From positions 1-45,386 of the IMG/VR virus record IMGVR_UViG_3300042343_000500: a stretch of DNA of 45,386 nucleotides; one strand, written 5' to 3'. This DNA is from a virus. How positions within the stretch are numbered: position 1 is the first letter of the stretch; each line of letters begins with the position of its first letter. Shown here in pieces: positions 1-45,386 of this stretch. Position numbers and translations under genes: made by a program. The notes beneath the pieces were generated by a model. That model ran no database searches, was not told the origin of the DNA, and saw nothing but the letters and a program-made list of their open reading frames with translations.

Positions 1-127
1 TAATTACTTGTCCAAAGTTGGAACATATCAATTAATTGCTTACGAAATAGATTATTGGAAAGCAAACATATGGAGGGTTTCCAAGCAGTCTGTGTTAATT
101 AAATAGTATGGACATTAACGCCACATC
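1..127. repeat. 127-bp exact terminal repeat, left copy
   Basis: The first 127 bases are identical to the last 127 (45260-45386). The repeat holds the 3' end of the 404-aa structural gene (stop at 104-106) and the first codons of the fibre gene at 108. It cuts through coding sequence, and 127 is a common maximum assembly k-mer. It therefore most likely marks a circular or circularly permuted assembly, not a biological terminal repeat. Confidence 0.95.
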
Positions 128-1733
128 GGCCAAATTTGACGGATTTGGCCCAATTACTTCATCACAAACCACATTTGCTCAAGGTATTGGAAGGGGGGGG
201 TCTTTTACTCCAATCTGGACTGATGGGATTTCTTTACGTCCAAGACAAATATATCAACCCGCCCAAGAGCAGGTTACAACTCATCCGTTTAACCTGAGTG
301 TTGTTAATACCGTTGATGATAATGTTGCTGTAAGCAAAATAAGAATTCAATACGGAGAGATAGATGGGATCGCACCAGATGGCCTTACTCTTGATGAGGA
401 TTATTTTTTGGAGCCGGGAAATTCATTTATTTACCTGATAGTAACTTTTGACGGGGATGGTAGAATTGACAGCAGGACTATTGGGTTTGATGACCCAGTT
501 CCAGATGACACAGATAGTGAAAAATACATCATTATTGGACAAGTTGAATATGCGGCTGGAGTATATAAGATTATAAATCAAAATATAACGCAGGATATTT
601 ATCCAGAAAAGGCATTGGTTGTAGATAGGAGTAACGATGAATTTGTCTATTCTCTGTTTGCTGATCCAAGGAAAATCAATGCGATTTATGAATTGGAAAA
701 CTTTAATGTTAATCTTGATGGAGACAATTTGACTACAAGGCTTTATTTGAAAAGCCAAGACAATGCAGAGTATTTAGAGCTTAAAAAAGACAGCGGAGCG
801 GGGGAGTGTTCTGTTTATGGATACGCTAACAATGAAGCTCAAAATTTTGCAATATCGGCAAATGATACTGATAGCGTTTCCAAGTTGGTATTATACGATA
901 CTGGAAGCGCAAACTACCTAGAGTCCAAGGTTGATACAGGTGCTAAAAAAACATCAGTTTATGGATATGCCGATAATGAAATTTGTAATTTTGAATTAAT
1001 CGCAGACAACACGGCTCAAAAAAGCAATGTTTCTGTTTTTGGGCAAAATAGTAATGTATATGCCTCAATGGCAACGGAAGTTGAAAAAGCGTCTGTCTAT
1101 GGATATTCTGGCAACGAGGCTCAAAACTTTGTTTTATCTTCTGACAACACGGAAGATAAATCGTCATTGGCGTTATTTGATACTGGTAGCCAAAACTATA
1201 TTGAGATCAAGGAAGAAAATGATGTAGCAAGCGTTTATGGCTACATGAACAACCAAGACCACAACTTCTTGTTGAAGGCTCAAGCTGGTCAATCCTTTTT
1301 GCAATTATTCAATCAAGCAAACGATGCGTATGTAGAGTTAAAGCAAGCAAATTCAGAAACATCGTTATATGGATATATTGGAAGTGGAGACGAGTATTTT
1401 ATATTACAGGCAAAGGCTGGAGATACTAAATTGTATTTAGAGGCTGGCGATGATAATGCCACGATGAAGACAACTGGCATTGCGTTTACTGATGCAGGAA
1501 ACACAAGAAACTCAGCCCTTTCTGAAACTGGTCTTCTTATTGCTAAACCTAATGGACAAACGACCATTACCGAAAGCTCAATCACGATAGAAGAGCCGAA
1601 TTCGGGGCCAAATGTGTATATCAATATTCCTACTGCAGGTGGATCTACAGTGAGCGCGTCTTGGAAAGAGATTGACGTTTGCGTTGACGGAGTTGAAATG
1701 AAAATGCAAGTCCTTGCCACAGATCCTTACTGA
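108..1733 (+). CDS. Repeat-rich tail fibre / appendage protein
   Basis: A 541-aa protein without a recognisable enzyme domain. Residues ~210-445 carry five imperfect repeats of about 43-49 residues, each with an S(V/L)YGY core followed by an N-rich turn, an F-x-L strand and a Y-x-E-x-K strand (for example SVYGYANNEAQNF and SVYGYSGNEAQNF). Such an alternating beta pattern is typical of fibrous, trimeric phage fibres or spikes. The N-terminal 200 residues have no repeats and could be the virion-attachment part. It starts one base after the stop of the 404-aa structural gene, so the two are probably co-transcribed. The fibre role is inferred from repeats and context; no receptor-binding tip is recognised. 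Confidence 0.75.
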   Translation: MDINATSAKFDGFGPITSSQTTFAQGIGRGGSFTPIWTDGISLRPRQIYQPAQEQVTTHPFNLSVVNTVDDNVAVSKIRIQYGEIDGIAPDGLTLDEDYFLEPGNSFIYLIVTFDGDGRIDSRTIGFDDPVPDDTDSEKYIIIGQVEYAAGVYKIINQNITQDIYPEKALVVDRSNDEFVYSLFADPRKINAIYELENFNVNLDGDNLTTRLYLKSQDNAEYLELKKDSGAGECSVYGYANNEAQNFAISANDTDSVSKLVLYDTGSANYLESKVDTGAKKTSVYGYADNEICNFELIADNTAQKSNVSVFGQNSNVYASMATEVEKASVYGYSGNEAQNFVLSSDNTEDKSSLALFDTGSQNYIEIKEENDVASVYGYMNNQDHNFLLKAQAGQSFLQLFNQANDAYVELKQANSETSLYGYIGSGDEYFILQAKAGDTKLYLEAGDDNATMKTTGIAFTDAGNTRNSALSETGLLIAKPNGQTTITESSITIEEPNSGPNVYINIPTAGGSTVSASWKEIDVCVDGVEMKMQVLATDPY

Positions 1734-1740
1734 TCTATCC

Positions 1741-2178
1741 ATGGCAATTTATATCAAATCAACTTGTGACGACTGCACTAATTCCGTCTGTCCTCAATGT
1801 TTTGCTGTCTATAAGGTCGGAGGGCTTTCAAGAAACACTGCAGGTCAGTTGACATGCGTAGGCTGTACTCCTGTGTTTATAGGATACCTCACTGCACCCA
1901 CTGGCATAGGGTCTTCACTTACTGTGACTTGCGGGCCGACAAATCCGCCAAATACTAATAGTATTGAAGTGGCTGGAGTAAATTCAAGCGGAGTTGTCGT
2001 GGCCTATAAAAACGCATTTTCACCCAATGGCACACAGCCGCCGTCAGGTATAAATAGCATTGATATAAGCTACGACGATTGCGTTAATGGGGTTTTCATC
2101 AATGTGTTCGTGCCACCTGCTATGCCTTGCCCCTACTACAGTTTCACCTATCCTAGTTTTACCTGCCCACCGGCATGA
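1741..2178 (+). CDS. Cys-rich hypothetical protein of the tail region
   Basis: A 145-aa protein starting at the ATG at 1741. An upstream in-frame TTG at 1714 would overlap the fibre gene and is less likely. The N-terminus has closely spaced cysteines (CDDC, CPQC, then TCVGC), which suggests a small metal-binding or disulphide-bonded knuckle. The middle is Thr/Ser/Gly/Pro-rich with a beta character, and the last 35 residues hold further cysteines (CVNG, PCPYY, FTCPPA). The family is not recognised. The position directly after the fibre and the ATGA overlap with the next gene suggest a virion or fibre-associated role. Confidence 0.6.
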   Translation: MAIYIKSTCDDCTNSVCPQCFAVYKVGGLSRNTAGQLTCVGCTPVFIGYLTAPTGIGSSLTVTCGPTNPPNTNSIEVAGVNSSGVVVAYKNAFSPNGTQPPSGINSIDISYDDCVNGVFINVFVPPAMPCPYYSFTYPSFTCPPA

Positions 2179-2585
2179 CGCATTGCCAACACGCATCTCA
2201 GTTAGTTGAAAGAGGCCAGATTTTTTGTTCTCTGGGTCTTTACGATGGACAACCATTGGCGAGGGATTGCAGTCGTTGTCTCTTTGAAAGACACGCCAAG
2301 ACAGAGGCCGTTCCTCCTACAGAGCACTCCCTACTCCACAAGGCTTCTTCTTTAGCCAATAGTATTGGTGGTTGGGCCAAGGCTGGGTTTCAAGTGGTTG
2401 ACGCATCACAACTCCAGAGCCGCCTAGACATTTGCAAGGGTTGCGAGTTTTGGGATCAGCCTGGATATGCTGGAACAGGCAAGTGCAAGAAATGCGGATG
2501 CTCCACTCAGGCCAAGCTCCGAATGGCTACTTCAAAATGCCCTATTGACAAGTGGGGGCCGATTGAGGTAGTTAAGACGGATTGA
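2175..2585 (+). CDS. Zinc-ribbon-like phage protein
   Basis: A 136-aa protein overlapping the previous stop by ATGA. It has two cysteine clusters. An N-terminal one includes C-S-R-C. The C-terminal one runs CKGCEFWD...GKCKKCGCSTQAKLRM..SKCPIDKW, a treble-cysteine pattern common in small phage zinc-ribbon proteins. The 15677-16339 protein has a comparable C-terminal cluster. The function is unknown; a structural or protein-binding zinc module is likely. Confidence 0.6.
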   Translation: MTHCQHASQLVERGQIFCSLGLYDGQPLARDCSRCLFERHAKTEAVPPTEHSLLHKASSLANSIGGWAKAGFQVVDASQLQSRLDICKGCEFWDQPGYAGTGKCKKCGCSTQAKLRMATSKCPIDKWGPIEVVKTD

Positions 2586-2586
2586 A

Positions 2587-3549
2587 ATGATTGTATTTAT
2601 ATCTTATCACCACGACGATAAGCCCCTAATGCTTCGGTGGGCTAATCACATTAAGAAGCTCGGAGGGGCTTCCAAGCATCATATTATCGTGATGCCAGCG
2701 CACGGAGTATCTACCGAAGGCGTGATGGAGCCTTTGCGCGAAGCGTTTGGAAAGGCTGAAGAGTTGCCATGCTTCCACACAGAACAGGGGTGGCCCGTGA
2801 GTTGCAATCGCGCATTTGAGCAAGCCGCATGGCATTCCTATCAAGTTACCAAGCAATCATTCCTTTGGATGGAGCCAGATGCTATTCCTCTTAAGGCATC
2901 TTGGCTGGACGATATTGAATCTGAATACAAGCAGTGTGGGAAGCCATTCATGGGCGACTTTGTTAAGATTGCTGGCGTGTTGCCGAATGGGATTGACCAC
3001 ATGAGCGGGGTTGCTGTGTATCATTGGGATATGCCTCGCATTCTTCCGAGCGTGTTTAATAACGATCATGCCGCATGGGACATTGTTTCTGGAAGGGCAG
3101 TATCCACGCAGATGCACAGAACAAGCCTAATACACCACGATTGGGTTCCATCAAAGCAATGGAGGCGCGATGTTGTAACCAAAGAATGCGTTAATCCACT
3201 TGCAGTAATTTACCATCCAGATAAACTGGGCGTGTTATTTAATGACTCATTAGCTGGAGTCGAGACTAGAGCGAAGGGAGAACCTTTGACGGGAGCGTGT
3301 GGTGACGTATCCTCATTTGAACAATCGGCTCCAGCCCCCTCCACATTATCGGCACTTAATGAGATAAGGGATTTTCTATCAGCGCAAACCCCAAATGAGG
3401 AAGCTGATTCTTTAATAGATGCCATTATTCTTCATGCAAAAAACCACCCTAAACTCAAAAAGAAAATCATCGCTCGCCTTGCCGAAGAAGGACTTGTTGC
3501 CAAAACCAAAAAAGCCAAGCCAGTCAAGCGTCCTAGAAAACAAGTTTAG
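2587..3549 (+). CDS. Glycosyltransferase-like protein (GT-A type)
   Basis: A 320-aa protein. Its first ~210 residues look like a nucleotide-sugar transferase of the GT-A kind: a beta start (MIVFISYHHDD), then SFLWMEPDAIPL at residues 91-102, where E-P-D (96-98) stands in the place of the metal-binding DxD. A later HHDWV could supply another ligand. Residues ~240-320 form a charged, Lys/Pro-rich tail that overlaps the next gene for 131 bp. A second, unrelated glycosyltransferase-like gene lies at 35274-35966. Possible targets are phage structural proteins, modified DNA or host surface glycan; the sequence does not say which. Confidence 0.55.
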   Translation: MIVFISYHHDDKPLMLRWANHIKKLGGASKHHIIVMPAHGVSTEGVMEPLREAFGKAEELPCFHTEQGWPVSCNRAFEQAAWHSYQVTKQSFLWMEPDAIPLKASWLDDIESEYKQCGKPFMGDFVKIAGVLPNGIDHMSGVAVYHWDMPRILPSVFNNDHAAWDIVSGRAVSTQMHRTSLIHHDWVPSKQWRRDVVTKECVNPLAVIYHPDKLGVLFNDSLAGVETRAKGEPLTGACGDVSSFEQSAPAPSTLSALNEIRDFLSAQTPNEEADSLIDAIILHAKNHPKLKKKIIARLAEEGLVAKTKKAKPVKRPRKQV

Positions 3550-3844
3550 ACTGCTTTGGTCAACGATCAGCAAGACAGAGCTTGTCGAGGAGCATAGGTT
3601 CCATGACACAAGAAAGTGGAGGCTGGACTTTGCCCATATAGAAGCAAAGGTTGGAATTGAGATACAAGGCGGAATCTGGAATGGGGGTCGTCATGGAAGG
3701 GGATATGGAATCGCTCAAGATAACGAGAAGTCTAACGAGGCTATTTTTTGTGGTTGGGTAATTATCAAGTTGGCGGGGAATCAGATTACTACGGAGACGC
3801 TTGAGAAAATCGTCACATTAATTAAAACCAGAAGCATTTTTTAG
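3419..3844 (+). CDS. PD-(D/E)XK endonuclease-like protein (Vsr/DUF559 type)
   Basis: An ORF of 141 aa. Residues ~42-120 match the small PD-(D/E)XK fold of Vsr and DUF559 proteins: a helix with E57/E58, then W-R-L-D-F (D70), a strand GIEIQGG with E81-x-Q83, and GWVIIKLAG near the end. The catalytic set D70, E81 and Q83 (Q or K is normal in this group) is present. The first 40 residues are Lys/Pro/Ser-rich and lie in the +1 frame over the glycosyltransferase tail. Real translation may begin later, at a TTG or at ATG 3434. It sits just before the coat gene. Nicking or free-standing homing activity is possible. Confidence 0.55.
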   Translation: MPLFFMQKTTLNSKRKSSLALPKKDLLPKPKKPSQSSVLENKFRLLWSTISKTELVEEHRFHDTRKWRLDFAHIEAKVGIEIQGGIWNGGRHGRGYGIAQDNEKSNEAIFCGWVIIKLAGNQITTETLEKIVTLIKTRSIF

Positions 3845-3983
3845 TTGACGCAATTTAATTAATCGTTTAGTGGTCGCTTATAACGTAAGTGGGGTCGTTG
3901 CCACAAAGCGTAGAAGATTTCGCTACTTCAAAACAAGCGTGGAGTAAAATCCACAAAACCAACCCAATTAACTATTTTAACTT

Positions 3984-5171
3984 ATGCCTATCACCTGCAG
4001 TACGGTTGACAGCCTTTTCCAGCGCGAAACTGGCCGTTTCTCCGTCGATATTCAGCAACGCTATCAGGTCGAGTCCCCTTGGGGTCGCCTCGTCCGTGTT
4101 GGCAAATTCCCCCTCGGAATGGGTACTTCCCTTAACGAGATCACCGTCGAGCGTGTCCTTTCTGGCTCTATTGAGAACGATTGGTCGAACGTCTCTACTT
4201 CCAACGGCACTTCGTCCAATGGTTGTATTCCTGCTACGAATGATCTGGCCTTTGGTCAGACTGTTCAGAACTGGAATCTCCAGACTAAGGCCTATCAGAC
4301 TCCTTGCATCTGCTTGGACGATCTGAAGACCAGCTTCCAAGTTGAGTCGCAGGTTGCCAAGACAGTCGAACAGCTTACCCAGCTTACCAAGACGGTTCTC
4401 GACAACCGCCGCCGTAGCGAGTATCTGCGACTCGTTCCCAAGATCCAGTCTGGATTCACCACCGAATACACCAACCTTAACGGTGTTGGTGGCGTTCCCG
4501 TGCCTACCCTCCAGCTTTCGCAAGATCAGCTTGACGTTATCCGCGTTCAGCTTATCCGCGATGGTGCAGGTCACAACCCCCTTGGTCGCGAGAATGGTGC
4601 GGCAGTCCTTGGACTCATCACCAGCCCTGAGACCAGCCGTGCGCTCCTCCGCAACAATGCGGATCTGCGGCAGGACATCCGTTTCGGTACTCCTAGCGAG
4701 CTTGTTCAGCCCCTCGGCGTTGATCGTAGCTACGGCGGGTACTACCACATGGTTGATTTCGAGGTTCCTCGTTTCACCTACTCCACCTCTGGAGGCGGAA
4801 CTTACACGCAGGTTTATCCCTTCGTGCAACAGTCCACGACCAGCGGATTCAAGTGGGTTTCCAACCCCGCCTACAACACTGCGCCCCTTGAGGCCGCATA
4901 CATCTTCCACCCGGACGTGTATGAGGAAGCAGTTCAGCAGGTCGGGCCGAACATCCCCGGTGCGGCGTTTGACGACTATCCGTACTACTACAGCGGTCAG
5001 TTCTTCTGGCTGAACATCCGTAATGCCACGGACAACCCGCTTGGCAAGATCGGTCGTTGGTTGGCGATCTTCCAGAGTGGAAGCCGCCCCCTCCAGCCTT
5101 GGCTGGGTCGCGTGGTGATCCACAAGCGTTGCGCCAACGATCTCAGTTTTTCAACCTGCACAAACAGCTAA
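3984..5171 (+). CDS. Major capsid (coat) protein
   Basis: A 395-aa protein taken as the coat protein. Codon choice is strikingly different from its neighbours, dominated by C-ending and other preferred codons, as in the most highly expressed phage gene. It is followed by a strong intrinsic terminator at 5203-5246 and preceded by ~140 bp without genes. The sequence is mixed alpha/beta with a charged helix around residues 115-150 and aromatic-rich C-terminal strands, compatible with an HK97-like shell protein, but no diagnostic motif is visible. No Shine-Dalgarno is seen before ATG 3984, only an A/T-rich leader. It lies ~12 kb from portal and terminase, so the call rests on codon bias, size and terminator. 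Confidence 0.7.
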   Translation: MPITCSTVDSLFQRETGRFSVDIQQRYQVESPWGRLVRVGKFPLGMGTSLNEITVERVLSGSIENDWSNVSTSNGTSSNGCIPATNDLAFGQTVQNWNLQTKAYQTPCICLDDLKTSFQVESQVAKTVEQLTQLTKTVLDNRRRSEYLRLVPKIQSGFTTEYTNLNGVGGVPVPTLQLSQDQLDVIRVQLIRDGAGHNPLGRENGAAVLGLITSPETSRALLRNNADLRQDIRFGTPSELVQPLGVDRSYGGYYHMVDFEVPRFTYSTSGGGTYTQVYPFVQQSTTSGFKWVSNPAYNTAPLEAAYIFHPDVYEEAVQQVGPNIPGAAFDDYPYYYSGQFFWLNIRNATDNPLGKIGRWLAIFQSGSRPLQPWLGRVVIHKRCANDLSFSTCTNS

Positions 5172-5202
5172 TTGCTGATTTAACAGAGTAGAATCTGACA
5201 TA

Positions 5203-5246
5203 AAATCCCCCCAATCGGAGAAATCTGGTTGGGGGGATTTCTTTTT
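5203..5246 (+). terminator. Rho-independent terminator after the coat gene
   Basis: The 12-bp perfect stem AAATCCCCCCAA (5203-5214) pairs with TTGGGGGGATTT (5229-5240) around a 14-nt loop, followed by CTTTTT. It lies 31 bases after the coat stop and should end the coat transcript. Confidence 0.92.
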
Positions 5247-5284
5247 ATCTTGGCGCGCAAGTCATTTGTGCATATTTTTATTGA

Positions 5285-5893
5285 ATGAATACACCACTAA
5301 CCGAAGACCAGATTAAGCAAATTCACGAACTAAAAGAAAAGAGATTCAAAAACTCAACAATTGCCGTAATGGTAGGATGCAATAGAAACACAGTTTTGTA
5401 TCACACCAGCGAAAAGTACCGCCACTCATGCAGGTCTGCTGGAGGGAGACAGCATGGAAAAAGATTAAGTAATGAGCAAATATCAAAAATTATGGAGATG
5501 CATAAATGTGGAAAATCTGGATTAAAAATTGCTAGGTTGCTTGGAATAAATGTTGTTACAGTGTATAGATATACATCTCCAGAAAGGAGGCAAAAAGATA
5601 TTAATAGGCAAAAATCCTATCCAGCGAAAGAAAGGCCACAATCTATAATCAAGAAAGAAAGAGGCGGGAAGTGTGAATTATGTGGTTTTGATAAACACTA
5701 TAACTGCCTTGATTTCCACCACAAAGATCCATCTACAAAGTCTTTTGAAATTGCTAGAAAAAGCGGATATTCAGTTGATGTTCTTCGCAAAGAGACAGAC
5801 AAGTGTGCCTTGGTTTGTAAAAACTGCCACTATTTAATCCACGCTGGAGTTATTCAAATCCCATTGACACAATCTTACCAATCAACTAATTAA
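5285..5893 (+). CDS. HNH endonuclease with two helix-turn-helix motifs
   Basis: A 202-aa free-standing homing-type endonuclease. Two helix-turn-helix motifs (residues ~24-40 and ~77-95, each ending in NTVLY/VTVYRY) should give DNA specificity. The C-terminal HNH domain has CxxC at 130-133, the catalytic FHH at 144-146, and a second pair C178-K-N-C181 for structural zinc. The gene is much more A-rich than the coat gene before it and sits between the coat terminator and the appendage genes, as expected for a mobile insertion. Its cleavage site is unknown; the neighbouring coat or appendage region is the usual kind of target. Confidence 0.85.
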   Translation: MNTPLTEDQIKQIHELKEKRFKNSTIAVMVGCNRNTVLYHTSEKYRHSCRSAGGRQHGKRLSNEQISKIMEMHKCGKSGLKIARLLGINVVTVYRYTSPERRQKDINRQKSYPAKERPQSIIKKERGGKCELCGFDKHYNCLDFHHKDPSTKSFEIARKSGYSVDVLRKETDKCALVCKNCHYLIHAGVIQIPLTQSYQSTN

Positions 5894-5900
5894 CTTATTT

Positions 5901-6179
5901 ATGACTTCATTTACTATCCCCAAAAACTACTCTGCACCAGAAGGCGTTAAAGAAAACTCGGAGTTTTCCGACATCGCCACATTCAAGATTAAGGGTGGCA
6001 AGATCCATATCGTAACGATTGGAGAGGACGCTACTCCTGTTTCCAGCAAGGAAGACAAGCCCAAGGGCGGCAAGGCGGCTATTAAGGAACAGCTTTCTGA
6101 GATGGAGGGCGAGGAAGAAGCTGAAGGCATGGAAGAAGAGTCCTACGAAGAGGAAGGTTCAGAAGAGGAGATGGATTAA
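5901..6179 (+). CDS. Small protein with a Glu-rich tail
   Basis: A 92-aa protein of unknown family. Residues 1-45 look like a small beta domain (FKIKGGKIHIVTIGEDATPV). The last 35 residues are almost all Glu with a few Gly and Met. Acidic tails like this occur in phage structural chaperones, decoration proteins and DNA mimics. The position ahead of the appendage genes, three bases before ATG 6183, suggests co-translation with them. Confidence 0.6.
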   Translation: MTSFTIPKNYSAPEGVKENSEFSDIATFKIKGGKIHIVTIGEDATPVSSKEDKPKGGKAAIKEQLSEMEGEEEAEGMEEESYEEEGSEEEMD

Positions 6180-6182
6180 GCC

Positions 6183-7478
6183 ATGAGCAGGGTACTCAAC
6201 CCTGTTTATTCGTCCACATCGGACGGGTCGGATATTACGCTTTGCCGTATTCTTGAGGCATTGGGGGCTATTGAGAACTCAACGGCACTTGGCAATGGTG
6301 GGTTTAATTTCTCTAGTAAGAACAGACTAAAGGTTAGCCCATATCAAGCTGTATTCTTTAACACCTTCCAGTACGGGAAGGAGACTGATGTGTGGGATGA
6401 GTCAACGGCAAATGGAGGAACCGCAACTCACGACCCTAACTTGAGTGGAGTTGACTTAAGCGTTACCAACACCCTTGGTTCTGAGGTTGTGAGGCAGACA
6501 GTCCATACGATGCGGTATATCCCCGGTCGCGCCTCAACGCTTACCTTCTCCGTTAAACTTAATCCCCCCACCGCTGGAATTCGTCGTAGGCTTGGCCTTA
6601 ACAACGGGGCAGACGGGTTTTATTTTGAGGATGATGGATCTGGAGATTATTTCTGTTGCATTGCTAATACTGGTGGGACTCCCGCCCTTCAGAGGGTAGG
6701 GAGGGCGCAATGGAATGGGGACAAGTTGGACGGGAACGGCCCTAGCGGAATTGTTGCAGACCCTACGAAGCAACAGATGGTTAGCTTTGAATACGAGTGG
6801 TACGGGGCTGGGCAGGTTAAGTTCGGATGGGTGATTGATGGACAGACTCACGTTATCCACACATTCAATACCGCCAACACGCTTGTTAATCCTTGGTGCA
6901 AAACCCCGTTCCTGCCGATTAGGATTGAAATTAAGAATACCACGGGTGGACAGGCAAACGGAACATACAAGCTTGAACAAGGTTCAAATAGTCTTATTTC
7001 TGAAGGAGAACCAGAGAAGCTGGGAACAGCGCAAAACATTCAGACTGCAATTACTGGAATTAGCACAGGTTCGTCTAATACTTACGCTCATCTTCTTTCC
7101 ATTAGGCTCAAGTCATCTCAATTACAGGGCATTGTGTTGCCGTCTTATTTCCAAGTTGCCACAACGGACAACACGAGCATCTTCTATAAGATAATCAGAA
7201 ACGCTACTATTACTGGTGGAACATGGAATAATATGCCAGATACCAACAGCTTTACTCAATACAACATCACGGCTACTGGCTTTTCTGGAGGCATTAACCT
7301 TGATTCTGGATTTGTAATGTCTGGTAGCGGAGGAAGCATTAGAATTGATAGGGACACTCAATATCAGATTGGTCGCAGTGCTATGGGAACTATCAGCGAC
7401 ACTTTGACAATCGTTGGAGCGTGTTCGACCAATAACAAATCGGCAGTTGCGGCTATGACTTGGATTGAGCAACGATAA
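6183..7478 (+). CDS. Virion appendage protein with shared MSRxFNP module (copy 1)
   Basis: A 431-aa protein. Residues 1-25 (MSRVLNPVYSSTSDGSDITL then CRILE) are nearly the same as the N-termini of the genes at 7522 and 9089. The rest is beta-rich and looks like a lectin- or jelly-roll-like domain with phrases such as TLTFSVKLNPP, VSFEYEWYGAGQVKFGWVIDGQ and LPIRIEIKN, followed by a C-terminal beta domain. The model is a common N-terminal docking peptide carrying different C-terminal heads. No catalytic residues are recognised. Polysaccharide or receptor binding is plausible from the fold pattern only. Confidence 0.65.
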   Translation: MSRVLNPVYSSTSDGSDITLCRILEALGAIENSTALGNGGFNFSSKNRLKVSPYQAVFFNTFQYGKETDVWDESTANGGTATHDPNLSGVDLSVTNTLGSEVVRQTVHTMRYIPGRASTLTFSVKLNPPTAGIRRRLGLNNGADGFYFEDDGSGDYFCCIANTGGTPALQRVGRAQWNGDKLDGNGPSGIVADPTKQQMVSFEYEWYGAGQVKFGWVIDGQTHVIHTFNTANTLVNPWCKTPFLPIRIEIKNTTGGQANGTYKLEQGSNSLISEGEPEKLGTAQNIQTAITGISTGSSNTYAHLLSIRLKSSQLQGIVLPSYFQVATTDNTSIFYKIIRNATITGGTWNNMPDTNSFTQYNITATGFSGGINLDSGFVMSGSGGSIRIDRDTQYQIGRSAMGTISDTLTIVGACSTNNKSAVAAMTWIEQR

Positions 7479-7521
7479 TCTACTTGTATTGATATTAATA
7501 AAGCATTAAATAAATAAAACT

Positions 7522-8667
7522 ATGAGCCGCATATTCAACCCTGTTTATTCGTCCACATCGGACGGATCAGACATCACTCTTTGTCGCATTCTTGAAGCGG
7601 CTGGTTCAATTAAAGATGCCATTGCAGGAGGTGGAGGAGGTGGAGCAACGTCGGCAAATCCTGCCGTTGGGCCAGATGGCGTTACTCGCGTTCCTCTTAA
7701 TGTTAATTCTGATGGAGAGCTAAAGGTTAATGTTGAAGCAAGCGTTGACGCTGATCTTGCACAGATTGAGAACAAGCTAGACACGCTTATTGGGATTGCA
7801 ACTCCTCAAGCGGCTGATGTCGCTAGTATCGACACTGAGGCTCAAGCTATCGACGCCAAGCTCCCAGCCCTGTCCAGCGGCAGGATTCCCGTGGAGGCAA
7901 ACAACGCCGCTAGTCAGGTCTATAACTACACGGCAACTGGTGCGGTTGCTGGATCTCCAGTTATCATTCCTTCTATTGATTGCAGTCAATTTCGAGAAGT
8001 TTCCGTCCAGATAGTTTCTGCTGGAACTGGGTTTTCTTTACAGGGACAAATTTCCAACGATGGAACCACTTGGGTTGTTTGCCCTGCTTTTGTAAACAAC
8101 GGAAACGTCAGCGTAGCGCAATACAGCACTGCTCAAATATACAATTATACACTTTCATCCGCTAGGTTCTTCCGTGTAATACAAAACACTGCACAGACAG
8201 CAGGCACAACAACCCTCGTTGCCTACGCCTCGCAACAGGCTACGCCTAAATTGTATCAGTCGGTGTCGGGGACGGTTTCGGTTGCTTCTGGTTCTGTAAT
8301 AACGCCCATTGCCAACGTGGGATTAGGGATGGCGTTATACCATTCGCTAGTTTCAGCCGCATCGACTAATGCGACCAGCGTTAAAGCATCTCAAGGGGCA
8401 ATAGGCACTCTGATCCTAACCAACTCTTCAGCAACTTGGGCCTATTTTAAGCTAGTCAATAAAGCATCAGCCCCAACTGTCGGAACTGATACGGCAATTA
8501 TCAATATCGGGGTTGCCCCTAACACCACGCTGGATTGCTCTACCTCGTTTGCTGGTCTCCGAATGACTACCGGCATTGCCTACTACGTCTCGGCAGGAAC
8601 CTCGCTCACCGACAACACAGCACTCCCTGCCGCTGGCACCTTCCTCGTGAACATGACCTATGTTTAA
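7522..8667 (+). CDS. Virion appendage protein with shared MSRxFNP module (copy 2)
   Basis: A 381-aa protein beginning with the shared module, followed by a Gly-rich hinge (residues ~32-40), a beta strand segment with VPLNVNSDGELKVNVEAS, a short coiled coil (~75-90) and two beta domains. The second domain ends with ...GTFLVNMTYV. Phrases such as QISNDGTTWVVCPAF are typical of phage tail-associated beta-sandwich domains. The DNA of the module is identical to copy 1 over 31 bases (6196-6226 and 7535-7565), showing recent duplication or gene conversion. The stop overlaps the next start by 8 bases. Confidence 0.65.
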   Translation: MSRIFNPVYSSTSDGSDITLCRILEAAGSIKDAIAGGGGGGATSANPAVGPDGVTRVPLNVNSDGELKVNVEASVDADLAQIENKLDTLIGIATPQAADVASIDTEAQAIDAKLPALSSGRIPVEANNAASQVYNYTATGAVAGSPVIIPSIDCSQFREVSVQIVSAGTGFSLQGQISNDGTTWVVCPAFVNNGNVSVAQYSTAQIYNYTLSSARFFRVIQNTAQTAGTTTLVAYASQQATPKLYQSVSGTVSVASGSVITPIANVGLGMALYHSLVSAASTNATSVKASQGAIGTLILTNSSATWAYFKLVNKASAPTVGTDTAIINIGVAPNTTLDCSTSFAGLRMTTGIAYYVSAGTSLTDNTALPAAGTFLVNMTYV

Positions 8668-8866
8668 GCTCACCCTCAACACCACAGGCGACACGTTCTG
8701 GGATCGCATCGCGGGTCTCGTAGGCTCCGAAGCAGGCGAGGTGACGGGATCTCCCTTCACGGACGAGCATCAATTCTACAATGCCGTTTTCCCCAACTAC
8801 GGCGAGGTGACTTGGATTCCCGAAGCTGTCTGCACGATCACAGAGATAACCAATGAAGTTCATTAA
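8660..8866 (+). CDS. Small hypothetical protein
   Basis: A 68-aa protein whose ATG overlaps the end of the upstream appendage gene by 8 bases and whose end overlaps the next gene by 14 bases, so it looks translationally coupled. It has no signal peptide or membrane segment. Aromatic residues and Gly/Thr suggest a small beta fold. The family is not recognised; the position among appendage genes suggests a virion accessory or chaperone. Confidence 0.55.
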   Translation: MFKLTLNTTGDTFWDRIAGLVGSEAGEVTGSPFTDEHQFYNAVFPNYGEVTWIPEAVCTITEITNEVH

Positions 8867-9077
8867 ATACATTTCGCTTTTAATCAAGTGCTACCCAGTT
8901 GCAAAACAACGGGTATTGGTTACTCGCGACAATGTTTATAATGGAGTGGTTTTGACTCAGATTGCATATCAAGAGGTTCGCACACTGCTTACTCGTAATG
9001 GTATAAAAAACGAAGATATTACAGGAGCTATTGTATATTTAGCAATTTCCCTTGCTTACTTACTTAATAGAAGTTAA
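8853..9077 (+). CDS. Small protein with C-terminal hydrophobic helix
   Basis: A 74-aa protein overlapping the upstream gene by 14 bases. The N-terminus is basic and hydrophobic (MKFIKYISLLIKCYPVAKQR) and the C-terminus has a hydrophobic stretch (AIVYLAISLAYLL, residues ~59-71). The role is unknown; it may be membrane-associated. Confidence 0.5.
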   Translation: MKFIKYISLLIKCYPVAKQRVLVTRDNVYNGVVLTQIAYQEVRTLLTRNGIKNEDITGAIVYLAISLAYLLNRS

Positions 9078-9088
9078 CACTTAAAATT

Positions 9089-9358
9089 ATGAGCCGCGAA
9101 TTTAACCCCATTGTTTCTTCCACTTCAGATGGCATAGACATTACTCTTTGCCGAATCCTTGAGTCCGTAGCAGTCGGAGGAGCTTCGACTACTGGGTTCG
9201 CCATCCCTGCATACAACGATGTGGTGATGCTCTATCAGAACGCCTCATTCCCAACCAAGCCAACCTTCATCACGTTCAAGCAGGATGGAACAATTGTTTA
9301 CGAGGTCACATTGACTTATGATGCCAATGGTGCGTTGACTCGTGTTTACGAGTCCTAA
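9089..9358 (+). CDS. Short appendage protein with shared MSRxFNP module (copy 3)
   Basis: An 89-aa protein, the shortest of the three module-bearing genes. Residues 1-25 (MSREFNPIVSSTSDGIDITL then CRILE) are followed by a ~60-residue beta domain (PTFITFKQDGTIVYEVTLTY) that appears complete. This shows that the module can carry a minimal head. It is immediately followed by the ATFNDTSYN-repeat gene. Confidence 0.6.
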   Translation: MSREFNPIVSSTSDGIDITLCRILESVAVGGASTTGFAIPAYNDVVMLYQNASFPTKPTFITFKQDGTIVYEVTLTYDANGALTRVYES

Positions 9359-9371
9359 TTTGCTTTAGCGA

Positions 9372-10274
9372 ATGGCTAATCTCTATTACAACGCCGCAGT
9401 AGATACGGCATGGGACACACTAGGCAACTGGTGGAATGATGATATATTTACTGACCCTGCGTTAGCTCTCCCTGCTACTGGGGATACTGTGTATCTCTAT
9501 GGATATATGACTAGCGGCCCAACAACGCCAGTCACCCTTAATCACATCTATGCCTATACTCTTAGCTACGGAGGGCCGTTAAGTTTTACGGGAGCAATTG
9601 GTAACGCAACTTTTCAAGATAGCCAAAACTCTGGCACAGTCACAGGAGATGCCACATTTAACGGCTCTAGCAACAACTTCGGCACAGTAACAGGCAACGC
9701 CACGTTTAACGATACTAGCTACAACGGCGGCACAGTAACAGGCAACGCCACGTTTAATGGCACTAGCTACAATAATGGGGAAGTCACAGGAGATGCCACA
9801 TTTAACGACTCTAGCTACCACGACATCTTTGGCGAAGTCGGAGGAGAGGCCACGTTTAACGACTATAGCTACAATGGGGGCATTATAGGCAACTTCAATG
9901 GAATGCCGACTGGACTCCCTGTGACTTTTAACGACATTAGCTACAACAATTCGGTAGCCATTGGAACCGCCACATTTAACGATGTTAGCTATAACGCCAT
10001 TGGTGCGTCTGTCAATGGTGCCACGTTTAACGACTCTAGCTACAACGAAGGCTCAGTCTCAGGAGATGCCACGTTTAACGATACTAGCTTTGCCCAAAGC
10101 GGAGGATCAGTCTCAGGAGAGGCCACGTTTGATTTAACTGCCGCCGCTACGCAAATTATTGGTGGGTATGATGTATCTTTTAATGGAGGTGTTGTCGTCA
10201 GCGGGGGAAGTGGTGGCGGCTCAGACAACACTATTGCCAGACTGCTAGACCTTCCTTGGTTCATTAATCTCTAA
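9372..10274 (+). CDS. Beta-solenoid repeat protein, probable tail appendage
   Basis: A 300-aa protein. Residues ~78-255 contain about eleven repeats of ~16 residues with the consensus G-(D/N)-ATFND-(T/S)-SYN-x-G-x-V-(T/S). Regular F at one position and N/T/S turns predict a right-handed beta-solenoid, as in phage fibres and tailspikes. The DNA repeats are also close (CACAGTAACAGGCAACGCCA recurs), so unit number may change by slippage. The N-terminal 60 residues (LYYNAAVDTAWDTLGNWWND) resemble the caps seen on bacterial and phage solenoids. A Ser/Gly hinge leads to the C-terminal tip DNTIARLLDLPWFINL. No enzyme motif is visible. Confidence 0.65.
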   Translation: MANLYYNAAVDTAWDTLGNWWNDDIFTDPALALPATGDTVYLYGYMTSGPTTPVTLNHIYAYTLSYGGPLSFTGAIGNATFQDSQNSGTVTGDATFNGSSNNFGTVTGNATFNDTSYNGGTVTGNATFNGTSYNNGEVTGDATFNDSSYHDIFGEVGGEATFNDYSYNGGIIGNFNGMPTGLPVTFNDISYNNSVAIGTATFNDVSYNAIGASVNGATFNDSSYNEGSVSGDATFNDTSFAQSGGSVSGEATFDLTAAATQIIGGYDVSFNGGVVVSGGSGGGSDNTIARLLDLPWFINL

Positions 10275-10285
10275 CCCCAACACCT

Positions 10286-10591
10286 ATGTCCATTAAACTC
10301 AAATCCCCCATCACGATCAACGTCCCTGCCATCAAGAAATCGGATGGAACTACTAAGGAGTTTGCTCCTGTTGTTCTCAACGAAATCGACCTTATCGTTT
10401 CCTACGACAATAGCCGCAAGCTTGCTTCCGCAATCATTAAGGGCGTAAACCGCAACATCACTCTCTGGAGTGGCGATGCCTACGACAAGGCTGGTCAGTT
10501 TACAGATAAGGACGTAGACGCTCGTGTTAGCGAGATCCTTGGCAAAGATCCTGCCAAGTCAATTGAGGCTCTATTCCAGCCTAAGAAATAA
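10286..10591 (+). CDS. Small conserved-looking protein before the lysis genes
   Basis: A 101-aa protein of unknown family. The first half is beta-rich (IKLKSPITINVPAIKK, FAPVVLNEIDLIVSYD) and the second half helical. It has no signal or membrane segment. The stop shares a base with the next start (TAATG), so it is probably translated together with the holin candidate, but its content fits a virion accessory protein better. Confidence 0.55.
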   Translation: MSIKLKSPITINVPAIKKSDGTTKEFAPVVLNEIDLIVSYDNSRKLASAIIKGVNRNITLWSGDAYDKAGQFTDKDVDARVSEILGKDPAKSIEALFQPKK

Positions 10592-10770
10592 TGAGCAACG
10601 GCGGAACAACTTCAGACGTAGGCCCAACTAGCGCAATCGTCTCGCTTGTTTCGCTTGTGGTATCTTTCTTCGACTCAACCCATGTGTGGTTGCAAAACAC
10701 AACCCTGCTTGTTTCCTTACTGGCTGGTTGCCTAGCCATCGTTGCAGGAATCAAGAAGCTAATAAAATGA
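10591..10770 (+). CDS. Putative holin (two-helix membrane protein)
   Basis: A 59-aa ORF coupled by TAATG to the previous gene and by ATGA to the spanin gene. It has two hydrophobic segments, AIVSLVSLVVSFF (~15-27) and LLVSLLAGCLAIVAGI (~39-54), separated by a short polar loop, and a basic C-terminus (KKLIK). This size and layout match class II holins, which form inner-membrane holes at the end of infection. Its place directly before a spanin and in the same cluster as an endolysin supports the call. The 11776-12099 protein is a competing candidate. Confidence 0.6.
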   Translation: MSNGGTTSDVGPTSAIVSLVSLVVSFFDSTHVWLQNTTLLVSLLAGCLAIVAGIKKLIK

Positions 10771-11135
10771 ACAAGATTCTTATTGTTTGTGCATCCTCAC
10801 TTCTTATTGGATGTGCATCCAAGGAGCCTGTAAAATACACGCCGCCTTCTGTTGTTGCGGTTAAGTCTGGTATTGAACGGCTCAAGCCGCACGTTACAAA
10901 CTCCGCAGGGAATGCGGCGATTAAGGAGATAATCACCGCAGTCGAGGCATACGAGGTTCAAGTTGACCAGCAAGCCAAGGATCTTGCCAAGGCTCAAAAC
11001 GATTCTGTTTATTGGAGAGAGAAGCAGGTCAAGGCACTCAAGGAGCTTTGGTGGTGGAGGGGGATTGCTTTAGTCGCAGTGGCTTGCGTTGTGTTTTACG
11101 TTGGCATCAGAACCGCTTGGACGTTCAGACCATGA
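10767..11135 (+). CDS. Probable unimolecular spanin (u-spanin)
   Basis: A 122-aa protein from ATG 10767, which overlaps the holin stop; a longer upstream start exists but would hide the signal sequence. Residues 1-16 are a lipoprotein signal with lipobox L-I-G-C (lipidated C16, followed by Ala, which allows outer-membrane sorting). Residues ~30-95 form a charged helical periplasmic region, and ~98-117 form a membrane helix (GIALVAVACVVFYVGI) after a WWW belt. An N-terminal outer-membrane lipid anchor plus a C-terminal inner-membrane helix in one ~120-aa protein is the plan of u-spanins such as T1 gp11 (131 aa). They disrupt or fuse the outer membrane in the last lysis step. This implies a Gram-negative-type host envelope. 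Confidence 0.75.
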   Translation: MNKILIVCASSLLIGCASKEPVKYTPPSVVAVKSGIERLKPHVTNSAGNAAIKEIITAVEAYEVQVDQQAKDLAKAQNDSVYWREKQVKALKELWWWRGIALVAVACVVFYVGIRTAWTFRP

Positions 11136-11143
11136 TTCTTTAA

Positions 11144-11788
11144 ATGCAAACAGATACACGATTCAAGCGTGGCAACGTTCGTGAAGATGGAATGGTTTTC
11201 TGGGAGTATAAAAAGCAAAGAAAAAATAGCGAATATTGGGTTTCTAAGCGAAAATTTGACGAAATGAGATTAAAAAATCTCTTAAGCGGGAAAAAGTATA
11301 GGGAATCAGATAGAGAGCGATATAGAATGCTAAAAAGATCCCAATTTAAATCCGCAAAAGAAAAAGACCCAGAAAAGTTTAAAGAGACAAGAAAAATAAC
11401 ACACGAAAAATACAGAAAAAGAAATAGAGAAAGGCTACTTCCAGTTAACCGCGAAAGAATGCAGAAATGGAGAACTGAAAATCCAGAATTGGCAAAAGCT
11501 ATGCAAAATAAATGGATTCAAAACAACAAACACAGGTTTATTGCATATAATAGCAAGCAGAGGGCTAGAAGAAAAAGTCAAACAAGTATATTAAATACTG
11601 AAGAAAGACTAATTATAAATGAAATATACAATGCAAGGAAAAGAATATCCGATTGTACTGGTATTCAGTTTCATGTAGATCATATTTATCCCCTATCCAA
11701 AGGTGGACTTCATAAGTTATCAAATCTTCAACTTCTACCAGCAATAATAAACATTAAAAAAGGAAACAAACTACCATGTTCCCCTTAA
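11144..11788 (+). CDS. HNH endonuclease inserted in the lysis cluster
   Basis: A 214-aa protein. Residues 1-150 are Lys/Arg-rich and helical, probably DNA-binding. The C-terminal domain carries HVDHIYPLSKGGLH (catalytic H177-V-D-H180) and N194 in SNLQLLPA, the classic H-N-H set, without a zinc ribbon. The gene is strongly A-rich compared with the spanin and endolysin genes around it and separates two lysis membrane genes, as expected for a free-standing homing endonuclease insertion. Its end overlaps the next start by 13 bases. Confidence 0.85.
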   Translation: MQTDTRFKRGNVREDGMVFWEYKKQRKNSEYWVSKRKFDEMRLKNLLSGKKYRESDRERYRMLKRSQFKSAKEKDPEKFKETRKITHEKYRKRNRERLLPVNRERMQKWRTENPELAKAMQNKWIQNNKHRFIAYNSKQRARRKSQTSILNTEERLIINEIYNARKRISDCTGIQFHVDHIYPLSKGGLHKLSNLQLLPAIINIKKGNKLPCSP

Positions 11789-12099
11789 AGCCAGCAGTAT
11801 CACAAAGATTAGTTATTAGTATTTTTGGCATTTCCATAGTCCAACTATCTTGGAAGTGGGCCGCAGGGCATTTTTATTCTTTACCACCAGAGGCTTTTGC
11901 AGGGTTTGTTACGATAACGACAAACTCCATGTATGTTACGGGAGCCATAGTTGTATTTATGGTGACTGGCAGAATGGTGTACGACTGGAAACTTGGAACA
12001 AACCAAGTCCAGCAAGTGAGCGGAATGGTATCCAAGATCAGGGAAGAAATCGTGGAGCGCACTCCAAAGCCCAAGTCATTCGATGACGAAACGATTTAA
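11776..12099 (+). CDS. Membrane protein of the lysis cluster (holin/antiholin candidate)
   Basis: A 107-aa protein with two predicted membrane helices (residues ~12-30, LVISIFGISIVQLSW, and ~55-80, YVTGAIVVFMVTGRM) and a charged cytoplasmic tail. It overlaps the endolysin start by 17 bases. A role as holin, antiholin or pinholin fits. With the 59-aa two-helix protein upstream, the phage may use a holin/antiholin pair. No specific family is recognised. Confidence 0.55.
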   Translation: MFPLKPAVSQRLVISIFGISIVQLSWKWAAGHFYSLPPEAFAGFVTITTNSMYVTGAIVVFMVTGRMVYDWKLGTNQVQQVSGMVSKIREEIVERTPKPKSFDDETI

Positions 12100-12535
12100 G
12101 GACAAGATCATTCCTTTCCTATTCAAGTGGGAGGGAACCAAGTTGGATCTTCATCCAGACGACCCCGGCAACTACGTCAACGGGACTCTTGTTGGCACAA
12201 GGTATGGAATCGACGCTCGCTCTCACCCCAAGGAGAACATTGCCAACATGACGGCAGAGAGAGCTTCCGACATCTACTGGAATGAATACTGGATCAAGTA
12301 TGGATGCGATCATCTTCAATCTCCTTATGACTGGGTGTTCTTTGATACTTGCGTCAATTGCGGATTCGGCAGGGCCTTGAAGCTTGAGAAGATTGCTGGA
12401 AAAAACCCTAGAAAATTTTTAGATGAAAGGGATGACTTCTACGCCGACTTGGTTGAGAGGAGACCATCTAGTAGAAAGTTTTTGAAGGGATGGTTGAATC
12501 GAACAGCAGACCTAAGAAAACACGCTTTCGCTTGA
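12083..12535 (+). CDS. Endolysin, GH108-like N-acetylmuramidase
   Basis: A 150-aa protein. The N-terminus FLFKWEGTKLDLHPDDPGN with catalytic E17, followed by T-RYGIDARSHP (~39-48), matches glycoside hydrolase family 108 (ZliS/secretion-activator type), which cleaves the MurNAc-GlcNAc bond of peptidoglycan. The usual family reads E-G-G-Y...D-P-D-D-x-G-G-x-T-x-x-G-I; here the Gly/Tyr after the Glu are replaced by Thr/Lys. Further family features include the W-N-E-Y-W-I helix (~72-77). No signal peptide is present, so it should rely on the holin for export. Confidence 0.85.
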   Translation: MTKRFKDKIIPFLFKWEGTKLDLHPDDPGNYVNGTLVGTRYGIDARSHPKENIANMTAERASDIYWNEYWIKYGCDHLQSPYDWVFFDTCVNCGFGRALKLEKIAGKNPRKFLDERDDFYADLVERRPSSRKFLKGWLNRTADLRKHAFA

Positions 12536-12585
12536 GCCTTGCGAGCAGGTAGGGGGATTATAAGGGGGGTTATACAAAACCATGT

Positions 12586-12605
12586 CAAGCCTAAAATTTG
12601 GCTTG
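12586..12605. promoter_or_regulatory. Inverted repeat before the small-gene/recombination block
   Basis: CAAGCC (12586-12591) and GGCTTG (12600-12605) flank an 8-nt A/T spacer, about 30 bases before ATG 12637 and in the only gap after the lysis genes. It could be an operator or a weak terminator stem; no T-run follows. A -35-like TTGCAA overlaps its right arm, but no convincing -10 is placed correctly. Confidence 0.3.
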
Positions 12606-12636
12606 CAATGAATTTGATCTGTACGATACTGCGCGA

Positions 12637-12837
12637 ATGACAACGCCCACGCCACAACCACACGCATTCAACTTCGCTCGCTACGCAGAGGGTGATCCTC
12701 TCGTAACAATTACAATATCCAAGGATTCGGAATTGTCGGAAACAATTGAGGCGTTTGAAACATTCCTGCTTGCTGTTGGGTATATGCTTCCCAAGGGGGC
12801 GCATATTGGGTTTGAGTGCGAGGATGAAAATAATTGA
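12637..12837 (+). CDS. Small hypothetical protein
   Basis: A 66-aa protein from the ATG at 12637; an in-frame TTG at 12598 is less likely because it would cover the inverted repeat. It is soluble, with an ITISKDSELSETIEAFETFL helix region. It is the first gene of the block that leads to the ERF gene. The family is not recognised. Confidence 0.5.
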   Translation: MTTPTPQPHAFNFARYAEGDPLVTITISKDSELSETIEAFETFLLAVGYMLPKGAHIGFECEDENN

Positions 12838-12885
12838 AAATAAATCTCGACATTGATTCATCCGCACCATAAAACCAGTTCCGTT

Positions 12886-13119
12886 ATGAAAAACACCAAA
12901 CCCAAATCCACCAAAACCACGAAGCCCAAAAACGATGAAGTCACCATCGAAGACTGCTTGTTTTCTATCGCGTCAACGCTTGTCAGAATTTCTGAAGAAA
13001 CACACGAGCTGCGAGATTCAGCAGATCAAATTGTTGAAAGCGTTCGACTCTGGCAGGGGACAACGCTTGCATTTGCAGTCCTCACAATCATCAACACCAT
13101 CTGGCTGTTACTCAAGTAA
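12886..13119 (+). CDS. Small C-tail-anchored membrane protein
   Basis: A 77-aa protein from ATG 12886. The N-terminus is Lys/Thr/Pro-rich, the middle is an amphipathic helix (~25-55) and the C-terminal ~18 residues are a membrane helix (TLAFAVLTIINTIWLLLK). There is no signal peptide. The function is unknown; it lies between the lysis cluster and the recombination genes. Confidence 0.5.
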   Translation: MKNTKPKSTKTTKPKNDEVTIEDCLFSIASTLVRISEETHELRDSADQIVESVRLWQGTTLAFAVLTIINTIWLLLK

Positions 13120-13153
13120 GCGTAGCGAAATCTTCTCATAACCAAAAACAACA

Positions 13154-13891
13154 ATGGAAAAAACACCACAGCAGGAATACTCAATGGCACTCGTAAGTGC
13201 TATTGGAGAGCTACAAAACGTAGCCAAAACAGCATCCAACCCGTACTTCAAAAGCAAGTACGCACCATTGGACGCAATCGTTGATGCAACCCGTCCCGTG
13301 CTATTGAAGCATGGGCTTGCAATCAGTCAGACTCCCTTATACATGGAAGGATCGGCTGGCGTGGAAACAACCATCCTGCACACGGCTGGTCACTCCACAA
13401 CTACCACGCTCCTTCTCCCCCTAAAGGATCAGTCGCCACAGGGAGTGGGGGGAGCAATTACCTACGCCCGTCGCTATGCGCTTGCCGCAGTTCTTGGGCT
13501 TGCAACCGAAGAGGATGATGATGGCAACGTGAGTTCTGGCTTGTCCAAAAAGACGGCTGAAGAGGCTCGCCCTGCCGTGGCAAGGGCAATGGACAAGAAC
13601 CCAGTTGTTCGCCAAGCAGGGAACGTGACTGCAACTTGGAGGGGGATTCTCCCAACCCAAGCCAAGGTTGCCGCACAGAGCAAGTATGGGGCCGCAAAGA
13701 AGTGGACTCTATACTCCGTGGAGTTCAACGACAACGGCAAGGTTATTGAGGCAATGACCTTTGATGAAAAGCTATTTACGCTCGCCCTTCAGTATGGATC
13801 TGATGGTGTTATCGTGGATGCTGGGGTTGCTCCGGGGAAGAAAGATCCTTCCAAGTGGGAGGTTGTAACAATCACACCAAGTGAAGCATAA
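13154..13891 (+). CDS. erf: ERF-family single-strand annealing recombinase
   Basis: A 245-aa protein. Residues 1-125 match the ERF superfamily: N-P-Y-F-K-S-K-Y-A-P-L-D (29-40), then QGVGGAITYARRYALAAVLGLATEEDDDG (~96-124), the conserved GG-x-x-TYARRY-L element. ERF proteins such as P22 Erf anneal complementary single strands for recombination and genome circularisation. The C-terminal ~110 residues are a variable domain. The exonuclease at 23925-24641 would be the natural partner that makes ssDNA. The gene is followed after 11 bases by a very strong GC hairpin. Confidence 0.9.
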   Translation: MEKTPQQEYSMALVSAIGELQNVAKTASNPYFKSKYAPLDAIVDATRPVLLKHGLAISQTPLYMEGSAGVETTILHTAGHSTTTTLLLPLKDQSPQGVGGAITYARRYALAAVLGLATEEDDDGNVSSGLSKKTAEEARPAVARAMDKNPVVRQAGNVTATWRGILPTQAKVAAQSKYGAAKKWTLYSVEFNDNGKVIEAMTFDEKLFTLALQYGSDGVIVDAGVAPGKKDPSKWEVVTITPSEA

Positions 13892-14651
13892 AGCAAAATC
13901 ACGGGGGGCGAAAGCCCCCCATATTGCCACAAAATATGAACGCTTCATTGCCGTATCCTGTAGTCACGGGAAGTACGCTGACCCTACTGCAATTTCTGCG
14001 GTTCTTGCCATGCGAGACAAGTGGAACGCGACGATATGTGTTCATTTGGGTGATTGGTGCGATACAACCGCTTGGAGATCAGGTGCGGCTGGAAGTAGTG
14101 ACGAATCAGAGCCAGTTGCCCCCGATATTGATGGAGGGATTGCTTTCTTGCGAGAGTATCGACCAACTCATGTGTTGGATGGAAACCATGAATGCAGAAT
14201 CCCTAGAATGCTCAATCACCGTAACGCAATTGTCGCCTATGCCGCACAAAAAGCTACAGACTATATTGACAAGGCATTTGTCGAGATTGGTTGCCGAAGG
14301 ATTCCGTATGATGGAGTTTTTCAAAGGCTTGTTATTGGTGATGTGACGTTCACTCATGGAACCATCTACAATGAAAATGCGGCTAGGGATATGGCTGAAA
14401 CATATGGTGGGAAAGTCATATTTGGGCATACTCATCGCTCGTCACAAGCAGAGGGCAGAACAATCAAGGAAAGCACAGGATATTGCGTTGGCACGCTTAC
14501 TCGCAGAGGCGAAATGGATTATGCGCAGTGCCGCAGAGCAACCCTTGGATGGAGACAAGGATTTGTCTTTGGAGAAATTGGGCCAAAGGATTCCGCCGTA
14601 TGGCTCTGCACAAGAGGAGAATTCCAGAAAGAATGGAGGTTGCCAATATGA
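13881..14651 (+). CDS. Calcineurin-like metallophosphoesterase with altered motif I
   Basis: A 256-aa protein. The only good start is GTG 13881, inside the end of the ERF gene (11-base overlap). Metallophosphoesterase motifs are present: VHLGDW (motif II, D58), DGNHE (motif III, 100-104), FTHG (H159) and FGHTHR (H183, H185). Motif I, normally D-x-H, reads V-S-C27-S-H29, so the first metal-binding Asp is replaced by Cys. Either Cys serves as a ligand or the enzyme uses one metal. The substrate could be nucleic acid 3'/5' ends or a cyclic nucleotide. It is grouped with recombination genes. Confidence 0.75.
   Translation: MKHKAKSRGAKAPHIATKYERFIAVSCSHGKYADPTAISAVLAMRDKWNATICVHLGDWCDTTAWRSGAAGSSDESEPVAPDIDGGIAFLREYRPTHVLDGNHECRIPRMLNHRNAIVAYAAQKATDYIDKAFVEIGCRRIPYDGVFQRLVIGDVTFTHGTIYNENAARDMAETYGGKVIFGHTHRSSQAEGRTIKESTGYCVGTLTRRGEMDYAQCRRATLGWRQGFVFGEIGPKDSAVWLCTRGEFQKEWRLPI
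13903..13920 (+). promoter_or_regulatory. GC hairpin with GAAA tetraloop at the ERF/phosphoesterase junction
   Basis: A perfect 7-bp stem GGGGGGC/GCCCCCC closed by GAAA (a GNRA loop) lies 11 bases after the ERF stop and within the first codons of the phosphoesterase. No T-run follows, so it is not a standard terminator. It may protect the ERF mRNA 3' end or slow ribosomes entering from the GTG start. Confidence 0.6.
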
Positions 14652-14890
14652 GTGCTAACGAGTGGGCAAGCGCAATCACAGAAGCATTAAGCAATAAGGC
14701 CGACAAAGTTCCTGATGGATGGAAAACAGCAAGTGAACTTGAAGATGTCTTTCAAAGAAGCAGACGGGTAGTTGCAACAAAAATAGCGCATTTGAAAAAA
14801 CAAGGGTTGGTAGAATCAAGAAAATTTACAATACTAACAAACAGGGGATTGTATCCAGAGCCTCACTACAAATTGATTAATAAGAAATAA
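14648..14890 (+). CDS. Small winged-helix DNA-binding protein
   Basis: An 80-aa protein starting at ATG 14648 with ATGA overlap; longer upstream starts lie inside the phosphoesterase gene. GWKTASELEDVFQRSRRVVATKIAHLKKQGLVESRKF (~24-60) reads as helix, recognition helix and wing with the typical G-L-V-E-x-R turn. It is likely a transcription factor of MarR/ArsR-like shape, perhaps controlling this block. Confidence 0.6.
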   Translation: MSANEWASAITEALSNKADKVPDGWKTASELEDVFQRSRRVVATKIAHLKKQGLVESRKFTILTNRGLYPEPHYKLINKK

Positions 14891-14891
14891 A

Positions 14892-15089
14892 ATGGAAAAA
14901 GAATACTACATTGAAAAAGATTTTGCAGTTCTTGCTGGCCCGTATGTTCACGGGAACAAAAAAGATGCAATCTATAGGCAAAACGTTATTGAGGACATGA
15001 TCCGTGGAGGGATTCCTTATCGGATAAAAACCGAAGGGTATAACGATTACATTGAACGCAAGGGGATGATTCTAACCAAAGAAAAATAA
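14892..15089 (+). CDS. Small hypothetical protein
   Basis: A 65-aa soluble protein beginning one base after the upstream stop and coupled by TAATG to the next mini-gene. It is rich in Tyr, Glu and Lys and likely alpha/beta. The family is not recognised. Confidence 0.5.
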   Translation: MEKEYYIEKDFAVLAGPYVHGNKKDAIYRQNVIEDMIRGGIPYRIKTEGYNDYIERKGMILTKEK

Positions 15090-15175
15090 TGTTCGACTTC
15101 AACATGGCGTTCGCTTGCCTTGGTGCATTTATTTCTGGATGGCTACTTATTAAAATCTTTAACTCAAGACTATGA
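15089..15175 (+). CDS. 28-aa single-helix membrane peptide
   Basis: A very short ORF held by TAATG coupling upstream and ATGA coupling downstream, which argues that it is translated. It encodes one hydrophobic helix (MAFACLGAFISGWLLIKIF) with a short polar tail. The role is unknown. Confidence 0.45.
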   Translation: MFDFNMAFACLGAFISGWLLIKIFNSRL

Positions 15176-15450
15176 GATTCAAATGCATTTCCAAAGTTGA
15201 AATCAACGGAAAGAAGTGGGAAGTAGGATATGGACACCCCGGCACAACATCCGCTAAAACAAATGACGGAATTTGCAGGTATGCAGAGCGCAGGATCATC
15301 ATCAATCGTAGAGCAATTCGCAGTCTCCTTGATGTGCTGGCGCATGAACTTATTCATGCAAGATTACCAGACCTATCTGAAGAATCTGTGGACGCAACAG
15401 CAAACCTTATTGCTGAAACATATGATGAGTTTTCCAAGCAACCTTCCTGA
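15172..15450 (+). CDS. SprT-like zinc metallopeptidase
   Basis: A 92-aa protein with HELIH at residues 58-62 inside DVLAHELIHARLPDLSEESVDATA. The HExxH motif followed by an acidic residue 9-13 positions later is the zincin arrangement of SprT-like phage peptidases. It has no signal peptide. A protease acting on host or phage protein during infection is likely; the substrate is unknown. Confidence 0.7.
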   Translation: MRFKCISKVEINGKKWEVGYGHPGTTSAKTNDGICRYAERRIIINRRAIRSLLDVLAHELIHARLPDLSEESVDATANLIAETYDEFSKQPS

Positions 15451-15467
15451 TATTGGAGATGATGAAG

Positions 15468-15680
15468 ATGAAATTTACAAGTAACGATTATTTTAAAGAG
15501 TGGTATGATACCTATGGAGTTAGGACGTACTCACAAAACCACGGCACAGCGGATGGTCACATGGATTACATGAAGGCGGCATTCCTTGCTGGATACCATA
15601 CTTACGAAAAGAACGATTCTCTTATAAAGCAATTGCAGGATGAGAACAAAAAGCTAAATGATGCCCTAGCCTCGCTATGA
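15468..15680 (+). CDS. Small hypothetical protein with coiled-coil end
   Basis: A 70-aa protein. Three ATGs lie close together (15459, 15462, 15468). The last has GGAG at a proper distance (15455-15458), so 15468 is chosen. Its C-terminus forms a short coiled coil (SLIKQLQDENKKLNDALASL). The stop overlaps the next start. The family is not recognised. Confidence 0.5.
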   Translation: MKFTSNDYFKEWYDTYGVRTYSQNHGTADGHMDYMKAAFLAGYHTYEKNDSLIKQLQDENKKLNDALASL

Positions 15681-16339
15681 ATTATCAAAAGCTAATCCAA
15701 AAGAACCTGATCCCTCCGGGGAAATTTACATTCGTTGTTCCAGAAAACGGATACCGAATCGCTGATGTCATGTCTCTGGATGAGCTTTTTGATCGTGTTC
15801 ATAACCATTACAGGGACAATAAAATTCCATTGCCTAGCGACTGGAGGGATAGGGTGGAGGATCAGATTTGCAGGAAGCTGCCTTCTGGCTGGTGCAACTA
15901 TGTTGATGGAGGAGATGGAAGAGGATTCGTTCCAAACCTATCTGGAGAGAAGATCCTAAAGGGAATTCAATCTCTAGCGGCAATGGCTATGTCTGTTGCA
16001 AAAGGGGAAGAGGTATTCGTTACGCAAAACGAGGCTAACAAACGTGCTGAAATATGCTCTCGTTGTTACTATAATATGCCATCTAACTTTTGTTCTGGAT
16101 GTGCTGTAGGCCAAGCGATCACTAGCACAGTTGCCAAAGTTAAGGGAGATAGAACAACCCCATCAGATAGGTTTCTACAGAGTTGTGGGATATGCGGTTG
16201 CAAGAATGAGGCGATTGTTCATGTCAACCGAAATCTATTGCTAACTGGGGAGAAAAATGAGACAACTAACGCTAGGCCCGACTGGTGTTGGGTTAAAAAC
16301 CCCGACACTACACAAGCAGATTCCCTATTAAAGATATGA
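15677..16339 (+). CDS. Cys-rich zinc-ribbon protein upstream of portal
   Basis: A 220-aa protein. Residues ~1-105 are a soluble alpha/beta domain. Residues ~120-205 have the spaced cysteines CSRCYYN...FCSGCA, then SCGICGCKNEAIVH and PDWCW, a two-zinc ribbon pattern seen in phage proteins encoded next to packaging genes. The small protein at 2175-2585 has a simpler version. It overlaps the portal start by ATGA. The function is unknown; assembly or packaging assistance would fit. Confidence 0.6.
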   Translation: MNYQKLIQKNLIPPGKFTFVVPENGYRIADVMSLDELFDRVHNHYRDNKIPLPSDWRDRVEDQICRKLPSGWCNYVDGGDGRGFVPNLSGEKILKGIQSLAAMAMSVAKGEEVFVTQNEANKRAEICSRCYYNMPSNFCSGCAVGQAITSTVAKVKGDRTTPSDRFLQSCGICGCKNEAIVHVNRNLLLTGEKNETTNARPDWCWVKNPDTTQADSLLKI

Positions 16340-18561
16340 TTGAAAACGCATTGATAGACCCCAATGTTGGGGAAGCTGTTCCAAAAACTCGCGTAAAAGA
16401 CGCAAGTTCTGCTAGGTCAATGCTTTATACTTTGATTGAAGACGACCAGATCGCTTCTCATCGTCGTTCGCAGATTCAAGGAATCATTGATGGCAATCCT
16501 CCTTACAACGAACAGCAGTTGAGGGAGCTTGGGCAGAGCGATAGAATCAACGTAAACTGGGGACACGCGGGGGCAAAAATTGAGGCGGCAGTTATCCCTT
16601 ACTTTGACATCCTTACTTCTGTTCCTCACTACATGACCGTCAAGACAAAGTACGGGAAAGACATGGGCAAGAGGGAAGAGTGGAGCCGCATCATTACCGA
16701 AGAGGCACACAATGCTCTGGTTAAGACCAATCCTAGCTTCATTACGCAACATCAGGTGGCAGTCAAGCAACTGACCATCCACGGGCAGGGATGTCTTTAC
16801 TGGGCAGATGGCACTGACTTCCGCGCAAAAGCTATTGAACCTTGGGCATTGGTTGTTCCCAAGGGGGCTGGAGTGGATCAAGACTCTTGGGAGTTTTGTT
16901 ATGTATTGGATGAGATGTATTGCGAGGAGCTTTATCGCTATATCGAAGATTCCGAAGCGGCAGAGCGTGGTGGCTGGAATGTTGATGAATGCCAGCAAGC
17001 CATTATGGATGCCAAGGTTGATGAACAGGATCAACGCCGCCCTTGGGAGTGGTATCAGAGGGAGCTAAAGAACAACGCTCTTTACTACAGCTATGCAAAG
17101 TCCAAGGTTATCAAGGTGGCGCATATGTTTGTTCGTGAGTATGACGGGCGCATTTCTCACTACATCTTTGATCGTTTGAATGGCACGGAATTCCTTTGTG
17201 AAGTTCCTAGCCGTTACAAGAAGTTCTCTAATGCCTTTACGGTGTTCCTTAATGGCGTTGGCAATGGATACTATCATGGCGTTCGTGGGCTAGGACAGGC
17301 TCTATATCCTTGGGCAGAGGCAATGAATCGCCTTAACAACCAGACGGTTGAGGGCGCAATTCTTTCTGGTGCTACCATGTTCCAGCCTAATTCTGCGAAG
17401 GATGCAGAGGGATTGAAGACAATCCAGCTTGGGCCTTATCGCATTCTTCCCCCCGGACTCAATCTAGTGCAGGTCAACACGACTGCCAATCTGCAAGCGG
17501 CAATGGCAGTTGCTCAAATGTTCCAAGGGCAGGAAGCCGATCAGACTGGATCGTATATGCCTTCTGTATCTGGTAGTGGAAGGAAGAAGAGTAACAAGGA
17601 AGTTGAGATTGAGATTGGCGAAAAGAGCCGACTCACTAATACCCGTGCAGAAATCTACCTTCAGTCACTTGACCTTCACTACAAAGAGGTTTATCGCCGC
17701 TTGGCTAATCCGAATATCGTAGAGGAAGATCATGGAGGGCCAGAGGCCATTGCCTTCCAAGAGGCTTGCATTAAGCGTGGAGTGCCAGCCGCCGCAATGA
17801 TTGACATTGATTCAGTCAAGGCGACCCGTAGCATTGGGCAGGGATCGTCTGCCGCCCGTATGCAAGCTATGGAGCTTATTGGGCAATACCTTCCCCAGCT
17901 TCCAGAGTCGAACCGCAAGCGTGTTATTAACGCCAACATTGCGGCTATCGCTGGGCAGACTGGCGTTGATACCTTTGGTATCCCCGAAGAGACTAAACCA
18001 GATGGAAACGATATGTCTATTGCCTCGCTTGAGAACAATGCGTTCCAGAGCGGAGGTCAAGTCATCGTTGATCCTGACCAAAACCACTTTGTTCACCTTA
18101 ACGTCCACCTGCAATTTGCTGGTCAGATTGTTCAAGGCGTTCAAGATCAACAAGTCGATCCTCGCCAAGCGGCACAGATCATGTCTGCCGCATTGCCGCA
18201 TATGCTGGTTCACCTTCAGAATATGGAGAATGATCCTACCCGCAAGGAGCAGTTTGATAACATGAACGAGCAGGTTGGTGAGCTTATGAAGATTACCGAT
18301 CAGATTAACAGCATGGCGCAGGACTTGCAGGAGCGCGAGCAGGAGGCGATGATGGAACAGCAACAGCAACCTCAACAAACTCCTCAAATGATGGTGGCTA
18401 TGAACAAGATCGAGTTGGATCAAGCCAAGTTCCAGAATGACGCAATGCTGAAACAGCAAAAGATGCAACACCAGCTTGCCCTAAAGGATAAGCAAGTTGC
18501 TCAAAAGCTAATGATAGATAAGGTTAAGCTGGCCTCTAAATACGCAAGCACAGCACCTTGA
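16336..18561 (+). CDS. Portal protein
   Basis: A 741-aa protein, close in length to large podovirus portals (P22 gp1 is 725 aa). The N-terminal half holds an alpha/beta core (ASARSMLYTLIEDDQIASHR, INVNWG, ITEEAH, VKQLTIHGQGCLYW). Residues ~300-345 with GVRGLGQALYPWAEAMNRLNN resemble the portal wing/stem helices, and SGRKKSNKEVEIEIGEKSRL the crown-side helix. The last 150 residues are Gln/Met-rich helix (EQEAMMEQQQQPQQ), like the barrel of large portals. It should form the dodecameric DNA gate with the terminase at 21029. A free-standing endonuclease gene follows immediately. Confidence 0.85.
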   Translation: MIENALIDPNVGEAVPKTRVKDASSARSMLYTLIEDDQIASHRRSQIQGIIDGNPPYNEQQLRELGQSDRINVNWGHAGAKIEAAVIPYFDILTSVPHYMTVKTKYGKDMGKREEWSRIITEEAHNALVKTNPSFITQHQVAVKQLTIHGQGCLYWADGTDFRAKAIEPWALVVPKGAGVDQDSWEFCYVLDEMYCEELYRYIEDSEAAERGGWNVDECQQAIMDAKVDEQDQRRPWEWYQRELKNNALYYSYAKSKVIKVAHMFVREYDGRISHYIFDRLNGTEFLCEVPSRYKKFSNAFTVFLNGVGNGYYHGVRGLGQALYPWAEAMNRLNNQTVEGAILSGATMFQPNSAKDAEGLKTIQLGPYRILPPGLNLVQVNTTANLQAAMAVAQMFQGQEADQTGSYMPSVSGSGRKKSNKEVEIEIGEKSRLTNTRAEIYLQSLDLHYKEVYRRLANPNIVEEDHGGPEAIAFQEACIKRGVPAAAMIDIDSVKATRSIGQGSSAARMQAMELIGQYLPQLPESNRKRVINANIAAIAGQTGVDTFGIPEETKPDGNDMSIASLENNAFQSGGQVIVDPDQNHFVHLNVHLQFAGQIVQGVQDQQVDPRQAAQIMSAALPHMLVHLQNMENDPTRKEQFDNMNEQVGELMKITDQINSMAQDLQEREQEAMMEQQQQPQQTPQMMVAMNKIELDQAKFQNDAMLKQQKMQHQLALKDKQVAQKLMIDKVKLASKYASTAP

Positions 18562-19127
18562 TAACAAATAAAACAAGTTTAGCTGGTCAAAAAATTGGAA
18601 AATTAAAAATTATTTCCAAGAATAAAAGGTGGTCATATAATTGTATTTGCGATTGCGGAAGTCGCATTAAATATACTCATAGCGCATTATCTACTGGCAT
18701 ATACAAAAGTTGCGGATGCCTGCATAGAGAGCAAGTTAAATCTGGAACAATATCTGTAAAACATGGAAGATCACGCACTCCAGAATATAACGCATGGCTT
18801 GGAATGCGGCGAAGATGCTCTGGCAAAGAAACAGATATTGCAGTAAAAAGAGCATATTTTGATCGCGGAATAAGAGTTTGTGATGAGTGGAACAAAAAAG
18901 ATGGATTTGAAAAATTCTTTTCCCATGTAGGTAAAAGGCCAGATCCGTCTTATTCACTTGATAGAATAAATGTAAATGGAAATTATGAAGCTGGAAATGT
19001 TCGATGGGCAACAAGGGAAGTTCAAGCCTGTAACAGAAGAAAGTTTGGGTCGATTCAAAATTTTTCTGATAAAGAATTGCTTGACGAGCTTTATAGAAGA
19101 GGCATAATTACCAACATTCCCCAGTAA
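18558..19127 (+). CDS. Homing-type endonuclease (HNH/AP2-like) after portal
   Basis: A 189-aa protein. The only usable start is TTG 18558, overlapping the portal stop. The N-terminal zinc-type part has CICDCG (C29, C31, C33) and SCGC (52-54), followed by HGRSRTPEYNAW and the C-terminal SLDRINVNGNYEAGNVRWAT (133-152). This layout is typical of free-standing phage endonucleases with an HNH-like active site. It is markedly A/T-rich compared with the portal gene, a sign of separate origin. The likely target is the portal region. Confidence 0.75.
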   Translation: MITNKTSLAGQKIGKLKIISKNKRWSYNCICDCGSRIKYTHSALSTGIYKSCGCLHREQVKSGTISVKHGRSRTPEYNAWLGMRRRCSGKETDIAVKRAYFDRGIRVCDEWNKKDGFEKFFSHVGKRPDPSYSLDRINVNGNYEAGNVRWATREVQACNRRKFGSIQNFSDKELLDELYRRGIITNIPQ

Positions 19128-19146
19128 AACACCAAAATAAAAACCA

Positions 19147-19371
19147 ATGACCACCACGAATGATGGGGCTAATGACCCCATCAACCCAAGCCACTACAAG
19201 GATATTTATCCTGTTGAGATAATCACCATCACCGAGTGCATGAACTTTAATCGCGGTAATGCCGTAAAGTATATCTCACGGGCTGGATATAAAAACAAAG
19301 CTACCGAAGTTGAAGACCTAACCAAAGCAGTTTGGTATTTGCAGAGAGAAATCCGACGCATATCAAAATGA
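19147..19371 (+). CDS. DUF3310 family protein
   Basis: A 74-aa protein with the family core: NPSHYK, then ITITECMNFNRGNAVKYISRAGYKNK, then EVEDLTKAVWYLQREI. DUF3310 proteins are common in phages, sometimes labelled nucleotide-kinase-like, but no activity is established. The stop overlaps the next start (ATGA). Confidence 0.8.
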   Translation: MTTTNDGANDPINPSHYKDIYPVEIITITECMNFNRGNAVKYISRAGYKNKATEVEDLTKAVWYLQREIRRISK

Positions 19372-19550
19372 ACCCATTCGATCAAGGAAAGCTAGAGGCA
19401 ACGGAGCAAATTGTGGCTCTGATCTATGATAGGTATATGTATCACAGAACCTTTCATGGAAAGGATTCCGAACTTGCCCTAGCTCACAAGCTATTGATTC
19501 AAACCATACGAGACGCACAGGCTATCGACATGGAGGAAGAAAGCGAGTAA
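19368..19550 (+). CDS. Small hypothetical protein
   Basis: A 60-aa helical, soluble protein from ATG 19368 (ATGA overlap with the DUF3310 gene). It has an acidic C-terminus (DMEEESE). The family is not recognised. Confidence 0.5.
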   Translation: MNPFDQGKLEATEQIVALIYDRYMYHRTFHGKDSELALAHKLLIQTIRDAQAIDMEEESE

Positions 19551-19577
19551 TTATTAATCCCTAACTGAACTAATGAA

Positions 19578-19862
19578 ATGACATACAATGAGTGGAGAAA
19601 AGACCCAAAGAATGCCACGGCACTTGCTGAACTACTTAACCAGCCGATCATGCAAGAGGCACTTGCCCTTCTGGAAAGTCAAACAATGGCAAAGACAATC
19701 GGAAGTGGCCCCTCACTTCTACAATCTGCAAACAACTCCCATGTCCTTTTTGGTTGGGATTGCGGCAGGGCTTCTGCTTGGAGTGATCTTGCTAACTTGG
19801 CTCTGGTTCAATCCGACGATGAACTAGCACCAATTACACCAACCTACCAAGGCGAATTTTAA
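19578..19862 (+). CDS. Small protein upstream of the scaffold
   Basis: A 94-aa soluble protein. It has a helix (TALAELLNQPIMQEALALLE) followed by a polar segment and SHVLFGWDCGRASAWSDL. It lies 11 bases before the scaffold-like gene and after DUF3310. It may belong to the head-assembly group, but nothing proves this. Confidence 0.55.
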   Translation: MTYNEWRKDPKNATALAELLNQPIMQEALALLESQTMAKTIGSGPSLLQSANNSHVLFGWDCGRASAWSDLANLALVQSDDELAPITPTYQGEF

Positions 19863-19873
19863 TTTAACCCAAT

Positions 19874-21025
19874 ATGAGCGAAACCAACACACAACCAGCA
19901 GACCCCATCGTAGCAACCACGCCAGAAGCACCAGTTGATTCTTGGCAGGATAACATTAGCAAGAGATTCAAAGCACCAGAGATTCCCAAGGTTGATTACT
20001 CGCAAGTCGAGCAAACGCCACAGGGCATTGAAGAGGTGCAGGAGATGACTTCATCGGAATTCCTAAAGCACCTTGAGGGTGGAGAAAATGAAATTGAGGA
20101 ACCCAAGCAGGAGAAGAAGGTCGAGAAGAAGAGCCTTGCTGACCTGTCGATTGATGACCTTGATTTGTCCAAAGATGAAGATCCTATCTTGGATGAGAAG
20201 CCAAAGAAGAAGTCCAAGGAGGACAATATCGCAGAGCTTCGCAAGAAGGCAGAGGCTTATGAGCTAGAGGCCAAGGGCAAGGAGGAGAAACTTTCTGAGT
20301 ATCAGCGCAAGCTGGAGGAGATGGAAGCCACTCTTGAGAAGACTGCATTTGAGAAGTCTCCCAAGTTTCGCGACAAGTTCCAAGCTCCCTATGAGCAAGC
20401 CATTCAGAATGCCGTAGCCTATGCACAAGAGATGGCAGATGATGCCAAGATCGCAGAAAGGGCGTTTTCGTTGAAGGGCAAGGAGCGAATTGAGTTTATT
20501 GACGAAGCATTTGGGGGTGGAGCCGCCGCTAGTCAATTCCTTGAACTTATTAATGATGCGGATAGAAAGCGGGGATCGCTTGAGTCTGCTATTGAAAACT
20601 ATCGTTCCACCAACCAAGCCTTGATTCAAGAGGAGGAGAATGAAAGGAATTCCTTTAATGAGAAGCTGACAAAGAATTTTGATCGCGTTGCTAATCATCT
20701 TTCCAATCAGTCTGATTTCTTCCGCAAGGGGGATGACGATGAAGCAAACAAGATGGTTGAGGAAAGGTTTGCCGCCGCAAAGAATATCTTCCTTGGGACT
20801 GCCAGTAAGAACGACATGGCTATTGCCCCGTTCCTTGCAGTCATTGCGAAGGATGCGGTTGACAAGCTATCGCAGGTTGAGGCAGAGCTTGCCAAATACA
20901 AGACCCGTGCCAAGCAAGCGGCTAGTGTCCAGCCAAGGATTAACCGATCCTCTTCTGATGAGGAGTCTTCCAGCAAGCCGAAGTCGGCACTTGATTCGAT
21001 CAGGAATCAGCTGAAGGGGCTTTAA
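19874..21025 (+). CDS. Scaffolding-like coiled-coil protein
   Basis: A 383-aa protein, highly charged and mostly helical. Residues ~1-60 are Pro/Thr-rich and disordered. Residues ~70-165 are Glu/Lys-rich (KQEKKVEKKS, then heptad-like NIAELRKKAEAYELEAKGKEEKLSEY), a coiled coil, with further helices to the end. The C-terminus is basic, ending SKPKSALDSIRNQLKGL, like the coat-binding helix-loop-helix of P22-type scaffolds. It lies between portal and terminase, a usual position for a scaffold. Coat is far away. Size, charge and context support the call; sequence identity is not recognised. Confidence 0.6.
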   Translation: MSETNTQPADPIVATTPEAPVDSWQDNISKRFKAPEIPKVDYSQVEQTPQGIEEVQEMTSSEFLKHLEGGENEIEEPKQEKKVEKKSLADLSIDDLDLSKDEDPILDEKPKKKSKEDNIAELRKKAEAYELEAKGKEEKLSEYQRKLEEMEATLEKTAFEKSPKFRDKFQAPYEQAIQNAVAYAQEMADDAKIAERAFSLKGKERIEFIDEAFGGGAAASQFLELINDADRKRGSLESAIENYRSTNQALIQEEENERNSFNEKLTKNFDRVANHLSNQSDFFRKGDDDEANKMVEERFAAAKNIFLGTASKNDMAIAPFLAVIAKDAVDKLSQVEAELAKYKTRAKQAASVQPRINRSSSDEESSSKPKSALDSIRNQLKGL

Positions 21026-21028
21026 TCC

Positions 21029-22717
21029 ATGAAGCTCCAGACCTACGGGCTGGATGTCAGCAAGTTCCCGAAGGTAACTCAACTAGAGATTGAGTTGCTG
21101 ATGGTGGCTAACCATGACCCAAGCCGATTCTCTGGCTTGAGTCGTGGACAGCATATCAAGCATTGCATTGGTATGCTCTGGCCCGATGTGATGACTAGAT
21201 GGAATGATTGGAACGAACTTGCTCTATGGGCCTGGACTAATCACAACGAGATCGGAGTTACTGGGTGTGCGGCGGCAGGGAAGACATTCACATTCACGCT
21301 TCTTTCGCTAGTGGAGTATTTGGCAAAGCCTATGGGAACCCGTGTGGCACTGACTTCAACAACCGTTCCATCATTGCGTGGTCGCATTTGGGCAGAGATG
21401 ATGAAGTTTGTTCGACCCGTCTCTCCGCTGTTTGGGCTGAACCTCGTTGACTCACAAACCAAGATCCAGTTTGAAAAGGGAGATGATCGCTCTGCCATCA
21501 TAGCCCTTGCCGTGGATAGTGGAGCCGTTGAGCAAGCGGTTGGAAAGCTACAGGGTGTCCACTTGCCACGGATGGTGATTCTTGTGGACGAGGCGGCCCA
21601 AACAAACCCGGCGGTATTTTCAGCAAGGGCGAACTTGGAGGTTGGAACTGACTTCTACCACTTCATTGCCATTGCCAACGCATCATCCATGTTCGATCCT
21701 CACGGGCTGTTCTGTGAACCGAAGATGGGATGGGGTAGTATACAGGATGACGATGAGTTTTGGGAAACCAAGTCTGGCGTATGCGTCCGATTTGACGGGC
21801 TGAAGTCCCCCAACATCAAGGCTGGCAGGACAATCTATCCATATTTGTTTGGGCAGGACAACGTGGATACAATCCGCAAGAACTTTGGCGAAGGAAGCCT
21901 AGAATGGAATTCTTATTGCAGGGGGATGTGGAGCAAGGGAGGCGCAAGAAACACGCTCCTAGATGCCCCTACGATTGCTGAAGGGGGTGCTAGGGATAAC
22001 GTGCTGTGGGCTGGTGGAGGCATCACGACCATTGCCGCCCTTGATCCTGCATTCACGACTGATGGCGACGATTGTATTTTCCGACTTGGCAAGATGGGCA
22101 AGGCAGAGGACGGGCAGATGATGCTACTTGCCGATGAGATAATCCGACTGAACCTCATGGAAGACGCAAGTTACCCGTTGTTCTATCAAGTGGCAGATCA
22201 GACGATTGAATTACTGAAAAAGCATAACGTGCGTCCAGAAAACTTTGCGCTTGACGCTACTGGTGGAGGCGCAGGAATAGCAGACATCATTTCTCAGCGT
22301 TGGCAGAATGGATTCCACCGCATCAGCTTTGGAGGGGCGGCAACTGAAGCTCCAATTTCCGTTGAGGACACAAGGCCAGCCAAGCAAGTCTATGCCAATC
22401 GCGTTAGCCAATTATGGGGGCAAATCAAAGTCGTGGTCATGGCAGGTCGCATGAGGGGGCTTGACGATCAGACGGCAAGGGAGCTATGCGCTCGTATCTA
22501 CTCGCTCAAGAACGAGAAAATGGTGCTTGAGAGCAAGAAGGATTTGAAGAAGCGAACCAAGGGCAATTCACCTGACAGGGCTGATGCTCTTGCCTTGCTG
22601 GTGGAGGTTTTCGTAAACCAGAATGGGCTTGGGAACGCCACGGCAACTGATGGAATCAATGACGAAGATTGGGAAAAATTTGCGCTTGACCACGAAATCA
22701 CCACCTCGTATAGCTAG
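21029..22717 (+). CDS. terL: Terminase large subunit (ATPase and nuclease)
   Basis: A 562-aa protein. The ATPase domain has Walker A GCAAAGKT (79-86) and Walker B MVILVDEA (182-189, D187/E188). The C-terminal RNase H-like nuclease has the acidic residues D339 in AALDPAF, D409 in FALDATGGG and D516/D519 in SPDRADAL. This is the DNA-packaging motor that cuts concatemers and docks on the portal. It starts four bases after the scaffold-like gene. A small-subunit candidate lies ~10 kb away at 32420, not next to it. Confidence 0.95.
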   Translation: MKLQTYGLDVSKFPKVTQLEIELLMVANHDPSRFSGLSRGQHIKHCIGMLWPDVMTRWNDWNELALWAWTNHNEIGVTGCAAAGKTFTFTLLSLVEYLAKPMGTRVALTSTTVPSLRGRIWAEMMKFVRPVSPLFGLNLVDSQTKIQFEKGDDRSAIIALAVDSGAVEQAVGKLQGVHLPRMVILVDEAAQTNPAVFSARANLEVGTDFYHFIAIANASSMFDPHGLFCEPKMGWGSIQDDDEFWETKSGVCVRFDGLKSPNIKAGRTIYPYLFGQDNVDTIRKNFGEGSLEWNSYCRGMWSKGGARNTLLDAPTIAEGGARDNVLWAGGGITTIAALDPAFTTDGDDCIFRLGKMGKAEDGQMMLLADEIIRLNLMEDASYPLFYQVADQTIELLKKHNVRPENFALDATGGGAGIADIISQRWQNGFHRISFGGAATEAPISVEDTRPAKQVYANRVSQLWGQIKVVVMAGRMRGLDDQTARELCARIYSLKNEKMVLESKKDLKKRTKGNSPDRADALALLVEVFVNQNGLGNATATDGINDEDWEKFALDHEITTSYS

Positions 22718-22761
22718 GGACGAACCAGAGGACTCACCATCCTCGCAACAACAAAAAAACA

Positions 22762-22965
22762 ATGAAAATAGACTACACTTGCCAAAACGAAGAATGCGAA
22801 CATGAGTTTGAAATTCGCTTCACACCAGCAACTCTAGACAAGAATATGAGTGGACGCTTTGAGGACGCAGAACAAGGATCGTCAGCAGAAGTATATCCAC
22901 AGGAATGCGAGGAATGCGGAACTGAAGTGGATCTTGAGGCGGTGGAATCAGAACTTGAGGATTAG
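22762..22965 (+). CDS. Small zinc-ribbon protein
   Basis: A 67-aa acidic protein with CQNEEC near the start and CEECGTEVD near residue 50, a CxxxxC...CxxC ribbon. It comes just before the methyltransferase with a short gap. It may be a DNA- or protein-binding zinc module; the family is not recognised. Confidence 0.55.
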   Translation: MKIDYTCQNEECEHEFEIRFTPATLDKNMSGRFEDAEQGSSAEVYPQECEECGTEVDLEAVESELED

Positions 22966-22972
22966 GAGGAAC

Positions 22973-23920
22973 ATGAATGAGCTACACCTTTTTGCAGGAG
23001 CAGGGGGAGGAATCCTCGGCGGACACCTTCTCGGACATACCACAGTATGTGCTGTTGAGATTGAACCTTATTGCCGACGAGTCTTGCTCCAACGGCAACG
23101 AGATGGAATCTTGCCAAAGTTCCCAATATGGGATGATGTTACAACATTTGACGGCAACCCGTGGAGAGGAAAAGTCGATGTCGTCTGCGGGGGTTTTCCC
23201 TGTCAAGACATCTCAGCAGCAGGAAAAGGAGCCGGGATCACAGGAGAACGAAGCGGTCTCTGGTCAGAAATGGCCAGAATCATTGGCGAAATACGACCCA
23301 AATACGCATTCGTGGAGAACTCACCAATGCTTACTCTTCGAGGACTTGACCGAGTGCTTGGCGATCTTTCCGAAATGGGGTATGATGCACGATGGGGAGT
23401 TGTGGGAGCTTACCATGTCGGCGCACCTCATAGAAGAGAACGAATCTGGATTACAGCCAGACGGGATAAATTTCTTTCATACTCCCAACACAACGGGGCT
23501 GGATGGGGGCAGCAGCAGCAGGAAAGCATTGAAGAAAAGACAGGGAATGATATGGCCTACTCCACTCAGTTGTTCTGCAATGGCGGCGACGATAACTCCG
23601 GATTCAGTCTGGAACGAGAATCGCTTTCAAAACTTGGAAACAATTGTAGGACGGAGTATGTGGCCGACTCCATGTGCAAGCGACAACCGAGACAGGGGTC
23701 ATATTGGTATGCCAGTGATCCAGCGGAGAAAAGAGAAGGGGAAGCAGATAGGTCTTGGGCAGAGCGTGTCGGACACATCTGGGGCATTGAATCCAGATTG
23801 GGTCGAGTGGCTAATGGGGTGGCCGATAGGGTGGACAGACTTAAAGCCATTGGAAATGGTCAGGTTCCAATCGTGGCGGCAACAGCATTCAGACTTCTTT
23901 CAGAATCATTAACTAAATAA
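22973..23920 (+). CDS. C5-cytosine DNA methyltransferase
   Basis: A 315-aa protein starting at ATG 22973, with AGGAGGA at the right distance upstream. Motif I LFAGAGGG (6-13), catalytic GGFPCQDIS (P76-C77), ENSP (115-118), and APHRRERIW (151-159) carrying the Q/R-x-R element are all present, with C-terminal AIGNGQVPIVAATAFRLL as motif X. The target-recognition region (~170-285) is Gln/Ser/Gly-rich and contains ADS and VANGVADRVDRL elements. It methylates C in an unknown site, most likely to hide phage DNA from host restriction. No cognate restriction enzyme is seen. The same DNA is also open in the +1 frame over almost its full length. Confidence 0.9.
   Translation: MNELHLFAGAGGGILGGHLLGHTTVCAVEIEPYCRRVLLQRQRDGILPKFPIWDDVTTFDGNPWRGKVDVVCGGFPCQDISAAGKGAGITGERSGLWSEMARIIGEIRPKYAFVENSPMLTLRGLDRVLGDLSEMGYDARWGVVGAYHVGAPHRRERIWITARRDKFLSYSQHNGAGWGQQQQESIEEKTGNDMAYSTQLFCNGGDDNSGFSLERESLSKLGNNCRTEYVADSMCKRQPRQGSYWYASDPAEKREGEADRSWAERVGHIWGIESRLGRVANGVADRVDRLKAIGNGQVPIVAATAFRLLSESLTK
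22977..23912 (+). CDS. Overprinted protein in the +1 frame of the methyltransferase (WPTP / GWPxGWT type)
   Basis: An ORF of 311 aa lying wholly inside the methyltransferase gene. From about ATG 23178 (residue 68; 244 aa) the product looks like a real protein, not random sequence: WPESLAKYDPNTHSWRT, LFEDLTECLAIFPKWGMM, two WPTP elements (WPTPLSCSA and WPTPCASD), and LNPDWVEWLMGWPIGWTDL. I recall this pattern from phage ORFs beside or over cytosine methyltransferases. In frame, WPTP codons read as the ADS of the methyltransferase. It is dense in Trp and has no membrane segment. No activity is known to me. It could assist or inhibit the methylase. The N-terminal 67 residues look less protein-like. 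Confidence 0.6.
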   Translation: MSYTFLQEQGEESSADTFSDIPQYVLLRLNLIADESCSNGNEMESCQSSQYGMMLQHLTATRGEEKSMSSAGVFPVKTSQQQEKEPGSQENEAVSGQKWPESLAKYDPNTHSWRTHQCLLFEDLTECLAIFPKWGMMHDGELWELTMSAHLIEENESGLQPDGINFFHTPNTTGLDGGSSSRKALKKRQGMIWPTPLSCSAMAATITPDSVWNENRFQNLETIVGRSMWPTPCASDNRDRGHIGMPVIQRRKEKGKQIGLGQSVSDTSGALNPDWVEWLMGWPIGWTDLKPLEMVRFQSWRQQHSDFFQNH

Positions 23921-23924
23921 ATTT

Positions 23925-24641
23925 ATGAACAAAGTAAAACTAGAGCGCAACGCTCCACACCAAACCTACCACCTATCCGATGGCACGAAAGTTCCCGGAG
24001 GGTCAACCATCTGCAAGATTGGAGACGATGCAAGCGCATTGCTTCATTGGGCATGGAAACTAGGAACTGAGGGCAAGGACTATCGTAAGGAGCGAGACAA
24101 GGCCGCAGACATTGGCACGATTGCTCATTTCCTTATCGAGTGCTTCTTGAATAATCAAGTGGCCGATCTATCCGACTATGGACAGGAGGACATTGACAAG
24201 GCTCTTTTGTGCTACAACAAGTTTGTTGATTGGTGGGATGAGCAGAACCTTGAGAAGGTAGCAACGGAGATTCAACTTGTAAACGAGGCTTACAAGTACG
24301 GAGGAACCATTGACTTGATCGCCAAGAAACCGAATGGAGATCATGTGTTAATTGACTTCAAGACTAGTAAGAAAATCAGCGAGAGCTATTGGAGGCAATG
24401 CGCTGGATACGCACAGCTATGGAATTGCAATGGATGGGAAGGCGAGATTGATGCTGAAGACCACAGGATCACCAACCACGCAATCGTCCGAATCGGCAAG
24501 GAAGAGGAAGGAGACTTTGAGGTTATCTGGCGCGATGACTTGTCAAAGGAGTGGTTTGTCTTCCAGAAGCAAGTTGAACTTTATTGGGCCATGCAAGCCG
24601 CTAAGCCAGAACCCAAGCCCCGTGGGAGGAAGAAGAAATGA
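23925..24641 (+). CDS. PD-(D/E)XK exonuclease (RecB/Cas4-like)
   Basis: A 238-aa protein with the RecB-type nuclease order: DIGTIAHFLIECFL (H68, E72), EIQLVNEAYKYGGTIDLIA (E115 and D130), then VLIDFKTSKK (D144, K146), and a QCAGYAQLW helix carrying the conserved Gln and Tyr. Such phage proteins degrade one strand for recombination and would pair with the ERF annealing protein. It lies between the methyltransferase and helicase genes and overlaps the next gene. The C-terminus is basic (PKPRGRKKK). Confidence 0.85.
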   Translation: MNKVKLERNAPHQTYHLSDGTKVPGGSTICKIGDDASALLHWAWKLGTEGKDYRKERDKAADIGTIAHFLIECFLNNQVADLSDYGQEDIDKALLCYNKFVDWWDEQNLEKVATEIQLVNEAYKYGGTIDLIAKKPNGDHVLIDFKTSKKISESYWRQCAGYAQLWNCNGWEGEIDAEDHRITNHAIVRIGKEEEGDFEVIWRDDLSKEWFVFQKQVELYWAMQAAKPEPKPRGRKKK

Positions 24642-24850
24642 AAAACATAACCATCACAATCCGACCATACACGCACCAATGCGCTGATGGATGTTGCTAT
24701 GAGTCTGGCGCGACTATCTTTGTTGATGGAGTTGAAGCGGCAACTGGCCCATGCGAACACAACAACCTTAAAAACTTGCTAAATCACCTTGGATTTAAGG
24801 CTACCATCATCGGGCAAGATTTAGACGGAGAAGACGCATGGGAGCTATGA
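24638..24850 (+). CDS. Small hypothetical protein
   Basis: A 70-aa protein overlapping the exonuclease stop (ATGA) and preceded by a GGGAGGAAG ribosome site. It has a small Cys cluster (CADGCC) and a beta-rich N-terminal half. The family is not recognised. Confidence 0.5.
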   Translation: MKNITITIRPYTHQCADGCCYESGATIFVDGVEAATGPCEHNNLKNLLNHLGFKATIIGQDLDGEDAWEL

Positions 24851-25044
24851 CCACTCCCTACACAGAAAAGAACTTTAACGCCATGCTTGATAGGCTTTCC
24901 GAAGTTATGAAGCAACGCAATGCGGCAATGATCCTAGCCAAGGCCGCAGTTGACGGGGCAGACCGATCAGAGATGCAGGAAGCATACGAACTACTCAAAA
25001 CAGAAATCAGCAAAAACCATGACAACAACACCAGCCAGCCTTGA
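24847..25044 (+). CDS. Small helical protein before the helicase
   Basis: A 65-aa protein starting at ATG 24847 (ATGA overlap), all-helical and charged. Its 3' end overlaps the helicase start by 26 bases. It could be a helicase accessory or loader by position; no family is recognised. Confidence 0.5.
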   Translation: MTTPYTEKNFNAMLDRLSEVMKQRNAAMILAKAAVDGADRSEMQEAYELLKTEISKNHDNNTSQP

Positions 25045-26260
25045 CGCAGAGAAAGCATTCCTTTCTTGCGCGATCCAGAACATCAGCATTCTAAACGAGG
25101 CGGCAGACTATGCCTCTCCCAAGCTATTTCATCACCCTTGCCACAAGCGAGTCTTTGAATCGGCATTGGAACTATGGAAGGAAGGGAAGGACTGCGATCT
25201 AGTCACGCTCACAGATGCCATGTCCAATGCAGGGACATTGGATGATGCGGGTGGTGCGGCATTCTTAACGGAATGCTTCATGGCCCCATCTGTTCAATCA
25301 AACTGGCGCGAATACCTAGAGATCCTTCGACACAAACACACGGCACGACTAGCTATCTCTGCCGCCGAAAGGATTATCGCTTCAGCCCACAATCCAGCGG
25401 AGGCAGGAGAGTTAAGCGAAGTTGTTCAGAAAGCATTGGTCGCTGTAGCCGCTGATGCAGAGAGCAAGGGGCGTATTGAATCGCTGAAAGAGGTTGCTCT
25501 AAACAGGGTCAACGCCTACGAGGAAATCTTTAAGAACAGGGGAAAGCTGATTGGCGTTACAACTGGATTTAAGCCATTGGATGATATTACAGGGGGCTTC
25601 CGTGAGGGGCAACTGATCGTAATCGGAGCCGCAACCAAGGGAGGGAAGACCAGCATGGCAGTCAACATGGCTACCCGTGCCGCCAACGCTGGACATCCCG
25701 TGGGATTCATCAGCCTAGAGATGAGTAGTGGTGAGTTGTTTGACCGATTCGTTTCATCTTATGGTGGAGTGGACATCAGCGTGTTAAGCAAGGAGCCTAG
25801 CAAGCGAGACATTGATGGCATTTCAAGGGCGGCGGCACAGGCATCATTACTCCCTATCTTCATTCGCGACGAAGGGGATGTGAACCCGCTTCAACTACGG
25901 GCGGCAATGCGCCGTATGTGTGCCGTTCACAGGACTCGTATAATCGTCGTAGATTACATTCAGTTGCTATCCCCCGCAGATCGTAAGGACAGCCGCGAAA
26001 GACAGGTTGCAGAGGCTTCTAGGACGCTTAAACAGCTTGCCAAGGAACTCAACATCACCATCATTGCCCTTACCCAGCTTAACGCTGACGGGGCAAGCCG
26101 CGAATCCAGAGCAATCGAACACGACTGCGACCTTTTCTTGGTGATTGAACGCGACGATGAGAACCAATGGTTCTTAAATATAAGGCTTGCAAGAGCCTGT
26201 GGACGGGCTAGAATCCCTCTTGAATTTCGTGAGAGCTTTATGCGCTTTGACGAGAAGTAA
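25019..26260 (+). CDS. DnaB-family replicative helicase
   Basis: A 413-aa protein from ATG 25019; an upstream in-frame start would run deep into the previous gene. The N-terminal domain (~1-110) matches the DnaB N-terminal fold (LDAEKAFLSCAIQN, LFHHPCHKRVFESALELW). The RecA core has G-F-K-P-L-D-D-I-T-G-G (~183-193), Walker A GAATKGGKT (203-211), ISLEM (~231-235) and Walker B RIIVVDYIQLL (D312). It should unwind DNA at forks as a hexamer. No phage primase or polymerase is seen, so host enzymes must complete the replisome. Confidence 0.92.
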   Translation: MTTTPASLDAEKAFLSCAIQNISILNEAADYASPKLFHHPCHKRVFESALELWKEGKDCDLVTLTDAMSNAGTLDDAGGAAFLTECFMAPSVQSNWREYLEILRHKHTARLAISAAERIIASAHNPAEAGELSEVVQKALVAVAADAESKGRIESLKEVALNRVNAYEEIFKNRGKLIGVTTGFKPLDDITGGFREGQLIVIGAATKGGKTSMAVNMATRAANAGHPVGFISLEMSSGELFDRFVSSYGGVDISVLSKEPSKRDIDGISRAAAQASLLPIFIRDEGDVNPLQLRAAMRRMCAVHRTRIIVVDYIQLLSPADRKDSRERQVAEASRTLKQLAKELNITIIALTQLNADGASRESRAIEHDCDLFLVIERDDENQWFLNIRLARACGRARIPLEFRESFMRFDEK

Positions 26261-26272
26261 CCAACCAACACT

Positions 26273-26533
26273 ATGCCATACGACAACACCAATAGCGGAG
26301 CCGCATTCCGCAAAGAAAATGCAAACCCCAACGCCCCCAAGTGGAGTGGCCCGATCAATGTGAACGGGAAGGAATACGAGATCAGCATTTGGGAGAAGAC
26401 CAGCAAGGCAGGGAAGGAATTCCTTTCCATGAAGATTGGCGAGCCTTACAAGAAGAAGGGCTTTGACCAGCACAACAAGGACAAGAGCAACGGCTACGCC
26501 CCGAAGGATAGGGACGAAGACATTCCATTTTAA
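26273..26533 (+). CDS. SSB-like protein with DEDIPF acidic tail
   Basis: An 86-aa protein. The core INVNGKEYEISIWEKTSKAGKEFLSMKIGEPY resembles DUF736-type small beta proteins. The last six residues, DEDIPF, are almost the SSB tail (DDDIPF in E. coli), which recruits host replication and repair proteins. It follows the helicase directly. A single-strand-binding or partner-recruiting role is likely; the core is shorter than standard SSB. Confidence 0.6.
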   Translation: MPYDNTNSGAAFRKENANPNAPKWSGPINVNGKEYEISIWEKTSKAGKEFLSMKIGEPYKKKGFDQHNKDKSNGYAPKDRDEDIPF

Positions 26534-26534
26534 T

Positions 26535-26771
26535 ATGGAAAAGAAATTCTCCAAGACTATCACAAACCCTAAAACTGGCAGGGAGAAGACTGTCCGATAT
26601 GGGCAGAAGGGGGCGACCATCAAGCCGGGAACAAGCAAGGGAGATTCCTATTGCGCTCGTTCTGCGGGTCAAATGAAGAAGCACCCAGCGGCGGCAAAAG
26701 ATCCCAACTCTCCTCTTCGCCTATCACGGGCCAAGTGGAAGTGTTCTGGAACCAAGTCAAGGCGAGATTGA
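26535..26771 (+). CDS. Small basic protein (DUF6321-like)
   Basis: A 78-aa Lys-rich protein beginning two bases after the SSB-like gene. The core KPGTSKGDSYCARSAGQMKK, AAKDPNSPLRLSRAKWKCSG is a widespread phage motif with two cysteines. DNA binding is plausible because of the charge; the function is not known. It is the last gene before a strong terminator. Confidence 0.6.
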   Translation: MEKKFSKTITNPKTGREKTVRYGQKGATIKPGTSKGDSYCARSAGQMKKHPAAAKDPNSPLRLSRAKWKCSGTKSRRD

Positions 26772-26840
26772 GATTTTGCGAATAGAGCCAAGGGAGAACC
26801 TTGGACGGCGGTTCATGTTCCGTCTGTTGAACACGCATCA

Positions 26841-26872
26841 AGGGCGAGGAGAAATCCTCGCCCTTTCCTTTT
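26841..26872 (+). terminator. Rho-independent terminator ending the replication block
   Basis: A 10-bp perfect stem AGGGCGAGGA/TCCTCGCCCT (26841-26850 and 26855-26864) with GAAA tetraloop, then TTCCTTTTAA. It closes the transcript from the replication genes. The stretch to 26986 holds no convincing gene. Confidence 0.9.
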
Positions 26873-26986
26873 AACCGCATAAACACTAGCTCCAGGGCCG
26901 ATGAAATTTTTTTCATTTTGTGTGTTGACTCATTCAAAAATTCTGAAAGACTCATACCAAGCGGCACAACCTCCGCTGAACAAAAC

Positions 26987-27262
26987 ATGAACACCATAAT
27001 GAAAGCCAAGGCAGACGCAGTTGTAGCGCATGATGCGCTCTTCAAGGTCAGTATCACCCAAGCCGAACACGCAGGACTGGATGAGATCCGAATCTCCGTT
27101 CCCCGTGCGCGAATCATCCTCAACGATTTGATCGCGTTGAAGAAGGCAGTGGAATCCCCATACCGCAACCTCAAACAGCCAGCCCATTTTGACAGGCTGG
27201 ACTCCATGTTCTTCCAACAAGCGGAAGCCATCAACGAGGCCATGACAAAAATCCTCCAATGA
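26987..27262 (+). CDS. Small hypothetical protein (first of the small-gene array)
   Basis: A 91-aa protein from ATG 26987; the longer in-frame start at 26918 lies in non-coding-like DNA. It is alpha/beta, soluble, with ARIILNDLIALKKAVE and a helical C-terminus. It is the first gene of an array of small, overlapping genes typical of phage host-takeover regions. The family is not recognised. Confidence 0.5.
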   Translation: MNTIMKAKADAVVAHDALFKVSITQAEHAGLDEIRISVPRARIILNDLIALKKAVESPYRNLKQPAHFDRLDSMFFQQAEAINEAMTKILQ

Positions 27263-27477
27263 TCGCCATTGTCAACATTGGAGGGGGAGATGAATCCAAT
27301 CCCCTTGGAGAAAGAAACTACGAGGTTAGAATCAACCACGAAGTCATTACCACTTTCAAGCACAAGCGAAGCGATGGACTTGGAGCTTGCTTACTTGAAG
27401 CGTCAAAAGCCGTAGAGCGATCTAAATGGAATGCAGTAGAAAAGCTTATTCAAAACTTCAACGAAACATCCAAATGA
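27259..27477 (+). CDS. Small hypothetical protein
   Basis: A 72-aa soluble alpha/beta protein with ATGA overlap at both ends. The GGGDESNPLGERNYEVRINHEVI segment is a beta hairpin by pattern and the C-terminus is helical. The family is not recognised. Confidence 0.5.
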   Translation: MIAIVNIGGGDESNPLGERNYEVRINHEVITTFKHKRSDGLGACLLEASKAVERSKWNAVEKLIQNFNETSK

Positions 27478-27698
27478 TTACTATCGTCATCATTACTGGC
27501 ACACTTGGCATCGTGGGTGCGCTCCTGATTGGTGCGTTCCAGGTGCTTGAGTATAGCCGCAAAAAGACAGAGCGAAGCATTGCCCTCTTCTACAGGGATC
27601 ATCCTCTGGAATGCACGATGATGCTGAATAAAATCTCCCTTCAAGAAACAAAGAAGGAGATCAACAACCTAAAACACAAGGAGGAAAATGGATTCTAA
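27474..27698 (+). CDS. N-terminally anchored membrane protein
   Basis: A 74-aa protein from ATG 27474. The N-terminal helix IVIITGTLGIVGALLIGAF (~4-22) is a membrane anchor, followed by a charged helical tail. It overlaps the next gene by 11 bases. The role is unknown. Confidence 0.5.
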   Translation: MITIVIITGTLGIVGALLIGAFQVLEYSRKKTERSIALFYRDHPLECTMMLNKISLQETKKEINNLKHKEENGF

Positions 27699-27846
27699 AG
27701 AAGAACTAATCAACCACCTACAAGCCGAACTGGACGCATTGCTACAATCGCTTGAACTTATCAACCGCTACAATTCTCTAGGCAAAACCAAAAAAATAGC
27801 CGATGAGATCAGAACCACACTAACACACTACAAACGCAACCAATGA
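27688..27846 (+). CDS. 52-aa helical protein
   Basis: A small ORF with one of the best ribosome sites in the window (AAGGAGGAAA before ATG 27688). It encodes a Leu-rich amphipathic helix (LINHLQAELDALLQSLELIN), probably a short coiled coil. It overlaps the next start by ATGA. Confidence 0.55.
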   Translation: MDSKEELINHLQAELDALLQSLELINRYNSLGKTKKIADEIRTTLTHYKRNQ

Positions 27847-28055
27847 AAAAGAAACACAAACGACCAGCACAATCGCTGATGATAATGAAATACCTCGCCA
27901 CAGGGAAGCCCCTAACGGCACTCCAAGCACTCAACAAGTTTGGATGCTTTAGGTTAGCCGCCCGTATCCACGAGATGAGGAGCGAGGGGCTTGCCATCAA
28001 CGAGAAAACCATCAACAAGAACGGGAAGCGTTTTTCCCAATACCAAATCGCATAA
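27843..28055 (+). CDS. Helix-turn-helix DNA-binding protein
   Basis: A 70-aa basic protein. MKYLATGKPLTALQALNKFGCFRLAARIHEMRSEGLAI reads as a winged-helix HTH (HTH_39-like, common in phages), with a basic C-terminal wing (KNGKRFSQYQIA). It probably controls gene expression or binds an origin. Confidence 0.65.
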   Translation: MKKKHKRPAQSLMIMKYLATGKPLTALQALNKFGCFRLAARIHEMRSEGLAINEKTINKNGKRFSQYQIA

Positions 28056-28059
28056 CACC

Positions 28060-28230
28060 ATGAAACTGATTAGACTAACAACCTCTGGCAGAGAAACAAT
28101 TTACGCCAATCCAGATAACATTGCCTACATCGTAAATGCCGACGAAGGGAACTGCATTGTTTTCTTTGTTGGAGGATCGCATGAGGAAGTAGAAGGGTTT
28201 GGAGACGAGCAGGGGATTGAAATTCTATGA
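28060..28230 (+). CDS. Small hypothetical protein
   Basis: A 56-aa protein from ATG 28060. It is beta-rich, MKLIRLTTSGRETIYANPDN then IAYIVN and IVFFVGGSHEEVEGF, resembling the small phage/bacterial beta-barrel type with an EEV tail. It overlaps the next gene by ATGA. Confidence 0.5.
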   Translation: MKLIRLTTSGRETIYANPDNIAYIVNADEGNCIVFFVGGSHEEVEGFGDEQGIEIL

Positions 28231-28550
28231 GCAACCTAATCGTTCCCAACGAATTCAAGGAGGAGAACCCATTCCAGCTTCCGTTCCGTGCTGATGCGGA
28301 TATGGTTCTGGATGCCAATGATAGGGGAGTTGCAAAGATTAGCGAGCAAGCAGGGCCGCAAGAGGCATTGCGCATTGCCAAGCTGTTCGCCTCATCCACG
28401 GAAAGCCTTTCATTCCTGCACGACATCGCGCAGTTTATTGAGGCCGCAACGAAGGATGAAGAGGGATATAACCACGGACAAGATGGCGAGGATAAGGCTA
28501 ACTGCGTCATTTGCTCCATCAACGCATATATTGAAAGCGTATTGAGCTAG
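28227..28550 (+). CDS. Hypothetical helical protein
   Basis: A 107-aa acidic helical protein. It starts at ATG 28227, overlapping the upstream stop. Segments such as GPQEALRIAKLFASSTESLSF and DKANCVICSINAYIESVLS are amphipathic helices. It is followed by a large hairpin in the next gap. The family is not recognised. Confidence 0.5.
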   Translation: MSNLIVPNEFKEENPFQLPFRADADMVLDANDRGVAKISEQAGPQEALRIAKLFASSTESLSFLHDIAQFIEAATKDEEGYNHGQDGEDKANCVICSINAYIESVLS

Positions 28551-28557
28551 GATTAAC

Positions 28558-28618
28558 CCGTCAGCGGGGATTCACAGACAACCAAATCGTCTTGTGGAGC
28601 GAGTAACCCCGCTGGCGG
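28558..28618 (+). ncRNA. Two-tier RNA hairpin in the gap before the coiled-coil genes
   Basis: The outer stem CCGTCAGCGGGG (28558-28569) pairs with CCCCGCTGGCGG (28607-28618), 12 bp with one G-U. Inside, CACAGAC (28573-28579) pairs with GTC-t-TGTG (28589-28596), 7 bp with one bulged T. It fills most of the 83-bp gap. Only TTTT follows after CAACC, so a terminator is less likely than a structured regulatory RNA or processing element. Confidence 0.5.
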
Positions 28619-28633
28619 CAACCTTTTAAGAAA

Positions 28634-29023
28634 ATGACAACCGACACGAACGAAGTGAGTAGTACACCACGCACAGACGCTCTCATGCAAGGCGGTTGTA
28701 TTGCAATCAACATACTTGAACTAGAGCTTGCCATCTCACTAGAGAACCAATGCACGGCACAGGCCGAGGTCGAGAGGCTCAGGGAGAGACTAGCAAAAGC
28801 CGAAGAACTAATCCGTGGCCTGCACGATGGGTGGAAAAAGGCGCGAAAAGCTCACCTTGAAACCTGTAAAAATACCCAGTCGGAAATCGACAAGCTCCAC
28901 ACAGAAAACATCTGCCTGCAAGAACTTATACAAGAGTTCTATGAGTGGTCGCGGCGTGACTACCCAACAGAGGCCGAAGTCCGAGAAATCATGGACCGCT
29001 ACCACGACCTACTGAACAAATGA
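28634..29023 (+). CDS. Coiled-coil protein with TPRTDA N-terminus (copy 1)
   Basis: A 129-aa protein beginning MTTDTNEVSSTPRTDAL. Residues ~40-125 are heptad coiled coil (AEVERLRERLAKAEELI). The same opening and AEVxRL heptads recur at 29020 and 29556. TPRTDA is a frequent start of phage and bacterial coiled-coil proteins of unknown role. No catalytic residues are seen. Confidence 0.6.
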   Translation: MTTDTNEVSSTPRTDALMQGGCIAINILELELAISLENQCTAQAEVERLRERLAKAEELIRGLHDGWKKARKAHLETCKNTQSEIDKLHTENICLQELIQEFYEWSRRDYPTEAEVREIMDRYHDLLNK

Positions 29024-29559
29024 GCCTGGCAAAAGAATTAGCAAAATTAAAAGCCGCGCTAGACGCGCCTTGGCCCGAAGAAACATGGAAAGCGAAAGCC
29101 GAAATAGCAGAGCGCGAACTGTCTGCAACAAAAGATGAGTATTGCAAGACAGCGTTTGCTTTGACCGAATATACAGGACGAGCCGAGAAAGCCGAAGCAG
29201 AGGTCGCAAGGCTCAAGGAGGAACTTCAACTAGCCCGACTCGCCCCCTCGCCAGAGGAGGCCCCTCCCAAAATCCAAGTCATCCGCGAAAAGATGTCTCC
29301 CGAAAAAGCAGAAGAGGTCAGAAAGATCCGTTTGCTAATCGGTGAAGATGAGCTTGAGAAGATTGCAAATACGCCTGAACCCACTCCCGAATGGCGAATC
29401 CGAGCCGAAGGAAAACGCATTGAACCGCTGGAGAAGGAGTTAGACTACCTTACCCGCGAAGCATCAAGGGCCGCTGACATCCACAACCATGTTGTAATCG
29501 TGGACTGCCTCCGCTACCTCCGCGACGAGATCGAACAACTCAAGAAAAACCAAAAATGA
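29020..29559 (+). CDS. Coiled-coil protein (copy 2)
   Basis: A 179-aa protein, helical throughout with the heptad block EKAEAEVARLKEELQLARL. It lacks the TPRTDA opening but shares DNA-level repeats with copies 1 and 3 (GAGGTCGCAAGGCTCAA). It overlaps both neighbours by ATGA. The family is not recognised. Confidence 0.6.
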   Translation: MSLAKELAKLKAALDAPWPEETWKAKAEIAERELSATKDEYCKTAFALTEYTGRAEKAEAEVARLKEELQLARLAPSPEEAPPKIQVIREKMSPEKAEEVRKIRLLIGEDELEKIANTPEPTPEWRIRAEGKRIEPLEKELDYLTREASRAADIHNHVVIVDCLRYLRDEIEQLKKNQK

Positions 29560-30131
29560 CCACCGACACACCGCGCACTGATGCCGCTCGTGAGCGATAC
29601 TTCGACGGCAAAACCTCAGACTGGGTGCATTACACGGCCTGCGGAATGATTGAGCGAGAACTCGCCGCATCACAGGCCGAGGTAGAAAAGATCAAGCAAA
29701 AGAGGAATCGTATCGGAGTTGAGATCCGAGGAGAATATCTACCAAAACTAAACGCATCACAGGCCGAGGTCGCCCGACTCCAGAAGGAGCTAGACGCAAC
29801 TTGCAATGCTGAAGAACTGCGGCAGGAACGCGAGACGAGGAAGAGAGCAGAGGCCGAGGTCGCAAGGCTCAACAACATCTTGGAGAATACCAGAATGTCT
29901 AGGGACACCATGATTGAAGACAGGAATCTCTTAGACCAAGAACTCGCCGCATCCAAGGCCGAGGTCGCAAAGCTAAATCACCAACTCCTCAAGACAGAAT
30001 CCGACTTGCTCCAATCACAGGACATCAATTCGTTCCTGGATACCGAGTTTCGTATTGCCTGCAAGCGAGCAGAGAAAGCAGAGGCCGAGGTCGAGAGGCT
30101 TACAGGCATATTAAAATCCCTACGAAAATAA
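29556..30131 (+). CDS. Coiled-coil protein with TPRTDA N-terminus (copy 3)
   Basis: A 191-aa protein starting MTTDTPRTDAARERYFDGK. Repeated coiled-coil blocks are ASQAEVEKIK, ASQAEVARLQKELD, AEAEVARLNN, ASKAEVAKLN and AEAEVERLTG, spaced ~27-60 residues apart. The AGGCCGAGGTCG DNA word recurs at each, showing internal duplication. An elongated rod is expected. Confidence 0.6.
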   Translation: MTTDTPRTDAARERYFDGKTSDWVHYTACGMIERELAASQAEVEKIKQKRNRIGVEIRGEYLPKLNASQAEVARLQKELDATCNAEELRQERETRKRAEAEVARLNNILENTRMSRDTMIEDRNLLDQELAASKAEVAKLNHQLLKTESDLLQSQDINSFLDTEFRIACKRAEKAEAEVERLTGILKSLRK

Positions 30132-30185
30132 CCATCAACGGAGTGGCATAAATCGAATAAAGTTTTACTTAAATAACATAACAAT

Positions 30186-30395
30186 ATGAAAAAAGAAAAA
30201 GTTAAAAATTACCTACCACATGCAGGAATCGAAACCATTGATCGCGTTAGCGAGGAACATCAATACTTGGTATCCCTTTCAAGAGTGGTTGGAACCGCTT
30301 GCGACAAATGGCTAGAGGCCAAGGGGCTTAAAAATGGATTTAGACACGACTTTTCATATGGCAAAATGAAATCACCTGCACAAAAAGCGATATAA
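30186..30395 (+). CDS. Small hypothetical protein
   Basis: A 69-aa soluble basic protein. Its last codons (KMKSPAQKAI) are made of the first MKSP repeat unit that recurs on both sides of the tRNA. The family is not recognised. Confidence 0.5.
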   Translation: MKKEKVKNYLPHAGIETIDRVSEEHQYLVSLSRVVGTACDKWLEAKGLKNGFRHDFSYGKMKSPAQKAI

Positions 30396-30527
30396 AATCA
30401 CCTGCATAAAAGCAGGATGAAATCACCTATTTAATTTATACCCTGTAGTGTAACGGTAACACTTTAGTTTTTGGCACTAACATTCATGGTTCAAATCCAT
30501 GCGGGGTAGCTTTATGAAATCACCTAT
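30366..30527 (+). repeat. Four copies of ATGAAATCACCT around the tRNA
   Basis: ATGAAATCACCT starts at 30366, 30417 and 30514, and a variant (ATAAAATCACCT) starts at 30392. Several are followed by a hairpin that begins in CCT: CCTGC/GCAGG for copy 2 and CCTAT/ATAGG for copy 4. They also read as mini-ORFs starting Met-Lys-Ser-Pro. A related AAATGAAATAGGCAGG follows at about 30563. Confidence 0.7.
30439..30509 (+). tRNA. tRNA-Gln (anticodon UUG)
   Basis: A full cloverleaf can be drawn. The acceptor TACCCTG pairs with CGGGGTA (7 bp, one G-U), the D stem is GTGT/ACAC, the anticodon stem TTAGT/ACTAA has loop TTTTGGC (anticodon TTG), the variable loop is CATT, and the T stem CATGG/CCATG has loop TTCAAAT. 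G is the discriminator base; CCA is not encoded. It reads CAA/CAG codons, and the phage's Gln-rich structural genes would benefit. Confidence 0.9.
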
Positions 30528-30633
30528 CCGATAGGATAGGCAAATACCTATTCAAAAAAGCGAAATGAAATAGGCAGGAAGGGATCAGAATAAAAAAACT
30601 TTTTAGGGTAAGGGCTGGAACATTAAGGGCACG

Positions 30634-30666
30634 AAAAAGGGAAGGGGAAAATCCCCTTCCCTTTTC
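30634..30666. terminator. Bidirectional terminator between converging blocks
   Basis: GGGAAGGGGA (30639-30648) pairs with TCCCCTTCCC (30652-30661) around AAA. The stem is flanked by A5 on the left and TTTT on the right, so it has a T-run in both directions. It separates the plus-strand small genes and tRNA from the minus-strand block that ends at 30672. Confidence 0.9.
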
Positions 30667-30671
30667 TTTGA

Positions 30672-30875
30672 CTAAATCCCCCTTTCCCTTTTCATAACTT
30701 GGCAAACCATCTCCCGAAGTTTTGACATCTTGGAATTTTTTACCAATCCTGATGTTTCAGTTTCTACAATCCCGAAGTGGGCAAGGTATTGGATTAATTC
30801 TTTCCTTTTAAGACTACAGAATGCGATCCAGTCTCTACAATGCGTTATCTCGTGTATTGTCATTTGATTTCCCAT
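30672..30875 (-). CDS. Small hypothetical protein
   Basis: A 67-aa protein, last gene of the minus-strand block, ending next to the bidirectional terminator. MGNQMTIHEITHCRDWIAF gives two possible starts (30875 or 30863). It is helical, basic, with KMSKLREMVCQVMKRERG at the end. The family is not recognised. Confidence 0.5.
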   Translation of the reverse strand: MGNQMTIHEITHCRDWIAFCSLKRKELIQYLAHFGIVETETSGLVKNSKMSKLREMVCQVMKRERGI

Positions 30876-30884
30876 TTGACTTGA

Positions 30885-31046
30885 TTATGCTTCCGGGTGA
30901 TCGTGGGAAGCAGTCAATCGGCCTAGTTCAATTAGTAGCTTCCCCTCTTCTTCCGTCAATCCCCTATGCTCCGCGAATAGAGCGGGGGTGAGATAGTTGT
31001 TCCGCCAGTCTGCATAATCTTCCATCAACTTTTCTCGCGTTGTCAT
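30885..31046 (-). CDS. 53-aa hypothetical protein
   Basis: A short ORF from ATG at 31046 to TAA at 30885, on the minus strand. It encodes a soluble helical protein (MTTREKLMEDYADWRNNYL, then LTEEEGKLLIELGRLTASH). It sits tightly before the next gene in the block. The DNA between 31047 and 31142 has no convincing gene. Confidence 0.5.
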   Translation of the reverse strand: MTTREKLMEDYADWRNNYLTPALFAEHRGLTEEEGKLLIELGRLTASHDHPEA

Positions 31047-31142
31047 ATTTTTTTTGTTACTCTGTAAAGGCTACAGATTACCCCGTGAAGCTATCCCCCC
31101 GGCTTCTCCCCCCTGCTAGGCAAGGGGGAGGATGTCGGGAGG

Positions 31143-31349
31143 CTAGGCAAAACAGAGGAGAAAATCCCCTAATGGATTGTCTCCCGGTGAACTTGTGGCC
31201 TCTATTGCTTCCCTTACCGAGGAAGGGGAGGGCTTTATACCCAATTCAATTTGATAATTTGGCAACACTACGCAAAACGGGGTTTTCCCATGCTTGCCAA
31301 GCCAAACTCCAGAAAAATCAGGATGTTCTTTTAGTGTGATTTTTTTCAT
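31143..31349 (-). CDS. Small hypothetical protein
   Basis: A 68-aa protein from the ATG at 31349. A longer start at 31412 is open but would overlap the 28-aa membrane peptide. MKKITLKEHPDFSGVWLGKH suggests a small beta domain; the C-terminus SPGDNPLGDFLLCFA is odd. The family is not recognised. Confidence 0.4.
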   Translation of the reverse strand: MKKITLKEHPDFSGVWLGKHGKTPFCVVLPNYQIELGIKPSPSSVREAIEATSSPGDNPLGDFLLCFA

Positions 31350-31363
31350 AATGTTTTTTGTTA

Positions 31364-31450
31364 TTAATTCCAGAACAGGCAGATCAGAATGAATAGAACG
31401 AATGCCAGCCATAAAAGGAATTGCACGGCGTGAAGAATAAGGGATTTCAT
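31364..31450 (-). CDS. 28-aa membrane peptide
   Basis: A short ORF (ATG at 31450, TAA at 31364) encoding a nearly uninterrupted hydrophobic helix (FLLWLAFVLFILICLFW) after MKSLILHAVQ. It fills a gap between two genes of the minus block, which supports it, but such a short ORF could be chance. Confidence 0.4.
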   Translation of the reverse strand: MKSLILHAVQFLLWLAFVLFILICLFWN

Positions 31451-31453
31451 TGT

Positions 31454-31645
31454 TTATTCTTCCTCATAACCGTCAAACCATACTCCTCTGCTGGTTCCTA
31501 CTTCCTGCAAGGTCTCCTCTGAACAGGTGCGGGAACTGGTTTCCGTATCCCTGCAATGCTCTTGCGCTTCCGCCAGTGTCAATCCCGCGGCGATAATCTC
31601 ACGATCACCGTCAAAGAATCCTCGGATGATTTTGTATGTTTTCAC
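31454..31645 (-). CDS. Conserved-looking small phage protein
   Basis: A 63-aa protein from GTG at 31645, preceded by AAAGGAG at a suitable distance. KTYKIIRGFFDGDREIIAAG, LTLAEAQEHCRDTETSSRTC and the end GVWFDGYEEE match a pattern I recognise from many phage and bacterial small proteins (transcription is often with regulators). The activity is unknown. Confidence 0.65.
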   Translation of the reverse strand: MKTYKIIRGFFDGDREIIAAGLTLAEAQEHCRDTETSSRTCSEETLQEVGTSRGVWFDGYEEE

Positions 31646-31663
31646 TGTTTTTTCTCCTTTGTT

Positions 31664-32056
31664 TTAGATGTCTTCCTCTGTAAATCCTGCAATGCTCAGG
31701 GCATCCCAGAACATAGACTCACAAGCCCCGTTGTCTTTTGAATCACGGCAAGGCTTTCCAGTTTTTGCGCTGATCTCATTAGCCACTGCACCATTTCCGT
31801 TTAGAAGATCGCGGGTTGCGGTCAATGCCTGGAGGAAGAGCGGCCCGAGGAAGTAATCTTCCGAAAGCTTGCTTTCGAAGCTGGCTTCGTGCGCCTTGGC
31901 ATAACGGATCAGGCTATCAAGGATCACGATGAGCGGTTCCGTTCCGTTCATCCCAATGCAATGCGTTTGATGTGCGATCGTTCCGTATGGAACTTTGTCG
32001 AAGGCTTTCACCGTCTCGGGCTGATACCCGTAGTTGTGCGCATAGTACGATTTCAT
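31664..32056 (-). CDS. Hypothetical protein at the head of the minus block
   Basis: A 130-aa protein starting at 32056, where AAGGAGAAAC precedes ATG; an in-frame ATG at 32086 is less likely. It is soluble and helical, with a Tyr-rich start (MKSYYAHNYGYQPE) and ...GFTEEDI end. It is the first gene of the minus-strand operon. The family is not recognised. Confidence 0.55.
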   Translation of the reverse strand: MKSYYAHNYGYQPETVKAFDKVPYGTIAHQTHCIGMNGTEPLIVILDSLIRYAKAHEASFESKLSEDYFLGPLFLQALTATRDLLNGNGAVANEISAKTGKPCRDSKDNGACESMFWDALSIAGFTEEDI

Positions 32057-32086
32057 TGTTTCTCCTTTTGGTGTTGTGGTGTTCAT

Positions 32087-32419
32087 GTTGTTTTTTTGGT
32101 TGTTGCGCTGGCGGGATTGCCAGCTTTTTGCACAATACTCAAAGCAGACTTTTCTTCAATAAATATATTTTCACGATTTGAAAAATAGTTGTTGACCCTC
32201 CCACTCCATCAGCCTCTAAGGGACATTTGTATGACGAAAATATTTTCATGGATCATCACCCATTCATGGAAAATCTCCCCCTTGTCACCATACCAACCAC
32301 CACGGGAAAACTCGATACAGGCAATCCTCGCGCGCTGTTATCTTGATGTTATTGATCTATTGACATAAACAAGGAGAAAGTGTCACGTTACAGAAAAGGC
32401 AAAGCAAAGGCAAAAAATC
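32087..32419. promoter_or_regulatory. Divergent control region between minus block and TerS candidate
   Basis: 333 bp without a gene. It should carry the promoter of the minus block (A/T-rich near 32150-32185) and one for TerS: TTGATG (32343-32348), 17-bp spacer, TAAACA (32366-32371), a weak match. An imperfect dyad ATTTTCATG (32242-32250) / CATGGAAAAT lies near the centre (about 32242-32274). A TTGACA at 32360 has no good -10. Confidence 0.35.
32107..32129 (+). terminator. Small terminator-like hairpin
   Basis: GCTGGC (32107-32112) and GCCAGC (32119-32124) form a 6-bp stem with a 6-nt loop, followed by TTTTT on the plus strand. It would stop plus-strand transcription coming from antisense to the minus block; alternatively it is a leader hairpin of the minus mRNA. 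Confidence 0.45.
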
Positions 32420-32908
32420 ATGGCTTCAAAATTAGCAGTGGACAGGAAACAAGTAAGGGCAACATACGTTGCTACAGGCTCACTAATAGAAGCGGCAAAG
32501 GCTCACGGCCTAAAGCCTGCCACGGTTAGACAATGGGCAAAGCGTGACCAATGGGAAACTTCAGCCAATGCCCTAAAGCTAGTCGCTAGGGCTGAAGAGA
32601 TACAGGAACTCAAAAGAGAAAGGAAACATCCCGACGCTGTTGCAGTATGTCACGCTGTCGATGCAATCAGTGATGTTTTTCAGAACCAGAAAGAGGGATT
32701 TAAGGCGAACATGTCTCAAGCTATGTCCAAAGCAGGCGAGTATGTCGCCACTTTGCCAGCGGATGCGATCCTTTCAGAGTCTCGTAAGGTCAAAGACATC
32801 ATGGACACAGCCGGGAAGCTTTACGGATTCGGGGAAGATGGGTCAAAGGCTGGTTTGTCGGTCAACATTCTGAACCTCACAGCGGATTCCCTCCATAACA
32901 TCAGATAA
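32420..32908 (+). CDS. Putative terminase small subunit
   Basis: A 162-aa protein. The N-terminal 50 residues form an HTH (VRATYVATGSLIEAAKAHGL, then KPATVRQWAKRDQW), the DNA-recognition plan of TerS proteins. A helical oligomerisation region follows (SDVFQNQKEGFKANMSQAM) and a polar tail. It is isolated, ~10 kb from TerL, with strong dyads just downstream that could be the packaging site. Another DNA-binding regulator cannot be excluded. Confidence 0.5.
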   Translation: MASKLAVDRKQVRATYVATGSLIEAAKAHGLKPATVRQWAKRDQWETSANALKLVARAEEIQELKRERKHPDAVAVCHAVDAISDVFQNQKEGFKANMSQAMSKAGEYVATLPADAILSESRKVKDIMDTAGKLYGFGEDGSKAGLSVNILNLTADSLHNIR

Positions 32909-33167
32909 CAGTCATAGTAAATAGTTATAATATCGCGACGTTTACAGAGTAGGAAAAGACTTATCGCGATTCCTGGAGTTCATTTGACGATTTAACGTAG
33001 GAAGCGGCACGTTAAATAGGGCCACGCGACCAGTGGCTAGAACATAAAAAAAGGATTCTTTTTTTCTTTAGGGCCGTTGACGCGCACCCCCTGGGACCCT
33101 CTAAATTTCGCGGCCACTCTTGCGCGAAAGTCCCCATACAATTTTTCACCATTTTCCCAAAGTGACA
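32909..33167. promoter_or_regulatory. Dyad-rich DNA after TerS (packaging-site candidate)
   Basis: This non-coding stretch holds two perfect inverted repeats with the same 10-nt spacer: ATTTAACGT/ACGTTAAAT (32990-33017, 9 bp) and TTTCGCG/CGCGAAA (33106-33129, 7 bp). Between them is a third, AAAAAAAG/CTTTTTTT (33046-33065). ATCGCGA also occurs twice near 32932-32970. The location beside TerS suggests pac/cos, but this is not shown. Confidence 0.4.
33046..33065. terminator. Possible bidirectional A/T terminator
   Basis: A7-G and C-T7 form an 8-bp stem with loop GATT. It lies between the TerS-like gene and a converging minus ORF. The stem is A/T-rich, so it would be a weak terminator. Confidence 0.35.
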
Positions 33168-33407
33168 TTATCTTTTCTTTTTCGTCTTTGCTTGGTCGTT
33201 CCAGTGGACTTTCCCATAGATTGTTTTTTCCGCTACTGATTGTGGTAGTGATTGGACGAAGATTTTGAGTCGGAGTCCGTATTCTGGAGTGAGGAATTTT
33301 ACTAGGTGTGAGAATTCTTCTCCTTGTGAGGCTAGTTTGGTAGCTTCTTGGAAGGAGTGGAGGTTGAGTTGGTCGTGTTGGTTATACATGAGAGGTTTAG
33401 GGTTCAT
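33168..33407 (-). CDS. Hypothetical protein converging on TerS
   Basis: A 79-aa ORF with plausible protein composition: FQEATKLASQGEEFSHLVKF, LTPEYGLRLKIFVQSLPQSV and a Lys/Arg tail. It is the only good gene candidate here. No ribosome site is clear. The opposite strand also has a short ORF, which looks like its shadow. The family is not recognised. Confidence 0.4.
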   Translation of the reverse strand: MNPKPLMYNQHDQLNLHSFQEATKLASQGEEFSHLVKFLTPEYGLRLKIFVQSLPQSVAEKTIYGKVHWNDQAKTKKKR

Positions 33408-33728
33408 TCTAATTTTTTGGTGATGTGTTTAGGTTTTGGTATAATTTAGACATGATTGGAGTGATATGTCGATGAAATGGTATTTTGTTACCATGTTTTT
33501 TGGATATGGAGTTGTGAGTTCCATGTTTGGGTAGTTGAAGTTGTCATTATGGAAGAAGCAATTCCATTGAGGGATACAGACAAAGCGATGCCTCAAGGAG
33601 GTTTGGCGTATCACCCAAACTTCCATTGAGAGCAAACAGGACTTCGATCCCCCGCTATTTCTATCAAATCGTGCTATTGCAGTATCCTGTATGCGTTAGT
33701 CGGATTGGCCTTGCGGCTTTTCCTAGGG
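33408..33728. other. Non-coding or gene-poor stretch
   Basis: 321 bp with no convincing gene. A 68-aa minus-strand ORF (33429-33635) has His/Phe/Asn-rich composition unlike the phage's other proteins and no ribosome site. No clear hairpin, repeat or promoter stands out. Confidence 0.4.
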
Positions 33729-33854
33729 ATGGGGTGGCACCCTCCCACGGGGCATGGGTTAATAATTGCACTTGCGTTGATTGGAGTCAAGTGGTATAAA
33801 AAATCAAGGCTGGAGAGAGTGGATTCTCTGCCAGCCTTTAACCTCAACCCATAA
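33729..33854 (+). CDS. 41-aa membrane-type peptide (tentative)
   Basis: A short ORF from ATG 33729 with a hydrophobic segment (GLIIALALIGVKWYKK) and a basic end. The frame is open upstream, so it might be longer with a TTG start. The promoter and hairpin at 33772-33838 lie within it, so either this ORF or that regulatory reading may be false. Confidence 0.3.
   Translation: MGWHPPTGHGLIIALALIGVKWYKKSRLERVDSLPAFNLNP
33772..33838 (+). promoter_or_regulatory. Sigma70-like promoter with 5' stem-loop leader
   Basis: TTGCGT (33772-33777), 17-bp spacer, TATAAA (33795-33800). The start would fall near 33806, exactly where a 13-bp hairpin begins: AAGGCTGGAGAGA (33806-33818) pairs with TCTCT-g-CCAGCCTT (33825-33838), with one bulged G. 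A 5' hairpin would stabilise the mRNA for the gene at 33861. Confidence 0.5.
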
Positions 33855-33860
33855 CAACCT

Positions 33861-34091
33861 ATGAGCGAAGCTGGAGATAAATTAAATGGCGTTGCCTTGG
33901 ATGGCAAGCGCAGATTTCAAAATGGAGATATAAATCCCGACGATGCCGATTTGGTGTGTTGGGGGTATAGGGGAGATGATCCTTGGTGGGTTGACTGGGG
34001 GTTATACTGGAAGATGGCAAAGGGGCATAAGGGGCTTATAAGGCAAAAGAGAAGAATTAATGGCGTTGTGAAAAGGGGGATGCTTAAATGA
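33861..34091 (+). CDS. Small hypothetical protein
   Basis: A 76-aa protein. It is Trp-rich in the middle (CWGYRGDDPWWVDWGLYWKM) and basic at the end. It overlaps the HNH start by ATGA. The family is not recognised. Confidence 0.5.
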   Translation: MSEAGDKLNGVALDGKRRFQNGDINPDDADLVCWGYRGDDPWWVDWGLYWKMAKGHKGLIRQKRRINGVVKRGMLK

Positions 34092-34570
34092 GACTCACCA
34101 TTAAGCAGGAGTTGCACAGGGAGTATTTGAGGTCTCCGTTATGGAGGGAGATTCGGCAGGGTGCGCTAGATTATTATGGATGTATTTGTGGCAAGTGCGG
34201 CAAAGATGGAAATGATGTTCACCACCTCACATATAAAGGATGGGGTGGGAATGAGCGGATCAGCGATTTGCAGGTATTGTGCAGGGATTGCCATAGTGCA
34301 ATTCACGCGATTGAACGGGCTACAAAGAATAAAAACAGAAGAAGGAAGCGAGTAAATGTGCAAGCGTTGTTTGGGTATCTTACTGAAGATCAAAGAAAAA
34401 TGATTGAGTTGGAGTTTGGTGGGGTATGTTATTCCCTGTTGTTTCAAAAAGACAAAATTGGTGAAATGGCTAGAGTTATGGCTAAAAAGATGTTGAATGT
34501 GGATGATGTGTATTTTGGAAAAAGGAGATCGAAGAAAAGCAACAAAACAAGAAAGAGAATCAGATATTGA
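34088..34570 (+). CDS. HNH endonuclease
   Basis: A 160-aa protein with a compact zinc-type HNH domain: CGKCG (C34, C37), DVHHLTYKG (H45-H46), NERISDLQVLCRDCHSAIH (C65, C68). The second half is a basic extension (KNRRRKR, RRSKKSNKTRKRIRY). Unlike the other three nuclease genes, it lies next to TerS-like DNA. HNH proteins near terminases can help cos cleavage in some phages; homing activity is the alternative. Confidence 0.8.
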   Translation: MRLTIKQELHREYLRSPLWREIRQGALDYYGCICGKCGKDGNDVHHLTYKGWGGNERISDLQVLCRDCHSAIHAIERATKNKNRRRKRVNVQALFGYLTEDQRKMIELEFGGVCYSLLFQKDKIGEMARVMAKKMLNVDDVYFGKRRSKKSNKTRKRIRY

Positions 34571-34760
34571 TAACTAGCATTGATTTGTTTTGATTGGTGC
34601 TGTGAAATGAATCATGGGTTGATTAGCAGACGCTTGGATAATCCCCTTATCGGGGAATGTGGGCATATGATTCTAAACACGACTTGTGTTTCAGACTTGA
34701 TGCCTTAACTCGTCATCCGTTACGAATTGCCCTCGATTTGGTGTATTAAATCGACTTTTG

Positions 34761-34788
34761 TTGCGAATTATAACCTATTTGGTATAAT
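34761..34788 (+). promoter_or_regulatory. Strong sigma70-like promoter
   Basis: TTGCGA (34761-34766), 16-bp spacer, consensus TATAAT (34783-34788). It has the best -10 seen in the window. A 7-bp dyad ends seven bases upstream. No gene follows for almost 500 bp, so it may drive a non-coding RNA or a long-leader transcript. Confidence 0.65.
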
Positions 34789-34794
34789 CTGGAA

Positions 34795-34963
34795 TTATTA
34801 CCTTTGGGCAATCTGTCCCTATCGGAATAACAGGAGTCAATCAAGTTGTCCCTTTCAGAAGGACAGGCATAGTTCCTATTGAATGTAAACACATGAATAC
34901 TATTAATTACGCACTACTCATTGGTGGTAAGTGACTTGCACCATCTTTGAATAGTAATTTTTT
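34795..34963 (+). ncRNA. Candidate small non-coding RNA
   Basis: The stretch runs from the predicted start of the promoter above to a T-run (34958-34963). It holds two related 21-bp elements (34814-34834 and 34847-34867; 17 of 21 identical, the second with TGTCC/GGACA ends), then a nested hairpin: ACTATT (34899-34904) with AATAGT (34950-34955) enclosing TGGTG/CACCA (34922-34926, 34939-34943), followed by AATTTTTT. The stems are weak. Confidence 0.35.
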
Positions 34964-34992
34964 AGGGAAATAGTGGGTAGTTTTTCTTGCAA

Positions 34993-35039
34993 AGCCAAAT
35001 GATAAACTCCCTAAACTCCCTAAACTCCCTAATTTGGCT
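34993..35039. repeat. Three 9-bp iterons inside an 8-bp inverted repeat
   Basis: AAACTCCCT is repeated three times in tandem at 35004-35012, 35013-35021 and 35022-35030. The array is framed by AGCCAAAT (34993-35000) and ATTTGGCT (35032-35039), a perfect 8-bp inverted repeat. The array thus sits in the loop of a possible cruciform. Iterons in such a setting are typical of replication or partition protein binding sites. Confidence 0.8.
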
Positions 35040-35273
35040 ATACCCTATTTCGTGACGCTACAAAACCTCTGCATTTGTCCACATCTGTCTAGGAATTGTA
35101 AACAAATTGTACACGATACACATGGCAAGTGTAAGTGTGCAATGTCAACTATAGCTTTCACTATCGGCAATAGTGTTGGATATAGGAAACTTTAGTTTTT
35201 AATGGATTTGTTGAAGATTGGCAGTCGCCGTATGTGGAATATCTTTACAAAAGATTTCAAATAATGTAATAAA

Positions 35274-35966
35274 ATGTGCATGGGGTGCGACATCTTTTAT
35301 AGATCATATAGGAAGGATTTTGAGTGGCTGGGGTATTCCTTGAAGTCGCTAAACAAGTTTGCAAGCGGGTTTAATCGGGTGCATATTGCGGTTCCTGCTG
35401 AAGATTTGGCTCATGTGCCTTCTGTGCATGGGGAGAGCTTGCATATTGTTCACGATAATTGTGAGGGGTATATGGCTCAACAGATTACCAAGCTCCACGC
35501 TGATGAGTTTTGTGAGGCTGATTATGTGGCGCATCTGGATTCTGACTGCATTGTGGAAAGGAAGCTATATGCTGGGGATCTATTTATTGGCGGGAAGCCT
35601 GTTTATTTGCGCGAGGATGGCACGGATTCGCCTTGGATTGACATTGCCGCAGTCACGTTGGGGTGGAGGGATTCAAACGAGTATATGAGGCGTTTGCCGA
35701 TTGTGTACCCAAAGTGGATCTATGCGGAGTTTCGGGAATGGATTCAAAAAAAGCACGGGATGACGCTGGATAACTGGGTGGCTATTCAACCAGAGAGAAG
35801 GTTTAGCGAGTTTCAGAGCTTGGGCCAATGGGCTTATGAGCATCACAGGGATGCGTTTCATTGGATGCACCCATCTGAATTCCCTGCTTATGTGAGTCAG
35901 TTTTGGAGTTGGGGAGGCATCACGCCAGAAATTAAAGAGAAGATTGACAACATCCTTGCTAGTTAA
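35274..35966 (+). CDS. DUF6492-type glycosyltransferase
   Basis: A 230-aa protein. The N-terminus MCMGCDIFYRSYRKDFEWL with YSLKSLNKFASGF, the metal-binding D-S-D in ADYVAHLDSDCIV (residues 89-91), and HWMHPSEFPAYVSQF near the end match the GT-A-like DUF6492 family. ATG 35274 or 35280 may be the start. It should transfer a sugar from a nucleotide donor; the acceptor is unknown. It is the first gene after the non-coding region, ahead of the structural genes. Confidence 0.7.
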   Translation: MCMGCDIFYRSYRKDFEWLGYSLKSLNKFASGFNRVHIAVPAEDLAHVPSVHGESLHIVHDNCEGYMAQQITKLHADEFCEADYVAHLDSDCIVERKLYAGDLFIGGKPVYLREDGTDSPWIDIAAVTLGWRDSNEYMRRLPIVYPKWIYAEFREWIQKKHGMTLDNWVAIQPERRFSEFQSLGQWAYEHHRDAFHWMHPSEFPAYVSQFWSWGGITPEIKEKIDNILAS

Positions 35967-35993
35967 TGCTTGTGGAGTTATTCCAAGTGGAGC

Positions 35994-36311
35994 ATGGCAA
36001 GAAAACGCAAAACAACTCCAGTTTCGGAGACTCCGTTAAGTGAGAAGGAACTATCCGAAAGGGGGCTTCTTCAGATACGGAACCTTACTGCTGAATTCTT
36101 TGACCATGCTATTATTTTGGTAAGCAGGGAAATTGACGGGGAAACAGTAATGTTGAACTGCAATCTAGGGAATGAGTTTGCAGTTAAGGGCATGATGAGT
36201 GTGTTTATGAACGAGTTTATGAACGATGAGTTGGATGATGTGGAAATTGAGGGGGAAATTGAGATTGACGATGATGATGACGATGGGGATGATTGGAAGA
36301 AAGTTCATTGA
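35994..36311 (+). CDS. Acidic small protein before the head-tail genes
   Basis: A 105-aa protein from ATG 35994 (GGAG just upstream; an in-frame upstream TTG is less likely). The N-terminus is basic (MARKRKTTP), the middle alpha/beta (AEFFDHAIILVSREID), and the C-terminus almost all Asp/Glu. It could be a structural chaperone or DNA mimic. The family is not recognised. Confidence 0.55.
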   Translation: MARKRKTTPVSETPLSEKELSERGLLQIRNLTAEFFDHAIILVSREIDGETVMLNCNLGNEFAVKGMMSVFMNEFMNDELDDVEIEGEIEIDDDDDDGDDWKKVH

Positions 36312-36347
36312 CTTTTATTATAACTACAAGTTAGTGATAAATTAACC

Positions 36348-37061
36348 ATGCCATCCCTCACGTTTTCCCAAGCTAAGACTCTGCTTGCTCCGTTTGTTAC
36401 CTCACAAGGGGCAAGCGATCCAGCGGTGGCTGACGCTATTAATTTTGTGAATGAGAGGTTTATTTCCTCTGGACAATGGAAGGGGAACCGATTCATTAAA
36501 ACCTTCAACGTGAGCCAAGCTGAAGATGGCACTTATTATTTTGATACCGTCCCCGGCGTGGAGAGTGTGTTGAAGGTAATGGCGATTGATTCGACCTACG
36601 ACAATGGCGAGATTGTGGAGATTCAATCCGACTGGTATCCATTCAACGATGGCGGGATTGGCTATATGCCAGCCAACTATGTAGGAGATACGCAGATTAT
36701 TAGGCTTGGCCCTTCTCCTGCTTCCAATCTGCCAAGTGGAGCTACTTCTGACACGCAAAGGTATCGCGTGGTTGGCCGCGTTCCAGAAAACAGAACTTTG
36801 TATTGTATTGTTAGGAGGGGGTATGTGCCTCTGGTTAACAATAACGACCTACTTATTCCATCCAATCGTAACGCATATCGTTATGGGGTACAGGCATATA
36901 ACTATGACAATGTTAATGAACTGGAGCGAGCTAATGTTTATTGGGGTCTTGCTTATCAGTGCCTTAATGATGAAACTATTGCCTTCCAAGAGGGAGAGCA
37001 AGCGCAAGTCGATATTCAGACGAAAGCATTTGCGGCTGGGGGGATTCAAAACTTAATCTAA
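36348..37061 (+). CDS. Putative head-tail adaptor / structural protein
   Basis: A 237-aa protein. The helical start (SFSQAKTLLAPFV-type, AVADAINFVNERFISSGQW) is followed by beta segments (VLKVMAIDS, IIRLGPSP, RTLYCIVRRGYVPL) and a helical end (NVNELERANVYWGLAYQCL). This helix-beta-helix order and the length resemble connector or tail-tube-like proteins of short-tailed phages that follow the portal ring. It is the first structural gene of the block containing the ejection proteins. Identity is inferred from pattern and place. Confidence 0.5.
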   Translation: MPSLTFSQAKTLLAPFVTSQGASDPAVADAINFVNERFISSGQWKGNRFIKTFNVSQAEDGTYYFDTVPGVESVLKVMAIDSTYDNGEIVEIQSDWYPFNDGGIGYMPANYVGDTQIIRLGPSPASNLPSGATSDTQRYRVVGRVPENRTLYCIVRRGYVPLVNNNDLLIPSNRNAYRYGVQAYNYDNVNELERANVYWGLAYQCLNDETIAFQEGEQAQVDIQTKAFAAGGIQNLI

Positions 37062-37065
37062 ATAT

Positions 37066-37719
37066 ATGGCCGACGATCAAAAAATTCCGTGGTATCAACA
37101 AGGGTTTACAAACTGGCAACCTCAAAACATTAATCCTTCCCCCCTTGGAGGATATGGAATTGGCTTTCAAGGGCTTGGATCAGTTCCGCAATCTGACATT
37201 CTTTCTAAAGGGTTTGATTTTTCATCTGAATCTGGTGAAGCAATGCAAGCAACAAGCGCAAAAAATTCGGCGCAAAGGGCCGATGCCGGAGCGGGTTCTT
37301 TAATTAAAGCTATGGATTTAATTAAATCCATGCGAGGTGATGGAGGCACGGACTCTGGAAAAAGGCAAAATGAAGGCATACCACTTCCGGGGTCAGAAAA
37401 CACAAGGTTAAGATATAGTGCAAGCGGTGTTCCATACTACACAACCAATGTTTCTCCTACTAGCGGTAGCGATTCATTTACTAATTCAAAATGGTATATT
37501 GATACCAAGGGGAACAAGGTTTGGGAAAAGCCAACTGAAGAACAAGAAACAAGGGCCGCGTGGTCAATAAAACAACTAGAGCGTGATAAAGCGGAAGGGA
37601 AACTTCCAGCAGGAGAAGAAGAAAGGAGAAAGGGGATGATAATTAAAGAACTTGGTCAACAAGGAAGAATTGAAGAAGAAGAAAGGAAAAAAAGAATTTC
37701 ATCCTTTTTGGGGCAATAA
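37066..37719 (+). CDS. Internal virion-type structural protein
   Basis: A 217-aa protein. The N-terminal half is Gly/Ser/Pro-rich and flexible (QGFTNWQPQNINPSPLGGYG); the C-terminal third is a charged helix (EEERRKGMIIKELGQQGRIE). It has no enzyme motif. It lies three bases after the adaptor gene and one base before the 341-aa coiled-coil gene, in the block of probable ejection proteins. Confidence 0.55.
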   Translation: MADDQKIPWYQQGFTNWQPQNINPSPLGGYGIGFQGLGSVPQSDILSKGFDFSSESGEAMQATSAKNSAQRADAGAGSLIKAMDLIKSMRGDGGTDSGKRQNEGIPLPGSENTRLRYSASGVPYYTTNVSPTSGSDSFTNSKWYIDTKGNKVWEKPTEEQETRAAWSIKQLERDKAEGKLPAGEEERRKGMIIKELGQQGRIEEEERKKRISSFLGQ

Positions 37720-37720
37720 T

Positions 37721-38746
37721 ATGGCATACGAAGAATCAGCACGAACCTTTAGCACTAGGCCATCTGGCGCAGGAAGAAATCCATACGCCGATGCGTTCTT
37801 GAGTTCGTTTTCAAAGCAAGCTGATGCAAAGGCTGACAGATCGGAAGTTAAAGACATTCTTGATGTGGCTAGGTTCTTGCAATCTGAAGAAAAGGATACA
37901 AGGGCAGAACGTAGGCTTGAATTGTCCCAAGAGATTGAGGCAAGAAGGCAAAGAATGGCAGAGCAGGAGCTTGATTTTAAGATGAGGTCGCAAGAAAGGG
38001 CAGACAGGGCAGAGCAACGCCGACTGGCTAGAGAGGAACAGAAGCAGGAATTGCTGGACAAGGCAGATGAGTTTGCCTTTAAGCTTGAGTCTCTAAATCC
38101 GATGAGCAAGGATTCGCCCCAAGCTATTGAACAGCTTCGCAAGAGTGCTGACTTTAATTTTTTGATGTCGAACAGGGACACGCGACAAGCTATTACCGAA
38201 TCACTTAAAAACAAGATCGGTCAAATCTCTGAAATCACGCAGGGAATCCAGCATGAGGGGAGGTCGAAGTATGGGGTTGATGTGGATATTTCAAAGTTCC
38301 CCACTGATGAGCAGGGGAATTACGACTTTGACAAGGGGTATAATCAATACCTCCCCATGATTGGCGAGCAGTTTAAGCAGATGAAAGAGCAAGCTAGGAT
38401 TGCTGAAGAACGGGCGTTGTTTGAAAAAGCTAGATCATATGACCCAACTGGAGCAAACCTTGGAGTGGCTGGAATTACAACAAAAGGAGAACCGATTATT
38501 AAAATGGGAGGAATGGACGAAAGAGTTATCCCGCTGAAGGATTCTGTTCCACAAGTATTTAGCGATGAATCCAAAACAGGATTGGAAATGAAGGATGTTT
38601 CAACTCAACAAATTGGAATGAAGCCATCTTCCTTTGGAGAAACCAAACCATCTGGATTCCCCACACCATCTCCCTTGCCTTCTGCCACTCCGCAAGTTAC
38701 AACAGAAGAACAACCAGCGAGAAAACCGCTGAGTGAAATCTTCTAA
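37721..38746 (+). CDS. Coiled-coil internal/ejection protein
   Basis: A 341-aa protein from ATG 37721. Residues ~30-135 are a long charged coiled coil (EARRQRMAEQELDFKMRSQE), followed by a mixed domain and a Pro/Ser/Thr-rich tail (PSGFPTPSPLPSATP). The composition is like podovirus internal virion proteins of the T7 gp14/gp15 group, which are ejected and form a trans-envelope channel. It is followed two bases later by the 1,800-aa gene, a natural partner. Confidence 0.55.
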   Translation: MAYEESARTFSTRPSGAGRNPYADAFLSSFSKQADAKADRSEVKDILDVARFLQSEEKDTRAERRLELSQEIEARRQRMAEQELDFKMRSQERADRAEQRRLAREEQKQELLDKADEFAFKLESLNPMSKDSPQAIEQLRKSADFNFLMSNRDTRQAITESLKNKIGQISEITQGIQHEGRSKYGVDVDISKFPTDEQGNYDFDKGYNQYLPMIGEQFKQMKEQARIAEERALFEKARSYDPTGANLGVAGITTKGEPIIKMGGMDERVIPLKDSVPQVFSDESKTGLEMKDVSTQQIGMKPSSFGETKPSGFPTPSPLPSATPQVTTEEQPARKPLSEIF

Positions 38747-38748
38747 CA

Positions 38749-41700
38749 ATGGCCTTTTCTGAACAATCTCTTGCTGATGCAAGGCAACAAGGATATAGCG
38801 ACGATGAAATTTTCGATCATATCGCTAAATCCGATGAACGCTTTAGCGTTGCAAAACAACAGGGGTATTCCCTCGACGATATTGCCTCGCATTTAAAACA
38901 AAAAGAAGGAGGTGTTAATTATGAAGATGCAACCAGCCAAAGTGGTCAAGGGCCACGCGACAATCGCAATGAACAAGCCGTCAGCGGCGAAGTCCAAGCA
39001 ACCAATCAAGTCGGGGTACAAGCCGACAGTATGTTGCCAGCCGAAGACCAAAGCCAGCTTCGGAGCGATGACCAAGCCAGTGTAACAACTGGTATTGCTC
39101 AAGGAGGTGAGTTAATTGAAGGACAAACGAAAGATGCCCAAGGAGGAATCCAAGGGGAAGAAGATGGGCAAGGGATACCAAGCCAAGTCACTACGGGGGA
39201 CGAAGCGCAAGTAATTGCACCCCAACAAGCGGCTATGCAAGCCGCCCCATTCGGAGCAGAGGGTGTTCAATCCGTCCCTGCTAAATCATTTGCTCAAGGT
39301 GCTTTTGAATCCATTAGGGACTTCGGTGCTGAAACATTGAGCAACATTGGTCAAAGCATTTACGGGTCAATGGCTGGCATCGTTAGAACAGAGCCAGAAT
39401 ATATTGATCTTCCTAGCCTTGGAGCAAAAGTAAAAAATCCAAGATTTGAAGAACAGCAAAAGTTGGTTAATTACTTTGAGGGACTAAAAAAGGAATCCGC
39501 TGAAGCCCCAGAGATAATGGGAGCAAAGCCACTTGAGGGAATCCCAAAAGTTGCGGCAGAGGTTACTGGAGGATTGCTAAAACTTCCAGCGCAAGTTGGA
39601 ACTGGATTGATTGGATTTACCTCATTAATTGGCGAGGCATATGGGTCAGCCAAAGAAGGATTTTATCAAAAAGCAAAAGAGCAGGGGATGTCTGACGACG
39701 AGGCAGTTAAAGCATCTGAATCAAAGGCAATTGCAACGACTGCGGCGGCTTTGCCGATTTATTATATTGCAGGAAAAGGGGCTGGAGCTATTTTAGATAA
39801 AGTTGTTTCAGAAGCGACACCAAAGATCGTAGATGCCGCATTGCGGGTTGGACTTAACACAGTTGCTAATGCAATTGGCTCCGCGACTATTCGTGGCGTT
39901 ACTGCGGCATTGGATGGCGAAGATGTAGAAAAGGCGGTTAAAGATGTGACTGTGCCGGGGCTTATCCAAGACTTTGCCTTTGCCTCTCATGCCGCTGTTA
40001 CTTACTTCAAAGAACAAGCCGCCAAAGGAAATGGCAAAGAAGCCGCCCGTGATTTGCCAGATCCAGTTCTTGATAAAGTAGCGCAAGACCCTCGTTACGC
40101 TGGAATCGTCGCGCCAGAAGTTGCGGCAAGGGCAGAAACTCGCGTTGCTCAACAAGCCAAGACCGAGAACTTGCCAGAAACAGCCGCCGCCCTTGAAGCC
40201 ACGGCAAAGGGCGAAATTGAAGCCGCCCCTACGGAGTTGCCAAAGGAGCCAGTTGTTGCAGAAAAAGCACCAACTGCACCAGAGCAAGCCCCTGTTGTAG
40301 AACCAACCGCTGAAGCTCCCGCTGAAGCACAACCAACCAAACCAAGTGAGTCGCAAGCTCCTGCCGCTGAAGCGGCGAAGCCAACAGCAGTCAAAGCTGA
40401 AGAGGGAGTTGCACCAAGGGAAGGTGAAGGTGAAGCGGGGCAAGTAGCTGTAGAAATCAAAAGGCCAAAAACATATCAAGAAGCACAAGATTTAATTGAT
40501 TCTATTGAAAATGATTTGGAAGGCCGTGGCATTGATGTATTTAAGTTGTATGATGAAGGGTCTGAATCCCTTGAAAAAATAGGCTATACCAAAATGCCGC
40601 CAGAATTGTCTGAAGCATACAAAATTAGAGACGAGATAGGAAAACAGGAACTTCAAACAAATGTTGATGATGTTAAATCAATATTAAAAAATAAGACTTC
40701 AGACAATGAAGCCAAAAGAGTATTAAAAGTCTATGCTATAGACGAAACAGATGCCGCTGGTCAATACATGGCATCTGAATACTTTGTAAGCACAGTTAAA
40801 AGCGATCCGCTTAAACAGGCAGAAAAAATATCTATAATTCTTGCTGGCGAACGGGGAGAGTTTTTTGATGAAGTAAAAGATATATCTGAAAAAACAAAAC
40901 AAGATGCTGTAGATATAGTTGTTGGATTAGGGAATTATCTTGGCGTGGATCATGCACAATCCTTTAAAAAGCAAATCGCTCCACAGGAGGTTGAAAGGCT
41001 TGCCATAGAAAAACCAGTCGAAGCTCCAGCCGCACCACAAGCAGAGCCTACATTTCTACAAAAAGCTGAATCATGGGCAGACTCCGTGATTAAAGAGTCA
41101 TCCAAGCGTGTCTCTACTGGACTTGATCCAGAGGTATTGGTGGCATATGCATTTAAGGGATCAGTCATAATCGCTCGCGGAGTTCGCAACTTTGGCGTGT
41201 GGTCTGGCGAAATGGTCAAACAATTTGGCGAGGAAATCCGTCCTCATCTAAAGGACATCTGGAGCAGGGCTAAATCCTACGCAGAGGATGAGGCGAAAAT
41301 CCAAATGGAAACGCAGGAGTATATCCAGCGCAGAGAGGAAGCCGTTGCTGGTGGTGGCCCTACTGTGATGCGTGGAGTTTCGGAAAGGCTGGCAAAACAA
41401 GCAAATAAAGAATTAAAGCAATCAGATGAATTTAAATCATGGGAGGCAGAAAAGGAAAGACTTGCAAAGGAATGGAAGGATACACCACCAAAAAGCGAAG
41501 AAAGAAAACAAGCTAGAGAAAAATATCGTGAGCATATAAAAAACAAGCCAGAGTCCCCCAAGAAATACTACATCCAAGCCGATGAGCTTGTTCGCAGGAG
41601 GTCGCTTTCTGATGCTGTAGTAATGGAGTGGGTAAATTCATTAACTCCAGAGCAAGCCAAAATAGAATATGAAAGAGCCATATTCGCCCCTGCATCTGAT

Positions 41701-44151
41701 GAAATTGCCGCCATCAAGGGAAAGTTAGCCGCAAGGAGGGCCGCTGACCTAAATGCCGCTGGAGATGCCGAGGGGTACGCAAGGGTAGTTAATGAGATTG
41801 GCAGGGAGGCTACGCTTGGTTCTTACGTTTTGCGGGATCTTCAATTTCTATACAAAGCAACCCCCAAGGGATACACCATGCTTCTTGAGAAAGTCGCAGA
41901 AGGAAAGAATATCAAGATTAAGCCAGAGAAGATTGCTGAAATTGAAGGACAATTTAAAGACTTCACCGAAGCTGGGAAGCTATCAGAGGCCAAGGAGCTT
42001 GAGGTTATTAACGCACAATCAGAAGCGGAGTTTAATGCGGCACTCAAGGATCTTGAAAAGCTCCGCAAGGAAGGATTCAAAAAGCAGAATGCTTTTGATA
42101 AATCAGTTGGTGGTATTTGGCCCAAGTCTGGAAGAGAGGAGCTTATTCCGACTCTATTGAAGGGGAACCTTCTAACCACAATGTCAGTTGCTACCAACTT
42201 GGCTCAAAACGTATTGAAGGGAACATTTTTGGACGTTCCGCAAAAGTTAATTCAAAGCAAATACTCAAAAGTAGAATCATTACTGACAGGCAAAGAGCCA
42301 AAATATACATTTGGACTTGAGCAAGCTGTTATGTATTACGCAACACTTGCAAAGGAATCTCCAGAGCTTGTTCGCAATCTTTTCAGAACGGCATTAAGGC
42401 AACCACTTCCAGCAGATAAGCCTGTCAACATAATGGAGATTCGTTCTTCGCTTAATCCTATGGCGGCATTACGCAGGCTCAAGGGACTTTATAACAAAGA
42501 GGATCTTCAATACGAAGGAGACTATCGCTTCAAGGAGGCTATCAAAGATTCGCTTGAGGCAACTACTGGAGTTTGGGCAGACGTTATGTTTGACCTTCTA
42601 ACTGCCACAGACAGGCCATTTAGACAGGCTGTTATGATTTCAGAGTCATCTGGAATGGCTAGGAGGCTTGGCATTAAGGGGCTTGATTATGAGAAGTTTG
42701 TAAAGCTACCACAAAGAGGCATTGAAAAGTGGGCAAGAGAAAACATTAAAGATCCAGCAAAAAGGGCAGAAGAAATCAAAAGCCTAAAGCAAGAGCTTGA
42801 CGATGCTGTGTCGGCGGGCCTTGGTGAGTCTGAAGTTAAGATTGCAGGAAAAAATGTAACTAGGGGCGTTAGCAACTTCTTAAACAACATTGCCAAATCG
42901 AATCCAGTGTCTTCTTTGTTGGTATACGCCAATGCTCCGTATGTGAGATTCCCACTTAATTTTGCCGTGACCTCATTTAAGTTGGCGAATCCAGAGGTGG
43001 CAATGGTTTCATTTGCAATAAATGCGGCTAGAGGAAACTCTAAAAAAGCCGCTATTGATTTTTCGGTTATGGCAACTGGAGTAGCCATTGCTTACGCAGG
43101 GAAGTATCTTTATGACCAAGGGGTAATCCAAACTACTGATTCACCACAAACAAAAGCACAAAAGCTATCTGGAGAGATTGGTCGTGCAGGATCAATTAAC
43201 CTTTCCAAACTAAAAAGAATTGCTAATGGGGAAAGCTCCGATACAATGCCGGGGGACAAAATCCAGCGTCTTGATAGGCTTGGAGTGATTGGTGTCGCGC
43301 TTCTAAATGAAGCGGATAAACAAGAAGCACTTAAAAAGAAAAAACTTCTTACTGGGGAAGTGTCATTTGCAGATGCCTTGATTACTAGAATGGCACAACT
43401 CCCTGTATCTCTTTCATATTCCCTTAATCAAACATTTACAAAGGGTGTTGCTGGTGTGGTAGATGCGCTGACGCAGGGTGAGCGAAAGTGGGAAAAGCTA
43501 TTTCAAAACACATTTTCTGCAAGTTTGTCTCTTGTAGCTCCCAATGAATTGTCTGCAATATCTAGGTATATTTCTGAATACACGCCCAACCTAGACGATC
43601 CAAAGTTTATGAAGACTATGGAAAACGCAGTTCGTCAAAGGTTTGGGATGTCTGGCGATCTTCCAGTTAAGCGTGGTTTTTGGGGGGAGAAAATCACATC
43701 AACTCCAGAAGGAGCCAACCCGATTGCTTATCATTTCTTCGATTTCACGAAACAGCGCAAATTGCCTAGTGTCCCAGCGACGATGGAAATTATTCGGCTA
43801 TTTGAAAAGACGCGGGACAATCGTATCATTCCAGCAGAGGTAGAGGACAAGATTACAGTAAAAGGAACAAGCTATAGACTTTCAGCCAAAGACCATGAAA
43901 GGTATCAAGAGCTTGTGGGCGGCGAACGCTTGAACAGGGTGAACAAGCTGATTGACACCCCCTCCTATCAGTCTGCGTCTGTTGACCGCAAGGCAGACAG
44001 ATATAAAAAGGCTATTGACAGGGGAGCAAGAATGGGAGAGAGGAAGTTCCTGCAAGAGTTACAAAAGAGTGGCAGAGAGGCAGGAGAGGTGCTTAAAATA
44101 CCTCGCAAAGAACTTATTAGGCGCATTTCAGAACTAGAAAACGAAGACTAA
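38749..44151 (+). CDS. 1,800-aa giant internal virion / ejection protein
   Basis: The largest gene. The N-terminus has two copies of an A-x-Q-Q-G-Y-S-x-D-(E/D)-I motif (ARQQGYSDDEIFDHI and AKQQGYSLDDIASHL), then a Gln/Asp-rich linker (~55-165), a helical part with a membrane-like segment (TTAAALPIYYIAGKGAGAI, ~325-345), an Ala/Pro/Glu linker (~470-570), long helices, and a second hydrophobic segment (VMATGVAIAYAGKYLY, ~1440). Such very long, helical and partly membrane-active proteins are the pilot proteins of podoviruses. I do not see a clear lysozyme or lytic transglycosylase motif. Function by size, composition and context. Confidence 0.65.
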   Translation: MAFSEQSLADARQQGYSDDEIFDHIAKSDERFSVAKQQGYSLDDIASHLKQKEGGVNYEDATSQSGQGPRDNRNEQAVSGEVQATNQVGVQADSMLPAEDQSQLRSDDQASVTTGIAQGGELIEGQTKDAQGGIQGEEDGQGIPSQVTTGDEAQVIAPQQAAMQAAPFGAEGVQSVPAKSFAQGAFESIRDFGAETLSNIGQSIYGSMAGIVRTEPEYIDLPSLGAKVKNPRFEEQQKLVNYFEGLKKESAEAPEIMGAKPLEGIPKVAAEVTGGLLKLPAQVGTGLIGFTSLIGEAYGSAKEGFYQKAKEQGMSDDEAVKASESKAIATTAAALPIYYIAGKGAGAILDKVVSEATPKIVDAALRVGLNTVANAIGSATIRGVTAALDGEDVEKAVKDVTVPGLIQDFAFASHAAVTYFKEQAAKGNGKEAARDLPDPVLDKVAQDPRYAGIVAPEVAARAETRVAQQAKTENLPETAAALEATAKGEIEAAPTELPKEPVVAEKAPTAPEQAPVVEPTAEAPAEAQPTKPSESQAPAAEAAKPTAVKAEEGVAPREGEGEAGQVAVEIKRPKTYQEAQDLIDSIENDLEGRGIDVFKLYDEGSESLEKIGYTKMPPELSEAYKIRDEIGKQELQTNVDDVKSILKNKTSDNEAKRVLKVYAIDETDAAGQYMASEYFVSTVKSDPLKQAEKISIILAGERGEFFDEVKDISEKTKQDAVDIVVGLGNYLGVDHAQSFKKQIAPQEVERLAIEKPVEAPAAPQAEPTFLQKAESWADSVIKESSKRVSTGLDPEVLVAYAFKGSVIIARGVRNFGVWSGEMVKQFGEEIRPHLKDIWSRAKSYAEDEAKIQMETQEYIQRREEAVAGGGPTVMRGVSERLAKQANKELKQSDEFKSWEAEKERLAKEWKDTPPKSEERKQAREKYREHIKNKPESPKKYYIQADELVRRRSLSDAVVMEWVNSLTPEQAKIEYERAIFAPASDEIAAIKGKLAARRAADLNAAGDAEGYARVVNEIGREATLGSYVLRDLQFLYKATPKGYTMLLEKVAEGKNIKIKPEKIAEIEGQFKDFTEAGKLSEAKELEVINAQSEAEFNAALKDLEKLRKEGFKKQNAFDKSVGGIWPKSGREELIPTLLKGNLLTTMSVATNLAQNVLKGTFLDVPQKLIQSKYSKVESLLTGKEPKYTFGLEQAVMYYATLAKESPELVRNLFRTALRQPLPADKPVNIMEIRSSLNPMAALRRLKGLYNKEDLQYEGDYRFKEAIKDSLEATTGVWADVMFDLLTATDRPFRQAVMISESSGMARRLGIKGLDYEKFVKLPQRGIEKWARENIKDPAKRAEEIKSLKQELDDAVSAGLGESEVKIAGKNVTRGVSNFLNNIAKSNPVSSLLVYANAPYVRFPLNFAVTSFKLANPEVAMVSFAINAARGNSKKAAIDFSVMATGVAIAYAGKYLYDQGVIQTTDSPQTKAQKLSGEIGRAGSINLSKLKRIANGESSDTMPGDKIQRLDRLGVIGVALLNEADKQEALKKKKLLTGEVSFADALITRMAQLPVSLSYSLNQTFTKGVAGVVDALTQGERKWEKLFQNTFSASLSLVAPNELSAISRYISEYTPNLDDPKFMKTMENAVRQRFGMSGDLPVKRGFWGEKITSTPEGANPIAYHFFDFTKQRKLPSVPATMEIIRLFEKTRDNRIIPAEVEDKITVKGTSYRLSAKDHERYQELVGGERLNRVNKLIDTPSYQSASVDRKADRYKKAIDRGARMGERKFLQELQKSGREAGEVLKIPRKELIRRISELENED

Positions 44152-45365
44152 TGGCTACTATAAACAGACCCACATTCCCTGATCCAGCCTTAGAGGTTGG
44201 CATAGCTCAGTATCCCACTCCAAACGTACCAGACTACTATACAAGAGATGGTCATATCATCCTTGTTGAGAAGGTCAGTATTGAGAAGGGTAATTACAAT
44301 CCCCAGCCGCTAGATGGCTCTGTAATCTATGACAAGAGGGATGCTAATGATTGGCCCGAAAACCTTTATCTTGTATTCCAACAAACAGAACCAACTGGCA
44401 AATTTGTTTTTAATTACTGGGCTAATGATCGAACTTTAGCAAGCCAAGATCCTTGGAACTATGGGATTCAATACAGCGAAGAAAATCCAACCTATCCAAT
44501 TTATACCCGCACTTATATTGTTCCTAGATCACAATATGCTCCAGTAGCGGAGGGTTCAGTTGATCCTGTTTTTGGAGGAAGTTCCGTTATAGTAAAGCAA
44601 CAAATGGCAGAACTTGAGGAAGGCAATCCTCTTAGGTCTCGCTACGTTCAAGTGCAAAGGGTGTATGAGAAAATCCCCGGCCCTGTTTTAACTGGGAAAC
44701 AATATGATGCCGATCTTGGATTGGTTGTTACCAATACAAAACAAGTTGTTTCTTCTTCTGCATCTCCCTACTCCGTTACAAATGGAACTCTTGCTTACAG
44801 AGACGAACCAATTGATTCTAATAAATCAGCTAGAATTATTTCCTCCATTTCAAGCCTTCCAGCAACTCGCATGGAATACAAAACTGGAGCATATGCCTCT
44901 CCCAATCTTTTGTATGGATTTAATAGCTCGGTATTTAGTTTTCCAGATGGTCAGATTCAATATAACGTAACGCCTGTAATGAGGGCAAAGCGCAGTTATC
45001 AAACTGTGTTTAAGCACGAAACAAGTTTCCAATACGGGCAACCATCACAACCAGCAGATGCGCTTTTTGATCCTGTTTCAATCCATGTTATTTATGATGG
45101 ATTTTTCTTCAAGATTGATATTCCTGATTGCTTAACAGACCCCGGACTATCAATTACGTTTTTTACAGGAATTAATAATCTAACTGCGGCATATTATGGG
45201 TCATATAACGAAACATATAACATTCCAGCGTCTTCAACCCCAGCGTCAACTGGGGCAAATAATTACTTGTCCAAAGTTGGAACATATCAATTAATTGCTT
45301 ACGAAATAGATTATTGGAAAGCAAACATATGGAGGGTTTCCAAGCAGTCTGTGTTAATTAAATAG
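44151..45365 (+). CDS. Tail/virion structural protein
   Basis: A 404-aa beta-rich protein between the giant ejection protein (one-base overlap) and the fibre gene. Segments such as IPRSQY-type strands and YVQVQRVYEKIPGPVLTGKQ recur in phage structural proteins that I remember next to fibres. It has no catalytic motif. It may be a tail-tip or adaptor to which the fibre attaches. Because of the circular join, its last 35 codons also appear at 1-106. Confidence 0.65.
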   Translation: MATINRPTFPDPALEVGIAQYPTPNVPDYYTRDGHIILVEKVSIEKGNYNPQPLDGSVIYDKRDANDWPENLYLVFQQTEPTGKFVFNYWANDRTLASQDPWNYGIQYSEENPTYPIYTRTYIVPRSQYAPVAEGSVDPVFGGSSVIVKQQMAELEEGNPLRSRYVQVQRVYEKIPGPVLTGKQYDADLGLVVTNTKQVVSSSASPYSVTNGTLAYRDEPIDSNKSARIISSISSLPATRMEYKTGAYASPNLLYGFNSSVFSFPDGQIQYNVTPVMRAKRSYQTVFKHETSFQYGQPSQPADALFDPVSIHVIYDGFFFKIDIPDCLTDPGLSITFFTGINNLTAAYYGSYNETYNIPASSTPASTGANNYLSKVGTYQLIAYEIDYWKANIWRVSKQSVLIK

Positions 45366-45386
45366 TATGGACATTAACGCCACATC
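45260..45386. repeat. 127-bp exact terminal repeat, right copy
   Basis: This is the copy of 1-127. It contains the end of the 404-aa gene, the base gap and the first bases of the fibre gene (ATG at 45367, equal to 108). Removing one copy closes the genome as a 45,259-bp circle. Confidence 0.95.

Follow-up and report, generated by a model that had tools for sequence, protein, structure and literature searches.

A +1-frame protein nested in a phage C5-cytosine methyltransferase gene is probably the TRD/motif IX part of the same enzyme

The window, that is, the whole 45,386-nt stretch of viral DNA analysed here, contains a C5-cytosine methyltransferase gene that can be read in two frames along nearly its full length, which raises the question of whether the second frame encodes a genuine protein and, if so, what this protein contributes. 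The first frame (M) runs on the + strand from the ATG at 22973 to the TAA at 23918–23920 and encodes 315 aa. The second (W), +1 relative to M, runs on the same strand from the ATG at 22977 to the TAA at 23910–23912 and comprises 311 codons with no internal stop, and the third forward frame is open for at most 65 codons across the locus. The sequence confirmed the initial annotation, which had described a complete methylase together with an uninterrupted 311-codon +1 ORF starting four bases later, and the motifs named there were all found, namely PCQ, ENSP, and GNGQVP in M and WPESLAKYDPNTHSWRTHQ, two WPTP elements, and ALNPDWVEWLMGWPIGW in W. Both ATGs lie in the sequence ATGAATGAG, preceded by a putative Shine-Dalgarno site, AGGAGG (22964–22969, +), which is 3 nt from the M ATG and 7 nt from the W ATG and is assigned from its sequence and from the spacing in homologues. 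The neighbouring genes at 21029–22717, 23925–24641, and 24950–26260 match PHROGs of the terminase large subunit (weakly), an exonuclease, and a DnaB-like helicase, respectively, thus the window resembles a tailed-phage genome fragment. Another long overlap, this time antisense, occurs in the window at 3972–5123 (−), where a 383-codon ORF covers nearly all of a 395-codon ORF at 3984–5171 (+).

Relatives of the locus were gathered with W, with M, and with W in bacterial and archaeal genomes, the M-seeded set being unbiased by W. The earlier statement that phage methylase genes are accompanied by ORFs of this type was correct; the M/W arrangement recurs in related phages and prophages, well over a hundred of them, and W usually has no annotation there. 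When the synonymous codons of the window's M gene were permuted, W was open in 64 of 20,000 trials; therefore, the open frame of this gene alone is only suggestive and it is the homologues that are decisive. Permutation of 58 nonredundant M genes gave a mean of 4.65 stops per gene, by which 0.36 fully open genes would be expected, compared with the 46 observed. This strict count penalizes the natural end of W ahead of the end of M and consequently understates the number of intact W frames. In a domain-based count, W was intact in 49 of the 50 nonredundant M-seeded loci that have the needed domains, and the sole exception, L095, carried one TAA in W; interruption of W by stops is thus not the pattern seen in homologues. 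The +1 frame of the flanking genes contains approximately 5 stops per 100 codons. Judging from these comparisons of sequences, the open W frame is not due to chance.

The start of W is conserved as well. Its ATG (22977–22979, +) is formed by an AAT codon, which is codon 2 of M, and this Asn codon was AAT in 134 of 135 genes and AAC in one, compared with 728 AAT and 1060 AAC codons elsewhere in M (41% AAT, n = 1788). The log10 p of this bias is about −50 assuming independent genes, and the genes are not fully independent. Among the loci where the tblastn match of W begins at residue 1, 163 of 170 have an ATG start, and the M start lies exactly 4 nt 5′ of the W start in 115 of 140 nonredundant loci. 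Across the homologues, recognizable Shine-Dalgarno sites lie at a median of 8 nt before the W ATG, which places them about 4 nt from the M ATG.

Substitution patterns were compared in 51 independent homologue pairs with 80–97.5% nucleotide identity. The dNN/dNS ratio, which reflects selection on W, was 0.42 overall and 0.39 after residue 165, while dNN/dSN, reflecting selection on M, was 0.36 overall and rose to 0.71 after residue 165. As controls, a fictitious +1 frame of the flanking genes gave 0.76 (22 pairs) and M-only simulations gave 0.58–1.03 according to the transition/transversion ratio. The rates at the three codon positions of M after residue 165 were 0.26, 0.13, and 0.17, compared with 0.057, 0.033, and 0.229 in the flanking genes; the fastest base in this part is thus the third position of W codons, which is the clearest sign of selection on W. 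In the first 65 codons, the M rhythm dominates (0.066, 0.024, 0.151) and conservation of W is weakly supported. Substitutions that are synonymous in M are still constrained in W. Since W is intact in relatives, the AAT choice at its start is kept, and the last part of the gene evolves on the W codon rhythm, W is a selected protein. The proposal that both products are selected is accordingly strongly supported by the permutations, the start codon, the substitution rates, and the intact W frames.

One of the two frames is broken in a few loci. The M frame is interrupted and W is open in L009 3810, L056 3759, L061 1154, L183 3438, L196 3423, L201 1937, and L078 3744; these interruptions are single nonsense codons (possibly more than one in L078), and they may reflect either true loss of M or metagenomic error. 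A single recoded stop codon was considered as their explanation and rejected, as TAA, TAG, and TGA are all represented. Conversely, L045 3430 and L095 3431 have one internal W stop and an intact M, with both stops at nearly the same place.

The M chain has the features of the catalytic half of a C5-cytosine methyltransferase. It matches PF00145, phrog_363, TIGR00675 (below cut-off), and, by phmmer, M.HhaI, and its motifs for AdoMet binding and catalysis are I, IV (PCQ), VI (ENS), VIII, and X, including motif IV GGFPCQDIS (M 73–81; 23189–23215, +), motif VI VENSP (M 114–118; 23312–23326, +), and motif X AIGNGQVP (M 292–299; 23846–23869, +). The PF00145 match is limited to profile positions 3–175 of 324, and no further match to this profile was found anywhere in this viral record (IMGVR_UViG_3300042343_000500). 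In the M alignment motifs I–VIII and X are conserved and residues from about 165 to 270 are blank; thus, the TRD and motif IX, which the usual single-chain form has on this chain, were not seen on M, the Pfam match ending at 175 of 324 and the 165–270 stretch being unconserved. A conserved M element, GRVANGVADRVDRL, does sit directly over motif IX of W. L228 and L309 carry motif X on W, and there a comparable pattern in the M frame persists, scoring 25 bits, in a short ORF that is separate from M; at least part of the M conservation over motif IX of W is therefore a by-product of W.

The W protein matches phrog_1008 (“DNA methyltransferase”) with an E-value of 5.2e-27, residues 66–289 aligning to profile positions 36–281 of 329, and had no match in Pfam, NCBIfam, or PADLOC. 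Three PHROGs with unassigned function (phrog_26627, phrog_35493, and phrog_27243) match only the motif IX end of W (residues 264–305) and are probably this end of W taken from short ORF calls. The conserved parts of the W alignment are a YDP..SWRT..GMM..G block, the PTP elements, and above all LNPxWVEWLMGWPxGWTDL. In the window, the corresponding elements are WPESLAKYDPNTHSWRTHQ (W 99–117; 23271–23327, +), which overlaps motif VI of M, the WPTP elements at W 193–196 (23553–23564, +) and W 229–232 (23661–23672, +), and the motif IX-like block ALNPDWVEWLMGWPIGW (W 270–286; 23784–23834, +). The C-terminal block aligns without gaps to motif IX of M.HhaI, LxPx5(L/V)MGxP, an alignment to which hhalign gives no significance: when W was compared with sequences of M.HhaI and M.HaeIII, motif IX was the best region in two of three comparisons and none was significant. 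A sequence search of W against the PDB gave no relevant match and no significant relation to the small domains of solved methyltransferases, a Pfam search of the W proteins that carry motif X detected neither IX nor X, and a search of W against plasmids gave nine records, none pointing to EcoHK31I.

The relatives differ in how these parts are distributed over the chains. The fully nested form with motif X on M, as in the window, accounts for 293 of 332 loci (redundancy included). In single-chain homologues, which are rare, the W domain follows motif VIII and precedes motif X: the 723-aa protein of L244, from an actinobacterial MAG, contains motifs I–VIII, FARFDEKTLSWRS, several PTP elements, and LNPDWVEWLMGWPVGW, followed by RLKACGNGQVP, and an identical 346-aa protein found in a genome and a viral contig (L336/L356) matches the methyltransferase PHROGs phrog_363 and phrog_116 along the protein and phrog_1008, the W family, at residues 181–337. 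In a third arrangement, seen in about 10 loci, W carries both the motif IX-like block and X, and M ends 4–49 residues past the I–VIII match, L147 excepted, so that M has hardly any space for a TRD, if it has any. Frame switches within the overlap, joining I–VIII to the W end with X in another frame, were seen in L288, L290, L292, L294, L281, L037, and L067; these are possibly indels that swap the frames.

Structure prediction was informative for the catalytic part. The AF2 model of W, built from 142 sequences, had a pLDDT of 60, with residues 1–100 disordered and the C-terminal part better (60s to 85), and Foldseek found no match to it in the PDB at E ≤ 0.001. The single-chain protein L356 gave a pLDDT of 72 and a pTM of 0.63, the catalytic half being good and the motif IX–X part mostly 63–87, while residues 174–250, i.e. 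the PTP region, stayed below 50; the W-type rows of the folding alignment cover the motif IX–X end and not this region. Foldseek matched this model to M.HhaI at 5e-16 over 163 columns, a span no longer than the catalytic part. Given this length and the low pLDDT of the PTP region, AF2 confirms the catalytic domain alone and not a TRD fold.

Considering these results, we conclude that the locus probably encodes one heteromeric C5-cytosine DNA methyltransferase, in which W would be the TRD/motif IX part of the enzyme of M. Three observations make W best read as the other subunit: M is without motif IX, the motif IX-like block of W is rightly placed relative to X on shared chains, and M chains of the loci with X on W have little or no space for a TRD. 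The few loci in which one of the two frames is broken count against two subunits. The initial annotation suggested that W may modulate the methylase or counter host defence, and the evidence favours a part of the same methyltransferase instead. The view that W is an independent accessory protein whose frame was overprinted on the gene of the methylase, for instance to regulate or inhibit this enzyme or to act against restriction, would agree with its poor AF2 model and with the lack of significant sequence relation to solved small domains, but an accessory protein should have no homologue inside the enzyme's own chain, and W-family sequence is fused in frame between VIII and X in L244 and L336/L356. 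As motif X can also sit on W and M is missing IX without it, we consider this explanation very unlikely.

A nearer alternative, still unlikely, is that W brings only motif IX and a dimerization surface and that the TRD remains in the variable 165–270 part of M. TRDs are variable, as this stretch is, and the predicted TRD of M.EcoHK31I lies on the large subunit (PMC3404938), but the short M chains of the X-on-W loci, which stop soon after I–VIII in all but one case and are accompanied by a W of the same family, are difficult to reconcile with it, and so are the dN/dS of 0.71 and the W codon rhythm past M residue 165 and the position of the PTP region between VIII and X in single-chain forms. 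It is scarcely credible that W is merely a by-product, the M protein sequence and codon usage happening to keep a similar +1 frame open. Such an effect could account for the permutations of the window gene in which W stayed open and for the M rhythm of the first 65 codons, but hardly for 46 open genes where less than one was expected, the near-invariant AAT at the start, the W rhythm and the relaxation of M towards the end of the gene, or the uninterrupted W frames of loci with a nonsense codon in M.

If W is the second subunit, M would fold as the AdoMet-binding catalytic domain (I–VIII and X), and W would provide the missing small domain, a WPTP-type TRD and motif IX, in trans. A single ribosome-binding site would feed the two start codons 4 nt apart, by which both subunits could be made from the same message, and their assembly would yield an enzyme methylating a specific cytosine-containing site. 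Orphan methyltransferases of phages usually serve to protect phage DNA against restriction by methylation, and shielding from host restriction would be the simplest role here too. We infer the expression of W, the assembly with M, the need for both chains, the target site, and the protective role from the arrangement described above. Should this hold, phage methyltransferases annotated as complete single enzymes miss their specificity subunit in the record, with the partner unannotated in the same DNA; expression or knockout of M only would mislead, and the M sequence by itself would not reveal the target site. The locus would also be a rare, nearly gene-long same-strand overlap with a clear logic, namely two subunits of one enzyme.

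The graded series of relatives (single-chain, partly overlapping, and fully nested) makes the origin of the overlap testable. As far as can be read from sequence, the M-frame by-product pattern of L228 and L309 speaks for compensating frameshifts, rather than de novo overprinting, as the origin. Tentatively, and with somewhat less than an even chance of being right as a whole, a wider picture can be proposed: the locus would represent a large, mostly unannotated class of dual-coded C5-methyltransferases of phages and prophages, in which two compensating frameshifts transferred the part of a single-chain enzyme that holds the TRD and motif IX to the +1 frame. Residues 165–270 of M would then be the frame-shifted shadow of the W TRD, the first ~95 residues of W the shadow of M, and the nested starts on one ribosome-binding site would set the stoichiometry, so that a split enzyme has been folded onto its own gene rather than overprinted de novo.

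The length of the overlap was overrated when it was placed among the longest on the same strand, as p69 of Turnip yellow mosaic virus has 626 aa (PMC8227390). A search of a collection of open-access papers found no description of the nested phage M/W overlap. An out-of-frame product within a phage DNA methylase gene is known from the ShiLan insertion in phage methylases (PMC11855218), as in the case of W, but what is concealed there is a mobile element, an inserted HNH endonuclease with no relation to W. Among annotated families, phrog_1008 has W as a member by profile match and gives no role beyond its name. An annotated counterpart, gp49/gp50 of Paenibacillus phage Diva (“g49 internal gene”), is likewise a methyltransferase with a nested +1-frame gene, but its annotated start is 184 nt into the methyltransferase and it is labelled hypothetical. 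Outside Paenibacillus phages and actinophages, a single feature is annotated under W in the nested phage records listed. Adjacent pairs of methylase genes are present in many mycobacteriophages; the “DNA methylase” pairs of Rebeuca (gp79/gp80) and Phanphagia (gp65/gp66), and gp32/gp33 of Streptomyces phage Vash, consist of a methyltransferase and a second gene annotated as methylase, which in Phanphagia and Vash bears W-type motifs IX and X. Unlike M and W, these annotated pairs overlap only partly.

Of the split C5-methyltransferases, M.AquI (CYCGRG) resembles the minority of loci with X on W (L169, L228, L260, L311, and others) and differs from the window locus, where motif X is on M and not on the second chain. 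M.EcoHK31I (YGGCCR; Lee et al. 1995 NAR 23:103) reportedly has its small-subunit gene nested within that of the large subunit, in a different reading frame, the beta polypeptide of 176 aa reportedly starting well inside alpha. Both enzymes consist of two polypeptides, and in M.EcoHK31I motifs I–VIII and X are on the large subunit and motif IX only on the small one (PMC3404938). M fits the large chain of enzymes of this kind, having I–VIII and X and lacking IX, and as in the described arrangement of M.EcoHK31I the second polypeptide is nested in an alternate frame; in contrast, W is 311 aa long, its start follows that of M by 4 nt, and it seems to include the TRD as well, a domain predicted for the large chain of M.EcoHK31I. 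By this analogy, the M/W locus appears to be a start-coupled form of the two-polypeptide C5 enzymes that is widespread among phages.
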